From Ignavibacteriales bacterium (lineage in GTDB: Bacteria; Bacteroidota; Ignavibacteria; Ignavibacteriales; Melioribacteraceae): a DNA stretch of 64,000 nucleotides. The DNA is taken from assembly GCA_021740915.1 (NCBI GenBank), contig JAIOYW010000012.1, forward strand, positions 62,001 through 126,000. Direction: 5' to 3'. This document shows, piece by piece, positions 1-64,000 of the stretch (the stretch's first letter is position 1; every line of letters begins with the position of its first letter). The position numbers were made by a program, and so were the translations under genes. The notes under the pieces were generated by a model. The model worked only from the letters and a program-made list of their open reading frames with translations, was not told where the DNA came from and searched no databases.

Positions 1-196
1 ACAGGGTATCGCAGAATGGCAAATGAAAATAGAGGGATAATTTTTTTTCATTGCCTGTAACATTCGTCGAAATGATCTCATCCAGGTACTTTTCAGGAGT
101 AAAGCCCGCATTGAAATGCGGTGCGGTCGGATAACTTGTATATCTTGGACCCGGTTTATCATATTTTTTTATAAGTTCAATATCGATATCAAACAT
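1..196 (-). CDS. hemN: Oxygen-independent coproporphyrinogen III oxidase, N-terminal fragment (cut by window edge)
   Basis: Only the first 65 codons lie in the window. The reading begins [20 protein letters not shown] and continues to YFHLPFC, the N-terminal signature of HemN. HemN is the radical-SAM enzyme that decarboxylates coproporphyrinogen III to protoporphyrinogen IX without oxygen. The fragment stops just after the first cysteine of what should be the CxxxCxxC iron-sulfur motif. Its ATG (194-196) overlaps the hemE stop by 8 bases, so it is the sixth gene of the heme operon and probably translationally coupled. The use of HemN rather than an oxygen-dependent enzyme suggests heme synthesis under low oxygen. 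Confidence 0.9.
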
Positions 197-1274
197 TTAT
201 TTGCTCCGAATCCTCATTATTGGGCTTTTTATGGAAAGCGGGACTTTCTTCTTTTACGAAGTTTATCATCGCTTTTAGATTTTCCGGATCCACATCAGGG
301 AGTATCCCATGCCCGAGATTAAAAATATGTCCTTCTCCGTATCCGAAAGATTTAAGAGCAGCAATTACTTTTTTTCGAATGAGTTTATGATTTCCGTACA
401 AAACCGTCGGGTCCAAATTGCCCTGAAGTGCAACCTTTGACTGGAGCTGCTCCCTGACTTTACCAAGGTTCATTGTCCAATCCAAACCAAGTACATCTGC
501 CCCTGAATCTGAAAGTTTTTTAAGTTTATAATGTACTCCCTTAGCAAAAACAATTACAGGCTGCTCTTTTCTTTTGATACCTGCTATGGTCTTAGCTATA
601 TATTCGAGCGAGAATTCTTCAAATTCAGCCGGAGCGAGAATCCCTCCCCATGTGTCAAATATCTGAACAGCATCGGCGCCTGCTTCTATCTTTGCCGAAA
701 GGTATTCTGAGCATATATCGCTCAGAAAATCCAATATTTTATGCGCCAGTTTCGGATCATTATATATAAGCTTTTTAATCTCCGAAAAATTCTTTGACCC
801 TTTGCCTTCGACCATATATGTTAAAAGAGTCCATGGCGATCCGCTGAAACCGATCAGGGGCACCCGACCGGCAAGTTCTTTTTTAGTAAGCGCCACTGCG
901 TCAAGCACGTATTTGAGCTCTTGCCAGATATCCGGCTTTGATAGTGATTGAAAATCTGCTTTGCTTCTCACGGGGTTTGCAAAGACAGGTCCCCGACCCT
1001 CCTCAATACTTAAAGACATACCTGTGGCTTCGGGAATAACAAGTATATCCGAAAAAATAATAGCTGCATCCACCCCCATCAGATCAACCGGCTGTAAAGT
1101 AACTTCAGCGGCGAGTTCGGGAGTTTTGCACATCGTAAGAAAATCGTATTTTTTCCTCACGGCACGGTATTCAGGAAGATACCTGCCTGCCTGACGCATT
1201 ACCCAGACCGGGGTTCTCTCTGTTTTCTCTCTTCGGCATGCCCGAAGAAAAAGATCATTTTTTATATCTATCAA
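189..1274 (-). CDS. hemE: Uroporphyrinogen decarboxylase HemE
   Basis: HemE removes four carboxyl groups from uroporphyrinogen III to give coproporphyrinogen III in the cytoplasm. The 361-residue length is normal. The N-terminal signature [12 protein letters not shown] (residues about 26-37) carries the family's substrate-binding arginines, and [16 protein letters not shown] and the C-terminal [10 protein letters not shown] stretch are also typical. The start is TTG (1272-1274), chosen because AAGGAG (complement of 1281-1286) sits 6 bases before it and the next in-frame ATG would remove part of the conserved signature. It overlaps hemD by 20 bases at its start and hemN by 8 bases at its end. 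Confidence 0.96.
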
Positions 1275-2037
1275 GTATTACTCCTTTCCTTTTCATAAAA
1301 TTTTTAACAGCATCAATAAATGACTTGAGATTGCTGTTTTCAGGTATAATATCAGGTGTTAATCCTGCTTCCCGCACGGCTGCAGCGGTTGTTTCGCCAA
1401 TAACCCCGATCCTTTTACAAAAAAAATAACGTGTAGGTTCACTGATTCCAAAATAAGCCAAAAAATTCCTGAAAGTCGAAGGACTCGTGAACATATACAG
1501 ATCTGCGGAAGTCGCCGAATTTTTCAACCCATCAAAATCGGGATCTGATTTTTCAGGCTGACATGTTTCATACACGATCACTTTGTAAACCCCGGCTCCC
1601 CGTATTTTCAGTTCCTCAGCCAAATGATTGTCGCTTAAATTTGAAGCAGGTATCAGGATCACTTTTCCACGTACACTATGGGAATCAAGTTCTTTTAATA
1701 TGCCTTCGGCAGTGTTCTCCGAGGCTGTCTCAATTTGCATAATTCCATTCAAGCGCAGTTCAGCAGCCGTCTTATCTCCAATCGCTACAATTTGTGTTGT
1801 CCCGGAGATAATTGTTTTAGTCCCGATTGATATAAAATAAAACCTGACAGCATTTTTAGATGTGAAAATAATTATATCGGGATTTTGCGGAACCTCTGCT
1901 AAGACGGGTACCTGCTTAAACATAAGCATTGGAATATGTATGAATTCAATTTCTGAATCTGCAATAGCAGAAAACTCAGGAGACGAAATTGATTCAGTGC
2001 CTGTAAATATTGCTCTGATCGGTTTAGACGTTCTCAA
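1255..2037 (-). CDS. hemD: Uroporphyrinogen-III synthase HemD
   Basis: HemD cyclises hydroxymethylbilane, made by the upstream hemC product, with inversion of ring D to form uroporphyrinogen III. The family is poorly conserved. Support comes from position between hemC and hemE, the 260-residue length, and the family landmarks IIFTSKNAVRFYF (about residues 55-67) and the C-terminal DLYMFTSPSTFRNFL and CKRIGVIGETTAAAVREAG segments. The start is TTG at 2035-2037, five bases after the hemC stop, with only a weak upstream GGAG. Coupling to hemC translation is likely. Confidence 0.9.
   Translation of the reverse strand: MRTSKPIRAIFTGTESISSPEFSAIADSEIEFIHIPMLMFKQVPVLAEVPQNPDIIIFTSKNAVRFYFISIGTKTIISGTTQIVAIGDKTAAELRLNGIMQIETASENTAEGILKELDSHSVRGKVILIPASNLSDNHLAEELKIRGAGVYKVIVYETCQPEKSDPDFDGLKNSATSADLYMFTSPSTFRNFLAYFGISEPTRYFFCKRIGVIGETTAAAVREAGLTPDIIPENSNLKSFIDAVKNFMKRKGVILDRYKK
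1275..1286 (-). promoter_or_regulatory. Strong ribosome binding site fixing the TTG start of hemE
   Basis: On the minus strand AAGGAG (1286-1281) is followed by six bases and TTG (1274-1272). No ATG is available at a suitable distance, so this site decides a non-ATG start inside the end of hemD. Confidence 0.75.
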
Positions 2038-2042
2038 AAAGA

Positions 2043-2984
2043 TCAGATCTCCGATCTTTTTCCGTAAATTTCAGCAAGTACTTCCCCGGCGCCGGCTTCA
2101 ATCATATCAGACGCTAATTTATGTCCCAGTTCCACTGGTTTTTTCCCGCTGCCTCTCCTTCTTTTCCGGAAGGTATAAGTTCCATCTATTGACCCCACAA
2201 ACCCGTCGAGTATAAATCCATTATCAGTCTTAAAACAGTAAGCGCCAATCGGGACCTGACATCCGCCTTCGAGGCTCTTTAAAAATGCTCTTTCTGCTGT
2301 GACTGCTGTATTCGTATCCGGATCATCCAATTTTGAAACCAAGCTGAAAGTATTATTATCGTTACCTCTTATTTCAATGCCCAACGCTCCCTGCCCCACC
2401 GCGGGCAATAACTCATCAAGAGAGATAATTGAAGAGATTTCCTCCTGGAGCTGCAATCTTTCGACACCAGCCCTTGCCAGAATTATTGCATCCCAGTCTG
2501 ATTCCTTAAACTTATTAATTCTTGTAGGGACATTCCCACGAAGTTCTTCAATTCTGATATCCGGGCGCAGCCTCGCAAGCTGAGAACGACGCCGCAAAGA
2601 GCCTGTGGCTACAACAGCGCCTTCTTTAAGATTAGAAATTGTATTCCCTTTTTTTCGGGCGATGAGTACATCCTCAACTGAATGCCTTTTGGTCACCGCT
2701 GCAAGCCTCAGTCCCGCAGGAATATCTGTCTGTAGATCTTTAAGACTGTGGACAGCAATATCAATATCACCAGCAAGAAGTGCACTTTCAAGCTCTTTTG
2801 TAAACAAACCTTTGTCCCCGATTTTCGAAAGAGCTACGTCGAGGATTTTATCCCCCTTAGTTTTTATATGATGGAGTTCGAATGTAAATTCCGGAAATTT
2901 CTGACTAAGTTCATCTTTAATAAAATTCGCCTGCCAGAGAGCCAGATCACTGGTTCTTGTTCCAATTATGTATTTTTTTTTCAT
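2043..2984 (-). CDS. hemC: Porphobilinogen deaminase (hydroxymethylbilane synthase) HemC
   Basis: HemC polymerises four porphobilinogens into hydroxymethylbilane on a covalent dipyrromethane cofactor. Visible landmarks are IIGTRTSDLALWQAN at the N-terminus, the substrate-binding GSLRRRSQL (about residues 128-136), the RGNVPTR loop (149-155) and the cofactor-carrying cysteine in EGGCQVPIGAY (Cys242). At 313 residues it is family-sized. Its ATG follows the hemA stop with no intervening base, which suggests translational coupling. Confidence 0.97.
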   Translation of the reverse strand: MKKKYIIGTRTSDLALWQANFIKDELSQKFPEFTFELHHIKTKGDKILDVALSKIGDKGLFTKELESALLAGDIDIAVHSLKDLQTDIPAGLRLAAVTKRHSVEDVLIARKKGNTISNLKEGAVVATGSLRRRSQLARLRPDIRIEELRGNVPTRINKFKESDWDAIILARAGVERLQLQEEISSIISLDELLPAVGQGALGIEIRGNDNNTFSLVSKLDDPDTNTAVTAERAFLKSLEGGCQVPIGAYCFKTDNGFILDGFVGSIDGTYTFRKRRRGSGKKPVELGHKLASDMIEAGAGEVLAEIYGKRSEI

Positions 2985-4286
2985 TTATTTCTCTGATTTA
3001 TCTATACGGGCAGTACCGGTGACGCTGTCTAACCCGAATAGTTCTTTGATTATCATCGTCCGTGTGGATATTTCCTGCACATTCGTCCCTGTCTCGGCGA
3101 TTTCCCTCAGATTAATTGTCGGATTATGCAGCAGTCTTCCAATCATCCTTCGGGTCATATCCTCAAGTTTAATGAAATCATCCTCGGTCACTTTATTTTT
3201 TATTTTATTTAACTCATCGCTCCGGATATCCTCGAAGAAATCGCGTAAACTTCTTATTGTCGGAACTACTTCAAGTGTATTATACCACCCGAAAAATCCT
3301 GTCATTTCCTCCATTATCATTTTTTCGACAATTGGAATTTCTTTTTCGCGTTTCTTCAGGTTCTGCTGCACTACAACCTGCAGACTATCCATATCATGAT
3401 AGAAAACATTGTCGATTTTTGCGACTTGCGGATCAATGTCTCTCGGAATTGCAATATCCATGATCACAACAGGTGCACCTTTCCGCCTTTTCATCATGTT
3501 AGCTACATCTTTCTGAGTCAGAATCAATTCTTCAGAACTTGTAGCACTGATAATAATATCATACTGATGCACATGTTCATTAAGAAACTCGAAAGGGACT
3601 ATTCCTCCGTGAATTTTTTTTGCGAGTTCTTCGGCGCGCGAAAGTGTTCTGTTTGCAACATCAATCTTATAAACACCTTTGGAGAACAGATTCGTGGCTG
3701 CTAATTCACCTGTTTCTCCTGCACCAATAATAAGTGCGCTCCTCTTTTCCAGATTGGCAAAAATCTTTTCAACCACCTGAACTGCTGCATAGCTGACCGT
3801 AACGGCTCCCTCACCAATCGATGTTTCTTTTATTGCACGTTTTCCCACTTTTAATGTCGTGTCAAAAAGTCTTTTAAGAACTGGTCCGGCGAAATTCATA
3901 TCGTGTGAATGGTCAAAGGCAGTCTTTACCTGCCCAAGTATCTGACTGTCGCCGATAATCAGACTATCAATCCCAGAGGCTACTGAAAAAATATGTTTTA
4001 CAGCCCCACAAGAGAAATATTGTCTGAAATTCTCTTTTGTCAGCCCCCCTGCCGCTTTTTTCCTGATCAGGAGTTCAATTATATCTGTATAGCCTGATAA
4101 TACGATATCTTTGGGAACACCAAAAATCTCAGTGCGATTACATGTTGAAAGTATAAATCCTTCTTTGAAATAAGATTTCCGGAGTTCTTCTGTCAGTTCC
4201 GTTATCTCAGTTTCACTGAGGTGAACAGCCTCTCTGAATTCGATCGGGGCTGTTTTATGATTTATTGAAATACCAATGAGAAACAT
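2985..4286 (-). CDS. hemA: Glutamyl-tRNA reductase HemA
   Basis: HemA reduces glutamyl-tRNA to glutamate-1-semialdehyde with NADPH, the first committed step of the C5 heme pathway. This shows the organism makes aminolevulinate from glutamate rather than from glycine. The catalytic cysteine is Cys49 in LSTCNRTEIF. The NADPH domain carries GAGETGELAA, and the C-terminal dimerisation helix follows. The length of 433 residues is typical. It sits second in the operon, 12 bases after the ccsA-like gene. The next enzymes, hemL and hemB, are not in the window. Confidence 0.97.
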   Translation of the reverse strand: MFLIGISINHKTAPIEFREAVHLSETEITELTEELRKSYFKEGFILSTCNRTEIFGVPKDIVLSGYTDIIELLIRKKAAGGLTKENFRQYFSCGAVKHIFSVASGIDSLIIGDSQILGQVKTAFDHSHDMNFAGPVLKRLFDTTLKVGKRAIKETSIGEGAVTVSYAAVQVVEKIFANLEKRSALIIGAGETGELAATNLFSKGVYKIDVANRTLSRAEELAKKIHGGIVPFEFLNEHVHQYDIIISATSSEELILTQKDVANMMKRRKGAPVVIMDIAIPRDIDPQVAKIDNVFYHDMDSLQVVVQQNLKKREKEIPIVEKMIMEEMTGFFGWYNTLEVVPTIRSLRDFFEDIRSDELNKIKNKVTEDDFIKLEDMTRRMIGRLLHNPTINLREIAETGTNVQEISTRTMIIKELFGLDSVTGTARIDKSEK

Positions 4287-4298
4287 AAAATGTCTTTC

Positions 4299-5123
4299 TT
4301 AATAAAATTCATGAAAGCTGCTTGCAAGCACTCTCAGCAGAAAAAGCGATAAAATCGAAATTCCGAATCCCGCAAGGGAAAACATTATGATTTTTTTTCC
4401 ATACCAGTTAAACAGCAATTTCAGCAAAATACCAATTCCATAGATCAGCCAGACTATCCCGGTTGTTATGAGTTTGGGATCAAAATAGCTGAAATCGGGA
4501 AAAGCTTCGGGTAACCATATAATCCCGATTGTTATAGAAACTGTCAAAAGCGCAAAGCCAATTACAACAGAAAAAAAACTTAACTTTTCAAGTGTTTCGA
4601 GACTTGGCAGTCTTTCGAAAATCAGCCCGAATTTACTGAGTTTAATATTTTTATATAACGAAAGGAAAAGTAAACCGTAAACCCCGGAGAGAACGATGCC
4701 GGAATACCCCAGTAAAGCGCTGACAACGTGCAGTCCAAGGAGTCTGTTCCTTAAAACTTCTTTTACCTCAACCAGATCATCAATATAAACGGTTGATACC
4801 AATTGAAAAACCAAAGCGAAAATAATAATAAACGCTCCCGTCTGCCTTACATCAGTAAGCAATTCTATCACAAAATAACAGAAGGCAAGCGAAAACGCCA
4901 GAACCGTGAAAATTTCATATTTATTCGTGATTGGAGGATGGTTAAACTCAATTGTTCGTGCGAGAAGATAAAAAAGGTGCAACACAATCGTAACGAAAAG
5001 GAAAATGCGTTTATAATTCTGTATCGAGTCGTTTTTTCCGAAGAATGCCGCGGCATAAACAGCTAATACCAGTAGATATGCTACGGAAAGAAACCAATTT
5101 AATCCATGAATTGCTGGTAACAT
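4299..5123 (-). CDS. ccsA: CcsA/HemX-family cytochrome c assembly membrane protein
   Basis: A 274-residue polytopic membrane protein with about eight hydrophobic helices, first gene of the heme operon. The family (CcsA/ResC/HemX, cytochrome c assembly protein domain) handles heme for cytochrome c maturation. The HemX subgroup sits beside hemA in several phyla and affects HemA level. The sequence shows the family's conserved histidines in membrane context (HVVSALLGYSGIVLSG at about 131-146). The W-rich heme-handling motif of full CcsA is not obvious, so a HemX-like role is as likely as a true c-heme synthetase subunit. Confidence 0.82.
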   Translation of the reverse strand: MLPAIHGLNWFLSVAYLLVLAVYAAAFFGKNDSIQNYKRIFLFVTIVLHLFYLLARTIEFNHPPITNKYEIFTVLAFSLAFCYFVIELLTDVRQTGAFIIIFALVFQLVSTVYIDDLVEVKEVLRNRLLGLHVVSALLGYSGIVLSGVYGLLFLSLYKNIKLSKFGLIFERLPSLETLEKLSFFSVVIGFALLTVSITIGIIWLPEAFPDFSYFDPKLITTGIVWLIYGIGILLKLLFNWYGKKIIMFSLAGFGISILSLFLLRVLASSFHEFY

Positions 5124-5145
5124 AAGTTTTGCTTTTTAATTGAGT

Positions 5146-5162
5146 ATGCTAAAATTGTGCCA
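5146..5162 (-). promoter_or_regulatory. Possible sigma-54 (-24/-12) element before the heme operon
   Basis: Minus-strand TGGCAC (5162-5157), five bases, then TAGCAT (5151-5146). The GG and GC doublets have the 12-base spacing required for RpoN promoters, but the -12 part is TAGC instead of TTGC. The inferred start would leave a leader of only about 13 bases before the ccsA-like ATG, which weakens the case. Confidence 0.3.
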
Positions 5163-5304
5163 GGGAAATAGTAAAAGTAACTATTAACACCCTGTTCACT
5201 CTGCTTATTAATTAATGCTCAAAAAGTAATATGCAAAGATAAGGGTATTCTTATTAATGGGATATGGTGACTTATTATTTCTTAAACCTGAAATGCAAAC
5301 ATCC

Positions 5305-5781
5305 TCAAACAGGGTAACCGAATTTTCTTCCTTCCCTGCTTTTTTCTCTTTTCTGGTTAAGATGATTTTTGATTAATAGAAGGGCGCTTTTTACTCTATC
5401 CGACATATAACCGGATTTAAGGGATTTCTCAAAATATTTCACCGAATATGTCGCATCACAATAGAGGTACAATATTCCAAGTCTGAGATTGGCTTCCGGG
5501 TCATCCTCATTTGTAAGATGTTCAGTATCATAAACAAGTTCAGGGCAGGGACAATCATCTTCGACCGGATTTGTGTTCAGAATGATATTAATATCTTCGC
5601 TTATCAGCGATAAAAAAAGTTCAAAGGCTCTGCTGATTTTACCTGTCTGTGTATAACAGATAATTAGTTTTTTTCTTACTTGCTTATTCTGCGGATATCT
5701 GTTAAGGATTTCTTCAAATATTTTTTCGGCCTCAGAATAATTCCTGATCATAAACAACTGATTTCCTAACATTTCACTCAT
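5305..5781 (-). CDS. Small TPR-like protein of unknown function
   Basis: 158 residues with no signal peptide or membrane segment. The N-terminal half (about residues 5-55) reads as a tetratricopeptide-type helical hairpin: NYSEAEKIFEEILNRYPQN, then VRKKLIICYTQTGKISRAFELF. A second helical repeat lies near 95-125 (ANLRLGILYLYCDATYSVKYFEKSLK). A linker contains an acidic Cys pair, DDCPCPE. Such repeats mediate protein contacts and no enzyme motif is visible. It follows the rhodanese gene by 101 bases, across a hairpin, and precedes the heme operon, so it may be transcribed alone or by read-through. Function unknown. Confidence 0.65.
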   Translation of the reverse strand: MSEMLGNQLFMIRNYSEAEKIFEEILNRYPQNKQVRKKLIICYTQTGKISRAFELFLSLISEDINIILNTNPVEDDCPCPELVYDTEHLTNEDDPEANLRLGILYLYCDATYSVKYFEKSLKSGYMSDRVKSALLLIKNHLNQKREKSREGRKFGYPV

Positions 5782-5819
5782 TGTTTTTGCCTGAAAATAT
5801 TTTACCTTTTCTTAAGATT

Positions 5820-5845
5820 CGGGGCTGTCTGAATCAACAGCCCCG
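5820..5845. terminator. GC-rich hairpin after the rhodanese gene
   Basis: Perfect 9-bp stem CGGGGCTGT / ACAGCCCCG with an 8-base loop, 38 bases past the rhodanese stop on the minus strand. Neither side has a proper T-tract, so it is a terminator-like or processing hairpin rather than a textbook intrinsic terminator. Confidence 0.5.
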
Positions 5846-5882
5846 AGTAAAACTGTTAAATAATAATTTATTTTATATAAGA

Positions 5883-6884
5883 TTAATTACCTGTGACATA
5901 AGGATAACCCATTACGTCTGTGTCTGGTTTGAAAACTGTCAAACCATTGGCTTTTGCCCAATCGTAATTAAGTATATTTACACCATTAAGAAGGGTTTTG
6001 GCATCATAGCCTAAAAGTTTCAAATATGCTGCAACATGTGCTGATGTCTGTCCAGTATAGCACCAAACAACGATAGTTTTATCTGTTGGAAGGGTCTTAA
6101 GATTAACATCTAATTTCAGATCAACCTTCGGAGTGTATTGGATTGAATTAGGAAGATGTCCAAGATTGTAATGATTTTCTGGCCAGTAGTTCACAATGTA
6201 ATAATTTGAGAGAGCGGGTGTAAGTGTTGTGTGCGCAATTTTAACATCACCGAAAGGATCTGCTGATGATAACATTGCAGCAACTCTTGCTTTGAGAATA
6301 TCTTCGCCTGTCTTTTTACCTGTTGAAAGTTTCGGGAGGCTTCCGGCTGTGCCTTTAGCGGTAGCTGTTGTAACAAAATCAGTATAGTTATTTCCCATAC
6401 CGCCGTTCCATGAAGTAGCAACTGCTGAATTCCATGCTGACATGCCGAATTTTAGGTCATAAACATTGCTATATCCAAGAATTCTTAGCAGTGATGTTGC
6501 ATAAGCTGCGGTCTGTCCGGAATAGCAGGCAAGAACTATTTTTTCATAAGAAGTTGTGTTGATGCTTTCCATATAGGCAACGAGTTCGCCCAATGTTTTG
6601 TTTACCGCACCTTCAATATGTCCTTTATTAGCAAAATCCGCAGCACTTCTGATATCAATAACCAATAATTTGGTGGGATTTGTAAGGCGGAGAGTATTAA
6701 CATCAGCAGCGGTGATCATTGCCGGGGCCAAAGTGTTAATAAAATCACCATTTGCCTCGAGGTATTTTACAAGTACTTCAGATTCATTGACTGTTTCGGG
6801 CGGTGTAACCGGATCGTCTTCGCATGCCACAAAGAATAAAAATGGCATCAATAGCAACAGATAATATAGCTTACGTAAGTTCAT
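5883..6884 (-). CDS. Tandem rhodanese-domain lipoprotein
   Basis: A 333-residue exported lipoprotein. The signal peptide ends in lipobox FFVAC, with Cys21 the lipid-anchored residue. Two rhodanese (sulfurtransferase) domains follow. Domain 1 (about 50-155) has VIDIRSAADFANKGHIEGAV and the active-site loop CYSGQTA with Cys120. Domain 2 (about 200-320) has HYNLGHLPNSIQ and the loop CYTGQTS with Cys275. Both loop cysteines are present, so both domains could carry a persulfide. Domain 2 lacks the usual D-x-R before its GH motif, reading IVNYWPENHY instead. It starts 41 bases after the multiheme cytochrome and almost certainly shares its transcript. The context suggests a periplasmic sulfur-transfer partner of that cytochrome. 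The substrate is unknown. Confidence 0.9.
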   Translation of the reverse strand: MNLRKLYYLLLLMPFLFFVACEDDPVTPPETVNESEVLVKYLEANGDFINTLAPAMITAADVNTLRLTNPTKLLVIDIRSAADFANKGHIEGAVNKTLGELVAYMESINTTSYEKIVLACYSGQTAAYATSLLRILGYSNVYDLKFGMSAWNSAVATSWNGGMGNNYTDFVTTATAKGTAGSLPKLSTGKKTGEDILKARVAAMLSSADPFGDVKIAHTTLTPALSNYYIVNYWPENHYNLGHLPNSIQYTPKVDLKLDVNLKTLPTDKTIVVWCYTGQTSAHVAAYLKLLGYDAKTLLNGVNILNYDWAKANGLTVFKPDTDVMGYPYVTGN

Positions 6885-6925
6885 TTTAACTCCTGATTGT
6901 TGTTTTATGTGTGTAATAAATTAAA

Positions 6926-8326
6926 TTATAATCCCCAGCTGGAAGGTAGTTTACCATCCACCACGGTTGATTTATTAGCCTCAATTTCCCATGGTTGAAG
7001 ATCTGATTCAAAAAGATATAATTCTTTGTTAATAAGTACGCCGCCTTCATTCCTGATGTGGCATCCCGCAGAGCAAGTCGTGTAAAGATCACCGTTGGCG
7101 TCTGCTGTTCTTGGAGTGCGTTTCAGAATATTATGCGGAGTAGCATACTTGTATGTCGGGAATGCATCGAAATTAGTTAACACCGGGGTTCCAAATTCAA
7201 CCCAGCTATCAGGTGCCATCGGCGCTTCGCGCAAAGTGGCATATTTAATTCCCGGTTTAATTGTCGGAATGGGGTTCATGCCGATCTTATAACCCTGATG
7301 AGATGGTATCCTGGCGCCTTCTTCCGCACCAATATGACAGCTTCCGCAGTTGTTGTATTCCTGAGAATGACAGACATTGCAATTCAGGTCTGCTATCGGG
7401 TTGGATGCATTAGCATGCATATTATGATAAAGATTTGAAGTTGCAACATCCTGATGGCAATCGCTGCAGGAGGGTAGCTGAGCAGTCTTATAACGCTGGT
7501 CATAATATTGTCCGTCACCATGAACTTCATTCATCGAATGGCAGTTGAGACAGGTAAATCCTGCTTTGCTCAGATGTACGTCAGGAGAAGTACCGGCACC
7601 CTGTCCAAAATAAGCGTGTCCTCCCCGGCTGACATGGCATCCGACACAGATATCTTTCATATCCGGAGTTTTGCTGAAATTATGTCCCTGATACAATCCG
7701 CCGCCTGTTGCTTTCGGTCTGTTTACGTGGCAATCACCACAGGAACCGTGACATTTTGCACAATTGTGATCGTAGCCTTCTTTCATGAGATCTGAGAGAA
7801 GATCAAACTTATCAGGTCCGGTACCAAGTCCCATCCTGCTGGTGACCATACTTTTCTGTCCCCAACCCTGTTCGTGTGTGCTGTTATGAGTTCTTTCAAA
7901 AACATCAGCATGACAGCCTGCACATTTTTCCGCTGCATCATGTGAAGGTTTGTTGAGGAAACTACCGGAATGTGCAACTGTTTTGTCTGAAGTGCCATCT
8001 GTTCCGTTATGGCAAAACGTACATTCGATTTTTCCATGAAAACCGTTCTTAAATTCAGTATATCCCTCTCCGCCAAGATAAACCCTGTCATAAGGTTCGA
8101 TGTGGGGTGTTTCTCCGCCGCATCCGCCGCCGCCGGTTGAGGGAGGATCTGGTGTGTAAACGGCTTTTAAGGTAACGTAACTGGTGTGGCATCCTTCGCA
8201 ACTGTTGATCGCTTTCTGATTTTCAACAGGAGTTACTATAGGATCTTCATTTTTATCAGCGCACCCAATGACAACAAATGCGGTAGTAAAAAAAGCCAGA
8301 TACCAGATTTTGTTTAAATGCTTCAT
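6926..8326 (-). CDS. Multiheme c-type cytochrome lipoprotein (10 CxxCH plus one CxxxCH)
   Basis: 466 residues from the ATG at 8324-8326, chosen because it opens a clean lipoprotein signal MKHLNKIWYLAFF with lipobox VVIGC (Cys22). An ATG 13 codons upstream would spoil the signal. CxxCH heme sites start at residues 43, 102, 135, 189, 196, 227, 259, 287, 316 and 327. An eleventh, CSAGCH (418-423), has three residues between the cysteines, a rare spacing. A glycine-rich patch (65-71, with an extra Cys) lies after the first heme. No match to the catalytic motif of NrfA or octaheme reductases (CxxCK) is seen. It probably transfers electrons at the outer or inner membrane face. It leads an operon with the rhodanese lipoprotein, behind a sigma-54-type promoter. 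Confidence 0.93.
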   Translation of the reverse strand: MKHLNKIWYLAFFTTAFVVIGCADKNEDPIVTPVENQKAINSCEGCHTSYVTLKAVYTPDPPSTGGGGCGGETPHIEPYDRVYLGGEGYTEFKNGFHGKIECTFCHNGTDGTSDKTVAHSGSFLNKPSHDAAEKCAGCHADVFERTHNSTHEQGWGQKSMVTSRMGLGTGPDKFDLLSDLMKEGYDHNCAKCHGSCGDCHVNRPKATGGGLYQGHNFSKTPDMKDICVGCHVSRGGHAYFGQGAGTSPDVHLSKAGFTCLNCHSMNEVHGDGQYYDQRYKTAQLPSCSDCHQDVATSNLYHNMHANASNPIADLNCNVCHSQEYNNCGSCHIGAEEGARIPSHQGYKIGMNPIPTIKPGIKYATLREAPMAPDSWVEFGTPVLTNFDAFPTYKYATPHNILKRTPRTADANGDLYTTCSAGCHIRNEGGVLINKELYLFESDLQPWEIEANKSTVVDGKLPSSWGL

Positions 8327-8366
8327 AATTGTTCCGTTAATTACAAGTGATTTTGTCCGGAACAAA

Positions 8367-8383
8367 CTGCAATTCCCGTGCCG
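8367..8383 (-). promoter_or_regulatory. Near-consensus sigma-54 promoter of the cytochrome-rhodanese operon
   Basis: Minus strand, 8383 to 8367, reads CGGCACGGGAATTGCAG. This matches the RpoN consensus TGGCACG-N4-TTGCW at all positions but the first T. GG (-24) at 8382/8381 and GC (-12) at 8370/8369 are exactly 12 bases apart. The inferred start near 8357 gives a leader of about 31 bases ending in GGAAC before the cytochrome ATG. Confidence 0.72.
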
Positions 8384-8425
8384 TTATTAAATCATTGTAA
8401 AACAATAAGATAGGGTGAGAGGCTG

Positions 8426-8442
8426 TGAAACACTTTGTTTCA
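8426..8442. promoter_or_regulatory. Palindromic upstream site A (TGAAACA-N3-TGTTTCA, perfect)
   Basis: A perfect 7-3-7 inverted repeat, TGAAACA CTT TGTTTCA. Its centre is about 77 bases upstream of the inferred sigma-54 start. It is the best copy of a motif that recurs three more times in the next 107 bases, as expected for enhancer-binding-protein sites. Confidence 0.68.
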
Positions 8443-8482
8443 AGTAATTGCCAGGGGAAAATATGAGCAGATCAAATGATTG

Positions 8483-8499
8483 TGAAACAATATGTTTAC
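8483..8499. promoter_or_regulatory. Palindromic upstream site B
   Basis: TGAAACA ATA TGTTTAC: the left half-site is perfect and the right half matches 5 of 7 positions. The centre is about 57 bases from that of site A. Confidence 0.58.
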
Positions 8500-8505
8500 A
8501 CCGGT

Positions 8506-8522
8506 TGAAACAATCTGTTCCA
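8506..8522. promoter_or_regulatory. Palindromic upstream site C
   Basis: TGAAACA ATC TGTTCCA: a perfect left half and one mismatch in the right half, with the same 3-base spacer as sites A and B. It starts 23 bases after site B. Confidence 0.6.
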
Positions 8523-8525
8523 TTT

Positions 8526-8549
8526 TGAAACACTTGAAACACTGTTTCG
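8526..8549. promoter_or_regulatory. Compound upstream site D with two direct half-sites
   Basis: TGAAACA at 8526 and again at 8535, followed by TGTTTCG at 8543-8549. This gives two direct half-sites nine bases apart and one inverted half-site. It lies just beyond the SPOUT methyltransferase stop codon, at the far edge of the intergenic gap. Confidence 0.5.
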
Positions 8550-8564
8550 TGAAGCGCCGGAGGG

Positions 8565-9110
8565 TCAGAATCTATTGTTAAAGATTCTCCTAAGATCATA
8601 TAGTGCAATGCCATAGGCAACTGCGACATTGAGAGATTGTTTAATGCCAAATTGTGGAATCTCGATGGCCTGGTCGCAGAGATTAAGTAAATCCTGCGAA
8701 ACACCTGTTATTTCATTTCCAATGATCAGACACAGGGGAAAACTATCTGCGGACAGGTCATAGTAAGGCAGGCTGGTTTCAGTCTGTTCCAACGCAATAA
8801 TATTGTAACCTCTTGATTTAAGACTAAGTACTTCTGAAATACCATCCCTCGAATAGACCCATTCAATGCTTTCCGTGGCGCCCAATGCCGTTTTAAGCAC
8901 TTCTTTTTTTTCGGGTGTCGGAGTATAGCCGGAAAGTATGATCTTTTCAATCTGTGCGCCATCAGATGAACGAAAAATTGATCCGACATTGTAGCTGCTT
9001 CGTATGCTGTTCAGCAGCACTACGACAGGAAGTTTTGTTACATTTCCAAGGGTTTCAAGAGTGCTTCTGTTTTCGGATATTTCAGCATGAGTAAGCTTAC
9101 GATTCTTCAT
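8565..9110 (-). CDS. TrmH/SpoU-family RNA 2'-O-methyltransferase
   Basis: SPOUT-fold enzyme that methylates the 2'-oxygen of a tRNA or rRNA ribose with SAM. 181 residues from the ATG at 9108-9110. Longer upstream readings run into rlmN and add nothing conserved. All three family motifs are present: NSIRSSYNVGSIFRSSDG (motif 1, catalytic Asn/Arg), LCLIIGNEITGVS (motif 2) and IEIPQFGIKQSLNVAVAYGIA (motif 3). It is the catalytic domain only, with no L30e-like RNA-binding extension. It overlaps the rlmN end by 14 bases, so the two RNA methylases are coexpressed. The target nucleotide cannot be told from sequence. Confidence 0.9.
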   Translation of the reverse strand: MKNRKLTHAEISENRSTLETLGNVTKLPVVVLLNSIRSSYNVGSIFRSSDGAQIEKIILSGYTPTPEKKEVLKTALGATESIEWVYSRDGISEVLSLKSRGYNIIALEQTETSLPYYDLSADSFPLCLIIGNEITGVSQDLLNLCDQAIEIPQFGIKQSLNVAVAYGIALYDLRRIFNNRF

Positions 9111-10200
9111 CAAAATTAAAACTTGCCCTTCCCTTTGCTGCCTGTTCATATGCAAGCTGTCCGCACGCGGCAGATATGTCATCTCCCTGAGTATCTCTGA
9201 TGAGCACAGTAAGATCATGTTGACGGAGTCTGTCGGCAAATTCCATTATTCTTCCGTAAGGTGTTGCCTGTAATTTTTTGGAAACACCTTTTGGATTCAT
9301 GTGATCAATACTATTAAAGGGAATGAGGTTTAGTTTTGATGGAATCTGCGACATTAGTTTTTTTAAAGCTTCAATATCCTCGTCCCTGTCGTTAAAGTTT
9401 TTGAACATAGTATATTCAAAGGTGATTCGCGACCGGGTTTTATCTGAATAGTATCGCAGATTAGGAATTATTGTTTCCAGCGGATACTTATCGTTGATTG
9501 GCACAATTATCGAGCGCAGTTCATTGAAGCATGAATGAAGTGAAAATGCCATTCTCACTCTTACCCAGGATTCAGCTAATTCCTTAATTTTTTCGGGAAT
9601 ACCGACTGTTGATACCGTTATGCGGTGACGTGAAAGCCTGGTATTTTGTGCCTCGGTAAGTATTTTAAGTGATTTGTGAGTGTTTTTGAAGTTAAGCAGC
9701 GGCTCACCCATACCCATATACACGATATTTGTAATCTTACCTGGATTATCTCTTGATACAAGATAGTACTGGTCGATGATCTCAGCTGAAGTAAGATTGC
9801 GGGTGTATCCCATAACCCCCGTAGCACAAAACTTGCAATCCAGAGGACATCCAACCTGTGTGGAAATGCATAAAGTTGTACGGTTGTCATCGGGTATAAG
9901 CACTGATTCAATGAGTTTACCATCCTGTGTGCTGAGAATATATTTTTTGGTGCCTGTTGTTTCAGACGAGTGCACAGATTCAATTTTCAGAACTTCCAGG
10001 GTGCAGTCTGTTTCCAATATTTTCTGCAGCCTTTTGGGAATATTCAGCATTTCCTCAAAGGATGTCACATGATGAGTATAGAGCCAATGATAAAGCTGAT
10101 CAGCTCTGAATTTTTTTTCATAGATGGTCTCGAAATAGTGGCCCATTTCTTCTTTTGTGAGACCTTTAAGCTCAATTTGTTTTTTTAGTTCATATGTCAT
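9097..10200 (-). CDS. rlmN: Dual-specificity RNA methyltransferase RlmN
   Basis: Radical-SAM enzyme that adds a C2-methyl to A2503 of 23S rRNA, and to A37 of some tRNAs. The iron-sulfur cluster motif CxxxCxxC is Cys118, Cys122 and Cys125 (GCPLDCKFC). The methyl-carrying or resolving cysteine near the C-terminus is in DISAACGQL (Cys346). The GEPLLN motif for SAM binding is also present. 367 residues is typical. It is transcribed leftward with the SPOUT methyltransferase. Confidence 0.96.
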   Translation of the reverse strand: MTYELKKQIELKGLTKEEMGHYFETIYEKKFRADQLYHWLYTHHVTSFEEMLNIPKRLQKILETDCTLEVLKIESVHSSETTGTKKYILSTQDGKLIESVLIPDDNRTTLCISTQVGCPLDCKFCATGVMGYTRNLTSAEIIDQYYLVSRDNPGKITNIVYMGMGEPLLNFKNTHKSLKILTEAQNTRLSRHRITVSTVGIPEKIKELAESWVRVRMAFSLHSCFNELRSIIVPINDKYPLETIIPNLRYYSDKTRSRITFEYTMFKNFNDRDEDIEALKKLMSQIPSKLNLIPFNSIDHMNPKGVSKKLQATPYGRIMEFADRLRQHDLTVLIRDTQGDDISAACGQLAYEQAAKGRASFNFDEES

Positions 10201-10379
10201 GGCAGCCTCTTGCTTAAAAAAAGCGTGCGTCTGATGTAATGTTCAGATTTCAGGTCGTTTTGTTAAGTTCACCTTAGCGAATATAACTTTTTTTTTACAA
10301 AAAAAGCATCACCAAATTACAAACAAATGAGTATATTTATATCAAATGTCAATATTAATTAGCCTCTGCAGGTGTAAAA

Positions 10380-11522
10380 ATGAATTTTGAATTTACAGAA
10401 GAACAGATCATGATCCGTGACACGGCAAAAGATTTCGCAGAAACCGAAATTGCTCCCAGTGCAGTTGAAAGAGATAAAAACGCTGTTTTCCCGGCTGAAA
10501 TTATCAAAAAACTTGGCGAACTCGGTTTTATGGGAATCATGGTTTCACCGGAATACGATGGCGCCGGTCAGGATGCTGTTTCCTATGTGCTTGCAATGAT
10601 TGAAGTTTCGAAAGTTGACGCAAGCGTGGGCGTTATATTATCGGTGAATAATTCGCTTGTGAATTACGGTCTCGAAAAATATGGAAGCGACTATCTTAAG
10701 GAAAAGTATCTGCGCCCGCTTGCCCGCGGTGAAAAACTCGGCGCTTTTGCACTTTCGGAACCCGAAGCGGGAAGCGATGCAACTCACCAGCAGACCTATG
10801 CGGAAAAGGACGGTGATTTTTGGGTTATAAACGGAACAAAGAACTGGATTACCAATGGACTCTCGGCAGATTATTATATTGTTATCGCCCAAACAGATAA
10901 AGCAAAGGCTCACAGAGGCATCACTGCTTTCCTTGTTGAAAAGGGCACTGAGGGTTTTACTCATGGCACAAAGGAAGATAAGCTTGGGATTAAAAGTTCG
11001 GATACCTGCTCTCTCAATTTTACAAATGTAAAAGTACCTCAGGAAAACATCATCTGGGAAGTCGGTAAAGGTTTTAATTTTGCAATGGCAACGCTTAATG
11101 GCGGCAGGATCGGCATTGCAGCACAGGCAGTAGGGATTGCTGAAGGCGCACTCGAAAAAGCAATTGAATATTCGAAACAGCGCAAGGCTTTCGGTGTTGA
11201 AATTTCTCATCATCAGGCTATCCAGTTCAAACTTGCTGAAATGGCAGTGAAGGTTGAAGCGGCGAAACTTCTCACCATTCAGGCAGCGGCATTGAAAGAT
11301 GCTGGCAAACCATATCTGAAGGAAGCAGCAATGGCAAAATTATATTCTTCTAAAGTTGCTGTAGAATGTGCACTGGAATCAATTCAGATACACGGCGGCT
11401 ATGGTTACGTCAGGGAATATATTGTTGAGCGTTTCCTTAGAGATGCAAAGATCACTGAAATTTATGAGGGCACATCAGAGATTCAGAAAATTGTTATCGC
11501 AAGAGAACTGCTAAAGGATTAA
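10380..11522 (+). CDS. Acyl-CoA dehydrogenase (short-chain/butyryl-CoA type)
   Basis: FAD enzyme that oxidises acyl-CoA to trans-2-enoyl-CoA and passes electrons to ETF. 380 residues with the standard three-part fold: helical N-domain, the middle-domain signature AFALSEPEAGSDA, and a C-domain ending in IYEGTSEIQKIVIARELL. Catalytic base Glu363 sits in YEGT, the position found in short/medium-chain and bacterial butyryl-CoA dehydrogenases. GGTG-like AGGTG precedes the ATG by 5 bases. It stands alone; ETF and thiolase are not nearby. It ends 17 bases from the convergent tsaC-like gene. Confidence 0.93.
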   Translation: MNFEFTEEQIMIRDTAKDFAETEIAPSAVERDKNAVFPAEIIKKLGELGFMGIMVSPEYDGAGQDAVSYVLAMIEVSKVDASVGVILSVNNSLVNYGLEKYGSDYLKEKYLRPLARGEKLGAFALSEPEAGSDATHQQTYAEKDGDFWVINGTKNWITNGLSADYYIVIAQTDKAKAHRGITAFLVEKGTEGFTHGTKEDKLGIKSSDTCSLNFTNVKVPQENIIWEVGKGFNFAMATLNGGRIGIAAQAVGIAEGALEKAIEYSKQRKAFGVEISHHQAIQFKLAEMAVKVEAAKLLTIQAAALKDAGKPYLKEAAMAKLYSSKVAVECALESIQIHGGYGYVREYIVERFLRDAKITEIYEGTSEIQKIVIARELLKD

Positions 11523-11539
11523 CTGCAATATTAATAATA

Positions 11540-12529
11540 TCATTTTTGTGCGGCACGTGAAAGGCGGTCATTGATCGCTTTTCCGATGCCCACATCCGGG
11601 ACCCTCTCACATATTATCAGTGAAACATTTTCCTGCTCAAATTCATGGAGCATCATAAATAAATTGGCTGCTGCTTCCAATAGGTCGCCTTTCGGCGACA
11701 ATATCTTTTCATAGGCAAATATGCCCTGCTTTTCCGGCTTTTTGAAAAACAATGCACCTGTTTTTGCTGACGGGATATTCGATTTTTTGTTATCATAATT
11801 ATCCGCAAAAACCATTTTACATGCTGGTGAATAATGGACATCAAGCCCTCCGGGAGCTTCTATCCTTGTCCCTTTTTCAGGCTTTGAAACCTCAACACCA
11901 CATTTTAGTCTGATATCCTCTGCGGTTATTCCCCCTTCCCTGAGAAGAATAAGTTTATCGTCAACAATTTTAACAATCGTCGATTCAACTCCATATTTTG
12001 TTCTCCCGCCATCCAATATCATACACGGCTCTAATCCCAACTGACGGAAAACATGATTTGCAGTAGTTGGACTTAGTCTTGTAAATTTGTTGGCGCTTGG
12101 CGCCGCCACCGGAATGCCGGCATAGCTGATCAACTTAAGCGCCACCGGATGTGCAGGCATTCTGATTGCAACAGTACTATTCCCGGCAGTAACAATATCC
12201 GGTATTATTTGTTGTTTTTTAACTACAAGGGTAAGAGGGCCTGGCCAAAAATTACGCGCCAGTTCATAAACCAGTGAACTTTCCGGCGTTGTGTATTTTT
12301 CCAGCCAACTTATATCCGAAATATGAACAATAAGTGGATTAAATTCCGGCCGCGCCTTGATGCGGAATATTTGCGCTGCTGCAATAGGATCAAGAGCATT
12401 TGCACCAAGACCATAAACGGTCTCAGTAGGAAAAGCGATTGTTTTTCCATGCCGGAGAAGTTCTGCCGCTTTTGCAATATTTTCTTCCGTGACTGGGTAA
12501 ATATTAGTATTCTGCTCTTTTATATCCAT
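11540..12529 (-). CDS. tsaC: L-threonylcarbamoyladenylate synthase (Sua5/YwlC type)
   Basis: Makes threonylcarbamoyl-AMP from threonine, bicarbonate and ATP for t6A37 modification of ANN-decoding tRNAs. The YrdC domain (about 15-205) shows IAFPTETVYGLGANA, RIKARPEFNPLIVHI and PSANKFTRLSPTTA. The extra C-terminal region (about 215-329) is the Sua5 domain, so this is the long Sua5-type rather than the short TsaC-type. It is divergent from the Trm112-like gene across 93 bases. Its partners TsaB, TsaD and TsaE are not in the window. Confidence 0.93.
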   Translation of the reverse strand: MDIKEQNTNIYPVTEENIAKAAELLRHGKTIAFPTETVYGLGANALDPIAAAQIFRIKARPEFNPLIVHISDISWLEKYTTPESSLVYELARNFWPGPLTLVVKKQQIIPDIVTAGNSTVAIRMPAHPVALKLISYAGIPVAAPSANKFTRLSPTTANHVFRQLGLEPCMILDGGRTKYGVESTIVKIVDDKLILLREGGITAEDIRLKCGVEVSKPEKGTRIEAPGGLDVHYSPACKMVFADNYDNKKSNIPSAKTGALFFKKPEKQGIFAYEKILSPKGDLLEAAANLFMMLHEFEQENVSLIICERVPDVGIGKAINDRLSRAAQK

Positions 12530-12622
12530 CAGAGAACAATTCGCTATTTTAGTATGTTTGCATAATGTAATTATAAATAAATTCGTTTGAAATTTAGCGA
12601 AAATAATTCGGAGTGATTTAAT

Positions 12623-12847
12623 ATGATATCAAATGAGCTTCTTGAAATTTTGTGCTGCCCTGAGTCCAAAGCTCCTCTCGTCCTTGATGGCAACACTCTT
12701 GTTTCTACCGATAGAGAAACAAGAAAAAGGTACCGTATTGAGGATGACATTCCAATTATGCTTATCGATGAATCGGAGACTCTTTCTTTGGAGGAATGGT
12801 CCGATATTATGAAAGCACATGGAATAAACCCCGATAAGAAAAATTAA
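12623..12847 (+). CDS. Trm112-like small protein (UPF0434/YcaR type)
   Basis: A 74-residue protein with ELLEILCCPESKAPL at the N-terminus and the YRIEDDIPIML signature of the Trm112p/YcaR family. In eukaryotes and archaea, Trm112 is a zinc-binding activator of methyltransferases. The second cysteine of the usual CPxC is serine here (CPES), so zinc binding may be lost. GGAG lies 9 bases before the ATG. The FAD oxidase starts 8 bases after the stop. Confidence 0.85.
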   Translation: MISNELLEILCCPESKAPLVLDGNTLVSTDRETRKRYRIEDDIPIMLIDESETLSLEEWSDIMKAHGINPDKKN

Positions 12848-12855
12848 AAAAAATT

Positions 12856-14316
12856 ATGATCGAACGCCGGGATCAGGAATCTATTGTCAATTACCTTGCT
12901 GATGCATCGAATTTTAAAGGAAATTGCGAAAAAGTGCTGGTGCCTGCCTCAAAAGATGAAGTTAAAGAAGCAATAATTGAAGCGGCGGCAAAAAACATAC
13001 CCGTTACTTTTTCCGGCGCAGGAACCGGTTTGACAGGCGGGCGTGTCCCGCTTGGGGGATGGGTAATTTCCACTGAAAAATTGAATAGAATTATCGACAT
13101 TGACACTTCAAATAAAACCGCGGCTGTTGAGCCTGGTTTGCTTCTCTCAGATTTTCATGCGGCAATAAGCAAAATCGGGCTGTATTATCCCCCGGATCCA
13201 ACTGAGCAAAATTCAACGATTGGGGGGAATTTTGCAACAAATGCTTCCGGTGCGAAATCATATAAATATGGTCCTACTCGCAGTTTTATCGAATCTGCTG
13301 AAATAATTCTGCCTTCAGGAGAGACATTTTTTCTGCCTCAGACTAAAAATTGCGGAAATCTTTTAAGTATGAAGTCTTCATCAGGAAAAGAATACAACAT
13401 CCCTGTCGATGATATATCCATGCCTGAAGTTAAAAACGCGTCGGGATATTACATTAAACGAGGGATGCGGGATATTGACCTTTTTATTGGAAGTGAGGGC
13501 ACTCTTGGATTTGTTTCCGAAATCTCTTTGAGACTGATGGACATTCCTAACGAGGTTATCTCTGCTGTAATATTTTTTGAGTCGGACATAAATGCCCTTG
13601 ATTTTATTGACGATTTGCGATCGCTAAGGAACCGGAATATAAGCATTAATCCTTCTGCCCTTGAGTTTTTCGATAAGAATTCTCTGGAATTCCTCAGAGA
13701 GGATTTCCCCGGAATTCCAAATGATGCCCTGGCGGCTGTCTGGCTCGAAAACGATTGCTATAATTCTGACCCTGATAAAGTTACTGACGTTCTCATAAGT
13801 TTCTGTGAAAAGCACAAAGCAAATCTTTCAGGTTCATGGTTTGCATCTGATGCGAAAGACAGAAATAAATTCCAGACTTTCCGCCATGCAGTGTCTTACA
13901 AAGTAAGTGAATTTATTTCTTCAAAAAACATGCTGAAGGTTGGTACCGATACAGCTGTCCCAGTGCAATTTTTCAGAAAATTTCTGAATGATTCCATTAA
14001 TTTAGTCTCGGGGAATGAAATCAGGTATGTGCTTTACGGGCATTTCGGGGATTGTCACATGCATTTGAATATGCTGCCTGAAAATCAGGATCAGCTCAGG
14101 ATTGCCAGGGAAATATATTCCGACATAATTGATTCTGCTATTGAAGCCGGCGGGACTGTTTCTGCTGAGCATGGCATTGGCAAAATTAAGAAAGACTACC
14201 TGCTGAGAATGTATGGCTTCGAATCAATTAAAAAAATGGCTTACATTAAGAAGATTCTTGATTCGGAGAACCTGTTCGGAAGAGGAAACATTTTTACAGA
14301 TCTGATGTTTGAATAA
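12856..14316 (+). CDS. FAD-linked oxidase of the GlcD/D-lactate dehydrogenase family
   Basis: 486 residues, a flavoprotein of the PCMH (vanillyl-alcohol oxidase) type. The FAD-binding N-domain has FSGAGTGLTGGRVP (about 53-66), TIGGNFATNASGAKSYKYG and the second FAD segment DLFIGSEGTLGFVSEI. The C-terminal cap ends HMHLNM and SAEHGIGKIKKDYL, as in GlcD and DLD enzymes that oxidise D-2-hydroxyacids such as D-lactate or glycolate. No 4Fe-4S partner (GlcF) gene is adjacent and none is fused, so the electron acceptor is not evident. It overlaps the following TPR gene if that gene uses its upstream TTG. Confidence 0.87.
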   Translation: MIERRDQESIVNYLADASNFKGNCEKVLVPASKDEVKEAIIEAAAKNIPVTFSGAGTGLTGGRVPLGGWVISTEKLNRIIDIDTSNKTAAVEPGLLLSDFHAAISKIGLYYPPDPTEQNSTIGGNFATNASGAKSYKYGPTRSFIESAEIILPSGETFFLPQTKNCGNLLSMKSSSGKEYNIPVDDISMPEVKNASGYYIKRGMRDIDLFIGSEGTLGFVSEISLRLMDIPNEVISAVIFFESDINALDFIDDLRSLRNRNISINPSALEFFDKNSLEFLREDFPGIPNDALAAVWLENDCYNSDPDKVTDVLISFCEKHKANLSGSWFASDAKDRNKFQTFRHAVSYKVSEFISSKNMLKVGTDTAVPVQFFRKFLNDSINLVSGNEIRYVLYGHFGDCHMHLNMLPENQDQLRIAREIYSDIIDSAIEAGGTVSAEHGIGKIKKDYLLRMYGFESIKKMAYIKKILDSENLFGRGNIFTDLMFE

Positions 14317-16189
14317 TAAAAACCGGATACGATTGAAACAGATTCTCTTTTCTTTTATTATATTTTTGTTTTTTACGGCAAATTTACCTGGACAAGGCAA
14401 TATCAATTTTGGCAATAAGCTAAGATTAGCCGAAAGTTTTGAGCGCGTTGGTGAATATGCACGTGCCGAACAGCTTTACCTCGAATTACTGCAGATGCAG
14501 CCTTTCAATTCTGCCATTGTTCAGAGTCTTAATAAGTTATACCTGAATCAGAAAGATTATTCAAAATCTGTTGAATTTCTCACTTCACGAATCAAAACAA
14601 ATCCTGTTGATATTACTTTATACGGATTGCTGGGTAATACCTATTATATCCAGGGTGAATACAAAACAGCTTTCGATTCCTGGGAAGATGGGATTCAAAA
14701 AAATCCAGGCGCAGCAAATACTTATAAGATTCTCTCAAATTTTGCGGTTGAGAGCCGAGCTTTCGATAAAGCCGCCGAATTTCTGAACAGGGGTAAAGAA
14801 ATTGTTAATGACCCCAAAATGTTTGCTTACGACCTGGGATTCATTTATTCCACAACAATGAAATTCAGCAAAGCTGCTGAAGAATATTGCAATCTTTTAT
14901 TAATTGAGCCCCAGCAATTGCAGGTAATAAAGTCACGAATTAATCAATATATTGAAAGTCCGGGCGCCGCCGATCAAACATTTAATGTTGCGCTGAGGTT
15001 TTCAGAGGAAAATTCTTCGCCGGTCTTTTTGGATTTATTGTCTTTCCTCTATGTAAAAACCGGAGAATTGGATCTGGCATTTGAAGCTGCTGTCAAATAC
15101 GATGAAAGATCAGCACAGAGTGGAAATTATCTTTTTCTTTTTGCTCAGGAAGTTTTCAGATCTGGTTATTATGATCTTGCAGCAAAAAGTTTTAAGTATC
15201 TGGTTGAAAAATATCCGGCTTCGGCATATTATGCACAATCAAGAATATACTATACAAATTCTCTTGAAAAGGAATTGGAAAGGACTGAGGTTTTTAAATG
15301 GAAACCTTTTGAATTCCCCGATTCTTCAGGAAGCTGGAAATACAACGATGTTGCCTCTTCTTACAGTGAATTAATTGAATTATTCGGCAATTCTGAGCCT
15401 GCAAATGCCGCGAGATTCGGACTGGCAGATATACTTTTTCTCAGGAAAAATAATCCCGGCAAAGCATACGAATTATACCGGACAATATTCGATAAATACC
15501 CGTTCTCCAGTGCTGCAGTTCCCAGTGGTTTCAGACTTGCAGAAATAGACATACGAAATGGGAATATTGAATCAGCGAAGTTATATCTTGAAAAAGTAAT
15601 TGCGCACCGCAAATCATCTCCCGATGAGAAAATCTCGGCAAAATATTTCCTGAGCAATTTGATGTTTAAAAACGGTGAGTTTAATCCTGCGACACAAATT
15701 CTTGAGGAAGTTGCCAATAATCTAAAAAATGAAAATGCCAATGACGCTATCGGCAGGCTAATGCTTATCAAAATGTCCCAGGCTGATTCCTCAACGCTTC
15801 AGATTTATGCAAATGCACTTAAACTTGCTGATGAGATGAAATTTGAAGCTGCACTCGAAAAATTCTCCGCTCTCGCAGAAAATGATGGTCTGATGTTTCT
15901 TAATGAATATTCGGCTTTAGGAAAATCTCAGATGCTTGTCGGGCTGGGCAGATATCAGGAAGCGTTAACTTCTTTAAAAAGCTTATATTTGGAAAATCAA
16001 TTTTCCCTTTTAGGTGATAAGGCTTTACTTTTTGAAGCTGATATTTATTATTATGGGCTGAATGAACCTGAAAATGCTCAGAAATCACTTAATTATTTAC
16101 TTGAAAAATTCCCAAACTCATTATATCTTGATATTTCAAGGGAAAAAATAAATTTATATAGCTCTAATGTTAAAAAACGTGTAATATGA
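14309..16189 (+). CDS. Exported TPR-repeat protein
   Basis: 626 residues with a cleavable signal ([21 protein letters not shown]) followed by repeated helix pairs typical of tetratricopeptide proteins, for example [37 protein letters not shown] and [19 protein letters not shown]. The repeats run along almost the full length. It is probably a periplasmic or outer-membrane scaffold similar in layout to BamD/YbgF-like TPR proteins, but no specific partner can be named. Two TTG starts are possible: 14309, overlapping the oxidase stop, or 14333, which opens directly on the signal peptide. The end overlaps clpX as ATGA. Confidence 0.82.
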
Positions 16190-17439
16190 AAGAAAGTAAA
16201 AATCAGAAATCGGTTCTTTGCTCTTTCTGCGGAAGGGAAGGAAGTGAAGTCAACAGCATGGTTGCTGGTCCCGATGTATATATATGTGATGTATGCATTA
16301 AAGCAAGTGTCGATATATTAAAAAACAATTCTATATCCCACCAGTCAAAACGTGGTTCAAAAAGCAATATAAATCCTGAAATGATCAAAAAAAGCCTCGA
16401 TGAATTCGTCATTGGTCAGGATAATGCGAAAAAAATTATCTCTGTTGCTGTTTATAACCACTATAAAAGAATAAACGCCGCAGCTTCATTTTTCGACATT
16501 GATGATGTTGAAATTGAAAAGAGCAATATCCTGCTAATGGGCCCAACCGGTGTTGGAAAGACACTAATTGCACAGACTCTTGCCAAAATACTTGATGTAC
16601 CCTTTGCAATAGCCGATGCAACAACTCTTACTGAAGCAGGTTACGTTGGCGATGACGTTGAAACTGTTCTTGTAAGACTGCTTCAGGCTGCTGATTATAA
16701 TCTTGACCGCGCTCAGAAAGGTATTATATATATCGACGAAATTGATAAAATTTCGAGGAAAAGTGAAAGCACTTCAATTACGAGAGACGTTTCCGGTGAA
16801 GGTGTTCAACAGGCTCTACTCAAAATTCTTGAAGGAACCGTTGCAGGAGTTCCGCCAAAAGGCGGCAGGAAGCATCCTGAACAAAGCCTCATTAATGTTA
16901 ACACAAAAAACATTCTCTTCATCTGCGGCGGCGCTTTCGATGGAGTTGAAAGGATAATCTCTTCAAGGATCAACCAGAATTCAATGGGTTTTGATAGCGA
17001 CATCTCCAATAATTCCAAGTTGGAGCAGGACGATCTTATTCAGCTTGCCCAGCCGGAGGATTTGCTTCGTTTCGGGCTTATTCCTGAACTGATCGGGCGG
17101 CTGCCAATCCTTGCTCCACTGCATTCGCTTAATAAAGAAGCCTTAAAAAACATTCTTGTTGAGCCTAAAAATGCAATAATCAAACAATATAAGAAATTGT
17201 TTATGATGGAGGGTATCGAACTGGAATTTGATTCTCTTGCCCTTGAAGGAATTGTTGAACAGGCAATTGAAAGAAAAACCGGAGCCCGCGCCCTTCGCTC
17301 AATTGTTGAACGAGTGCTGCTTGATGTGATGTATGAAATACCCTCACTCGAGAATATTGACAAGTGCCTGATTACCGGAGACACTGTTATAAAAAATGAA
17401 AAACCGATTTACATCGAGTCCGATCGTAAATCCGCTTAA
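16186..17439 (+). CDS. clpX: ClpX, ATP-binding unfoldase subunit of ClpXP protease
   Basis: AAA+ unfoldase that feeds tagged or damaged proteins to ClpP. 417 residues. The N-terminal zinc-binding domain has Cys12, Cys15, Cys34 and Cys37. Walker A GPTGVGKT starts at about residue 119, Walker B is IIYIDEID, and the pore loop GYVGDD and sensor-2 [15 protein letters not shown] are present. The ATG overlaps the stop of the TPR gene, so translation is coupled. clpP and tig, the usual neighbours, are absent here. Confidence 0.97.
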
Positions 17440-17449
17440 ATTTAACATT

Positions 17450-17479
17450 AAGGCCGGAACTTTTTTGAGTACCGGCTTT
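17450..17479 (+). terminator. Hairpin after clpX
   Basis: AAGGCCGG (17450-17457) pairs with CCGGCTTT (17472-17479) with one G-T pair and a T-rich loop, 10 bases past the clpX stop. The downstream T-tract is poor, so it may attenuate rather than end transcription. Confidence 0.45.
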
Positions 17480-17490
17480 AATAATCCTTT

Positions 17491-18753
17491 ATGAAATCCT
17501 TTCGAATCTTTCTCATCCCGCTATTTTTCTTATCAATTCTGCTGAATGGACAGAGCAGGATACTCATATCAATGGATAGGTATCAGACTGACCACTTAAA
17601 AGCGTATGGGGTCACTTTCAGAGCACTCGAAAAAGGAATTATTGCTGATTGGCTGCTAAATTACCGCGGAGGTTCTTTTTTGATCGACTACCGCGATGAA
17701 GTTGTTTATGATTGCAGATTAAGCGGTGTTTCATTCGAGACCCTTGGGTCTGCTGATGTACCTGAAATTTATGCTTATGTTCAGAGCGATGAAGTGAACA
17801 TGGAGGTGATAAGGCTCGAAAAGGCTCCCGAAATTGCCGTTTACGTTACTCCCGGACAAAAGCCCTGGGACGATGCTGTCACACTCGTTCTTGAATATGC
17901 CGGTGTTAAATACACAAAACTCTGGATTGAGGAAATCCTTCGCGGCGATCTCTCAAAATATGACTGGCTGCACCTTCATCACGAGGATTTTACTGGTCAG
18001 TATGGTAAGTTTTATGCAAGTTTTAGCGGCGCTCAATGGTATATTCAGCAGCAGATGCTTTATGAAAACGAGGCGAAAAAGCTCGGATTTAAGAAAGTTT
18101 CGGATATGGAAAAATCTGTCGCTGCGGTTATGAGGGACTTTATAGCGGGAGGAGGATTCTTGTTTGCGATGTGTTCGGCAACAGATTCTTATGATATTGC
18201 TATCTCTGCTTTAGGAATTGATATTGTTGACAGAATGTATGACGGCGACGCTCCTGATCCCGATGCCCAGGAAAAACTTGATTTCAGCGCTACTCTTGCA
18301 TTCGAAAATTTTAAGCTGGAAATGAATCCCCTTCTTTATGAGTATTCTGATATTGATATTCAACCTGATGAAATCGGGCCGGAACAGTATGATTATTTTA
18401 CGCTCTTCGACTTTTCAGCCCGCTATGACCCGGTGCCCACAATGCTTACTCAATCGCATTTGAATGTCATCCGGGGATTTATGGGACAGACGACCATGTT
18501 CCGTAAGGATCTGATAAAAAAATCGGTTTACATTCTTGCGGAAAGGCAGGGGACAGGCCAAGTGAAATATATTCACGGTAATCTCGGCAGGGGTACTTTT
18601 ACTTTTTACGGCGGGCATGATCCCGAAGACTACCGTCATGCCGTGGGTGATCCTCCGACTGACCTCTCTCTCTATAAAAATTCACCGGGCTACAGGCTTA
18701 TACTTAACAATATACTTTACCCTGCCGCTAAAAAGAAAAAGCAAAAGACATAA
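17491..18753 (+). CDS. Exported protein of unknown function (family often labelled 'asparagine synthetase B')
   Basis: 420 residues with a signal peptide (residues 1-21, MKSFRIFLIPLFFLSILLNG). The mature start RILISMDRYQTDHLKAYGV, then WLLNYRGGSFLI, resembles a Bacteroidota/Ignavibacteriota secreted family that, from memory, databases label asparagine synthetase B. None of the AsnB catalytic features is seen: no N-terminal Cys2 glutaminase and no SGGxDS ATP-pyrophosphatase motif, and a periplasmic location would not fit. The central region (GGGFLFAMCSATDSYDIAIS, and a later HGNLGRGTFTFYGGHDPEDY) recalls a class I amidotransferase-like fold with a candidate nucleophile Cys in FAMCSAT. The GT9 gene starts one base after the stop. 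Confidence 0.78.
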   Translation: MKSFRIFLIPLFFLSILLNGQSRILISMDRYQTDHLKAYGVTFRALEKGIIADWLLNYRGGSFLIDYRDEVVYDCRLSGVSFETLGSADVPEIYAYVQSDEVNMEVIRLEKAPEIAVYVTPGQKPWDDAVTLVLEYAGVKYTKLWIEEILRGDLSKYDWLHLHHEDFTGQYGKFYASFSGAQWYIQQQMLYENEAKKLGFKKVSDMEKSVAAVMRDFIAGGGFLFAMCSATDSYDIAISALGIDIVDRMYDGDAPDPDAQEKLDFSATLAFENFKLEMNPLLYEYSDIDIQPDEIGPEQYDYFTLFDFSARYDPVPTMLTQSHLNVIRGFMGQTTMFRKDLIKKSVYILAERQGTGQVKYIHGNLGRGTFTFYGGHDPEDYRHAVGDPPTDLSLYKNSPGYRLILNNILYPAAKKKKQKT

Positions 18754-18754
18754 A

Positions 18755-19852
18755 ATGATTCCAAAAAAGAATTCATCCGCGTTTATTTCCACTCCCCCAA
18801 AAATTAAAAAAATACTCGTTCTTCGCAACGGTTTGCTTGGCGACACTGTATTTATTACTGCAATGCTTCACCGGCTGAATAGTACATTTTCAAATGCGGT
18901 AATCGATGTTATTGTCGGTAAAAATTCCACTGAGGTATTAAAGGAATTTCCGGGAATCAGAAAAATAATCCCTTTTAATTTTAATTTTTCTGCGACCTCT
19001 ATACTTAAACAGACTCGATTTTTTCTTTCCATGTCGGCGGAAAGATACGATCTTGTGATTGTACCGGAAGTTAATCCACATTATACGCTGATGGCAAAAC
19101 TTAGTTTTCCACGAAAACTTGCCGCTTTTACAAGCAGTATCTCAAAAATTTGCGATTATCATATTGAAAGACCAAAACAAAAGGCAGTTCTTGCCGATAC
19201 AAGACTTGTTACAGACTGGACGATTTCTGACGAACCCGACAAAGCGAGGTTGTATCTCTCGGAGGAAGAAATAAGTGAAGCCAGGCGGGTTCTATCGACC
19301 CATGGGATTTTACCCGGGGATAAAATTCTGTTCTTTAATCCCGGCAGCAGCAAACAGTATTCAGAAAAGGATTGGGGCATTGACAATTATGCTCCTGTTG
19401 CTGATCACTTTATTGCAGCCGGAAATTATAAAATAGTGTTCAACGGACTTCCCCGGGACAAAGAGGATTATGCGGAAATGGCCTCTAAAATGAAGTATAA
19501 ACCTGTCCTTCTTTGCGGTGAAAATACAGTGCCCGTCAGAATAATGTTTGCCATAATCAGTTTATCCGAATTAGTCTTCGGAGTGGATACTGGTCCAATT
19601 CATATTGCAACTGCTTTTGATGTACCGGTCCTTTGTCTTATGGGATATATGGACCAGAACGATACCGGGCCTTATCATCCCGATGTCCAGGCTAAAGTAC
19701 TCACCTCATCAATGCCGTGCAGCCCATGCGTCCACACCAATCCAAAACCTGCACAGTGGGATAATATTTGCCGAAATCAGCGTCCGGTGGAATGTATGAA
19801 AAGAATCACGCCGGAAGTGGTGATAAAGGAAATTGAGGAGATGCTTAAATAA
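18755..19852 (+). CDS. Glycosyltransferase family 9 (heptosyltransferase-like)
   Basis: 365 residues. GT9 enzymes transfer heptose or related sugars onto lipopolysaccharide core on the cytoplasmic side of the inner membrane. Landmarks are KILVLRNGLLGDTVFITAML near the N-terminus, the nucleotide-sugar region FFNPGSSKQYSEKDW, and the C-terminal FGVDTGPIHIATAFDVPVLCLMG. A cysteine cluster near the end (CSPC...C...C) is common in this group. The ATG at 18755 is preferred over earlier readings because it sits one base after the previous stop and just before the family N-terminus. It is the first of two GT9 genes in the window. Confidence 0.9.
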   Translation: MIPKKNSSAFISTPPKIKKILVLRNGLLGDTVFITAMLHRLNSTFSNAVIDVIVGKNSTEVLKEFPGIRKIIPFNFNFSATSILKQTRFFLSMSAERYDLVIVPEVNPHYTLMAKLSFPRKLAAFTSSISKICDYHIERPKQKAVLADTRLVTDWTISDEPDKARLYLSEEEISEARRVLSTHGILPGDKILFFNPGSSKQYSEKDWGIDNYAPVADHFIAAGNYKIVFNGLPRDKEDYAEMASKMKYKPVLLCGENTVPVRIMFAIISLSELVFGVDTGPIHIATAFDVPVLCLMGYMDQNDTGPYHPDVQAKVLTSSMPCSPCVHTNPKPAQWDNICRNQRPVECMKRITPEVVIKEIEEMLK

Positions 19853-19882
19853 AGACAGAATTACATTTATTTTGGAGAACTT

Positions 19883-20341
19883 ATGCAATCTGATGCAAAA
19901 TCGCCCGATGAATATATCAGTTCACTGCCTGAAGAAAGAAAGGAAATATTGCAGAAACTAAGGGAAACAATCAAAGAGAATCTACCTAAAGGATTTTCTG
20001 AAGAGATGGGCTATGGTATGTTAGGATATGTGGTTCCCCATTCTTTATATCCCGCCGGTTATCATTGTGACCCCAAACAGCCCTTGCCCTTTATTGGAAT
20101 CGCTTCCCAGAAAAACCATATTGCAGTTTATCATATGGGATTGTATGCAGATAAGGGACTTTACGACTGGTTCATTGAGGAATTTGCGAAGCATTCAAAA
20201 CTTAAACCCGATATAGGAAAAAGCTGCATACGCTTTAAAAAACCTGAGCATGTAACCGTTCCCCTTATAGGTGAACTTTGCACAAAAATGACCCCCGAAC
20301 AATGGATACAACTGTATGAAAAAGAATTCAAAAAAAGATAA
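19883..20341 (+). CDS. DUF1801 (YdhG-like) protein
   Basis: 152 residues, cytoplasmic, matching the DUF1801 pattern: DEYISSLPEERKEILQKLR, then GYGMLGYVVPHSLYPAGY, IASQKNHIAVYHMGL and the C-terminal KSCIRFKKPEHVTVPLIGEL. The fold is SHS2/YdhG-like and the biochemical role is unknown. GGAG sits 6 bases before the ATG. It ends 2 bases from the convergent aldehyde dehydrogenase. Confidence 0.88.
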   Translation: MQSDAKSPDEYISSLPEERKEILQKLRETIKENLPKGFSEEMGYGMLGYVVPHSLYPAGYHCDPKQPLPFIGIASQKNHIAVYHMGLYADKGLYDWFIEEFAKHSKLKPDIGKSCIRFKKPEHVTVPLIGELCTKMTPEQWIQLYEKEFKKR

Positions 20342-20343
20342 TC

Positions 20344-21708
20344 TTATTTTATCCAAACAGTTTTGATATTCACAAATTCTTTTATTCCGTAATGAGAAAG
20401 TTCCCTGCCATAACCCGAAAGTTTTACTCCGCCGAAAGGCAGCCGCGGGTCTGATTTTACCATCCCGTTTACGAACACCGAGCCTGTTTCGATTTCCGAT
20501 GCTATTTTCTCTGCTTTATTTTGATCTTTCGTCCAGAGTGATGCTCCCAGACCAAAAGGAGTATCATTTGCGATACGCACAGCATCCTTTGCGTCCTCAG
20601 CAATTATGACTGAAGCGACCGGCCCGAATATTTCCTGATCATAAGCCGGCATTCCCGGTTTAAGGTCAGATAAAACTGTTGCCTCATAAAAGCACCCTTC
20701 AGTGCCGATCCGCTTTCCGCCGGTAAGAATTCGAGCACCGGATTTCACTGATTCATTCACCTGAGTTTCCAATTCCATCCTTAGATCCGCTCTTGCAAGA
20801 GGTCCTAATTCAGTTGCTTCTTCCATCGGATCCCCAGTCCTGGCTCCAGCCATTGCAGTTACGAAATGTCCGAGAAATTCCTCGGAGATAGATTTCACCG
20901 GAATAAATCGTTTTGCTGCTATACAGCTTTGTCCGTTATTAATAAGCCGTGCTGTTGCGGCAGTTTTTGCCGCCTCTTTAATATCTGCATCTTCGAGAAT
21001 TATAAAGGGATCGCTTCCTCCGAGCTCCATTACTGTTTTTTTCAGATGTTTACCACTAAAGGACGCAACTTCTTTTCCGGCATATTCGCTGCCGGTAAGT
21101 GTTGCAGCTTTGACAAGAGGATTTTCCAGTACGTGTTTTACATGTCCGGAACCTATCAAAAGTGTGCTGAATAAACCTTCCGGCAGACCAGCTTCACGAA
21201 AAACTTCTTCAATAGCAAGTGCACTTAGCGAAACATTTGATGCATGTTTTAGAAGTGCGCCATTCCCGGCCATAAGCGCGGGAGCCGCGAACCGAAAAAC
21301 CTGCCAAAATGGAAAATTCCATGGCATAACAGCAAGAACAACACCAATCGGATCAAATCTCACGTAACTTTTTGAGGCGTCTGTGCTGATTATTTCATAT
21401 TCAAGAATTTTTTCTGTGTTCTCAGCATAATATCTGCATACCCAGGCACATTTTGCCACTTCAGCATATGCCTGAGTTATTGGTTTCCCCATTTCTTCAG
21501 TCATAATCCGCGCATATTTTACTTTGTTTTTCTCAAGTACATCTGCTGCACGGAATAAATACAGGCTTCTTTCCTTATAGTTTTTATTTTTCCATAAGTT
21601 CTGTTGAAAGTTACATTCAGAAATCAAAATATCAACCTGATCTCTGCTAAATCCTTCAAATTCAGCGATTGTTGAATCGTCGGCTGGATTAATTGAAATT
21701 AATGCCAT
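20344..21708 (-). CDS. NAD(P)-dependent succinate-semialdehyde-type aldehyde dehydrogenase
   Basis: 454 residues of the aldehyde dehydrogenase superfamily. Catalytic Cys262 lies in NNGQSCIAAKRF and general base Glu228 in VMELGGSDPF. VLAVMPWNFPFWQVFRFAAPAL is the NAD-binding entrance. The short N-terminus and the pattern MTEEMGKPI...EVAKCAW fit the succinate-semialdehyde dehydrogenase (GabD/Sad) group, which feeds succinate to the TCA cycle. Exact aldehyde specificity is inferred. It is 11 bases downstream of the methyltransferase. Confidence 0.9.
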   Translation of the reverse strand: MALISINPADDSTIAEFEGFSRDQVDILISECNFQQNLWKNKNYKERSLYLFRAADVLEKNKVKYARIMTEEMGKPITQAYAEVAKCAWVCRYYAENTEKILEYEIISTDASKSYVRFDPIGVVLAVMPWNFPFWQVFRFAAPALMAGNGALLKHASNVSLSALAIEEVFREAGLPEGLFSTLLIGSGHVKHVLENPLVKAATLTGSEYAGKEVASFSGKHLKKTVMELGGSDPFIILEDADIKEAAKTAATARLINNGQSCIAAKRFIPVKSISEEFLGHFVTAMAGARTGDPMEEATELGPLARADLRMELETQVNESVKSGARILTGGKRIGTEGCFYEATVLSDLKPGMPAYDQEIFGPVASVIIAEDAKDAVRIANDTPFGLGASLWTKDQNKAEKIASEIETGSVFVNGMVKSDPRLPFGGVKLSGYGRELSHYGIKEFVNIKTVWIK

Positions 21709-21719
21709 TAGTTTTCCTA

Positions 21720-22592
21720 TTATTTTTTTGCATAAACCCGAAGTCCGCTGCTGATAAAATGATTAAGCAAACGGATTTTTATAAATATTACTTTTTTAAG
21801 AAACGTGCGGGGATAGAATTCTGAAGTATCGAGAATCCCATATCTCAGCATAAAATCATGCAGGAGATCACCCTGATTAGTAACTATTTGCTCTGAAAAT
21901 CCTGCCTTTACAAGAATTTTTTTTATTGTTCTGTTCGAAAAAATATAAATATGCCCGGCAGGCATAAAATAAAACCACTCTGAGCCCCTTAGTCTTCGTT
22001 CAGGACAATCATAATTCCCGGTGGTAAGAAACAGCAAGCCTCCAGGTTTGAGCAAATTCCTGACTTTTTTTAATGTGGTCAATGGATCGGGAAGATGCTC
22101 AATAACTTCTCTCATTACAATAACATCATATTGTGCTTCGTCATCCGGCAGATCCTCGAATGGAAGATTATATATTTTCAAACCTTTGGAAGCAGCAAAA
22201 TTTGCGGCATATTCTGAGAGTTCAAGTCCCGAAGCATTAAATCCTGCTTTATTTGCTTTATATACAAAAAGCCCCATCCCACAACCAATGTCGAGCAATG
22301 ATGGTTTTTCGGTGCTTTTTCCCAGCTTCTCCCTAATGACTGAAATATCCCAGTCTATCAAATCTTTCTTTGAAATGCTTCTCTCAAATTCGTGCTCATA
22401 CTCGAGGCTTTTGTCAAAACCTCCACCATGAAAGTAGCTTTTGTCGTAGAGTTCCCTGATCTCATCAGTTGTCAGTCTTGGATTCACGTACACAAGACCG
22501 CAAAGCCGGCATTTGACCATTTGAAAAGAATCTTTGATGTATTGAACTGAATAATTATCTCCGCCACAGTAATTACAATTAACTTTTTCCAT
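21720..22592 (-). CDS. Class I SAM-dependent methyltransferase with N-terminal zinc ribbon
   Basis: 290 residues from the ATG at 22590-22592, which opens directly on a four-cysteine ribbon: CNYCGGD, then VKCRLCGLVYVNPR. The methyltransferase domain (about 75-215) has SAM motif LLDIGCGMGLFVYKA and YDVIVMREVIEHLPDP. Proteins of this layout often methylate sugars or small metabolites in cell-envelope clusters. The substrate is unknown. A longer reading upstream has a hydrophobic leader but no ribosome site and would precede the ribbon. Confidence 0.87.
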   Translation of the reverse strand: MEKVNCNYCGGDNYSVQYIKDSFQMVKCRLCGLVYVNPRLTTDEIRELYDKSYFHGGGFDKSLEYEHEFERSISKKDLIDWDISVIREKLGKSTEKPSLLDIGCGMGLFVYKANKAGFNASGLELSEYAANFAASKGLKIYNLPFEDLPDDEAQYDVIVMREVIEHLPDPLTTLKKVRNLLKPGGLLFLTTGNYDCPERRLRGSEWFYFMPAGHIYIFSNRTIKKILVKAGFSEQIVTNQGDLLHDFMLRYGILDTSEFYPRTFLKKVIFIKIRLLNHFISSGLRVYAKK

Positions 22593-22640
22593 TTTTTCTC
22601 TATATATTAGGATATCCCGTCCTATTATGATTAAATTGCA

Positions 22641-22663
22641 ATAGTTGAAACAATCAACTATTT
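22641..22663. promoter_or_regulatory. Palindrome AATAGTTGA-N5-TCAACTATT in a divergent intergenic region
   Basis: A perfect 9-5-9 inverted repeat between the leftward methyltransferase (start 22592) and the rightward small gene (start 22714). Its position suits an operator for either gene. Confidence 0.4.
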
Positions 22664-22713
22664 TAAGTATCATAAAATAAATAATTAAAAGCCAATAAAC
22701 ACTCCGGAGCGTT

Positions 22714-22851
22714 ATGACTAATTGGGATTATGCTAAGGGGAGAGGAGATACACAAAAGGGCTGTAAATTCAGTTCCTGTCTGATTACCATTGGTATTCTT
22801 GTGTATCTGATATTAATGGCCTGGTTGTTAACGTCCTTAACTTTGGACTGA
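22714..22851 (+). CDS. Small single-span membrane protein (45 residues)
   Basis: Begins MTNWDYAKGRGDTQKGCKF and ends TLD. A hydrophilic, basic N-terminus of about 20 residues is followed by one hydrophobic helix (about residues 22-43, CLITIGILVYLILMAWLLT). CCGGAG lies 4 bases before the ATG, and a GC-rich inverted repeat follows the stop. The N-in orientation is expected from the positive residues. No family is recognised. It stands alone between the methyltransferase and phoH-like genes. Confidence 0.55.
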   Translation: MTNWDYAKGRGDTQKGCKFSSCLITIGILVYLILMAWLLTSLTLD

Positions 22852-22872
22852 TCAGGTATCGCTACTGTTTAT

Positions 22873-22910
22873 CCCGGTGATCACCATGGATTTATTTTGT
22901 GTTCACCGGG
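22873..22910 (+). terminator. Possible terminator after the 45-residue gene
   Basis: CCCGGTGA (22873-22880) pairs with TCACCGGG (22903-22910), separated by a 22-base loop. A T-rich run (GTTTATTAAG) follows. A nested 10-base palindrome GGTGATCACC could give an alternative fold. Confidence 0.4.
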
Positions 22911-23058
22911 GTTTATTAAGTTTATCCGGAAAATTGTTTACATGTATCCTCAGGATTTTGAGAATAGTTTTTCTATATTCGCTGATCTTTTTTCAGTGCC
23001 GCCAGTGTCAATCAGATTTACATCCATTTCATTCCTGAAACGCTCATGAGGCTATCTA

Positions 23059-24402
23059 ATGGCAAAACGTAAGAATCCAAAAACTTTTATTCTCGATACA
23101 AATGTAATTCTCCACGACCCGACTTGTATACACCAATTCGAGGAAAATGATATTGTTATCCCACTTGCCGTCATCGAAGAAATAGACCAGTTCAAGCGCG
23201 GCAGCAATGTAATAAATCTTAATGCGAGAGAATTTACAAGGACTCTGGATTCACTCTCTGGAAATACAATATTCGATGGCGGAATTTCACTTGGAAAGGG
23301 TAAGGGTAAAGTCCGTATCGTGATCACCAAAGGTTTATCACACGAGATCCGGGAAGTTTTCAGAGAAGATAATCCAGATCATCGTATCCTCAGTGCAGCT
23401 TATGAAATATATCTTCAGAGCAAGGAGAAGGACAAAGTTATTCTTATCTCCAAGGACGTAAATCTACGGATGAAAGCTAAGGCACTGGGTGTTCATGCCG
23501 AAGATTATACGACAGACCGGGTAGGCAGTGTTGACTCCCTTTATCCCGGGAAGGAATTTGTCGAGAATGTTGACGATCGTCTCTTGAGCAAACTTTACGA
23601 GTCCCCCTATGAATTCCCCGTAAAAAATTTCGGAAAAATACATAAATCAGAGATTGTACCCAATAAATTTTACATACTTCGTAATCAGAACCGTTCTGCC
23701 CTTGCAGCCATTAACAATACCGGTGAACTGTTTAATCGTATTGATAAAATTCCTGTCTATGGAATTATGCCGCGTAATGCAGAACAAACATTTGCAATCA
23801 ACGCATTACTGAATCCGGATATCCCCTTAGTCACCCTGACTGGCAAAGCCGGGACTGGAAAAACTCTGCTTGCACTTGCGACATCGCTTCAGGTAAGAAA
23901 ACTATACTGGCAAATATTCATCGCCCGCCCTGTCATTCCACTCAGTAATAAAGATATTGGTTTTCTGCCGGGCGATGTAGAGAGTAAACTTGCCCCTTAT
24001 ATGCAGCCGTTATGGGATAATCTTAAAGTAATTCAGGATCAGTTCAGCGAAACCGATAAAAATTATATTACTATCAATTCTATGTTAAAAGATCAGAAGT
24101 TGGTCATAGAACCATTGAGTTACATCAGAGGAAGAAGTTTACAGAGGATTTTCTTCATCGTTGACGAAGCTCAGAATCTTACTCCTCACGAAGTAAAAAC
24201 TATTATAACACGTGCCGGCGAGGGAGCCAAAATTGTTCTTACCGGCGATATTTATCAAATTGACCACCCCTATCTGGATTCACTTTCGAACGGCCTTTCA
24301 TACCTGATCGATAAATTTAAGGGGCAGAGTTTATATGCGCATATCAATCTGGAAAAGGGAGAGAGATCAGTGCTTGCTGAGTTAGCGAGTAATCTGTTAT
24401 AA
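23059..24402 (+). CDS. PIN-PhoH fusion ATPase (PhoH2-type)
   Basis: 447 residues with two domains. The N-terminal PIN ribonuclease domain (about 8-150) has acidic residues Asp13 in FILDTNVIL, Glu40/41 and Asp133 in SKDVNL. The C-terminal PhoH-like P-loop domain (about 235-440) has Walker A GKAGTGKT at 262-269 and Walker B FFIVDEAQNL. Studied PhoH2 proteins are ATP-driven RNA helicase/RNases. GAGG precedes the ATG by 6 bases. Its usual antitoxin-like partner PhoAT is not visible upstream, although a 45-residue gene lies 207 bases before it. Confidence 0.92.
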   Translation: MAKRKNPKTFILDTNVILHDPTCIHQFEENDIVIPLAVIEEIDQFKRGSNVINLNAREFTRTLDSLSGNTIFDGGISLGKGKGKVRIVITKGLSHEIREVFREDNPDHRILSAAYEIYLQSKEKDKVILISKDVNLRMKAKALGVHAEDYTTDRVGSVDSLYPGKEFVENVDDRLLSKLYESPYEFPVKNFGKIHKSEIVPNKFYILRNQNRSALAAINNTGELFNRIDKIPVYGIMPRNAEQTFAINALLNPDIPLVTLTGKAGTGKTLLALATSLQVRKLYWQIFIARPVIPLSNKDIGFLPGDVESKLAPYMQPLWDNLKVIQDQFSETDKNYITINSMLKDQKLVIEPLSYIRGRSLQRIFFIVDEAQNLTPHEVKTIITRAGEGAKIVLTGDIYQIDHPYLDSLSNGLSYLIDKFKGQSLYAHINLEKGERSVLAELASNLL

Positions 24403-24456
24403 TTATGATAATTTTCCGGAATAGTGATATTTTTGTATTAAAAGAAGATAAATATT

Positions 24457-24819
24457 GTGATTGATACTAATAAGATCTTAGTTGTGGGCGATCGTGTTCT
24501 TGTAAGACCGGAAGAGGATTTGCATAAGACGAACAGCGGTCTTTATCTCCCGCCGGGAGTTGCTGAAAAAGAAAAAGTTCAGGGCGGATATGTAATTAAA
24601 ACTGGTCCTGGGTATGCCATTGCTGCGAACACTGAAGAAGATGAACCATGGAAAGAAACAAAGCCGGTGCGGTATATTCCTTTGCAGGCTACGCCTGGCG
24701 ATTTTGCTCTTTTCCTTCGCAGGGATTCTATTGAAATAGAAATTAAAGGGGAAAAATATCTTATAATTCCACATTCATCTATTCTCATTCTGCATCGGGA
24801 AGATTTTTTAGAAAACTGA
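24457..24819 (+). CDS. groES: GroES-like co-chaperonin, lone and long form
   Basis: 120 residues starting at GTG, in GroES register: VVGDRVLVRPEED, then the mobile-loop region TNSGLYLPPG, and the closing LIIPHSSILILHRED. An insertion around residues 50-75 makes it about 20 residues longer than usual. No groEL follows, so it is probably an accessory copy. Its stop is one base before the metallopeptidase ATG, which puts both in one transcript. Confidence 0.8.
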   Translation: MIDTNKILVVGDRVLVRPEEDLHKTNSGLYLPPGVAEKEKVQGGYVIKTGPGYAIAANTEEDEPWKETKPVRYIPLQATPGDFALFLRRDSIEIEIKGEKYLIIPHSSILILHREDFLEN

Positions 24820-24820
24820 T

Positions 24821-26419
24821 ATGACATTTGAAAATTTTCTTCTCAACTACGAAAAAGTAATAATACCTCTCAGTAAAAAAACATCGAATGCTTATTTTGA
24901 TGCTTCAATATCGGGCAAAGAGCAAGACTATAAAAAAGCTGCCGACCTTCAACTCGAACTAAGTAAGTTTCTTTCGGATAAAGAGCTCTTCGGACAGCTT
25001 CAGAATATTAAGAATAGTGCAAAACCTGATGACAAACTATTATTGCGTCAGTTTGACCATATATATAATAGTTTTTTAAGCCATCAGTTCTCCCCTGATA
25101 TTCTCGAAAAGATAATCACTATTTCTTCAAAAGTTGAAGAAAAATTTTCCACCTTCCGGGCAAAAATTAACAACCGGGAAGTTACCGACAATGAAATCGA
25201 TGAGATACTTGACAAATCGACAGATGAAACTCAATTAATAAAATGCTGGGAAGCAAGTAAAACGATCGGAGAAGAGATTGTTGAAGATGTTCTTACTCTT
25301 GTTGAACTTAGAAACAGTTCAGCAAAAGAACTTGGTTTCAGCGATTATCATGAGATGAGTCTGGAGATTTCCGAACAGAAAAGAACTGAAATCGATCAGC
25401 TTTTTGATGAACTTGATAATCTTACACGAGATTCATTTATTGAACAGAAAAGTAAGATGGATGATCACCTTGCCTCAAGATTCAGCATAAAAAAAAATCA
25501 ACTGATGCCATGGCATTACCAGGATAAGTTTTTCCAGCAGGGTCCCCGTATTGAGGATGTTGATCTGGATGTTTATTTCAAAGACCAGGACCTCGTTCAA
25601 CTTACTGTCGATTATTTTGATGGTTTGGGTCTGGACATTCGTGACCTCCTTAAGAAAAGCGATCTTTTTGAAAAAGAGGGTAAGTATCAGCATGCTTTCT
25701 GCACCGATATCGACCGCGAAGGTGATGTCAGAGTGGTTTGTAATATAAAACCAAATCAGCGTTGGATGAGTACTATGCTCCATGAATTCGGACATGCCGT
25801 ATATGATAAATATGTGGATCGTGCTTTGCCCTGGGAATTGCGGGAACATTGTCATATTTTTACTACTGAGGCCATTGCCATGCTTTTTGGCAGAATGGCG
25901 AATTCGCCTGATTGGCTTGAATCAGTTGGGCTTGTTAATCAAGCGGAAAAGGCTAGACTTGCCACTATATGCTTTAACTCGTTGAAGAGCGAGCAGCTTG
26001 TGTTCAGCCGCTGGGTTCAGGTGGTTTATCGTTTTGAAAGAGAGATGTACGCCGACCCTAAACAGAATCTGAATAGGTTATGGTGGGATCTTGTTAATGA
26101 ATACCAGATGCTGGCAATTCCCGAAAACCGCAACAAGCCGGACTGGGCATCAAAAATCCATATTGCTCTATATCCTGCATATTATCATAATTATATGCTT
26201 GGCGAATTACTTGCTTCCCAACTTTATCAATATATGATGATAAATATTCAGGGTAAATCCGGCACTCTCAATCCGTCTTTGTATGGTGAGAAAGCCGCTG
26301 GTGATTATTTAATACATCGATTTTTTAAATATGGCTCCTCTGTGTCTTGGAGGGAATTGATCGAACTTGCCACTGATGAATCACTGTCACCCAAATATTT
26401 CGCAAACCAATTTGTATAA
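24821..26419 (+). CDS. M3/M2-type zinc peptidase (oligopeptidase-like)
   Basis: 532 residues, cytoplasmic with no signal. The zinc site is HEFGH at residues 321-325, with the third ligand probably Glu350 in FTTEAIAMLFGRM, the spacing of gluzincins of the M3 (oligopeptidase F/thimet) and M2 (peptidyl-dipeptidase A) families. The helical N-domain and a C-terminal HNYMLGEL segment suit M2/M3 folds. It should cleave short peptides inside the cell. It follows GroES by one base and precedes the SCO1 gene by 4 bases. Confidence 0.85.
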   Translation: MTFENFLLNYEKVIIPLSKKTSNAYFDASISGKEQDYKKAADLQLELSKFLSDKELFGQLQNIKNSAKPDDKLLLRQFDHIYNSFLSHQFSPDILEKIITISSKVEEKFSTFRAKINNREVTDNEIDEILDKSTDETQLIKCWEASKTIGEEIVEDVLTLVELRNSSAKELGFSDYHEMSLEISEQKRTEIDQLFDELDNLTRDSFIEQKSKMDDHLASRFSIKKNQLMPWHYQDKFFQQGPRIEDVDLDVYFKDQDLVQLTVDYFDGLGLDIRDLLKKSDLFEKEGKYQHAFCTDIDREGDVRVVCNIKPNQRWMSTMLHEFGHAVYDKYVDRALPWELREHCHIFTTEAIAMLFGRMANSPDWLESVGLVNQAEKARLATICFNSLKSEQLVFSRWVQVVYRFEREMYADPKQNLNRLWWDLVNEYQMLAIPENRNKPDWASKIHIALYPAYYHNYMLGELLASQLYQYMMINIQGKSGTLNPSLYGEKAAGDYLIHRFFKYGSSVSWRELIELATDESLSPKYFANQFV

Positions 26420-26423
26420 GAAA

Positions 26424-27014
26424 ATGACAAAGAAAATTGTTTTTAGTTTAATGCTTACTCTGGTCGCTGCTCTTTTTTACTCATGTTCTGAAAAGGGTGA
26501 AAAAGTGTATTCCGGTAAATCGTTTGTACTTACGGACATGAACAAAAAATCTATAACTTATCCTGACATTACAAAGGGAAAAATTACAGTTGTCGGCTAC
26601 ATTTTCACAAATTGTCCGGATATCTGTCCCCTCACAACAAATAATATGCGCCTGTTGAAGGAAAAATTTCCGCGGAGGGATTATCCGGAAATAGAATTCG
26701 TTTCTATTTCATTTGACCCTAAGGTTGACACTCCTGAAGTTCTGAAAAAATTTGCCGAAGTAAGGGATCTTGATTTAAATGGATGGACATTTTTAACCGG
26801 TGAACCGGCAATTATTAGTGATCTGATGCATGAAGCCGGAATAATTTCAATTCCGGGAGATTCAACTGTTACTCCTGCCGGAGAAAAAATAATTTTTTAT
26901 ATCCATACAGACAGAATATCAGTTATTGACAGAGATGGAATACTTGTTGAAAATTTTCCGGGAAGTTCACTCGATATTGACAAAGCTTATAGAGAGATAA
27001 TTAGAATATATTAA
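26424..27014 (+). CDS. SCO1/SenC-family copper lipoprotein
   Basis: 196 residues from the ATG at 26424, which opens a lipoprotein signal ending FYSC (Cys21). The thioredoxin-like domain has the copper-binding pair Cys64 and Cys68 in NCPDICP and the third ligand His161 in FYIHTDR. SCO proteins deliver copper to the CuA site of cytochrome c oxidase. The next gene encodes PCuAC, the usual partner, 10 bases downstream. The alternative start inside the peptidase gene (26367) would bury the signal peptide. Confidence 0.93.
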   Translation: MTKKIVFSLMLTLVAALFYSCSEKGEKVYSGKSFVLTDMNKKSITYPDITKGKITVVGYIFTNCPDICPLTTNNMRLLKEKFPRRDYPEIEFVSISFDPKVDTPEVLKKFAEVRDLDLNGWTFLTGEPAIISDLMHEAGIISIPGDSTVTPAGEKIIFYIHTDRISVIDRDGILVENFPGSSLDIDKAYREIIRIY

Positions 27015-27024
27015 TGGAGAAAAA

Positions 27025-27453
27025 ATGAATTTACTTTTTATTATACTATCAATGTTCCTGCAACATTCAGGCATAACAATCGAAAACCCCTGGATTCGCA
27101 ATTCTTCAACCGGCACAAATACAGCATTTTTCTTTACGGTAAACAATACCGGAAAAGAAGCAGATACCCTATATGCAGCCTACGGAGATTTTGCTGAAGT
27201 GACTGAAGTACATGAGACTTACAAAAAGGGTGAAGATATGATGGGTATGAGGGAAGTCCCAATAGTTGTTATCCCGCCTGGATCGAAAGTTGTTTTTAAG
27301 CCCAGGGATCTTCATGTTATGCTAATTAAACTCACGAGTGATGTTGAAAAAGGAATGGAAAAAGAGGTTATACTAAAATTCAGGAAAGCTGGAGAGATTA
27401 AAATCAAAGCCCCTGTAAAAGGCATGGAAGCGATGATGATGAAGCATAAATAA
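27025..27453 (+). CDS. PCu(A)C-family periplasmic copper chaperone
   Basis: 142 residues. Copper ligands follow the family pattern, here H-X11-M-X21-H-X-M: His63, Met75, His97 and Met99. A short N-terminal hydrophobic stretch (MNLLFIILSMFLQ) suggests export. A methionine-rich tail (GMEAMMMKHK) may add copper binding. GGAG lies 5 bases before the ATG. Together with the SCO1 protein it should load copper into a heme-copper oxidase whose genes are outside the window. Confidence 0.92.
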   Translation: MNLLFIILSMFLQHSGITIENPWIRNSSTGTNTAFFFTVNNTGKEADTLYAAYGDFAEVTEVHETYKKGEDMMGMREVPIVVIPPGSKVVFKPRDLHVMLIKLTSDVEKGMEKEVILKFRKAGEIKIKAPVKGMEAMMMKHK

Positions 27454-27456
27454 GAT

Positions 27457-27495
27457 AATATTCGTGGCTGGATGCCAAATCCAGCCACGAATATT
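27457..27495. terminator. Bidirectional terminator between PCuAC and rseP
   Basis: A perfect 17-bp inverted repeat (27457-27473 with 27479-27495) with a 5-base loop GCCAA, placed between two converging genes. The outer AATATT pairs supply the U-rich end in either direction. Confidence 0.8.
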
Positions 27496-27501
27496 AATAT
27501 C

Positions 27502-28857
27502 TTATAAATTAATTATATCATTATAGATAATAATAGCCATTAGTAAAAGAAGTAAAACCATTCCAGCATTCTGTATCGCAATCTTTAATTTCAGCGGCAA
27601 TTCCTTTCTGATAACTCCTTCTATTAAAATAATGACAAAGTGACCGCCGTCCAGAACCGGGAAGGGGAAAATGTTTATTATTGCAAGACTGAGGCTAAGA
27701 AGCGCTATGAAATTGAGAAATGCGGTGATACCTCTGCCGGCAGAATCTGCTGCAAATTGCGCAATTTTAACCGGACCGCCAAAAGTTTGCCCGAGTTTTG
27801 CATCTCCGACAATAACCCTTTTAACCATCGTCAGTGTAAGTCCTGTATAGGAAGCAATGTTATTAAAACTTCCTGTGAAAGATTCAATTAGGTTAAAAGT
27901 CCTGTATTCAAATTCTCCTGAATAAAAATCGCTGATTCCTATACCGATAACACCTTCGATCGCCGGAGTGACTGAGAGTGTGAGAGTATCCTTATCACGC
28001 TGAATCTTTGCCGGGATAGGCTTTTGTTTGTTCGTCGATATAATCGCTGTAACTTCTCTGCTTGTTGAAACTGGTTGTTCATTTAATGCAATAAATATAT
28101 CACCTGATTTCAAACCAGCGTCCATTGCAGGTGAATCCTTGAGCACTTCCAGAACGTATGGTTTCGTTTTACCAATTGTGAGGAAAAAAGACTCCTTCGA
28201 GGCTTCCGCTGCATCTTCATGTTTAATACTGAGTTCCGATTCAATGCCGTTTCTTTGTACAACGGCTTTAATAGTGGAACCATGAGAATCGATAAGCATT
28301 TTCTGAATGATATCGTCCCAGAATTCTACCGGTTCACCATTTATTTCTTCAATAATATCACCAGAACGGAAACCTGCCTCGTATGCAAATGAACCATCTC
28401 TTACATATCCGATTTCTGTTGATTTTATTACTTGTTTGCCTTCAAAATAATTGATTCCGGTAAATATAAAGATTGAAAGCAGCAGATTCATTAGAACACC
28501 GCCTAATATGACGAACAATTTCGCTGGTGTTGATTTTGAGCGAAATTCATTCTCAACTGGCTTAGAATCTTTGAATTTTGTGTCTAAACTTTCGTCAATC
28601 ATGCCTGCAATCTTAACATACCCGCCAAAAGGAAGAAGACAGAAACGATAATCCGTATTCCCTTCTCCATCAAAATCTTCAGGAAGACCTCCCCAACTGA
28701 ATCCGGTTAATTTATTCCATCCAAATAATCTTTGTCCAAATCCAATCGAAAAGACATCGACGCGCATTCCTGTCATTTTGGCTGCAATAAAATGTCCGAA
28801 TTCGTGTACAAACACGAGTACGACAATTGTCAACAGGAACCATAAAATATAATCCAT
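27502..28857 (-). CDS. rseP: RIP metalloprotease RseP
   Basis: Site-2 protease that cuts transmembrane substrates such as anti-sigma factors and remnant signal peptides. 451 residues with zinc motif HEFGH at 18-22 in the first membrane helix, two PDZ domains (about 125-290) and the second catalytic segment FPFPVLDGGH in a C-terminal helix. It begins 10 bases after dxr, the conserved dxr-rseP order seen in many bacteria. Confidence 0.95.
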   Translation of the reverse strand: MDYILWFLLTIVVLVFVHEFGHFIAAKMTGMRVDVFSIGFGQRLFGWNKLTGFSWGGLPEDFDGEGNTDYRFCLLPFGGYVKIAGMIDESLDTKFKDSKPVENEFRSKSTPAKLFVILGGVLMNLLLSIFIFTGINYFEGKQVIKSTEIGYVRDGSFAYEAGFRSGDIIEEINGEPVEFWDDIIQKMLIDSHGSTIKAVVQRNGIESELSIKHEDAAEASKESFFLTIGKTKPYVLEVLKDSPAMDAGLKSGDIFIALNEQPVSTSREVTAIISTNKQKPIPAKIQRDKDTLTLSVTPAIEGVIGIGISDFYSGEFEYRTFNLIESFTGSFNNIASYTGLTLTMVKRVIVGDAKLGQTFGGPVKIAQFAADSAGRGITAFLNFIALLSLSLAIINIFPFPVLDGGHFVIILIEGVIRKELPLKLKIAIQNAGMVLLLLLMAIIIYNDIINL

Positions 28858-28867
28858 TAAATCTCCG

Positions 28868-30013
28868 TTAGTTGTATTTACTTATTAAAAAATTTCTAGT
28901 TTCTCTATCAATACTGAAAATTATGTCAATATCAGGATTCTGACTAAGAGGCATATTATCCAGAGCAGCTTCAATAACCTCTGAAATGCGGTCAAAAGAT
29001 ATTTTCCCATCCAAGAACAAATTAACAGCAATTTCATTCGCGGCGTTTAATATACAAGGAGCCGTACCGCTAAGTTCCAGACAATGGAATGCGAGTTTTA
29101 AGCATCTGAATTTTTCCATATCCGGATCGTAAAAGGTCAGTTTATGCAGTTTGGAGAAATTCGTGTTCACATAGTTGCTTTCAAGTCTTTCAGGATAAGC
29201 CAATGCATATTGAATCGGAAGGCGCATGTCGGGTAAACTCAGTCCCGCTTTTATCGATCCGTCAACAAATTCCACCATTGAATGAACAACTGACTGCGGG
29301 TGAACAATTACTTTTATCTTTTCTCCGTTGAGATTAAAAAGCCATTTTGCCTCAATTACCTCAAATCCTTTATTCATCATAGTCGCAGAATCAATAGTGA
29401 TTTTATTGCCCATCTTCCAGTTGGGGTGGTTAAGTGCCTGTTCAACCGTAATATCCCTGAATGTCTCTGCCGGGGTAGAATGGAAAGGTCCTCCAGAGGC
29501 AGTAAGAATAAGCTGCCTGACATCTTCAATTCTCTCCCCTGCCAGACATTGATAGATGGCGTTATGCTCTGAATCAACAGGAATTATCTCAGAACCATTT
29601 TTCTCTGCAATCGAAGTGATAATCTCTCCTGCAACAACAAGTGTTTCCTTGTTTGCGATTGCTATTCTTTTTCCTCGCTTCACCCCTTCAAGTGCAGGAA
29701 CCAATCCTGCAAAACCAACTATTGAGAGCAGCATAATATCGTAGTCAAGTTCGCCCGCAGCTATCCGCAATCCGTTTTCACCGACAAAGATGTCATTTTT
29801 CTTTCCAAACTTCTGCCTCAAAATTTCAGCATCGTTGTCATTTTTTACAACCACAAATCGGGGGTTAAACTTTGTTATCTGTTCTGCAAGCAAATCAAGA
29901 TTATTATGCCCTGAAATACATTCCAGACTGAATTTTTCAGGAAATCTGCTGATCACATCAAGTGCGTTGACGCCTATGCTGCCTGTTGAGCCGAGAATAA
30001 GTACTTTTTTCAA
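28868..30013 (-). CDS. dxr: 1-deoxy-D-xylulose 5-phosphate reductoisomerase
   Basis: Converts DXP to 2-C-methylerythritol 4-phosphate with NADPH, the committed step of non-mevalonate isoprenoid synthesis. 381 residues. NADPH motif LGSTGSIGVNALDVI is at the N-terminus, with AIANKETLVVAGE, metal-binding PVDSEHNAI, and SGGPFH in the catalytic region. The start is TTG (30011-30013) directly before KKVLILGSTGSIG. No clear ribosome site lies upstream, so coupling to the gene 30 bases before it may matter. Confidence 0.96.
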   Translation of the reverse strand: MKKVLILGSTGSIGVNALDVISRFPEKFSLECISGHNNLDLLAEQITKFNPRFVVVKNDNDAEILRQKFGKKNDIFVGENGLRIAAGELDYDIMLLSIVGFAGLVPALEGVKRGKRIAIANKETLVVAGEIITSIAEKNGSEIIPVDSEHNAIYQCLAGERIEDVRQLILTASGGPFHSTPAETFRDITVEQALNHPNWKMGNKITIDSATMMNKGFEVIEAKWLFNLNGEKIKVIVHPQSVVHSMVEFVDGSIKAGLSLPDMRLPIQYALAYPERLESNYVNTNFSKLHKLTFYDPDMEKFRCLKLAFHCLELSGTAPCILNAANEIAVNLFLDGKISFDRISEVIEAALDNMPLSQNPDIDIIFSIDRETRNFLISKYN

Positions 30014-30043
30014 TATTATGGAGGTGTAATTGTTTTAGATTAA

Positions 30044-30508
30044 TTAAAAATACAGCCTGTGTGTGATTGCGAGAAGAAGATTTATTATCACAAGAACGTT
30101 AATTATCTGGATAGTTTTTTTTACTTTTGAAAAATTTTCGGCGATTAATTCGGCATTACTACCGCTGCTCACTGAAATCCTCAACTTTTTTGCCGATGGA
30201 ATTAACCTTGAAAACAGAAGAATAAGAATAAAAACCATCAGAACCTGTTTTGTTGTCAACCAATGATTCGCAGAAAACTGAAAAAATTGATAAGCCATAT
30301 TGTCTAAAACCAGCCACACACCTGTTAGAAGAATTCCCATAGAACCAATTATTCCATAAAGATTCACAAGTTTAAGATAAGCTGAATATGCGGCTTCCTG
30401 ATTTTCGCTTTTCGATATATTTTTTGATAGTACTGATTCAGCAATGATCCCTGACAACCAGATTCCGGCGGCCAACACGTGCAGCGTAACGACTATAAGG
30501 TAAAACAT
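30044..30508 (-). CDS. CopD/DUF2269-like four-helix membrane protein
   Basis: 154 residues with four hydrophobic helices (about 3-25, 47-67, 86-105 and 132-150). It contains the LHVLAAGIWLSGIIAESVL pattern of CopD-domain and DUF2269 proteins, including a histidine (His9) and Trp in helix 1, and a late histidine (His150). Family members are thought to handle copper or heme in the membrane. No function is proven here. It sits in the ATPase to rseP operon. Confidence 0.65.
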   Translation of the reverse strand: MFYLIVVTLHVLAAGIWLSGIIAESVLSKNISKSENQEAAYSAYLKLVNLYGIIGSMGILLTGVWLVLDNMAYQFFQFSANHWLTTKQVLMVFILILLFSRLIPSAKKLRISVSSGSNAELIAENFSKVKKTIQIINVLVIINLLLAITHRLYF

Positions 30509-30535
30509 CAGACAACTCCTGACTTGTTTTTTATT

Positions 30536-31255
30536 TTAATCAATAAAACTTTTTAATACTTTTTCGAAATATGAAAGATCCGAATCTGATATGCTGAAAG
30601 TAACCGTATCAGCAAAATTATTGAGTACAATAACTGAATTTATACTCGTATCCTTTTTCTCAAGATCGGCAATTTTTTTTGCGACACTTTGATTTAAAAG
30701 TCGTATCTCCTCATAAATATTTTTAAGATCACGGAATTCCCAATCAGGTTTCCGCCCACGTTTCATTTTCACAAACTGGGCGAGGAGATATGCTGAGAAA
30801 ACCCGATATTCAGTTTCCTCGATCGAGGAAAATGGCAGATGAAACCTGACGAGTGCTTTTAGCTTTCCAAGAACAGGACATCCGGATGTCGGCATAAGCA
30901 CTCCGAGAAGACTTCCAACACCTGTCTGCACAGCCGCTTCCTTAATATACTGACGCTCATCTGTAGTAACCGTTATTTTTACCTGCTCATATGAGGCAGT
31001 ATCACTAAAAAACGTTATGACATCTTTCAGGTTTACTGCAACAGGACAATACTTATATATATCCCGATCAAGCGGACAATGGGGGCATTGAAAATTCTCC
31101 ATTTTCGTCCATTCCGGAGGTAAATTCCGGTCAGTCCGGATTACCGTCAAAGTTTTCGGTTCAATAAAAACATCAAACTCCTTCTCCACTCCGCTTGGAA
31201 AAGAAAACCTATAATTGATTTTCATTATTTCCGATTTTTTTCCATAATCAGCCAT
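30536..31255 (-). CDS. Conserved cysteine-containing protein of unknown function
   Basis: 239 residues from the ATG at 31253-31255, preceded by GGAG at 5 bases. A GTG two codons earlier lies too close to that site. No signal or membrane segment is seen. The N-terminus is a beta-rich stretch (INYRFSFPSGVEKEFDVFIEP). A cysteine cluster follows at Cys57, Cys60 and Cys70 (FQCPHCPLD, then YKYCPVAVNL), with a further Cys126 in TSGCP and RFHLPFSS after it. The pattern suggests metal or cluster binding. It reads like an uncharacterised conserved family that I cannot name with certainty. It lies 22 bases after the P-type ATPase gene. Confidence 0.7.
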   Translation of the reverse strand: MADYGKKSEIMKINYRFSFPSGVEKEFDVFIEPKTLTVIRTDRNLPPEWTKMENFQCPHCPLDRDIYKYCPVAVNLKDVITFFSDTASYEQVKITVTTDERQYIKEAAVQTGVGSLLGVLMPTSGCPVLGKLKALVRFHLPFSSIEETEYRVFSAYLLAQFVKMKRGRKPDWEFRDLKNIYEEIRLLNQSVAKKIADLEKKDTSINSVIVLNNFADTVTFSISDSDLSYFEKVLKSFID

Positions 31256-31277
31256 GGTCACTCCGGCAACTGGTTAA

Positions 31278-33992
31278 TTAATCAGCTTTCCCGAAAAATT
31301 TATTCCTGATAAGCTTAAATAACTCAACTACAAAAAGAACACTTGAAGAAACAACACCCACCATAACCCAATCGCTTCCGCTAAGCGGAACACTGTGAAA
31401 AGCCGCCTGGAAAATATCAGAATATATTACGATAAGGGTAAAGAGAATAGAAATTAAAATGCTGAGAAGCAGGGGTTTATTTCCTAATGGATTCATTGTA
31501 AGTGCAAGTTCATCAAATGAACGGCAGTTTAAAGCATTAAAAAGCCTTGAGAATATTAATGCCGCAAAAAACAATGTCGATGCATGTTTGGCAGAATAGC
31601 CGGCCGCATCTGCCCACATAAATAATCCCATTGTGACTATTCCAATCCACAATCCAATGCCAACTGTCATCTTCAATGGTTCGCCGTACATTATTCCTTG
31701 TTTTACATTTCTCGGCTTATGATTCATAATGCCTTTTTCCGAAGGTTCGACACCAAGGGCAATTGCAATAAGCCCATCCATCAGGAAGTTGATGAATAGA
31801 ATCTGAACCGCCATTAATGGCAACTCTGACCCGATAATCAGGGCAACGATCATCGCAAAAACCGTTCCCAGGTTTCCACTAAGAAGATAAACAAGATATT
31901 TTTGAATATTCAGAAAAATACTCCTGCCTTCTTCAATCGCTGCTACTATTGAAGCAAAATTGTCATCTGTGAGTATCATTGCCGAAGCTTCGCGACTCAC
32001 ATCAGTTCCTTTAACACCCATTGCCACACCAATATCCGCCCGTTTCAATGAAGGAGCATCGTTTATCCCGTCACCTGTCATCGTCACAATGTTTCCCTTC
32101 TTCATCAGGGATTCGACAATTTTTAATTTATGCTCAGGTGCTATTCTTGCATAAACTTCCGTGGTGTCAGTTACTTTATCTATTTCTGCATCAGAAAGAT
32201 CAGAAAATTCAACACCTGTGATAACGTCACCGCCTTTAAGAATCCCAAGTTCCTTTGCCACAGCAACTGCAGTCACCTTATGGTCGCCAGTGATCATGAT
32301 TGGTTTGATTCCAGCAGTATAACATTTGTGAATAGCCTCAAGCACCTCCGGACGCGGAGGATCAATCATACCAAATAAACCAGCGAAAACCAGCTTGCTT
32401 TCAGTGTTTTCAATGCTGAAATCGGGCTGAGTTTCACGATAGCCTACACCAAGTACCCTGAGCGCTTCACTTCCCATTGAATAAGCTGCATTAAGGATTT
32501 CATCCCGATCCTCATCGCTAAGAGCAACAGTGTTTTCACCGTCAAAATAATGTGTGCATGAATCCAGTATTATTTCCGGGGCGCCTTTACTGTATGAAAA
32601 AAACGAACCGTTTTCCCGGGAAACTGTTGTCATTCTTTTTGTCTCGGAATCAAAAGGAATTTCAAAGACTCTTTCGAGATTATTTCTTTCCTCTTCCCAT
32701 TTAATGCCGGCTTTGGCAGCGGCAACAACGAGAGCCCCTTCTGTGGGGTCGCCAAGAACCTGCCATTTTCCTTTAATTTCTTTTAAAGCAGTATCGTTAC
32801 AAAGATTTCCTGCTTTCAATAAAAGCATAAGAGCTTTATCAGTTTCAGGCTTGAAATCAACTCCGTTGTGGCTAAAGTAACCGGTCGGCTTATAACCAAT
32901 CCCGGAAATCTCAATCAATTTTCCGGCGGCAAATACTTTCCTTACAGTCATTTCATCCTGAGTAAGGGTGCCGGTTTTGTCCGAACAAATTATATTGGTG
33001 GAGCCGAGCGTTTCCACTGCCGGAAGTTTCCGGATCAAGGCTTTGCGTTTGACCATTCTCCTGACGCCCAAGGCAATTGATATCGTAACAACGGCTGGAA
33101 GGGCTTCTGGTATTACCGCTACTGCGAGTGCAACACCCCAGATAAACATCTCGACTATTTCGTGATCCCTGAGTACTCCGACCACGCTCATTACGGTGGC
33201 AAGAATAATGGCATAAATCCCGATATTCTTACCCAGCACATCAAGATTTTCCTGAAGAGGCGTTTTTCGTTTTTCCGAATTCTGCAGTAATTTTGCGATC
33301 TTTCCGAATTCTGTGCGCATTGCTGTCCCTACTACGAGAGCTTTACCGCGCCCATAAGAAACAGTTGTGCCGGAAAAGAGCATGTTTTTTCGGTCGCCAA
33401 GTGGAATATTATTCCCTTCAGCAATATCTAACCGTTTATTAACTGGTAATGATTCACCTGTAAGTGCTGATTCAATTATTTTCAGGTTATTAACTTCTAT
33501 TAATCTGCAATCTGCAGGAATCTGATCCCCTGCCTTAACCGTGATAACATCGCCGGGCACAAGTTCAACGGAGGAAACTTTTTTCTCCTCTCCATCCCTG
33601 AATGCTGTGGCAAATGGGGCAGCCAGTTTTCTCAATGCATCCAGCGACTTATTAGCCTGATATTCCTGAATAAATCCAACAATTCCCGCAAGAACAACTA
33701 TAATGATAATAGCGATTGCCTCCACAACCTGACCTATCAGCACTGAGATAACCGCGGCAATAATCAGAATTACAATAACAAGACTTTTAAACTGTTCTAA
33801 TAATAATGCCCAGGGGGATTCTCTCTCTTCCTGTTCGATGATATTTTCACCGAATAATTTGAATCTTCTTTTTGCTTCATAAGTGGTGATTCCATTCGTC
33901 TGGGATTTTAATGCCAGGAGAGCTCTTTCAGGACTGATTTTATACCAGTCATCTCGACCTGAGTCAAGTTCCATCTTTGGGGATTCATCCAT
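31278..33992 (-). CDS. P-type cation-transporting ATPase, calcium-type (P2)
   Basis: 904 residues from the ATG at 33990-33992, with AAGAGA upstream. A TTG five codons earlier is less likely. It pumps cations across the inner membrane with a phosphoaspartate cycle. The actuator motif is TGES at 178-181, the phosphorylated Asp338 lies in [11 protein letters not shown], and hinge and HAD motifs are [22 protein letters not shown]. The M4 ion site is PEALP (295-299) and M6 has [15 protein letters not shown], as in SERCA/PMCA-like pumps. Calcium is most likely; sodium or another cation is possible. It is the first gene of a leftward operon ending with dxr-rseP. Confidence 0.93.
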
Positions 33993-34238
33993 ATAATCTC
34001 TTTCCAAGTTTTAGTGTTAGCGGTTTACAGCAATTTCACAAATTTATAAAAATAAAAGATTAATCCGGTAAATATTTTGACACTTTATCAAATATTTGGA
34101 ATATAATTACACCAATACACAAGTGTTATTATGATAACTAAAAAATCAGCGAAATCATTCAATATTGACAAAAATAATTAACGATAAAAGTATTTAAATG
34201 ACTTTCCCGAAAAAGAGATTATAGGGAATAATTCCGGA

Positions 34239-34760
34239 TCAGATCTGGGAACGAATTATTGAATTCTGAAGGCGAAAATGTTCCGATGTCAATTTGCCGG
34301 CATCGGAACTAATTTCGCATACATACCATGATTTGCGGGAGGAATAAATAACAACACGGGATAAAATATTTCCGCTTTTCAAAATTTCATACCCAATACA
34401 ATTTTTGTCATTTATTCTGAATTTTATTTGGTTCAAAAAAACTAAATCAATATTCGATTTTAATGCTTTTTTTCCTTTCAGATGTATAGAAGCAATTTTT
34501 TCAAGTTGTTCCTCTTTTTCTTCAGCCAAATCTCCTGAAGGAAGAGAGATTTTTTTAACTGTTAGTAAATTAGAGTAGGATTCATCAGCAATCCATATTT
34601 GAAACATTTCGGAATTTTGATAGATAAACCACCCTAAAGGCAGATCAACGCTTATATCATCATCTGAGGAAAAAACTCTTTCTATGGATCGATAATCAAC
34701 AAGCCCGTATGGGACTTCAGATGTTGTGGCACAACCTCCAAGCCAGAAAAGGAGCAGCAT
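34239..34760 (-). CDS. Small lipoprotein of unknown function
   Basis: 173 residues from the ATG, beginning MLLLFWLGGCATT with lipobox LGGC (Cys10). The remainder is a compact mixed alpha/beta domain (ISVDLPLGWFIYQNSEMFQIWIADESY, then a long lysine-rich helix), with no known motif. The ATG gives a signal peptide with no basic n-region. The open frame continues upstream as ISRFLPALNLSN with no ATG, GTG or TTG, and an ATA overlapping the previous stop (34797-34799) lies 8 bases after GAGG, so a rare start is possible. It is 35 bases after the PorV-like gene. Confidence 0.68.
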   Translation of the reverse strand: MLLLFWLGGCATTSEVPYGLVDYRSIERVFSSDDDISVDLPLGWFIYQNSEMFQIWIADESYSNLLTVKKISLPSGDLAEEKEEQLEKIASIHLKGKKALKSNIDLVFLNQIKFRINDKNCIGYEILKSGNILSRVVIYSSRKSWYVCEISSDAGKLTSEHFRLQNSIIRSQI

Positions 34761-34795
34761 TAAATTCGATAAATTAAGGGCAGGAAGAAATCGGC

Positions 34796-35839
34796 TTATT
34801 GTCCAGTCCTCAAAAATCTTGTTTCTTCCAAAGTGAGAATCAGCGAAATTCTGTGGCTGTCAGGAAGTCTGTCATTCTCAGCGCGATTCATTCTGGCAAA
34901 TGAATAGTCAATATTCAGCTTTGGCAACCTTACACCGGCTCCCACTGTAAACTGTTTCACATCGTTATACCCGCCTCTGATTGCAAAGAGATTCCTGAAA
35001 TTATACTCAAGTCCTGCGTGCATATCAAAACTTACCGGGCCGACATGAAAATTTGAGGCGAACCGGCGGTTCTCGAATCTGACATCAAAATCGAGAGCAG
35101 GAGTCAGAATTCCACCAAGTATTTCGTAATTATAAGCGGCGCCTATTTTTGCGGTCGGAGTAACAAGCTCGGTTCTCCCGGTGCTCCAGGCTACCATTGT
35201 TGTTGTCACATCCTGAATATTGGCTCCGAGGAAAAAATTATCGAACGGTTTATAAACAGCACCAAAGTCAAAGCCGATTCCCATTGCGGAAAATTCGGCA
35301 ATATCCCTGCGAATTATCTTTACGTTTGCTCCCCAGTAAAAATCTGAAGAGGAACGTTTTGCAAAAGAAATGTAAAAAGCCCAATCGGTATTATTGAATT
35401 TCGTTATACGCGAAGGGTCAATTTTTGCTCTTGGATTTGTTATATCGTAGATTACCTCTTTTGTAACGATATCAATAAGCGCATTTCGAGTATCATCAAG
35501 GTCATCCACACTTAAACGGATGACACTGATTCCGAATGTCATATCATCTCCGTATGGCAAAGCAACGGCCCCATAATTATAGTTAACAAGGTTTCCAAAA
35601 TGCTCTTCATGCATAAGTGAAATCTGAGGATAGTTCATATGAGCAAGTCCGGCAGGATTCCAATAAGCCGATGTAACATCCATCGAAGAGGCAACTTGTG
35701 CCCCGCCCATACTCATTCCCCTGCCTCCGACACCGATCGCCATAAATTCACCGGCATATTTGGAGAAAACCACCTGTGCGTTAATCGCTGAAGATAGTAT
35801 AATGATACCTAAAACAAATTCTCTTATTTTTCGGAACAT
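34796..35839 (-). CDS. PorV/PorQ-family outer-membrane protein
   Basis: 347 residues from the ATG at 35837-35839; an ATG four codons earlier is also possible. Signal peptide FVLGIIILSSAINAQ. The mature protein starts AGEFMAIGVGGRGMSMGGAQVA and SAYWNPAGLAH, the hallmark of the PorV/PorQ/FadL-like beta-barrels of the FCB group. PorV escorts type IX secretion cargo; other members have unknown roles. The rest is alternating beta-strands, as expected for a barrel. No C-terminal T9SS sorting domain protein is seen in the window, so a secretion role is not shown. Confidence 0.88.
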   Translation of the reverse strand: MFRKIREFVLGIIILSSAINAQVVFSKYAGEFMAIGVGGRGMSMGGAQVASSMDVTSAYWNPAGLAHMNYPQISLMHEEHFGNLVNYNYGAVALPYGDDMTFGISVIRLSVDDLDDTRNALIDIVTKEVIYDITNPRAKIDPSRITKFNNTDWAFYISFAKRSSSDFYWGANVKIIRRDIAEFSAMGIGFDFGAVYKPFDNFFLGANIQDVTTTMVAWSTGRTELVTPTAKIGAAYNYEILGGILTPALDFDVRFENRRFASNFHVGPVSFDMHAGLEYNFRNLFAIRGGYNDVKQFTVGAGVRLPKLNIDYSFARMNRAENDRLPDSHRISLILTLEETRFLRTGQ

Positions 35840-35934
35840 ATATAATTCCATAGTATTGTTTTGCTGTATTTGTTATTTTTTAATATGCTGTTCTGATAAT
35901 TTAATAAAATCAATTCAAATTAATAAGCCGGAAT

Positions 35935-36282
35935 ATGGGAAAAAATATTGACCTTAACTTTTTAAATGAAACTGCCGATGGAGATTCTGAATTTATTACC
36001 GACCTCCTGAAGAATTTCAAAGATGATATTTTGCTTTTCCTTAAAGAACTTGAGAATGAAATTAAAGCAGGGGAAAAAGCCAAAGCAAAACGAACTGCAC
36101 ATAAAATTAAACCAATGTTCCTTTACGTAGGAAACGATGAATGTTCAGAAAAAGCCGGATACATTGAAAAGAACATCGAAAACTGCAACCTTCCGGATAA
36201 AATGCTTGCGGAAGTACATTTCCTTATCCAAAAGTCAGTACAGATGATTGCCGAGATAGATGAGTATCTGAGTTATAAATAG
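35935..36282 (+). CDS. Orphan Hpt (histidine phosphotransfer) protein
   Basis: 115 residues, a single four-helix-bundle Hpt domain. The phosphorylated residue should be His56 in RTAHKIKPMFLYVG. The family's usual AHxLKG has proline in place of Gly. It is predicted to be cytoplasmic, taking phosphate from a hybrid kinase receiver and passing it to a response regulator. It converges with the LytTR regulator with one base between the stops. No kinase is adjacent. Confidence 0.85.
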   Translation: MGKNIDLNFLNETADGDSEFITDLLKNFKDDILLFLKELENEIKAGEKAKAKRTAHKIKPMFLYVGNDECSEKAGYIEKNIENCNLPDKMLAEVHFLIQKSVQMIAEIDEYLSYK

Positions 36283-36283
36283 C

Positions 36284-36973
36284 TCAGATTATTTTTAATC
36301 TTTTCATCAGATCATTCCTGTATGACCCGCCGATAGGGATAATTGTGCCTTTGATTAATAGGTTTCCTTCCTGTATATCATTAATTTTATCAATATTAAT
36401 GATAAATGACCGGTGAACTCTTAAAAAATTAGGAAAGTTAAGGTTTTGTTCAATTGCTTTCATGGTAGAATAGACCGTGAATTTCTTTTCAGAAGTATGA
36501 ATAACCACATAATCACCCAATGCTTCAACAAACATAATATCTTCACTGTCTAATTTTACTAATTTACTATCGACCTTAATGAAAACATTCTTGTCCTCCC
36601 TGATTGGCTCGGCATTTTGAGAATCCTTTTTCTCAACGACTTTATTCACAGCTTTAAGAAATCTTGGGTATGAAGGAGGCTTGAGAAGATAATCGGCCAC
36701 TTCATATTCAAATGCTTCAACAGCATATTTCTCTTCTGAGGTGATAAGAATAATCTGGGGAGGGTTGTGCAAAGACCGGATAAGTTCCATACCGGTCATT
36801 TCGGGCATCTGTATATCCAGAAAAATAATATCAACAACATCCTTCCGAATAGCATTTGAGGCATCAATTGCATTGGAAAAAGCACCGGCGAATTCAAGAA
36901 AATCAGTCCTTTCAATGAACTTCCGGATTATTTCTCTGGACATCTCCTCATCATCTACAACAATGCATCTCAT
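36284..36973 (-). CDS. LytTR-type response regulator
   Basis: 229 residues. The receiver domain (1-120) has acidic pocket VVDDEE, phosphoacceptor Asp53 in FLDIQMPEMTG, and conserved Lys in LLKPPS. The LytTR DNA-binding domain (about 130-229) has VFIKVDSKLVKLDSEDIMFVEALGDYVVIHT and FLRVHRSFIINIDKI. It should control promoters carrying paired 9-base repeats. Its partner kinase (LytS/YehU-like) is not in the window; the convergent Hpt protein may be part of the same relay. Confidence 0.94.
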   Translation of the reverse strand: MRCIVVDDEEMSREIIRKFIERTDFLEFAGAFSNAIDASNAIRKDVVDIIFLDIQMPEMTGMELIRSLHNPPQIILITSEEKYAVEAFEYEVADYLLKPPSYPRFLKAVNKVVEKKDSQNAEPIREDKNVFIKVDSKLVKLDSEDIMFVEALGDYVVIHTSEKKFTVYSTMKAIEQNLNFPNFLRVHRSFIINIDKINDIQEGNLLIKGTIIPIGGSYRNDLMKRLKII

Positions 36974-37331
36974 TCAGGAAATTCTCTTGTTATGAATCTA
37001 AATTTAAGCAAAAAACTAATTTTATCAACGGTAGTATTTTTTTGTTTTGCCTTTATACCCCGCCCCACATATTCAAAGTACTCGTTCCAAATAAGCAATA
37101 AAATGCCGGGGGAGTTGCAGTGTCTGCTTTTTGCGACAATATCGCCAGTGGCTAGGATAATATTTACATATTTATTGAAAAATATTAAAAAAATTATTGT
37201 TTTTTATTTTGAGGGTATTTGTTTTTAAGTGTGTCTTATTATATTTGAGGTTATATCTTATTCTAAATTATTTTATAATAAGATGATAGCTGTTTTAACC
37301 AAACAAATCAATCATTCATAGGAGAAAAACC
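36974..37331. other. Gene-free AT-rich gap between the LytTR regulator and outer-membrane protein
   Basis: 358 bases without a convincing gene. It serves as the upstream region of both flanking divergent genes. It ends in AGGAGAAAAACC, the ribosome site of the outer-membrane protein. An inverted repeat ATCTTATT (37255-37262) / AATAAGAT (37277-37284) flanks an AT-rich block containing TATAAT (37274-37279), consistent with a promoter or operator. No DnaA boxes or RNA genes are seen. Confidence 0.6.
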
Positions 37332-37862
37332 ATGAAAAAACTCGCAGTTGCTGTATTCTGTGTACTTTTTGCTACCTCTGTATTTGCGCAGTTCAAATCA
37401 ACAAATTCCACCCTTGGCGCTGTAGTAGGTTTCGGCGGCAGCGGATTAAATGGCACCGGTGCGATTCCCATAGGTGCAGAGTACATGTTTTACTCTCTGA
37501 ACGACAATGTAAATCTCGGGATTTATGCCGGATTTGCCTCATCATCTGAAGAACTTAATTTTGGCTTTTCAAAAGGAACCTGGACTTACACAAACATCCT
37601 GGTTGGCGTTTCAGGAGCTTATCATTTTTCTTTAGGTGAAAAATTTGATCCATTTGTTGGACTTTCTCTCGGTTATAATGTCGCTTCTGCTTCATGGGAA
37701 TGGGATGGCGCCGCTCTCGGAGCCGAACCTTCTGCAAGCGCTGGTGGAATATTCTACAGTGGATATGCCGGATTTAATTACTGGATGAGCGATAGCTGGG
37801 GATTCCAGGTTAGAGCCGGGTTGTTGCCTTATGTCGGCGTTGGCGCAATATTTAATATGTAA
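37332..37862 (+). CDS. Small outer-membrane beta-barrel protein
   Basis: 176 residues with a signal peptide (MKKLAVAVFCVLFATSVFAQ). The mature part is about eight alternating beta-strands (VNLGIYAGFASSSEEL, YTNILVGVSGAYHFSL, PFVGLSLGYNVAS, SWGFQVRAGLLPYVGVG), similar in layout to OmpA/OmpX barrels. It is preceded by a strong AGGAG and followed by a strong terminator, so it is a single-gene unit. Function unknown; porin or surface structural protein is possible. Confidence 0.85.
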   Translation: MKKLAVAVFCVLFATSVFAQFKSTNSTLGAVVGFGGSGLNGTGAIPIGAEYMFYSLNDNVNLGIYAGFASSSEELNFGFSKGTWTYTNILVGVSGAYHFSLGEKFDPFVGLSLGYNVASASWEWDGAALGAEPSASAGGIFYSGYAGFNYWMSDSWGFQVRAGLLPYVGVGAIFNM

Positions 37863-37887
37863 TTTTGTATTTGAAATACTATACATG

Positions 37888-37914
37888 AACGGCGCCACCT
37901 GGCGCCGTTTTTAA
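37888..37914 (+). terminator. Intrinsic terminator of the beta-barrel gene
   Basis: 9-bp stem AACGGCGCC / GGCGCCGTT with ACCT loop (37888-37909), followed by TTTAATTT. It lies 25 bases after the stop. Confidence 0.88.
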
Positions 37915-38053
37915 TTTATATAGCTCCATTCTCTTTTTGATTTCCGATCCGTTTATTCATCCCTGATTGTCTCCCATTTTATTGTTATTATTTCCTAAAT
38001 TTACTGGTTAAATGAGTTTGTTTTTGTAAAATATTTATGATCTGAGGTATAAA

Positions 38054-38359
38054 ATGAAATTTTTTCTCGTCACGATCACTTACATTGCGGAAAATAAAAC
38101 AATAGAAAAACTTCGCCCGGAACACAGAAATTTTCTGGATATCGGGTATAGCTCTGGTAAACTCTTACTCTCCGGTCCGATGATATTTTCCAATGGAGGA
38201 GTTGTTATTGCTCGAGATATTTCGCTCGAGGCTATCCAAGATTTCTTTAGTTCTGATCCGTATCTTAAAGCCAATGCCGCAGAATATACGTTTAAGGAGT
38301 TCAACCCGGTTAAATTCAATCCAATTATTGAAAAATGGATAAATAACAACGGCAAGTAG
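38054..38359 (+). CDS. YciI-family protein
   Basis: 101 residues, ferredoxin-like fold. Family landmarks are RPEHRNFLDI (conserved His about residue 24), LLLSGPMIFSNGGVVIA and the conserved Asp in SSDPYLKANAAEY, which together form the His-Asp pocket of YciI/DGPF proteins. A hydrolase or dehalogenase-like activity has been suggested for the family and is not proven. GAGG precedes the ATG by 7 bases. Confidence 0.88.
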   Translation: MKFFLVTITYIAENKTIEKLRPEHRNFLDIGYSSGKLLLSGPMIFSNGGVVIARDISLEAIQDFFSSDPYLKANAAEYTFKEFNPVKFNPIIEKWINNNGK

Positions 38360-38417
38360 TTTAATTATTAACTAAATATGGTTAATTTTTAGTGTTAATA
38401 TCTCTTCAGGTGGTAAA

Positions 38418-39761
38418 ATGACCGAACCGAATGTTTCTGTCTGTATTCTAATTGATAAAAAGATCAAATTTGAACTTTACGGCGATTATGCGGCAGATGG
38501 CTTTGATAAAATTTTCAGCGGCGAATTCACAGCAATTGCTGATGAAAACGGCAAAATCAGGATTGATTCTGATAAATCATCTTTCACAGTTGAAAATGAT
38601 ATCATATTTGCAAATTCTGACCCGGATGCCGATTCATTCCTCATAAAAGATGTAGTTATAGGCATACAATTTCACTGGGAGAAAAAAGAAAAGCAGAGAT
38701 TTACTGGCAGTTTGCAGCTTTTACGGGAAGGAGATGAAATTTATGCTATAAATATTGTGCCTGTTGAAAATTATCTAACGAGCGTAATCTCATCTGAAAT
38801 GAATGCCAACAGTTCCGTTGAGTTTCTGAAGGCACACTCGATTATATCAAGAAGCTGGCTGCTCGCTCAGATTGAAAAAAGATCTGAGATATCATCGGCA
38901 AAAAAATCCTACCTGTCACATTTCGACAGCAGTGGAGAGCACATCAAATGGTACGACAGAGAAGATCATGTTTTATTTGATGTTTGCGCAGATGACCATT
39001 GTCAGCGATACCAGGGAATCACTAAGCTCTTTGCTCATAATGCACAGATTGCCGTCAGTGAAACCCGCGGACTGATACTTGAATATGAAAACAAAATATG
39101 TGATACACGTTTCTCCAAATCCTGCGGAGGTATTGCAGAATCTTTTGAGAATGTGTGGGAAGATGTGAAACATCCTTACCTTTCCAAAATTATTGATTAT
39201 AAATTTGAACCTGAAGATTATGACCTGAATCTTAAAAACGAAAACGCCGCTGAAAAATGGATACTCTCTTCTCCCCCGGCATTTTGCAACACAAAAGATC
39301 AGAAAATTCTTTCACAGGTACTTCAGGATTATGATCTGACAACAACTGATTTTTATCGCTGGGAAGTTGTTTACACTCAAAAAGAAATTCAGGAAATTTT
39401 ACTGAGCAAATCCGGTTTTGATTTCGGCGAAATTATCTCCCTGACTCCAATAGAACGAGGAGATTCCGGACGTCTTATTAAACTTAAAATTCATGGCACA
39501 AAAAAAACTCTGGTCGTTGGAAAAGAGCTTGAGATAAGGAAGTTTTTATCCCGTTCACACCTTTATAGTTCTTGTTTTATAGTTAAGACTGAAGAGATTG
39601 AAAATGGTATCCCGGGCAAATTTATTCTTTCCGGCGCAGGTTGGGGACACGGAGTTGGATTGTGCCAAATTGGCGCTGCGGTTATGTCGGACATGGGTTT
39701 TCAATTCGATGAGATTCTTCTGCACTATTTCAGAGGCGCAAAAATCAACAAAATTTATTAA
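38418..39761 (+). CDS. SpoIID/LytB-domain protein (peptidoglycan lytic transglycosylase-like)
   Basis: 447 residues. SpoIID domain proteins cleave denuded glycan strands or stimulate amidases. The core is IVPVENYLTSVISSEMNANS (catalytic Glu in SSEM, as in SpoIID), then LKAHSIISRSWLL, SKSCGGIAESFENVWED and the C-terminal SGAGWGHGVGLCQIGAAVM. The N-terminus (MTEPNVSVCILIDKKIKFEL) has no signal peptide, unexpected for a wall enzyme. AGGTGG precedes the ATG. It is 24 bases upstream of the asparaginase. Confidence 0.88.
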   Translation: MTEPNVSVCILIDKKIKFELYGDYAADGFDKIFSGEFTAIADENGKIRIDSDKSSFTVENDIIFANSDPDADSFLIKDVVIGIQFHWEKKEKQRFTGSLQLLREGDEIYAINIVPVENYLTSVISSEMNANSSVEFLKAHSIISRSWLLAQIEKRSEISSAKKSYLSHFDSSGEHIKWYDREDHVLFDVCADDHCQRYQGITKLFAHNAQIAVSETRGLILEYENKICDTRFSKSCGGIAESFENVWEDVKHPYLSKIIDYKFEPEDYDLNLKNENAAEKWILSSPPAFCNTKDQKILSQVLQDYDLTTTDFYRWEVVYTQKEIQEILLSKSGFDFGEIISLTPIERGDSGRLIKLKIHGTKKTLVVGKELEIRKFLSRSHLYSSCFIVKTEEIENGIPGKFILSGAGWGHGVGLCQIGAAVMSDMGFQFDEILLHYFRGAKINKIY

Positions 39762-39785
39762 TGTTGTTTTCGTATTCCAGCTAAA

Positions 39786-40760
39786 ATGATAAATATACTT
39801 ATAATCTTCACCGGCGGCACATTCTCAATGAAAATTGACCCTGAAACCGGTGGAGCTGTTCCGTTTTTTCATGGCTCAGAACTTCTTGGAATGATTCCCG
39901 AAGCGTCTGAGCTTGCATCTTTATCAATATATAATTTCGGGAATTTCCCCGGTCCTCATATGACACCGGGAAAGATGCTGGACCTCTCATTCAAAGTAAA
40001 GGAATTGATCGCTGATGAGAATGTTGATGCTGTTATTATTACTCATGGCACCGATACCCTTGAGGAAACCGCTTATCTTATTGATCTGACAGTCAGTACA
40101 ACAAAACCAATTGTAGTTATTGGCGCGATGAAAACAAGTTCTGAACCGGATTGGGATGGGCCTCTTAACCTGCTAAATGCAATACATATTTGCCAGCATC
40201 CTTTCAGCAGGAAAATGGGTACTCTTGTTTGCCTTAATGGAGAAATAAATGCCGCCAGCGAAGTGACCAAAACACACACCGAAGACATTGAAACATTTCA
40301 CAGCCTCGATTTCGGCTCCCTGGGTTTTGTTGAAAGGGGGCAGGTTGTATTTAACAGACTGCCAAGAAAACTTGAAATACTTGATACAAACAAAATAAAC
40401 ACGAATGTTGACCTTTTGAAGGCGTATGCCGGGATGGATGATAAATTATTCAGATTCTGTGCAGATTCCGGGATCGACGGGCTTGTTGTTGAAGCAATGG
40501 GCGTTGGAAATGTGCCGCCGCAAGCTTTTGACGGAATCAAATATGTCAGGAGTAAAAATATCCCGGTCGTTCTGGTCTCAAGATGCCCATCAGGAGAAAC
40601 TCTTGATATTTACGGATATTACGGCGCAGGAAAATGGCTTAAAGAACAGGGTGTTATTTTTACTGATTATCTTAATGGACAAAAAGCCCGCATAAAACTA
40701 ATGCTTGCACTTGGGATTACAAATGACCTGGAAAAATTAAGGCAAATATTTGAGAACTGA
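39786..40760 (+). CDS. L-asparaginase
   Basis: 324 residues. Hydrolyses asparagine to aspartate and ammonia. The nucleophile is Thr12 in FTGGTFSM, and the second catalytic set lies in ITHGTDTLEETAYLI. No signal peptide, so it is the cytoplasmic (type I-like) form. The C-domain has VVEAMGVGNVPPQAFDGIKY. A glutaminase side activity is common in this family. It probably shares a transcript with the SpoIID-like gene 24 bases before it. Confidence 0.93.
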   Translation: MINILIIFTGGTFSMKIDPETGGAVPFFHGSELLGMIPEASELASLSIYNFGNFPGPHMTPGKMLDLSFKVKELIADENVDAVIITHGTDTLEETAYLIDLTVSTTKPIVVIGAMKTSSEPDWDGPLNLLNAIHICQHPFSRKMGTLVCLNGEINAASEVTKTHTEDIETFHSLDFGSLGFVERGQVVFNRLPRKLEILDTNKINTNVDLLKAYAGMDDKLFRFCADSGIDGLVVEAMGVGNVPPQAFDGIKYVRSKNIPVVLVSRCPSGETLDIYGYYGAGKWLKEQGVIFTDYLNGQKARIKLMLALGITNDLEKLRQIFEN

Positions 40761-40793
40761 TTTCAGTCTATTCCGTCGATTTAATGATTCGTT

Positions 40794-41222
40794 TTAGCGG
40801 ATTTCTTTTAGCATAAATTGTCCGTCAACAGATAAATAGATAAACTCAGTCTCAAGCCTTTGCTGACCGCTGATAAAATCCACTGATACTTTTGTGTCTC
40901 CCGGTTCCGGATAATCTTTAACCACACCGGTTATCTCAAACCTATCGCTAAGCCTTACAAATCCATGGATTTTACTCACAAGCCACATAGCCGCAGTGTT
41001 ATTTCCCTGTTCTGTTGTTCTGGTTGAACCCGGCTGAGCAGCTCTCTTTGCAGCCGCATCATCGTAAATCAGTTTTGCTGCAGATTTAATGTCATTATTT
41101 TCTCCGTACCTGATCAATACTTCTGTTGTATTGTAAGCAGCTTCATCAAGCTGGGCATAGTTTTCTGAGAAAAAAATAATGCAAAGAAAAATTATTACCG
41201 GGATTTTTCTTAAGTATATCAT
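40794..41222 (-). CDS. Small exported protein of unknown function
   Basis: 142 residues with a signal peptide (LRKIPVIIFLCIIFFSENYAQ). The mature domain is helix-rich at first (DEAAYNTTEVLIRYGENNDIKSAAKLIYDD), then beta-strands (RFEITGVVKDYPEPGDTKVSVDFISGQQRLETEFIYLSVDGQFML), a layout like NTF2/SnoaL or cone-shaped domains. No active site is seen. It starts one base after the AMP nucleosidase stop, the last gene of a three-gene leftward operon. Confidence 0.7.
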   Translation of the reverse strand: MIYLRKIPVIIFLCIIFFSENYAQLDEAAYNTTEVLIRYGENNDIKSAAKLIYDDAAAKRAAQPGSTRTTEQGNNTAAMWLVSKIHGFVRLSDRFEITGVVKDYPEPGDTKVSVDFISGQQRLETEFIYLSVDGQFMLKEIR

Positions 41223-41223
41223 A

Positions 41224-42003
41224 TTAATATGTAAAATGCTTGATCATTTCACCTTTGACCCCGATCTCGGTCATAGCCTCTATACCGATCTGAAGATGCA
41301 GCTTTGTGAATTTCTCGGTAACCATTCTGTCTGATTCTTCGGTTTTAACCCCATCGGGCATAACGGGCATATCCGAAACAAGAAGAAGCGCTCCCCGCGA
41401 AATTCTGTTTACGTAACCCGCGACGAACATTGTTGCCGTTTCCATATCAATCCCGATTGCGCCAAGTTTTAAGAGATATTTCCTAAAATCAGTATCCCAT
41501 TCCCAGACTCTTCTGTTAGTAGTATAAATAACCCCGGTGCGGTATTCAAGATTTCTTGCCACTATTTTATCAGAAACAAATTTGTGTAATTTGAACGATG
41601 GCAATGCCGGAACTTCAGGAGGAAGATAATCGTTGCTCGTACCCTCGCCTCGTATAGCAGCAGTTGGCAGAATAAAATGGCCGATCTCCGTGGAAGCCTT
41701 CAGACCGCCGCATTTGCCTAAAAAAAGAGCGCCTTCGGGTTCCCGGGCAACGAGAAGATCCATTATTGTTGCAGCATTTGCTGAACCGATTCCAAAATTG
41801 ATTATCGTGAGCCCGCTGCTGTTAGTCGCTGTCTGCATTGGTTTTCCAATACCCATCACATCACACTTAAACTGCTCTGCAAACATCTGAACATAATTTG
41901 AGAAATTTGTAAGGAGCAGATAGTCACCAAAATCTTCAATTTTTGTGCCTGTGTACCTGGGTAACCAGTTTTTTGCTATTTCAAGTTTAGTTATCATACT
42001 CAT
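41224..42003 (-). CDS. amn: AMP nucleosidase
   Basis: 259 residues of the nucleoside phosphorylase (PNP/UDP) fold. Hydrolyses AMP to adenine and ribose-5-phosphate. Visible features are INFGIGSANAATIMDLL, EGALFLGKCGGLKASTEIGHFILP and the purine pocket IGIDMETATMFVAGYVNR followed by LLVSDMPVMPDGVKTEESD. The short, catalytic-domain-only form fits the Bacteroidota-type enzyme rather than the longer E. coli Amn. Its ATG overlaps the PAP2 stop by ATGA. Confidence 0.9.
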   Translation of the reverse strand: MSMITKLEIAKNWLPRYTGTKIEDFGDYLLLTNFSNYVQMFAEQFKCDVMGIGKPMQTATNSSGLTIINFGIGSANAATIMDLLVAREPEGALFLGKCGGLKASTEIGHFILPTAAIRGEGTSNDYLPPEVPALPSFKLHKFVSDKIVARNLEYRTGVIYTTNRRVWEWDTDFRKYLLKLGAIGIDMETATMFVAGYVNRISRGALLLVSDMPVMPDGVKTEESDRMVTEKFTKLHLQIGIEAMTEIGVKGEMIKHFTY

Positions 42004-42557
42004 AACTTATGAATTGTATGTTTTTTTATAATCTTATCCACAATAAAACTGAAACCATAACCTATTGCCCATCCGATCAAAGCGCCGGCAATAATATCCG
42101 AGGGATAATGAACCCCGACATAGGTTCTTGACAAAGTTACAAGAACTGCGGCTGTCAGCAGTCCTTTGGAATATGCCGGATAAAGCCTAAGAAAAAAAAG
42201 TGCAACGGCAAAATTGTTCACGGCGTGAGATGAGGGGAAAGAAAAAGAACCTGTGCAGCCCGCAAGAATCCTTGCATCTTCGAGAGCATTACAGGGACGT
42301 ATTCTTCCAAAAAAATCTTTGAGTACAAAACTGTTTAACTGATCTGAAAAAGTAATTAGAACAATCGCCGTTATAGCCACAATCCGTCCTTTCTTTCCGC
42401 CTTTAATAAGCAGGATCAACCAGAAAATCAGATAAACCAGATACCAGTTTTTTACTTCTGTTATAAATGGAAAAAATTTGTCAAAAAAAGGATTGGCAAT
42501 CGTATGATTGATCAGATAGAAAAGCCATAAGTCAATCTGATAAAAAAAATCCACCAT
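42000..42557 (-). CDS. PAP2-superfamily membrane phosphatase
   Basis: 185 residues with about five membrane helices. All three phosphatase motifs are present: KDFFGRIRP (KX6RP), SFPSSHAVNNF (PSxH) and SRTYVGVHYPSD (SRX5HX3D). Likely substrates are undecaprenyl pyrophosphate or phosphatidylglycerol phosphate; sequence does not decide. It leads the operon with amn and the small exported protein. Confidence 0.92.
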   Translation of the reverse strand: MVDFFYQIDLWLFYLINHTIANPFFDKFFPFITEVKNWYLVYLIFWLILLIKGGKKGRIVAITAIVLITFSDQLNSFVLKDFFGRIRPCNALEDARILAGCTGSFSFPSSHAVNNFAVALFFLRLYPAYSKGLLTAAVLVTLSRTYVGVHYPSDIIAGALIGWAIGYGFSFIVDKIIKKHTIHKL

Positions 42558-42737
42558 TAGTTATTCGTTTTTATATCAATAATATGCATCTAAAATACAC
42601 AAATCACAGCATATTCGGAATTAATGCTGCTGTAGAATGAATTAAACACACCTCAATTATTTTTGCCTGTAGTCCGAAAGACATTCACGATAGTATTCAT
42701 AACTGTGATGATTTAGGGATCCCTTTATTTTATTTTC

Positions 42738-42770
42738 GAAAAAAAAGGGCTGCCGAAACAACGGCAACCC
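42738..42770 (-). terminator. Intrinsic terminator of the ornithine aminotransferase gene
   Basis: Stem GGGCTGCCG (42747-42755) with CGGCAACCC (42762-42770), one mismatch, 6-base loop. Read leftward it is followed by TTTTTTTTCG. It sits 26 bases past the rocD stop. Confidence 0.8.
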
Positions 42771-42796
42771 CTATACTTAAAGGAAAGAAATATTAA

Positions 42797-43999
42797 TTAT
42801 AGTGTCGTAAGTACTTCACTGATATGTCCCAATGCCCAGTCAATCTCTTCTTTTTTAATTACAAGAGGAGGTGCAAAACGGATAACATTTTCATGTGTCT
42901 CTTTACACAAAATTCCGCGTTCTTTTAATGCCTCACAAAATCTCCTTGCACCTTTGGCTTCCGGTTTAAGTTCTACTCCGATAAACATACCCTTGCCCCG
43001 GACTTCTTTAACATGTTTCGAGGGAATTGCCGCCAGGCTTTCGCGGAAAAAATTTCCCAGTTCGAAGGATTTCTCGATAAGTTTCTCTTCGATCAGCACT
43101 TTCAGTGATTCTCGTGCAATTGCGGCACCAAGCGGATTCCCTCCAAATGTGGAACCGTGGTCACCGGGGTTAAAAACTCCGAGGACTTCTTTTTTTGATA
43201 AAACAGCCGATACCGGATAACATCCGCCCGAAAGCGCTTTGCCGATAATCACTGCATCAGGCACGATATCTTCGTACATAAATGCAAAAAGTTTTCCTGA
43301 TCGACCAAGTCCCGACTGTATTTCATCAGCAATAAAAAGAATATTATTCTTTTTGCATATATCGTAAGTTGCCTTCAAATATCCTGCGGGAGGCACAACA
43401 ACACCACCCTCACCCTGGATAGGTTCGACTATAAACGCTACAGTGTTTTCAGTAATTGCTGCTTCGAGCGCCTGACTATTGCCATATTCAACTATTTTAA
43501 ATCCGGGTGTAAATGGACCGAATCCATCACGATACTGCTCCTCTGTTGAAAAGCTAATTATTGAGATTGTTCTGCCGGCAAAATTGTTTTTACATGTAAT
43601 AATTTCTGCTTTATTTTCCGTAACTCCTTTAACTTTATGCCCCCATTTCCTCGCGGCTTTTAACGCCGTTTCGACTGCCTCAGCACCGGAATTCATCGGG
43701 AGCGACATTGGGTAACCAGTAAGTTCAGATAATTCTTTATAGAAAAAGGGAAGCTGATCATTCCTGAATGCCCTGGAAGTCAGAGTTACTTTTTCAGCCT
43801 GTGTTTTTAATGCATTAATAATCCTTGGATGACAGTGTCCCTGATTTACGGCTGAGTATGCCGCAAGGCAATCAAGATATTTTTTACCTTCGACATCATG
43901 TACCCAGACTCCTTCAGCCCTTTCGATAACCACATCGAGTGGGTGATAATTATGTGCTCCATACTGTTCTTCTAAATTGATAAAATCCTTTGCCGACAT
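42797..43999 (-). CDS. rocD: Ornithine aminotransferase
   Basis: 400 residues, class III PLP aminotransferase. Interconverts ornithine and 2-oxoglutarate with glutamate-5-semialdehyde and glutamate. PLP lysine Lys254 is in DAVIIGKALSGGCYPV. Other landmarks are NQGHCHPRI, SGAEAVETALKAARKWG, EPIQGEGGVVVPP and GSTFGGNPLGAAIA. The N-terminal NYHPLDVVIERAEGVWVHDVEG is distinctive for RocD against acetylornithine enzymes. Single-gene unit with its own terminator. Confidence 0.95.
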   Translation of the reverse strand: MSAKDFINLEEQYGAHNYHPLDVVIERAEGVWVHDVEGKKYLDCLAAYSAVNQGHCHPRIINALKTQAEKVTLTSRAFRNDQLPFFYKELSELTGYPMSLPMNSGAEAVETALKAARKWGHKVKGVTENKAEIITCKNNFAGRTISIISFSTEEQYRDGFGPFTPGFKIVEYGNSQALEAAITENTVAFIVEPIQGEGGVVVPPAGYLKATYDICKKNNILFIADEIQSGLGRSGKLFAFMYEDIVPDAVIIGKALSGGCYPVSAVLSKKEVLGVFNPGDHGSTFGGNPLGAAIARESLKVLIEEKLIEKSFELGNFFRESLAAIPSKHVKEVRGKGMFIGVELKPEAKGARRFCEALKERGILCKETHENVIRFAPPLVIKKEEIDWALGHISEVLTTL

Positions 44000-44154
44000 A
44001 AAATCCTCATATTGGAAATGTTTTGTAATAATAAAGAAACTGAGTTCCTAAAATATTAAAACTGACCCATATTTTATAATTATTATATATTTACCAATGG
44101 ATTATTTTCCGTTTTGGCGGAAGATATTCCATCTATTTTTTTAGGATCAACACA

Positions 44155-44577
44155 ATGAAAATAATAACCCAAGAATTATTTTTTGACACTAAGGGTAATG
44201 ATCATATCCTTGATATCACCATGGATATTAGCGTCCTGCTTAGAGAAACCGGACTTCGGGAAGGAAGTTTACTGATTTTTATCCCGGGAGCTACTGCCGC
44301 AGTAACAACTATTGAGCACGAACCAGGGCTTTTAATAGATTATCCCGCTTTTTTCGAAAAAATTATTCCCAAAGAGGGAAAATATTATCACGATGAGACC
44401 TGGCACGATGGTAACGGACATGCGCATATTCGTGCTTCTCTTCAAGGTCCGTCTTTAACAATTCCTTTTTCAGAAGGGACGATGTTGCTCGGAACCTGGC
44501 AGCAGATCATTCTATTAGATTTTGACAACAGGGAGCGTAAACGCCGGGTGATCGTGCAATTTACCGGACTGAAATAG
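44155..44577 (+). CDS. YjbQ/UPF0047 family protein
   Basis: 140 residues matching YjbQ: ITMDISVLLRETGLREGSLLIFIPGATAAVTTIE, then YYHDETWHDGNGHAHIRASLQGPSLTIPF and LGTWQQIILLDFDNRERKRRV. The conserved His/Asp/Glu cluster (DETWHDGNGHAH) is a putative metal site. E. coli YjbQ has weak thiamine-phosphate synthase activity; the in vivo role is unsettled. It is alone between two leftward genes. Confidence 0.93.
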   Translation: MKIITQELFFDTKGNDHILDITMDISVLLRETGLREGSLLIFIPGATAAVTTIEHEPGLLIDYPAFFEKIIPKEGKYYHDETWHDGNGHAHIRASLQGPSLTIPFSEGTMLLGTWQQIILLDFDNRERKRRVIVQFTGLK

Positions 44578-44678
44578 AAAAGAATCCTCTCCGGATCAAT
44601 TTCTTCCTTTAATAGCTTTGGCGGTATTTGTTAAGCAAACCGATTTTACTCGGACCGCAACATTGGAAAAATTTAGTG

Positions 44679-45746
44679 TCATTCATTCTGGTTTACAAAG
44701 CTAATTACTGCTTCAAAAACCATATCAACTGTAAGTTCTCTGATACACTTGAACTGTGTATCTGTTCGCGAACAGGATAATGGCTTTGGTGAATAAAAAA
44801 AGCAGGGTGAACAAGGCAGATCAAGAGAAACAATTGTGTGAGGCGACTTCCATGGATGAATATAAACTGGATTAGTCGGACCAATAATAGCCACAGTTTT
44901 AAGACCGAGTGCCGCTGCGGTATGCATCAGACTGGAATCATTCGAGACAAAAACATCACATCGCCGCATAATGGCAACTGATTCGTTAAAGCTGCGTGTT
45001 TTAACATCGACAACCTGTTTGCTTCCGGATTTTTCAAGAATATATTTTCTTAGTTCTTTTTCTTCCGGTCCCCCGAAAAGTAATACTTTTAGTTTTTTTT
45101 CTTTGGTCAGCCGATAAGCAAGTTCTGCAAATTTTTCCGGCTCCCACCTGCGTTTGATATGATTTTTAAGAAGAGAGCAGCCGGGGTGAAATCCAATAAT
45201 TTTTTCTTCCGGATCAGGATTTAATGAATTATAATAATTGTCTGCTGAGATTGTGTCTGCATAGGTTGAATTGATCCTAAGGGACGGGATATCTTTCGTG
45301 CTTTTATTAGTAAGAAGGTCCACCAGCCGGACATTCTCTTCAACATTATGCAAAGAGTCTTTCTCAACTACCCTTTTGTTATTCAAAAAACCCAAATTAA
45401 TTATGTCGCGTCTGATATACCTGACAGCGTAACGGGAAGAAGCCCCGATCATGAAACTGATGGCATTGTACTCCAATCGGTTCGAAGGATAAACGTTTAT
45501 AGTTGCCCGGTACTTTGACCGAAGTGAAAGAACAAATCTTAGTGATTTGAACGGACTTTCTTTGATGAATTCATAAAGAATAACTTTATCGGCAACATTT
45601 AAGGAAGTGAAAATTTCTTCAGCGGCTTTATACATCACTAAAACATGAATTTCGGCTTCAGGCATTTCCTCCCTGAGTCTTAAAAGTGCCGGTGTAAACA
45701 TCAGGGCATCGCCTATTCCTGAAAGTGCGATAGCGAGAATTCTCAA
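44679..45746 (-). CDS. Glycosyltransferase family 9 (heptosyltransferase-like), second copy
   Basis: 355 residues beginning at TTG (45744-45746) directly on RILAIALSGIGDALMFTPALLRL, the GT9 N-terminus. The donor site region is GFHPGCSLLKNHIKRRWEPEKFAEL, and FVSNDSSLMHTAAALGLKTVAIIGPTNP is the C-terminal motif. A late CSPC...C...C cluster resembles that of the 18.8-kb copy. Probably adds a core sugar to lipopolysaccharide. The two GT9 proteins are clearly different sequences, not a recent duplication. Confidence 0.9.
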   Translation of the reverse strand: MRILAIALSGIGDALMFTPALLRLREEMPEAEIHVLVMYKAAEEIFTSLNVADKVILYEFIKESPFKSLRFVLSLRSKYRATINVYPSNRLEYNAISFMIGASSRYAVRYIRRDIINLGFLNNKRVVEKDSLHNVEENVRLVDLLTNKSTKDIPSLRINSTYADTISADNYYNSLNPDPEEKIIGFHPGCSLLKNHIKRRWEPEKFAELAYRLTKEKKLKVLLFGGPEEKELRKYILEKSGSKQVVDVKTRSFNESVAIMRRCDVFVSNDSSLMHTAAALGLKTVAIIGPTNPVYIHPWKSPHTIVSLDLPCSPCFFYSPKPLSCSRTDTQFKCIRELTVDMVFEAVISFVNQNE

Positions 45747-45761
45747 TTTTTAGTCCGTCTC

Positions 45762-45798
45762 AATAAGAAAGAAGCTGTCCTTTTAAGGGGACAGCTTC
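45762..45798 (-). terminator. Intrinsic terminator after the DUF2723 gene
   Basis: 10-bp stem GAAGCTGTCC / GGACAGCTTC (45771-45780 with 45789-45798). Read leftward it is followed by TTTCTTATT. It lies 60 bases past the stop and just before the next GT9 gene. Confidence 0.78.
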
Positions 45799-45857
45799 CT
45801 GATGAATTAATACATGCCTTAAAATACATCCTTTAACAAAATCTGATAGATACAAAT

Positions 45858-48779
45858 TTAATTAGCTGATTTTGGCTCCGGCACACTCATCTGCCCTTTG
45901 TTAAGCTCAAGGCTGTCGGATTTCAGCATCGAGCGGTAACGGTTCAGCAGCATTTTTACAGATGGGTCATTGGGCGCTACAGCGCTGAGTTGTTCCAGAA
46001 GATCAACCAGCTTGTCATATCTTCCCTGTTTTTCGTAAAGATCTTTTAAGATCGCAAAGGGCTGATATCTGTCAGAAGGAACAACTTGTGATGTATTATT
46101 TATATTTTTCTGGGCTTCAACCTCAACATCGGCGGCAAGTTCTATGAACTTATCAACGGCACCTGCGCTATAATAAAGGTTTGCCACATCATAGAGCAAA
46201 CGATAATCAATTGAAACATGTGACCTTGGAATTTTTTCTTCCATTTTATCCAATGTTGCGATGGCTTTATTTTTTTCATTTGCATCATAAAGATAATAGA
46301 GAGTCAGTCTAAGGAATGAATTCCTATAATTCTGTGATAATCTTTCATGATTTTCATCAAGGAATACTGTCGGATCATTGAGTCCCCTGAATTTGAAGCC
46401 CGGAGCATAATCCTTTGTATATCCATCAGGTTCATCAAAGAGATTTGCCCTCATAATTTCAGAATTAATTGACTCGTAAAGAGATTTACTCTTAAAAGGC
46501 ATAACCCTGTATGCAAGCCCCTCCATCATGAGGTAATCACGTAGTCCGATTTTACTGTCCTCAGAACATGTTACAGCGAAATAAACCGGACGTTCCCACT
46601 GATTCTGGCGGATAATATCGAGTACGATCATGTCTTGTACACGAATAGCTCCGTACTGCCCATAATTAAATGTGGGATCCATTCTCCAGGTAATGGCGCC
46701 TTTATTTACAATTGTTGTATCTGAAATACTATTTGCCGCATATACTTCGGGTGGAACAGGAACTGTCATCTCCCGCGCTTTCCATTCGGAAGGACGCATT
46801 CTGCTTATAGTTGCATCATCATAGGACATTTTTACAGCAAGGCTGTTATACGGGGATGTGTTTTTCAATTGTTTAATGTACCAGTCTGTATTTAGCAAAC
46901 TTAGGTTTGCAATTCTGACATCACGTCTTACGCCTTCTACATCCTGAAGATACCATAATGGGAATGTATCGTTATCTCCGTTAGTGAACAATACTGCATT
47001 CGGAGCAACACTTTGGAGCATATTATAAGCATAATCCCATGGGATATGGTTATTTGAACGGTTATTTTCAGAATAATTGGTTGCAAGCATTCTAACAGGA
47101 ATTAATGCAAATAGAACAACGAGAATAAGAGAGGCGGCTAATTTCTCACTGCTTTTGCCTTTCAATTTCTCGGTGACCAGATCAATTATTCCCCTGGTCC
47201 CTAATGCAATCCAAAGTGAGTAAACAAAAAATGCACCGACATAGAAATAGTCTCTCTCACGAGGCTGGGGCTGCTGCTGGTTCTGATAAAACGCCGTCAG
47301 ATAACCCAGAAAAACAAACATCATTATAAACACAGATGCCATTTTCCAGTCCCGCCGGAAATGGTAGAAAACTCCGAACAGTCCTATAATAAAGGGGATG
47401 CCCCATAACTGTCCCCAGTTAACTCCCTGATCCTGCACGGTTGATACTTTTCCGGCATAATTCCAGAGCAGATACCGGTGGAACATATGTCCCATCTGAT
47501 AGCGGAGAAGGAAATCCAGATCGCTTGAATAATCCGTATAAATTGCCTGCTGATGCCCTTCCTGTGTAAACCGGCGTTTGAATGTGGGAAAATCACCATA
47601 TTGTTCGCGGTTAAGATAGGAAACGACCTCTGAGAATGTTTTGGGAGAATTAAGATTTATTGGTGTATCCTGATTTGATCTGATAATAATCATTGAATAC
47701 GATGTAAACCCTATCAGCACAAACAAAAAGCTTTTAAATACAAGGTGAAGTGTTTGCCTGTCTGTCTTATTTGTCCAATATATCAACCAGAATAATAAAG
47801 CAAATATTGCCGCAAGTATAAGAATATCAAGAACGATATTGTTTTTGCCAAGTGATGAAATAATATTCGGGACATATTTAACAATTCCCGGATAAGTCGC
47901 AATCAAAGCAATACCGCCAAATATCATTGGTAGATAAAATGAATTACGTGCAAAAACCCGTTTGTAAAATGCACCCATTATCACGAGACTTATAAAAAGA
48001 GCAACCATAATAAACCGCTGATCAACTTCTTTATAGAGGTCGTAAGATGGCGGAGTGGAATCTGTCATTACGTACCACATTCCCAGAGAAATAAGCAGGA
48101 CTACTGCAGCATGACCCAGAAAAATATATGCTGTTGCTTTGAGATTCTCTTCATCGTTAACATATTTTCTGAACATAATTATCATTACGATAGGAACTAT
48201 AGCAAGTACCGCCATTAAGTGTACGCCGATAGATAAACCAATCAGATAAGCGATCATTACGATATACTTTTCATTATCCGGTTCATCTGCTTTCTCATTC
48301 CATGTGATAATCAACCAGGTAACGATTGCAATAAAAAAAGTTGATGTGGCGTAAACTTCCGCTTCGACGGCATTGAACCAAAAAGTGCTGGCAAAAGCCA
48401 GTGAAAGTGCTCCAATTGCAGCAGAAAGAAACGTTGCAAAACTTTCGAAGAGGGAATCGGATTTTTGGTCTTTATACTGCAAAATTACTTTTACCGCTAT
48501 CAGGTAAGTCAATAATACCGTGAAAGCACTTGCTAGTACGGACACAGTATTTACTCTGAATGCGATATTCTCGGCAAAAGGTATCATTGCAAAAAGCCTT
48601 CCCAGTAACAGGAAAAAAGGTGTTCCGGGAGGATGTGGCACCTGCATATAATAAGCTGAAGCTACGAATTCACCACAGTCCCAGAAGGACACTGATGGCT
48701 GAACAGTGAAAAAGAATACAAAGGCGGAAATGAAAAAGACTCCGGCTCCTATTATTCGATGTAAAAGTTTTTCGGACAT
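45858..48779 (-). CDS. DUF2723 protein O-mannosyltransferase-like membrane protein
   Basis: 973 residues from the ATG at 48777-48779, preceded by GAGG at 7 bases. A TTG seven codons earlier is less likely. The N-terminal half is a polytopic GT-C-type glycosyltransferase with the acidic loop PSVSFWDCGEFVASAYYMQVPHPPG near residues 28-50, the DUF2723 signature. About 12 membrane helices follow, then a large periplasmic domain containing YFAVTCSED and, at the C-terminus, TPR-like helices (YEKQGRYDKLVDLLEQLSAVAPNDP). DUF2723 proteins of Bacteroidota are linked to lipid-sugar transfer onto proteins or lipids. Acceptor unknown. Confidence 0.88.
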   Translation of the reverse strand: MSEKLLHRIIGAGVFFISAFVFFFTVQPSVSFWDCGEFVASAYYMQVPHPPGTPFFLLLGRLFAMIPFAENIAFRVNTVSVLASAFTVLLTYLIAVKVILQYKDQKSDSLFESFATFLSAAIGALSLAFASTFWFNAVEAEVYATSTFFIAIVTWLIITWNEKADEPDNEKYIVMIAYLIGLSIGVHLMAVLAIVPIVMIIMFRKYVNDEENLKATAYIFLGHAAVVLLISLGMWYVMTDSTPPSYDLYKEVDQRFIMVALFISLVIMGAFYKRVFARNSFYLPMIFGGIALIATYPGIVKYVPNIISSLGKNNIVLDILILAAIFALLFWLIYWTNKTDRQTLHLVFKSFLFVLIGFTSYSMIIIRSNQDTPINLNSPKTFSEVVSYLNREQYGDFPTFKRRFTQEGHQQAIYTDYSSDLDFLLRYQMGHMFHRYLLWNYAGKVSTVQDQGVNWGQLWGIPFIIGLFGVFYHFRRDWKMASVFIMMFVFLGYLTAFYQNQQQPQPRERDYFYVGAFFVYSLWIALGTRGIIDLVTEKLKGKSSEKLAASLILVVLFALIPVRMLATNYSENNRSNNHIPWDYAYNMLQSVAPNAVLFTNGDNDTFPLWYLQDVEGVRRDVRIANLSLLNTDWYIKQLKNTSPYNSLAVKMSYDDATISRMRPSEWKAREMTVPVPPEVYAANSISDTTIVNKGAITWRMDPTFNYGQYGAIRVQDMIVLDIIRQNQWERPVYFAVTCSEDSKIGLRDYLMMEGLAYRVMPFKSKSLYESINSEIMRANLFDEPDGYTKDYAPGFKFRGLNDPTVFLDENHERLSQNYRNSFLRLTLYYLYDANEKNKAIATLDKMEEKIPRSHVSIDYRLLYDVANLYYSAGAVDKFIELAADVEVEAQKNINNTSQVVPSDRYQPFAILKDLYEKQGRYDKLVDLLEQLSAVAPNDPSVKMLLNRYRSMLKSDSLELNKGQMSVPEPKSAN

Positions 48780-48861
48780 TATTTTCCTCACAGTGGGCAA
48801 TTAAATGGCGCTCCCTTCAGAACGAGGGATTTACAAAATAAAAATCGGGTATGACAGGATA

Positions 48862-49107
48862 TTACTGATTATTATCAGCGTTAGTTCCCGGCACTTTTTT
48901 GAAGAACTTGTCAAGATCAGGTTTTAGCCTGTTTAAATGATATTTCTCAAACATTTCTTTCAGAATATTGAGAGATAACTTATCAAGTTCTTCCTCATCC
49001 TTGTGGCGTTTTAAGAACATTGTATAATTCTTTAGTTCACCGGGATTGAATTTCTTCTCATACCTGCGCAAGAATTCAAAATATTTTATCTGTTCTCGGT
49101 AACTCAT
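48862..49107 (-). CDS. Small charged helical protein of unknown function
   Basis: 81 residues, strongly charged and helical, with no membrane segment: QIKYFEFLRRYEKKFNPGELKNYTMF, then DEEELDKLSLNILKEMFEKYHLNRL. It lies 82 bases upstream of the DUF2723 gene on the same strand and is divergent from the glycosyltransferase. No family recognised. The ORF is supported by its amino-acid composition and by lack of any better frame. Confidence 0.6.
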   Translation of the reverse strand: MSYREQIKYFEFLRRYEKKFNPGELKNYTMFLKRHKDEEELDKLSLNILKEMFEKYHLNRLKPDLDKFFKKVPGTNADNNQ

Positions 49108-49171
49108 TCCAAAGAATGATTGTTATTTTAACAAAGAAATATAAATATTTTTTACAACACATTAGGATAAA

Positions 49172-49828
49172 ATGTTCTCAAATCAATCTACTGCCGTTTA
49201 CTCCGGTGGCGATTATGTTGTTTCGATAATATTACCGACCTATAACCGGGCTTCACTATTAAAAAGAGCCGTTGACTCAGTATTACAGCAAAATTATTGT
49301 AAATATGAGCTTATTATTGTCGATGATGGAAGTACCGATAATACTTTTGAAATTATTCGGGATTTGCAGAAAACATACCCAAACATCAGATATCTGCGAC
49401 ATTCAAACCGTCAACTTCCATTATCACTAAACGCAGGACTTTTAGCTTCTGTTGGTGAGTTCGTTACTTTCCTGGGAAGTGATGACGAATATAAACCAGA
49501 ACACCTGGAAAACAGGATCAGCTTCTTTAAGAACGACCCTGATCTTGACTTTATTCATGGGGGAGTTGATATTATCGGCTATCCTTTTGTTAAGGATAAG
49601 TACGATCTTTCAAAAATGATACATGTTTCAGACTGTGTTGTAGGCGGAACATTTTTTGGTAAACGTTCAGTTTTTCTGGAAAACGGCGGCTTCAGGAATA
49701 TAAAATATAGTGAGGATTCTGAGTTTTTTGAACGAATTAAGGACAGATACCGTATAAAACGTGTGAATCTTCCCACTTATATATATTACAGAGATACACC
49801 TGATTCGATATGTTCCACAATTGTTTGA
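49172..49828 (+). CDS. Glycosyltransferase family 2, short form
   Basis: 218 residues, GT-A fold. YVVSIILPTYNRASLLKRAVDS opens the Rossmann-like nucleotide domain. DDGSTDN and the metal-binding SDDEYKP follow. It ends soon after the GT-A domain (PTYIYYRDTPDS), so no membrane anchor is present. AGGA precedes the ATG by 4 bases. Its stop abuts that of the convergent thioesterase. Acceptor unknown. Confidence 0.9.
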   Translation: MFSNQSTAVYSGGDYVVSIILPTYNRASLLKRAVDSVLQQNYCKYELIIVDDGSTDNTFEIIRDLQKTYPNIRYLRHSNRQLPLSLNAGLLASVGEFVTFLGSDDEYKPEHLENRISFFKNDPDLDFIHGGVDIIGYPFVKDKYDLSKMIHVSDCVVGGTFFGKRSVFLENGGFRNIKYSEDSEFFERIKDRYRIKRVNLPTYIYYRDTPDSICSTIV

Positions 49829-50236
49829 TTATATCGCGTATTTTTCAATAATTTCCGGGGGGATACGTATTGCTTTTCCTGTATTCAGAGAAACCATTGT
49901 GTAATCAACATAACCCTCTGCGGATATTTTTTTAGTCTCCTTATTAAGAATTTTGAAAAGTACCCGGCATTGCGCCCCGCTGAATGATTCTAATCTTGTT
50001 CGGACTAAAACACGGTTGTTTAGCCTGATCTGCCTTCTATATTCAATGTGTGCAGTTGAAGCAACCCAGCCAAACCCCATCGCAATGAATTCTTCCATTG
50101 ATAATTTATAATCTTTTGCCATCTGGTCATATCTTGCCATAAGAAGATAATCGAGATATTTTGAATAATGAACATGATTATTCATGTCAATATCATCCGG
50201 CCGCACTGTTATTTCAGTTTCAAATTCAGTGTACAT
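49829..50236 (-). CDS. Acyl-CoA thioesterase, 4HBT (YbgC-like) hotdog fold
   Basis: 135 residues from the ATG at 50234-50236. The longer reading adds a hydrophobic leader atypical for the family. ITVRPDDIDMNNHVHYSKYLDYLLMARYD carries the D-x-x-x-H(V/M) active-site pattern of 4-hydroxybenzoyl-CoA thioesterases, with the Asp in DIDMNNHV. Typical roles are hydrolysis of short or aromatic acyl-CoAs. It ends back to back with the glycosyltransferase. Confidence 0.9.
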   Translation of the reverse strand: MYTEFETEITVRPDDIDMNNHVHYSKYLDYLLMARYDQMAKDYKLSMEEFIAMGFGWVASTAHIEYRRQIRLNNRVLVRTRLESFSGAQCRVLFKILNKETKKISAEGYVDYTMVSLNTGKAIRIPPEIIEKYAI

Positions 50237-50359
50237 AATTATTCTGCATTTTGATAATAATAAATTCTTTAAAAAGACTCTTAATAACAGACACTTAAAA
50301 ATATTCACTGTTTTTGTGAATTAATTCATTTCAAGTTGTGTGTTTTAAGATGTATTTCT

Positions 50360-51559
50360 TTAACTCCTAATTTTTCCCCAGAATCTTAAAATACTCTGCG
50401 CATTAAAACCGTGTTTCTTTTTGAGAATACTGAGCGGGTAAAAAGTTCCACGCCAGTGAATGCCGCCCTCAACTAATACCTTTGTTGTAGCATGTACCTG
50501 AATCAGCATGAAGAACAAACAACCCGCCCAGAATAAAACAAAATAATATGCGGAAGCATTCGAGAACCTCCTTGTTGAATTAAAATAAAGGAACAGTGAA
50601 AGAAGTCCGAGAAAGTTGATCAGAAAAAATACATCCGATAATAAAAAAAGTCCCGCGAATGGAAAAACAGTTAATAATAATTGCGGGATAATTGTCAGAG
50701 CCAGAATAAAAGGATTATAGTTAAAAGCCGCAAAAAAGTTTTTCTGCAATCCCCGGTACATCTCGGCAACACCCGGGTACCATTCGACAAATATTTCACT
50801 ATCGGCAAAGATAAATTGCTGATTGAATCCCGATTTCTTAACAAGTTCGCCCAGTTTAAGATCATCATCCGGATAATTCCTGATTTTCGAGTGTCCTCCG
50901 ATTTTCCTGTAAACACTGGTCTTTAACAAATTAAAAGCCCCGACCCCAATTGATGCCGAGTACTTTTTGCTGGCAACAAGCCAGGGCTGTTTTGCAGCCA
51001 CAAGATACATTGCAAATATCGATATCAGAAAAGATAGTCTGCTGCTTTTCGATACTGCTTCAGGTGCTGCCGCAAGGTGATCTGTCCCGGAAATGTTAAA
51101 AAAATACACGGCTTTTTTCAGGGAATCTTTGTTAAAAATCACATCAGCATCTGTAAATAGTATATGCTCGCCTGAAGCAGATTCAGCCCCCTTCTGCAAG
51201 GCATAAATTTTACCCAGCCACCCTTCCGGTAAAGTTTGGATATTCAGGATTTTAATCCGATTACTATTATTTGTAAAAGATTCTATTTCTCTTAAAGTGT
51301 TATCTTCGGAGCGGTCGTTAACTACTATAATTTCAATGTTTGGATAATTATTGTTTTTCAGGGATTGAAGAGATGCTGCAATTGTATTTTCTTCGTTTCT
51401 CGCCGCTATCACAACACTTAATTTCGGAAAAACAAAATCCTCCGGAACAACAATTGAGCGTAAGTTTTTTATCTTCCTGCTCCCGATAAATATTACAAAC
51501 AGACCAACGATGAGCGTAACTGCGGAAAGGACAGCAAGAAATTGGAGAATCGTCATCAT
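50360..51559 (-). CDS. Membrane-bound glycosyltransferase family 2
   Basis: 399 residues. N-terminal membrane helix (LAVLSAVTLIVGLFVIFIGS), a GT-A domain with LSVVIAARNEENTIAASLQSL, NDRSEDNT and FTDADVIFN, and three or four C-terminal helices (about 275-350). Similar architecture occurs in ceramide/hopanoid and carotenoid glycosyltransferases. The substrate cannot be read. It is 36 bases after the histidine kinase. Confidence 0.88.
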   Translation of the reverse strand: MMTILQFLAVLSAVTLIVGLFVIFIGSRKIKNLRSIVVPEDFVFPKLSVVIAARNEENTIAASLQSLKNNNYPNIEIIVVNDRSEDNTLREIESFTNNSNRIKILNIQTLPEGWLGKIYALQKGAESASGEHILFTDADVIFNKDSLKKAVYFFNISGTDHLAAAPEAVSKSSRLSFLISIFAMYLVAAKQPWLVASKKYSASIGVGAFNLLKTSVYRKIGGHSKIRNYPDDDLKLGELVKKSGFNQQFIFADSEIFVEWYPGVAEMYRGLQKNFFAAFNYNPFILALTIIPQLLLTVFPFAGLFLLSDVFFLINFLGLLSLFLYFNSTRRFSNASAYYFVLFWAGCLFFMLIQVHATTKVLVEGGIHWRGTFYPLSILKKKHGFNAQSILRFWGKIRS

Positions 51560-51595
51560 TTTTTTGTGCTAGTTAGGAAAGAATTAAAGTATTTG

Positions 51596-52780
51596 CTATG
51601 CAAGCGGGTAGGTAACGACAAACTCTGAACCAAAACCAAAACGGCTATTTACCGAGATTTTTCCGCCAAGAATTCGAAGAAATTCTTTCGAGAGCATCAG
51701 CCCCATCCCGTTACCCTCTTCTTCTTCAGTTCCCCGTGTTGTACTGTGTTTGTCCAAAATAAATATTTTATCCAGATTTTCATCTTTAATGCCAACGCCG
51801 TTGTCTCTGACTGATATAATACAATTTTGATGAGATTTTTCTATTTTAACAGCTACTTTCCCGCCTCGGTATGAATATTTAAGAGCATTCCCAAGAAGAT
51901 TATTGATCACTTTTTTCAGCATTTCAAAATCAGTATTTACCTGGAGTGTCTCCTCAGCAAAATACTCGACTGAAATTTTTTTGGCTTCGAAAAATGGTCT
52001 TTTAACGGTTAATAAATCACTCACAAGTTGGTTAACAACAATTTTTTCGAATTGGAGTGAGTATTCTCCGGTTCTGATTCTTGCCCAAATCATCAAATCA
52101 TCCAACAATCTGTATGAATTCTTTGATATTTTCTCGATACGGTCAATAAACAGATCTCTGTCGTGTTCATTGAGTTCGCGATATTCATTAAGCAGAATTT
52201 CAGAATAAGATATTATCGGGGAAAAGACATTTCTAAGGTCATGTGCAAGCAGGGAGAAAAATTTATCCTTTTCAAGATTGGATTCTTCAAGTTTAACGGA
52301 ATACCTTTTGATTTCATTCTCTGCCCGAATCCTTTCAGAAATATCCCGGCAGCTAATGAGAATCATTTTTTTACCCCTTGGCGAAATAATGTTCAGTGTC
52401 ATGTCCACCGGAACATCGCCGGCATCTTTTGTTCTGAGTTTATGATATGTTAAAACTGAGCCATAAAACTTCAGCTCATTAAGCAGATTCTCAGATTTGA
52501 TGTCCTCACCAAATACAATAAAATCAGTATAATGACGCCCAATAATCTTGTTTTGCTTTAATCCAAGAAAATTTTTGCAGGCGCTGTTTATTTCATTAAT
52601 GATGCCTGTTTTACCATCGAGAATAAAAACTATTTCTTCACCATTTTTGAAAATCTTATAGTATTTGTTTTTTTCAGTTGAAACGGTCGAAAGTTTTTTT
52701 CTAAGGGCGGCAACCTCTTCTTTTAGGCTGATCATTTTATTAGCTGACATATCAACTGGAACTTCTTGCTTTTTACTCAT
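51596..52780 (-). CDS. PAS-domain sensor histidine kinase (soluble)
   Basis: 394 residues, no membrane helix. An N-terminal coiled coil (residues about 12-40) is followed by one PAS domain (about 45-150; VFILDGKTGIINEINSACKNFLG), an HisKA dimerisation helix with phospho-His180 in FFSLLAHDLRNVFSP, and a HATPase domain with LLGNALKYSYRGG (N-box), DNGVGI and GNGMGLML. It senses a cytoplasmic signal. No response regulator is adjacent, so its output is unknown. Confidence 0.93.
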   Translation of the reverse strand: MSKKQEVPVDMSANKMISLKEEVAALRKKLSTVSTEKNKYYKIFKNGEEIVFILDGKTGIINEINSACKNFLGLKQNKIIGRHYTDFIVFGEDIKSENLLNELKFYGSVLTYHKLRTKDAGDVPVDMTLNIISPRGKKMILISCRDISERIRAENEIKRYSVKLEESNLEKDKFFSLLAHDLRNVFSPIISYSEILLNEYRELNEHDRDLFIDRIEKISKNSYRLLDDLMIWARIRTGEYSLQFEKIVVNQLVSDLLTVKRPFFEAKKISVEYFAEETLQVNTDFEMLKKVINNLLGNALKYSYRGGKVAVKIEKSHQNCIISVRDNGVGIKDENLDKIFILDKHSTTRGTEEEEGNGMGLMLSKEFLRILGGKISVNSRFGFGSEFVVTYPLA

Positions 52781-52804
52781 TATTTTGATCAGCCTTATAT
52801 TATC

Positions 52805-54679
52805 TCACATCTCTAATATATTGTTTTTATCAAAAGAATCAGGGATCTGACCACTGCCTAAAATTAATTTCACAATTTTAAAACCCGGATCAATTGTCAG
52901 TTTATATATGCTGTTCCCATTTGCCCATACGGAGACGGGAAGTAAAATCACCTTTTCGCTTCCATCGGCTGCTACTGCCGTAAGTTTTACAGGAACAGGC
53001 ACATTTCCAATTTTCTCGATTTCCACGTTGTATTTGCCATCAATATATTCTGAATTTTTAATGCCCAAATCCGGATAGCCCTGTTCAAGAAACCATGGTT
53101 TCCAAAACCATCCCAAATCTTCTCCGTAAACCTTCTCGAAACTGAAGAAAAAGTCATAGGGGACGGGATGTTTTCCATTCCAGCTTTTCATATAAAAATG
53201 CAGACAGTCTTTAAATTTTTCCTCCCCCATCATATCATGGAGCAATCGGTAAGCCACACCCGGACGTGAATAAGATGCATTACGATATGACTTTCCCGTT
53301 ACAAGGTAAGATGGGATTATAGGAGGAGTATCTTCTTCAGAACCGGCAAATTCTTCATAACCTGAAATATTATTCTCAATTGGAGATCCGCCCTCCCTGA
53401 TCTGATATTCGAAGGGAAGCATTACTGCCCAGCCTTCATCCATCCAGGCATATTTTCTTTCATTAATACCCATATAGAACGGGAAATATGTATGCGTAAT
53501 TTCATGAGATGTAAGTCCTGCGGCACGACTTCTGTTCTGAGTGGATCCATCATTAATAATCATCGGATATTCCATTCCGCCAGAACCGTTAAAAACTGTC
53601 ATAGAAGGATAGGGATATGGAACACCGGGCATTTCTTTTGATAAAAACTCTATCGATTTTTGAGCAATTTCAGCTACCTCATAAAAATCTTTCGATTCAG
53701 GGTTATAAGCTGCCGAGACAATAGCTATCCTGTCATCTGATTTATCGGGTTTAAGAGAAGTCATATCCCAATAATAACTGTTCGAGGTTCCGAAGGCAAA
53801 ATCCGGGACATGTTCCGCTTTGAATTTCCATCGATTTTTACCATTTCGTTTTGTTATGCCGCCGGATTCGTAGTCCTCTTTCGCAATAATTCTTATAACT
53901 GTATCTGAAACCGAAGCAACTTTCATCCTGTCAACAAATTTACTCTCAAGAACTTCATCTGCATTCTGTAAAAGCCCTGTTCCCCAAACGATAAAATCAT
54001 CAGGAACTGTGATCTCAACATCATAATCAGAAAAATCATTATAGGTTTCAGTATGCCCCTTGTAATCAATCATATCCCAGCCATCAATGTCATCATAAAC
54101 AGCCATCTGGGGAAACCAGTATGATATAAAGTAAGACGAATCCTTATAACTGCCCATCCTTATGCCCGACTCTTTCGGAACAGTAAAACTCCATTCAGCT
54201 TCTATATTAATTGAACCACCGGCTGGCAGAGTCTCCGGCAGTAAAGCAATTAGATTCGTCCCGGCTCTTCTAAAGGAACTTTTACCCCTGCCTTTATCTA
54301 TCGCTGTTCCATTGACGCTGAGTTTTTTAATTTCAACACCGTCATGAACCGCGACCGGAGATATCTCAAAATCCCTTGTGTTCCCTTTTCTGTAAATATC
54401 CTGCTTCAATTTCAGAACGACAATCCTTAAAGAATCGGGACTGTTATTCTTGTAATCCAGCCACAGTTCCCCCGAGAGCAATCGTGTGGCAGGATCAAAT
54501 TCGGCTCTAATCATATAATCAGATGAATTCTGCCAGTAATCAGGACCCGGGGTCCCTGTCAAAGAACGTGTGCCGTTTTTCACAGCATCCATATAATTGC
54601 GTGGATAATAAACTGATTGAGCCGCTGCGGCACTAACGAGTAATAAAATCAAAACTAAGGACAGAGGTTTATTATTCAT
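52805..54679 (-). CDS. Exported M1-family metallopeptidase
   Basis: 624 residues with a signal peptide (MNNKPLSLVLILLLVSAAAAQ). Zinc motif HEITH at 392-396 with the third ligand Glu415 (HEXXH-X18-E). The exopeptidase motif is GGMEY upstream, a variant of GAMEN. Aminopeptidase N-like enzymes digest peptides in the periplasm. It is transcribed with the trans-sulfuration gene, 21 bases after it. Confidence 0.93.
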   Translation of the reverse strand: MNNKPLSLVLILLLVSAAAAQSVYYPRNYMDAVKNGTRSLTGTPGPDYWQNSSDYMIRAEFDPATRLLSGELWLDYKNNSPDSLRIVVLKLKQDIYRKGNTRDFEISPVAVHDGVEIKKLSVNGTAIDKGRGKSSFRRAGTNLIALLPETLPAGGSINIEAEWSFTVPKESGIRMGSYKDSSYFISYWFPQMAVYDDIDGWDMIDYKGHTETYNDFSDYDVEITVPDDFIVWGTGLLQNADEVLESKFVDRMKVASVSDTVIRIIAKEDYESGGITKRNGKNRWKFKAEHVPDFAFGTSNSYYWDMTSLKPDKSDDRIAIVSAAYNPESKDFYEVAEIAQKSIEFLSKEMPGVPYPYPSMTVFNGSGGMEYPMIINDGSTQNRSRAAGLTSHEITHTYFPFYMGINERKYAWMDEGWAVMLPFEYQIREGGSPIENNISGYEEFAGSEEDTPPIIPSYLVTGKSYRNASYSRPGVAYRLLHDMMGEEKFKDCLHFYMKSWNGKHPVPYDFFFSFEKVYGEDLGWFWKPWFLEQGYPDLGIKNSEYIDGKYNVEIEKIGNVPVPVKLTAVAADGSEKVILLPVSVWANGNSIYKLTIDPGFKIVKLILGSGQIPDSFDKNNILEM

Positions 54680-54700
54680 CTTATAATCTCATAAAAATTT

Positions 54701-55900
54701 TCAGGCAATAATTTTTTGCGGCATTTCAATTTTTGCAAATGCCTGTTCAATATCCTCGATCATATCTTCGACATTCTCGATACCAACTGAAACCCGCACC
54801 AATCCTTCTGAAATACCTGCTTCCATCCGGGCTTCAGGTCCCATGCTGAAATGCGTCATGCTCGCAGGATGCTGTATAAGGCTTTCAACACCGCCTAAAC
54901 TTACTGCAAGCTGAAAAAAGTGTACGTTATTCATCACTGTTTCACCTGCTTTAAATCCACCCCTTAATTCAAAAGCTATCATTCCGCCATCGTTTCTGTG
55001 TTGTTTCTTCCCGGTTTCATATTGAGGATGACTTTTTAGTCCAGGATATCGCACCCATTTCACGTACGGGCTGCTCTCAAGATATTCTGCCAGAATTTTT
55101 GCGTTTTGTGAGTGTTTTTCCATCCTTAGTGCAAGAGTTTTGATGCCTCTGTGGACCAGAAAAGAATTGAAAGGATCTATGACCCCGCCGGTCTGGTTAA
55201 GCACTTTTCGCATATCCTGATAAGTTTTCTCATCTTTTACCACAATAATACCGGCAACAACGTCAGCATGCCCGTTAAGGAATTTTGTCATACTGTGCAG
55301 AACAATATCAACACCAAAATTAAGCGGCTGTTGCAGTGCAGGACTCATAAATGTATTGTCCACAACCAGTTTCGCACCGATTCTATCCTTGATGACAGAT
55401 ATTGCTTCAAGATCTGAAATGTCCAACGTGGGATTTGCGGGGGATTCAATATAAATGACCCGGGTCGTATCGGTTATATGCTTTTCGATCTCTGAAAGAT
55501 CAGTTGTATCAATAAAATCTGTTCTGATATCAAATTTGGAAAAGACAGTCCGTAAAAGTGTAACCGTAGGGCCATACACCGCTTTGGAACAGATAACGTG
55601 GTCACCCGCCTTAAGAAGTGAAGTAAAAACTGTATGGATAGCGGCCATCCCGCTTGCACAACCCAGCGCTTTGTGTCCGCCTTCAAGTGCTGCAACCGCA
55701 TTTTCCATCGCTTCAATTGTCGGGTTCGACATCCTTGTATAAATATGCCCCTTCTGTTCACCCTTAAAAAGTGAGGCGCCATGTTCTGTGGACTCAAATT
55801 TGAAGGTAGATGTCTGGTATATGGGAGGAACGACAGGGCCAAATTCGTAATTATCAATACCTGAATGCACACAAATTGAATCCAAATGTTTGCTTTTCAT
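54701..55900 (-). CDS. PLP-dependent trans-sulfuration enzyme (cystathionine gamma-synthase/lyase type)
   Basis: 399 residues, Cys/Met-metabolism PLP family. PLP lysine Lys206 is in LHSMTKFLNGHADVVAG; YTRMSNPT (residues 54-61) binds the phosphate. The methionine gamma-lyase cysteine at the YGCT position is Pro here (VYGPT), which favours cystathionine gamma-synthase/lyase over methionine lyase. O-acylhomoserine sulfhydrylase remains possible. It follows gyrA by 42 bases; no riboswitch fits in that gap. Confidence 0.9.
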   Translation of the reverse strand: MKSKHLDSICVHSGIDNYEFGPVVPPIYQTSTFKFESTEHGASLFKGEQKGHIYTRMSNPTIEAMENAVAALEGGHKALGCASGMAAIHTVFTSLLKAGDHVICSKAVYGPTVTLLRTVFSKFDIRTDFIDTTDLSEIEKHITDTTRVIYIESPANPTLDISDLEAISVIKDRIGAKLVVDNTFMSPALQQPLNFGVDIVLHSMTKFLNGHADVVAGIIVVKDEKTYQDMRKVLNQTGGVIDPFNSFLVHRGIKTLALRMEKHSQNAKILAEYLESSPYVKWVRYPGLKSHPQYETGKKQHRNDGGMIAFELRGGFKAGETVMNNVHFFQLAVSLGGVESLIQHPASMTHFSMGPEARMEAGISEGLVRVSVGIENVEDMIEDIEQAFAKIEMPQKIIA

Positions 55901-55942
55901 TTTTAATTCCTAATATTCATAAAATAAATTAACAATTTTTTC

Positions 55943-58441
55943 TTAATCTAATAATTCAGTCTGCTCATCAAGATCATCTAATCCTTCAGAACCGTTTTCC
56001 GGTAAATCTGCTTCGTCCTCATCCGGAACAACTTTTGCAATATCAGCAATAGAGTCACCCTGTTTCAGACGAATAACTCTGACACCCTGAGTATTTCTAC
56101 CCATAACCCGGATATCTTTGAGTCCCTGTCTGATTACCATCCCCTGAATTGTCATAATTACAAGTTCATCGTTATCATTTGCTTCCATAATCGCAATAAG
56201 ATTACCGGTTTTGTCGCCTGTCTTGATTGTAAGTATTCCTTTGCCGCCTCTGCGAGTGAGTCTATAATCAGCAATATCGCTTCGTTTTCCGAATCCTTTA
56301 TCGGTAACTGCAAGCAATGTAGTGGAGCGTTTAATTACTATCGCACCGATGACTATATCCCCTTTTCGGAGACTGATTCCTCTAACTCCTGTAGCGGTGC
56401 GACCCATATCTCTTACATCTTCTTCCTTAAATCTGATCGCCAGTCCATTTCTTGTGCCGATAATGATATCATTCACACCATCTGTCATCATAACTGAAAC
56501 CAGACGATCGCCCTCAACAAGATTAAGAGCATAAATTCCACCGCGTCTGATATTGGAATAGGCTGAAAGCACTGTTTTTTTGATGGTGCCATTTTCAGTT
56601 ATCATGACCAGATATTTGTCATCAAGGAATTCCTTGACTGAAATAAGCGCAGTGATCTTTTCATCTTTCTCTTTCTCAATCAGGTTCAATATTGAGCGTC
56701 CGCGTGAAGTCCTGCCGGAATCGGGAATTTCATGTACCTTAAGCCAGTAACAGCGCCCCTGATCAGTAAATATCATTATATAATTATGAGTTGAAGCAAT
56801 GAACATATGCTCAATAAAATCCTCATCCTTAGTACCGGCACCGGTAATACCCTTGCCGCCTCTGCCTTGCCGTCTGTAGCCGCTAACCGGGAATCGTTTA
56901 ATAAATCCCTTATGGCTGATGGTGACAACAACATCCTCTTCAGCAATAATATCCTCAAGAGAAAACTCCTGTGAATCATAAATGATTTCGGTTCTGCGTT
57001 TATCGGCATATTTTTCTTTAACAACAAGTAATTCTTCTTTTATGATATTTTTTCTCAAATCTTCATTTGCAAGAATATTTCTGAGTCTCTCAATATCCTG
57101 AATTACTTGTCTGTATTCCTCTTCAATCTTTTTCCTTTCAAGACCAGTAAGCCTCTGCAGTCTCATATCAAGAATTGCTTTTGCCTGTATCTCTGAAAGT
57201 CCGAAGCGGCTGACAAGGTTCATTTTAGCTGTCTCAACATCTTCGGATTTTTTTATTGTTTCGATAACCTCATCAATATTATCGAGAGCAATAATATAGC
57301 CCTCAAGCAAATGGGCGCGTTTTTCAGCAGCTTCAAGATCAAAACGGGTTCTTTTTATGAGAACAACCATTCTGTGGTCGAGATAATGTCCCATCACTTC
57401 TGCGAGTGACAACACCTGCGGAGCGCCATCAACAAGCGCCAGCATTATTACACCAAAAGTAACCTGCATCTGTGAATGCTTGAATAACTGGTTCAAAACA
57501 ACAGCAGGCTGTGCGTCTTTCTTAAGTTCAATAACAATCCTCAAACCATCACGATCTGATTCATCTCTGATATTTGAAATATCGGAAATTTTACCCTCTC
57601 TGACCAGATCAGCAATCTTTTCTATAAGATTAGCCTTATTGACCTGATAAGGGATTTCGGTAACAATAATATTTTCGCGATCATTTTTAAGAGTTTCAAC
57701 ATTGGCTTTTGCCCTTACAAGCAATCTTCCGCGTCCTGTGAGAAACGCCTCTCTGACTCCGTTGTATCCATAAATAATGCCTCCTGTAGGAAAATCCGGA
57801 GCCTTGACAAAACGCATAAGCTGTTCTGAAGTAAGCTGTGGATTTTCAATCAGCGCTGCGAGTCCGTCAATAACTTCGCCAAGATTATGAGGCGGAATAT
57901 TCGTTGCCATACCAACCGCAATACCACTGGAGCCATTGATAAGAAGGTTGGGAAGATAAGCCGGAAGTACTGTCGGTTCCTGAAGTGATTCGTCGAAGTT
58001 GGCTGTAAAATCAACTGTGTTTTTGTCCAGATCACGAAGCATCTCATCGGCAATTCTCGCAAGTCTTGCTTCGGTGTAACGCATTGCCGCTGCGCTGTCA
58101 CCGTCAACTGAGCCAAAGTTGCCCTGCCCGTCAACAAGCGGATAACGAAGAGAGAAATCCTGAGCCATCCTGACCATTGAGTCATAAACGGCTGTATCTC
58201 CATGAGGATGATATTTACCAAGAACCTCACCTACGATTCTTGCCGATTTTTTATATTGTCTGTTGTGTGCCAGTCCAAGTTCAGTCATGCCGAATAGGAC
58301 TCTACGGTGTACCGGTTTAAGACCGTCTCTCACATCAGGCAATGCTCTTGCAACAATTACGGACATTGCATAATCTATGTAAGAAGATTTCATTTCTTCT
58401 TCTAAGGTTACCGGAACTATTTTTTCAAAAATGGTTGTCAT
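55943..58441 (-). CDS. gyrA: DNA gyrase subunit A
   Basis: 832 residues. Breaks and rejoins DNA through catalytic Tyr122 in AMRYTEARL. The quinolone region [15 protein letters not shown] has Thr at position 83 and Asp at 87, in E. coli numbering. Six beta-pinwheel repeats form the C-terminal domain, with the GyrA-box (QGRGGKG) at [13 protein letters not shown]. An acidic tail ends the protein. It starts 20 bases after gyrB. Confidence 0.98.
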
Positions 58442-58461
58442 ATTTCAATAAATTTTTCTGA

Positions 58462-60441
<1,980 letters not shown>

Positions 60442-60732
60442 TTACCTTCCGGTAAATTTAATTGATTTAACTAAATCACATTTAAAGAAAACATTTATTT
60501 TATTTATTAATACCGCCTGTCTAAATTTTAATTCACTTCTCCAAATTGAATTGTCAACTTTTAGATACAGTACTGATTTGACAAATTTTGTCGGTTCAGC
60601 TATCGATTTTAATTCAGGTATTATTTCATGAAATTTTGCAATAACCTCATACTCCCGAGCAACTTTTCTCACCCCGGAAAAGTTTTCATCAGCGCTGATT
60701 ATTTCTCCCAGACTTCTTGAATCATGCGGCAT
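60442..60732 (-). CDS. DUF721/DciA-like protein
   Basis: 96 residues, a short DciA/DUF721 domain: RSLGEIISADENFSGVRKVAREYEVIAKFHEI, then VLYLKVDNSIWRSELKFRQAVLINKIN. DciA helps load the replicative helicase in bacteria lacking DnaC/DnaI. It lies between recF and gyrB, as in related genomes, and overlaps recF by 11 bases. Confidence 0.85.
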   Translation of the reverse strand: MPHDSRSLGEIISADENFSGVRKVAREYEVIAKFHEIIPELKSIAEPTKFVKSVLYLKVDNSIWRSELKFRQAVLINKINVFFKCDLVKSIKFTGR

Positions 60733-61837
60733 AATTTACACTTCCGTTATCAACATTGATAATCAGATCCGCATGATTATGCACCAGATGACTGAAATTG
60801 GGAAAATCAGTGAGAGTAATAAATCCCTGCCCTATTTCCTGCATAAAACCACTAATTCTTTGGGCGCGGTAAGCATCCAGATCGCCGAATATATCATCCA
60901 TCAAAAAGACAGGAGATTTTCCGATTTTATCTTTGAGATAAAAGAATTCCGCAAACCGAAGTGCTATCTGAAAAGATTTGTGCTGACCTTGTGAGCCAAA
61001 CTTTCTCAAGTCCCTGTCGTTAATAAAAAACACTGCATCATCCCTGTGGGGGCCCACCAAATTAGCAGCCCTCCTCAGCTCATCAGTCCGTGATTCTTTG
61101 ATTGCTGAAGTGAACCTTTCAAAAATCTTATCCGGATCAGTCTCTCCGAGAAAATCATACCGTATCGAAGGTAATTCAGAATTCTCAATAATCCTTCCAT
61201 ATGCCGGAGTGAAATAAGAAATAAATTCTTTGAAAAAACTAATTCTGTGTTTAATAATTTCCGTTCCTGCCAGGACAAGATTTTCAGTCCAGGCATCCAG
61301 TTCTCTATAGAGGGAAGATGATCTCTCTTCCAGTAGTCTTTGCAGCAGCGCACTACGCTGCTTAAGAATTTTATTATACTCCAGAAGAAATCCGAGATAT
61401 GTAAAATTTGATTGAGAAATGACCGAATCAACGAATCTTCTTCTCTCAGACGGGGAACCATAAGTAATTGATGAATCTGATTGTGTGAGCTTAACAAACG
61501 GGAACTTGCCAATCAATGCAGAGGCTCTGTATATCTGTTTGTCATCAACATAAATTTCTTTTCGGGCGGTATCATTTGAAAAAAAAACCCGAACTTCGTT
61601 CTTTACCACGTCCCGGAATACTCCGGAAATATTAAAAATATCTTCACTGAAATTAACTGCTTCTGAATCAGCCGAACCATTAAGACTTTTTGATGTACAC
61701 AAATAATAAATGGCTTCAAGTATGGTGGTTTTTCCCTGCCCGTTGCCACCTATTATATAATTAAGTTTTTCCGAAAATTTAATCTTAGTGTTTCTATGAA
61801 GTCGAAAATTTAACAGTTCAACAGTTTCAAGCACCAT
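60722..61837 (-). CDS. recF: RecF, recombination mediator
   Basis: 371 residues of the SMC-like ABC ATPase family. Walker A GGNGQGKT is at 30-37; the signature region KFGSQGQHKSFQIALRFAE and Walker B VFLMDDIFGDLDAYR follow. Helps load RecA at single-strand gaps. It starts 2 bases after dnaN and overlaps the DciA-like gene. Confidence 0.96.
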   Translation of the reverse strand: MVLETVELLNFRLHRNTKIKFSEKLNYIIGGNGQGKTTILEAIYYLCTSKSLNGSADSEAVNFSEDIFNISGVFRDVVKNEVRVFFSNDTARKEIYVDDKQIYRASALIGKFPFVKLTQSDSSITYGSPSERRRFVDSVISQSNFTYLGFLLEYNKILKQRSALLQRLLEERSSSLYRELDAWTENLVLAGTEIIKHRISFFKEFISYFTPAYGRIIENSELPSIRYDFLGETDPDKIFERFTSAIKESRTDELRRAANLVGPHRDDAVFFINDRDLRKFGSQGQHKSFQIALRFAEFFYLKDKIGKSPVFLMDDIFGDLDAYRAQRISGFMQEIGQGFITLTDFPNFSHLVHNHADLIINVDNGSVNYAA

Positions 61838-61839
61838 TA

Positions 61840-62964
61840 TTAATTGTTTAGCCTGATCGGCATCAGAAGCAACATAAGTTCCTGATTTTCCTTCCGATCA
61901 ACCGGCTCTATTATCACAGCCTTATTAGGAGTATTTATCTTAAATAAAAGTTCGTTATACTCAACTGAATGAATAAGCAAATCATTAAGCAGTGTAGCAT
62001 TAAAGCCAATTTCCATTGGATCGTTTGAGTAAGAACATGGGAGCATCTCTTTAGCTGAATTTCCAATATCCATATCCTCTGCTGTTACCTGCATTGAATC
62101 ACTCTCAAGGAAAAGTTTGATCTTCCGGAGATTGCCGGAAGTAAACGGAAGCAGCCTTTTGACAGTATTTAGTAATTCCCGTGTATTAAGCTGAAGACTC
62201 ATCTCATTCGAAAGTGGGATAACTCCAGCATAATCAGGATACTTTTGCGTTATCAGACGACCAATAAGTTCTATGCCAGGCAAAACGAACGACACAAAAG
62301 ATCCGGAAAAACTGATTTTAACCTCATGGTCCTCGAGGACTTTTGTCAGGATAATGAGAGCTTTTTCAGGAACAACATACTGAGCGGCATCTTCAAATGC
62401 GAGATCACGTTTAAGATAATTAACCAAGCGGTGACCATCAGTTGCGACAAAACGCATTCCGTCCTGTGAAAAATCAAAAAGCACCCCGCGGAGCGCTGCT
62501 CTGACTTCTTCTTTGCTAATTATATAAACTGTTTTTTCAAGGATATTTTTTAGTTCCGTTCCCTTTATGGCTATAGAGAAAGGATTGTTTTCCTCTTTTG
62601 GAAAATCCGGAATCTGCGGATATTGAGCATGGTCAAGACCTGCAACTGAATATTCTCCATTCCTGGTTTTAATCTGAAGTTTAAACCCATCTGAAATTGT
62701 AATGTCGAGAGCTGTATCCTGCAAGTTTTTTATCACGTCATAGAGTAGTTTTGCCGGAGTAAGTATGCTGATATCAGAGTCGGCCTCCACCTGCAGAGAA
62801 GCCCTGAGGACTATTTCGAGATCAGAACCGCTGATAGTCATCAGACTATCTTTTATTTCGATGGCGAGGTTCTCAAGAACAGACATAGGAGTTCTCGTGG
62901 GTACTGCCGGAATGACTTTTGAAAGAACTTTTTCGAATTCAGTACTATTGACTTTAAACTTCAT
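61840..62964 (-). CDS. dnaN: DNA polymerase III beta subunit (sliding clamp)
   Basis: 374 residues with three similar clamp domains and the typical N-terminus MKFKVNSTEFEKVLSKVIPA and C-terminus LLLMPIRLNN. It leads the dnaN-recF-dciA-gyrB-gyrA unit. No dnaA precedes it; a divergent DUF1579 gene lies 380 bases away instead. Confidence 0.98.
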   Translation of the reverse strand: MKFKVNSTEFEKVLSKVIPAVPTRTPMSVLENLAIEIKDSLMTISGSDLEIVLRASLQVEADSDISILTPAKLLYDVIKNLQDTALDITISDGFKLQIKTRNGEYSVAGLDHAQYPQIPDFPKEENNPFSIAIKGTELKNILEKTVYIISKEEVRAALRGVLFDFSQDGMRFVATDGHRLVNYLKRDLAFEDAAQYVVPEKALIILTKVLEDHEVKISFSGSFVSFVLPGIELIGRLITQKYPDYAGVIPLSNEMSLQLNTRELLNTVKRLLPFTSGNLRKIKLFLESDSMQVTAEDMDIGNSAKEMLPCSYSNDPMEIGFNATLLNDLLIHSVEYNELLFKINTPNKAVIIEPVDRKENQELMLLLMPIRLNN

Positions 62965-63344
62965 TTTTTACCTCATATCAAACATATAAATATACCAAAA
63001 AAGCCCATATTTTTCAATATTTTAGTTGTGATACCGATGTTCAGGCTGGAAGGTTCTTTGACCGGTTGAACGAAGTTTGATTAACGGCACGTTCACACCC
63101 CGAGATTATCCGTCATAATTTAATGATTAGTTCAGAATCTGATTTTTTTTAAGATCTTTTCTATGTGACATTTTTACAGAGGAATCGTCACTGCGTCAAT
63201 TAATACCTTCGGCTATCGAATTCCCGGACAAAATAAATCGGACTTCTTATCCTCTGTATTGACCTGTGTTCATTTTTGTCTTATTTTTAATTTCGATCAT
63301 TTTAAGTTCGTACATTTCAAAAAAAATAAATAACAGGAGAGTAT
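62965..63344. other. Gene-free gap between dnaN and the DUF1579 gene
   Basis: 380 bases with no convincing gene. It should contain divergent promoters. I looked for TTATCCACA-type DnaA boxes and found only loose matches (TTATCCGTC, TTATCCTCT), so it is not a clear oriC. A TTGACC-N17-TATTTT promoter points to the right-hand gene. Confidence 0.55.
63259..63287 (+). promoter_or_regulatory. Probable sigma-70-type promoter of the DUF1579 gene
   Basis: TTGACC at 63259-63264, 17-base spacer, TATTTT at 63282-63287. The inferred leader is about 50 bases and ends in AGGAG before the ATG. Confidence 0.45.
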
Positions 63345-63917
63345 ATGAAAAAAATTCAAACCGTTTTGTTTGTCCTTCTTTTCGGATCGCTCAGCATCTC
63401 TGCTCAGGAAGGAGGAATGGAGGAGCAAATGAAAGTCTGGATGGATTATCTGACCCCGGGAAAAGTCCATGAAAAAATGCAGAAAATGACGGGTGAATGG
63501 AAAACTACCACTAAATTTTGGATGGCTCCGGATACCGAGCCGATGGTCTCTGAAGGAACCGCTAAATGTGAGATGATCCTCGGAGGCAGATACAGCCTCA
63601 CAAAACATTTTGGCACATCTTTCGGAATGCCAATGGAAGGCTGGAGTATTGAAGGTTATGATAAAGCATCAGAAGAGTTTACAAGTATATGGATCGATAA
63701 TCTGGGCACCGGTACCGCTATTTTTAAGGGCAAACTGAGCGATGATGGAAAAACGATTAATTATACAGGACAGATGGTTGATCCAATGACTAAACAATAC
63801 AATGAGTACACAGAAAAAATTACTTTTGGTGACGACAAAAACGTGCTTATGGAAATGTATTTAGTGGTTGAAGGAAGTCCTCGGGTTAAGATGATGGAAA
63901 TATCAATGAAAAGGTGA
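63345..63917 (+). CDS. Exported DUF1579 protein
   Basis: 190 residues with a signal peptide (MKKIQTVLFVLLFGSLSISAQ). The mature part is DUF1579: MTGEWKTTTKFWMAPDTEPMVSEGTAKCEMILGGRYSLTKHFG, then EGYDKASEEFTSIWIDNLGTG. The fold is a lipocalin-like barrel and the ligand is unknown. AGGAG lies 6 bases before the ATG. A terminator follows the stop. Confidence 0.9.
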   Translation: MKKIQTVLFVLLFGSLSISAQEGGMEEQMKVWMDYLTPGKVHEKMQKMTGEWKTTTKFWMAPDTEPMVSEGTAKCEMILGGRYSLTKHFGTSFGMPMEGWSIEGYDKASEEFTSIWIDNLGTGTAIFKGKLSDDGKTINYTGQMVDPMTKQYNEYTEKITFGDDKNVLMEMYLVVEGSPRVKMMEISMKR

Positions 63918-63938
63918 TATACTCAAAAATTTATTATT

Positions 63939-63978
63939 GGGCAGGTGAATATTGAGCCTGCCCGTAATATTTTATTTT
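63939..63978 (+). terminator. Intrinsic terminator of the DUF1579 gene
   Basis: 7-bp stem GGGCAGG (63939-63945) / CCTGCCC (63957-63963), 11-base loop, then a T-rich tail (TATTTTATTTT). Confidence 0.72.
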
Positions 63979-64000
63979 GGTATTGTTGGAAAATCAGATT

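Follow-up and report, generated by a model that had tools for sequence, protein, structure and literature searches.

Which regulator controls the genes for multiheme cytochromes in Ignavibacteria is the question raised by the intergenic gap described here. The Ignavibacteria, a widespread group of anaerobes, have an abundance of multiheme cytochromes and can probably carry electrons out of the cell; nothing published was found on the regulation of their multiheme cytochrome genes. In the 64-kb stretch of DNA that was analyzed (the window), a gap at 8327–8564 separates the end of a SpoU-family methylase gene (8565, minus strand) from the ATG of a ten-heme cytochrome gene (8326, minus strand). 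On the basis of sequence comparison, and with a probability of about 0.87, this gap is read as a sigma-54 promoter whose upstream activating sites serve a single dedicated enhancer-binding protein (bEBP) of the one-component type.

Results

Genes and promoter

The first gene after the predicted promoter (6926–8326, minus strand) encodes a ten-heme lipoprotein cytochrome c with 10 CXXCH motifs, a lipoprotein signal recognized by inspection and a weak Pfam match to Cytochrome_C7/CIII; a PDB search with this protein returned only weak matches to other multiheme cytochromes. It is followed on the minus strand by genes for a lipoprotein with two rhodanese-like domains (5883–6884; PF00581) and for a TPR protein (5305–5781; TPR_19) with a conserved DDCPCPEL motif, the proposed obligate partner of the activator. 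Further along the same strand are five candidate operon members: a gene for a cytochrome c assembly protein of the CcsA/HemX type (4299–5123; PF01578), hemA for glutamyl-tRNA reductase (2985–4286; TIGR01035, over cut-off), hemC for hydroxymethylbilane synthase (2043–2984; TIGR00212, over cut-off), a hemD-like gene for uroporphyrinogen-III synthase (1255–2037; NF004593, below cut-off) and hemE for uroporphyrinogen decarboxylase (189–1274; TIGR01464, over cut-off). These heme-synthesis and cytochrome-assembly genes are possibly carried on the cytochrome transcript, with a 181-bp gap intervening before the assembly gene.

The sigma-54 -24/-12 element CGGCACGGGAATTGCA (8368–8383, minus strand) was assigned by its consensus match and by its conservation in orthologous gaps. 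Read along the minus strand from 8383 to 8368, CGGCACGggaaTTGCA agrees with 11 of the 12 scored positions of TGGCACG-N4-TTGCW by consensus scoring. It ranked first in the window with a score of 11, followed by a runner-up at 10 and most remaining matches at 9, which bears out the sequence-only reading of a near-consensus element ahead of the cytochrome ATG. The element predicts a transcription start at approximately 8358, in agreement with the ∼8357 proposed earlier. The genome was also expected to encode sigma-54, and a single copy of rpoN was found (G000:C11; PF04552, E = 1e-58). A second sigma-54-like element, TGGCACAATTTTAGCA (5162–5147, minus strand; score 10), lies ∼24 nt ahead of the ccsA-like gene; it has a counterpart in L128, is absent from most relatives and was rejected as not generally conserved.

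Palindromes upstream of the promoter

Exact copies of TGAAACA start at 8426, 8483, 8506, 8526 and 8535, and TGTTTCA starts at 8436. The proximal palindrome, TGAAACA-CTT-TGTTTCA (8426–8442), is perfect, with its centre at about -76, and is the sole perfect TGAAACA-N3-TGTTTCA palindrome in the 4.35-Mb genome. The second, TGAAACA-ATA-TGTTTAC (8483–8499; centre about -133), carries two mismatches and the distal one, TGAAACA-ATC-TGTTCCA (8506–8522; centre about -156), carries one. The constant 3-base spacing between inverted partners proposed earlier thus applies to the sites at 8426, 8506 and 8483; the block at 8526–8549, TGAAACAct-TGAAACAc-TGTTTCG, is instead a 9-bp direct repeat of TGAAACA with TGTTTCG at 1-base spacing.

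A cluster of this kind could be a chance or low-complexity feature of A+T-rich DNA, given that TGAAACA-like words are common and that palindromes with up to three mismatches are not enriched across the whole window (8 observed versus 7.7 expected, the shuffle mean). Against this, 124 bp holds six half-sites, whereas the frequency in the remainder of the window predicts 0.027 (Poisson P ∼5e-13). The signal is the clustering and conservation of the sites, not their window-wide abundance. Because the sites are conserved across many genera, the chance reading is already refuted and retains a negligible probability.

Conservation in orthologous gaps

Conservation was assessed with cytochrome orthologs from ∼21 relatives and 80 named loci (72 of them usable), mostly from Ignavibacteria and other Bacteroidota, and a palindrome was called in relatives when it had no more than two mismatches within 320 bp upstream. 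Many orthologous gaps contain a -24/-12 element about 43–69 nt before the ATG as well as palindromes of consensus YGAAACR-N3-YGTTTCA; both features thus persist in other Ignavibacteria, as the sequence-only reading had expected. The distance from the end of the proximal palindrome to the -24/-12 match is 37–41 nt in 26 of 29 gaps, with exceptions at 51 and 80 nt. The palindrome at 8506 and the proximal site are 80 bp apart, and in many relatives the distal site is at 76–81 bp. The 8483 palindrome is an extra site whose position is unmatched in relatives, and extra half-sites resembling the 8526–8549 block occur in L034 and L046.

When the two elements were combined in one strict pattern, GAAAC-N5-GTTTCA-N35..44-GGCA-N6-TTG, one match each was obtained in 12 of 58 genomes (that of the window and 11 relatives), and the reversed-pattern control gave no match in the 58 genomes. 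All but one of these matches precede the cytochrome; that of G025 lies directly behind the bEBP gene and before the TPR gene.

Inverted repeats that start soon after the upstream stop codon in relatives might also be RNA hairpins, acting as a terminator of the upstream gene or as an attenuator and not as operator DNA. The palindromes are, however, upstream of the inferred start, their spacing is kept to the -24 box and not to the upstream stop, and they persist where the upstream gene has been replaced, as with the SpoU-family gene of the window. Given in addition that the stems are short and A+T-rich and lack a T run, the hairpin explanation is considered very improbable.

Conservation is not uniform. 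The motif is absent from the upstream sequence examined in G035, G049, G052 and G054, which have the cytochrome and no bEBP ortholog. L145 and L153 have 3-mismatch sites only, L187 carries a single palindrome and neither a bEBP nor a TPR gene nearby, and G047 encodes a 55%-identical bEBP elsewhere in the genome yet has no palindrome before the cytochrome. Five further loci (L126, L131, L143, L144 and L156) have the cytochrome without the activator or TGAAACA sites and carry sigma-54-like elements at similar distances. Because these elements remain, control there may have passed to another activator.

The candidate activator

In 25 of the 72 usable loci, the gene just upstream of the gap encodes an NtrC-type sigma-54 activator with PAS, AAA+ and Fis-type helix-turn-helix (HTH) domains. 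Palindromes were found in 23 of the 25 gaps with an adjacent bEBP gene versus 3 of the 47 without, the window being among those three; the Fisher tests applied to this association, and to that between site type and activator clade (below), ignore the relatedness of the loci. In the same loci, 34 palindromes occur in 8.25 kb of gap versus 19 in 325 kb elsewhere. The proposal that the palindromes mark an undescribed enhancer-binding protein is thus supported, and the synteny of bEBP genes with the sites picks out a candidate.

In the genome of the window, the ortholog of this activator is encoded on another contig, C13 (112502–113827; L094:5502–6827), and is 61–65% identical to the cytochrome-adjacent bEBPs; the next-closest bEBP of the genome shows 40–50% identity over part of its length. 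The protein contains an AAA+ sigma-54 interaction domain (PF00158, E = 3e-67) and a C-terminal Fis-type HTH (PF02954, E = 2.9e-13). A test for a two-component response regulator found no N-terminal receiver domain (PF00072) and a PAS domain in its place. The protein scored below the curated cut-offs of the named NCBIfam equivalogs (PrdR, NifA, NtrC, NorR, and others), the best being PrdR at 348 bits versus a cut-off of 795. In nearly all family members the GAFTGA loop has the sequence GAFTDA (residues 209–214 of the C13 protein), a variant also present in Desulfovibrio vulgaris DVU2106 and considered compatible with activation (PMC4641369).

The PAS fold is predicted with a pLDDT of 85, and its nearest PDB structures include NifL (FAD), DosP (heme) and LOV domains. 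Three cysteines in a C-x8-C-x3-C arrangement, at positions 49, 58 and 62, are kept in 46, 44 and 46 of 46 members, respectively. This domain could plausibly respond to a redox, metal or heme-linked signal, although the cysteine motif itself is only suggestive of redox or metal sensing.

Many relatives have a similar cytochrome cluster, the activator gene, the sites and the ten-heme operon in one run. It would appear that in the lineage of the window the target operon parted from the regulator gene and that the sites stayed with the target. Given that the activator gene is unlinked in this genome and the sites are kept at the operon, control in trans is proposed. The cluster before the activator gene (L094:1477–5422, on G000:C13) encodes a c554-type cytochrome, a 423-aa barrel-like protein, a 14-heme cytochrome and a CxxCH lipoprotein. 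It is likely a porin-cytochrome conduit, the porin being called by inspection because the 423-aa protein has no Pfam or NCBIfam match. The 1.5 kb preceding this cluster contained neither a sigma-54 element nor a TGAAACA site.

The activator was also expected to carry the motif in its own promoter. This is true of several relatives, and the sites found immediately ahead of the bEBP gene in about one relative in three suggest autoregulation there. In the genome of the window, the region upstream of the C13 bEBP gene has no motif, and autoregulation was rejected for this genome. A regulon scan of the genome, consisting of pattern searches, points to the present cytochrome operon as the only sequence-supported target of the C13 bEBP. 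The other 1-mismatch palindromes all lie within reading frames and are unclustered, and were therefore rejected as targets. A half-site combined with GGCA-N6-TTG gave 13 matches in the genome, none with a listed palindrome except that of the window.

Operator type and activator clade

A sister clade of activators is associated with TGCAACA-N3-TGTTGCA sites. The recognition helix xGRTTLWR, with Gly before Arg-Thr-Thr, pairs with GAAAC-type sites in 36 of 38 cases, and helices with Asn or Asp (xNR/xDR) pair with GCAAC-type sites in 23 of 24. One activator of each clade coexists in several genomes, for example G023, G024 and G029. In a tree that omits the HTH columns, the Gly to Asn/Asp change occurs once only, and several independent events were rejected on this ground. 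The covariation of residue and site therefore represents one evolutionary event, not many, and the match is strong as a pointer and not statistical proof.

Over the two clades together, a -24/-12 element scoring at least 9 is present in 72% of the gaps behind the bEBP stop codon versus 1.1% of shuffles, usually ∼130–170 bp after that stop codon. Proximal sites of the Asn/Asp clade, where found, tend to lie about ten bases further out. The genome of the window has one perfect TGCAACA-N3-TGTTGCA palindrome (G000:C2:115756–115772, L010), in a region that contains no 100-aa reading frame, and no sister-clade activator at the threshold used.

These data bear on a further explanation, namely that the -24/-12 element is real and is worked by another bEBP, while the palindromes bind a dimeric regulator of a different class (for example of the Crp/Fnr or GntR type) that represses or co-activates. 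Odd-length, 17-bp palindromes would fit other dimeric regulators too, and the genome encodes 15 full bEBPs, that is, 14 besides the unlinked C13 candidate that could in principle use the sites. Against this, the sites occur where this bEBP clade adjoins, the site type switches with the clade, and the distance between the sites and the -24 box downstream of them is fixed. Given also that a non-exhaustive search turned up no other regulator gene that follows the sites, this explanation is regarded as improbable.

The TPR protein

Across the 58 genomes, 30 encode both the TPR protein and the activator, 26 encode neither and 2 are discordant, so that the two occur together in 30 of the 32 genomes having either. 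The discordant cases are G015, where three TPR matches were obtained and no activator ortholog passed the threshold, and G022, which shows the reverse. TPR orthologs are found in L120–L168, and in many family members the TPR protein with the DDCPCPEL motif is the product of the first gene behind the promoter. The cytochromes and related proteins behind the promoter differ, comprising the ten-heme lipoprotein, 7-, 8- and 15-heme proteins and C_GCAxxG_C_C redox proteins; despite this variation, the TPR protein is nearly always present beside the activator. The TPR protein of the window thus appears to be an obligate activator partner, for which a cytoplasmic feedback or sensory role may be inferred.

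Discussion

The preferred reading of a sigma-54 promoter served by one dedicated bEBP can be set out as a proposed mechanism. Dimers of the bEBP would occupy the proximal and distal TGAAACA-N3-TGTTTCA sites, and sensing of a redox, metal or ligand signal by the PAS domain would lead to formation of a hexamer. The hexamer would then loop to sigma-54 RNA polymerase at 8383–8368 and use ATP for promoter opening. This would switch on the ten-heme cytochrome gene together with those of the rhodanese lipoprotein and the TPR protein, with the assembly and heme-synthesis genes as possible further targets. In the least certain step, the TPR protein may give feedback to the bEBP or assist it in sensing.

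A wider account may be considered, possible and on balance doubtful. Here, a cysteine-bearing PAS bEBP and its obligate cytoplasmic TPR partner with the DDCPC motif would form an undescribed sigma-54 cassette that has been copied before different multiheme cytochrome modules in Ignavibacteria. Paralogs would be insulated by a single-base substitution in the operator (TGAAACA to TGCAACA) that is matched, where the recognition helix begins, by replacement of Gly with Asn or Asp. The TPR protein, whose own gene lies behind the promoter, would signal the state of the cytochromes or of heme to the activator.

The mechanism class, sigma-54 with a bEBP, is ordinary. NtrC sites have the form TGCACCA-N5-TGGTGCA. 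The Ignavibacteria bEBP resembles NtrC in its AAA+ and Fis-type HTH architecture and in a TGCAnCA half-site logic, especially in the GCAAC-type sister clade; it differs in having a PAS domain and no receiver, a spacer of 3 and not 5, and the half-site TGAAACA. In Geobacter, BccR/CbcBA and PilR exemplify sigma-54 control of extracellular electron-transfer cytochromes or appendages. BccR and PilR are response regulators, whereas the Ignavibacteria bEBP has a PAS domain and no receiver; sigma-54 control of electron-transfer genes is shared.

The closest published case found, compared by description, is DVU3142 of D. vulgaris, a one-component bEBP encoded beside the ohcBAC octaheme cytochrome operon (PMC4641369). 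In both systems, the gene for a one-component sigma-54 activator adjoins a multiheme cytochrome operon, and the sigma-54 promoter and upstream sites were predicted by the same kind of comparative genomics; the DVU3142 regulon also offers a case of a target kept after gene loss (PMC4641369). The DVU3142 gene is, however, divergently transcribed, whereas the Ignavibacteria bEBP gene is upstream in the same direction or unlinked; the loop is GAFTGA in DVU3142 and GAFTDA in the Ignavibacteria family; and the DVU3142 system involves different cytochromes, with no TPR partner described (PMC4641369). Porin-cytochrome clusters of Ignavibacteria follow the same general plan as the C13 cluster that ends in the bEBP gene, and no discussion of a regulator was found in that report (PMC7399161). 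A search of the open-licence PMC literature found no description of the motif, the regulator family or Ignavibacteria sigma-54 regulators. Thus, the regulator family, its operator and the link to the TPR protein appear to be undescribed in the searchable literature.

In summary, the analysis provides a concrete candidate regulator, operator, promoter and partner protein for a multiheme cytochrome operon of Ignavibacteria, all of which can be tested in cultured strains, Stygiobacter electus (bEBP L124) among them. The paired clades with A- and C-type operators, sometimes present in one genome, offer a natural test of how paralogs of Fis-type activators are insulated from one another.
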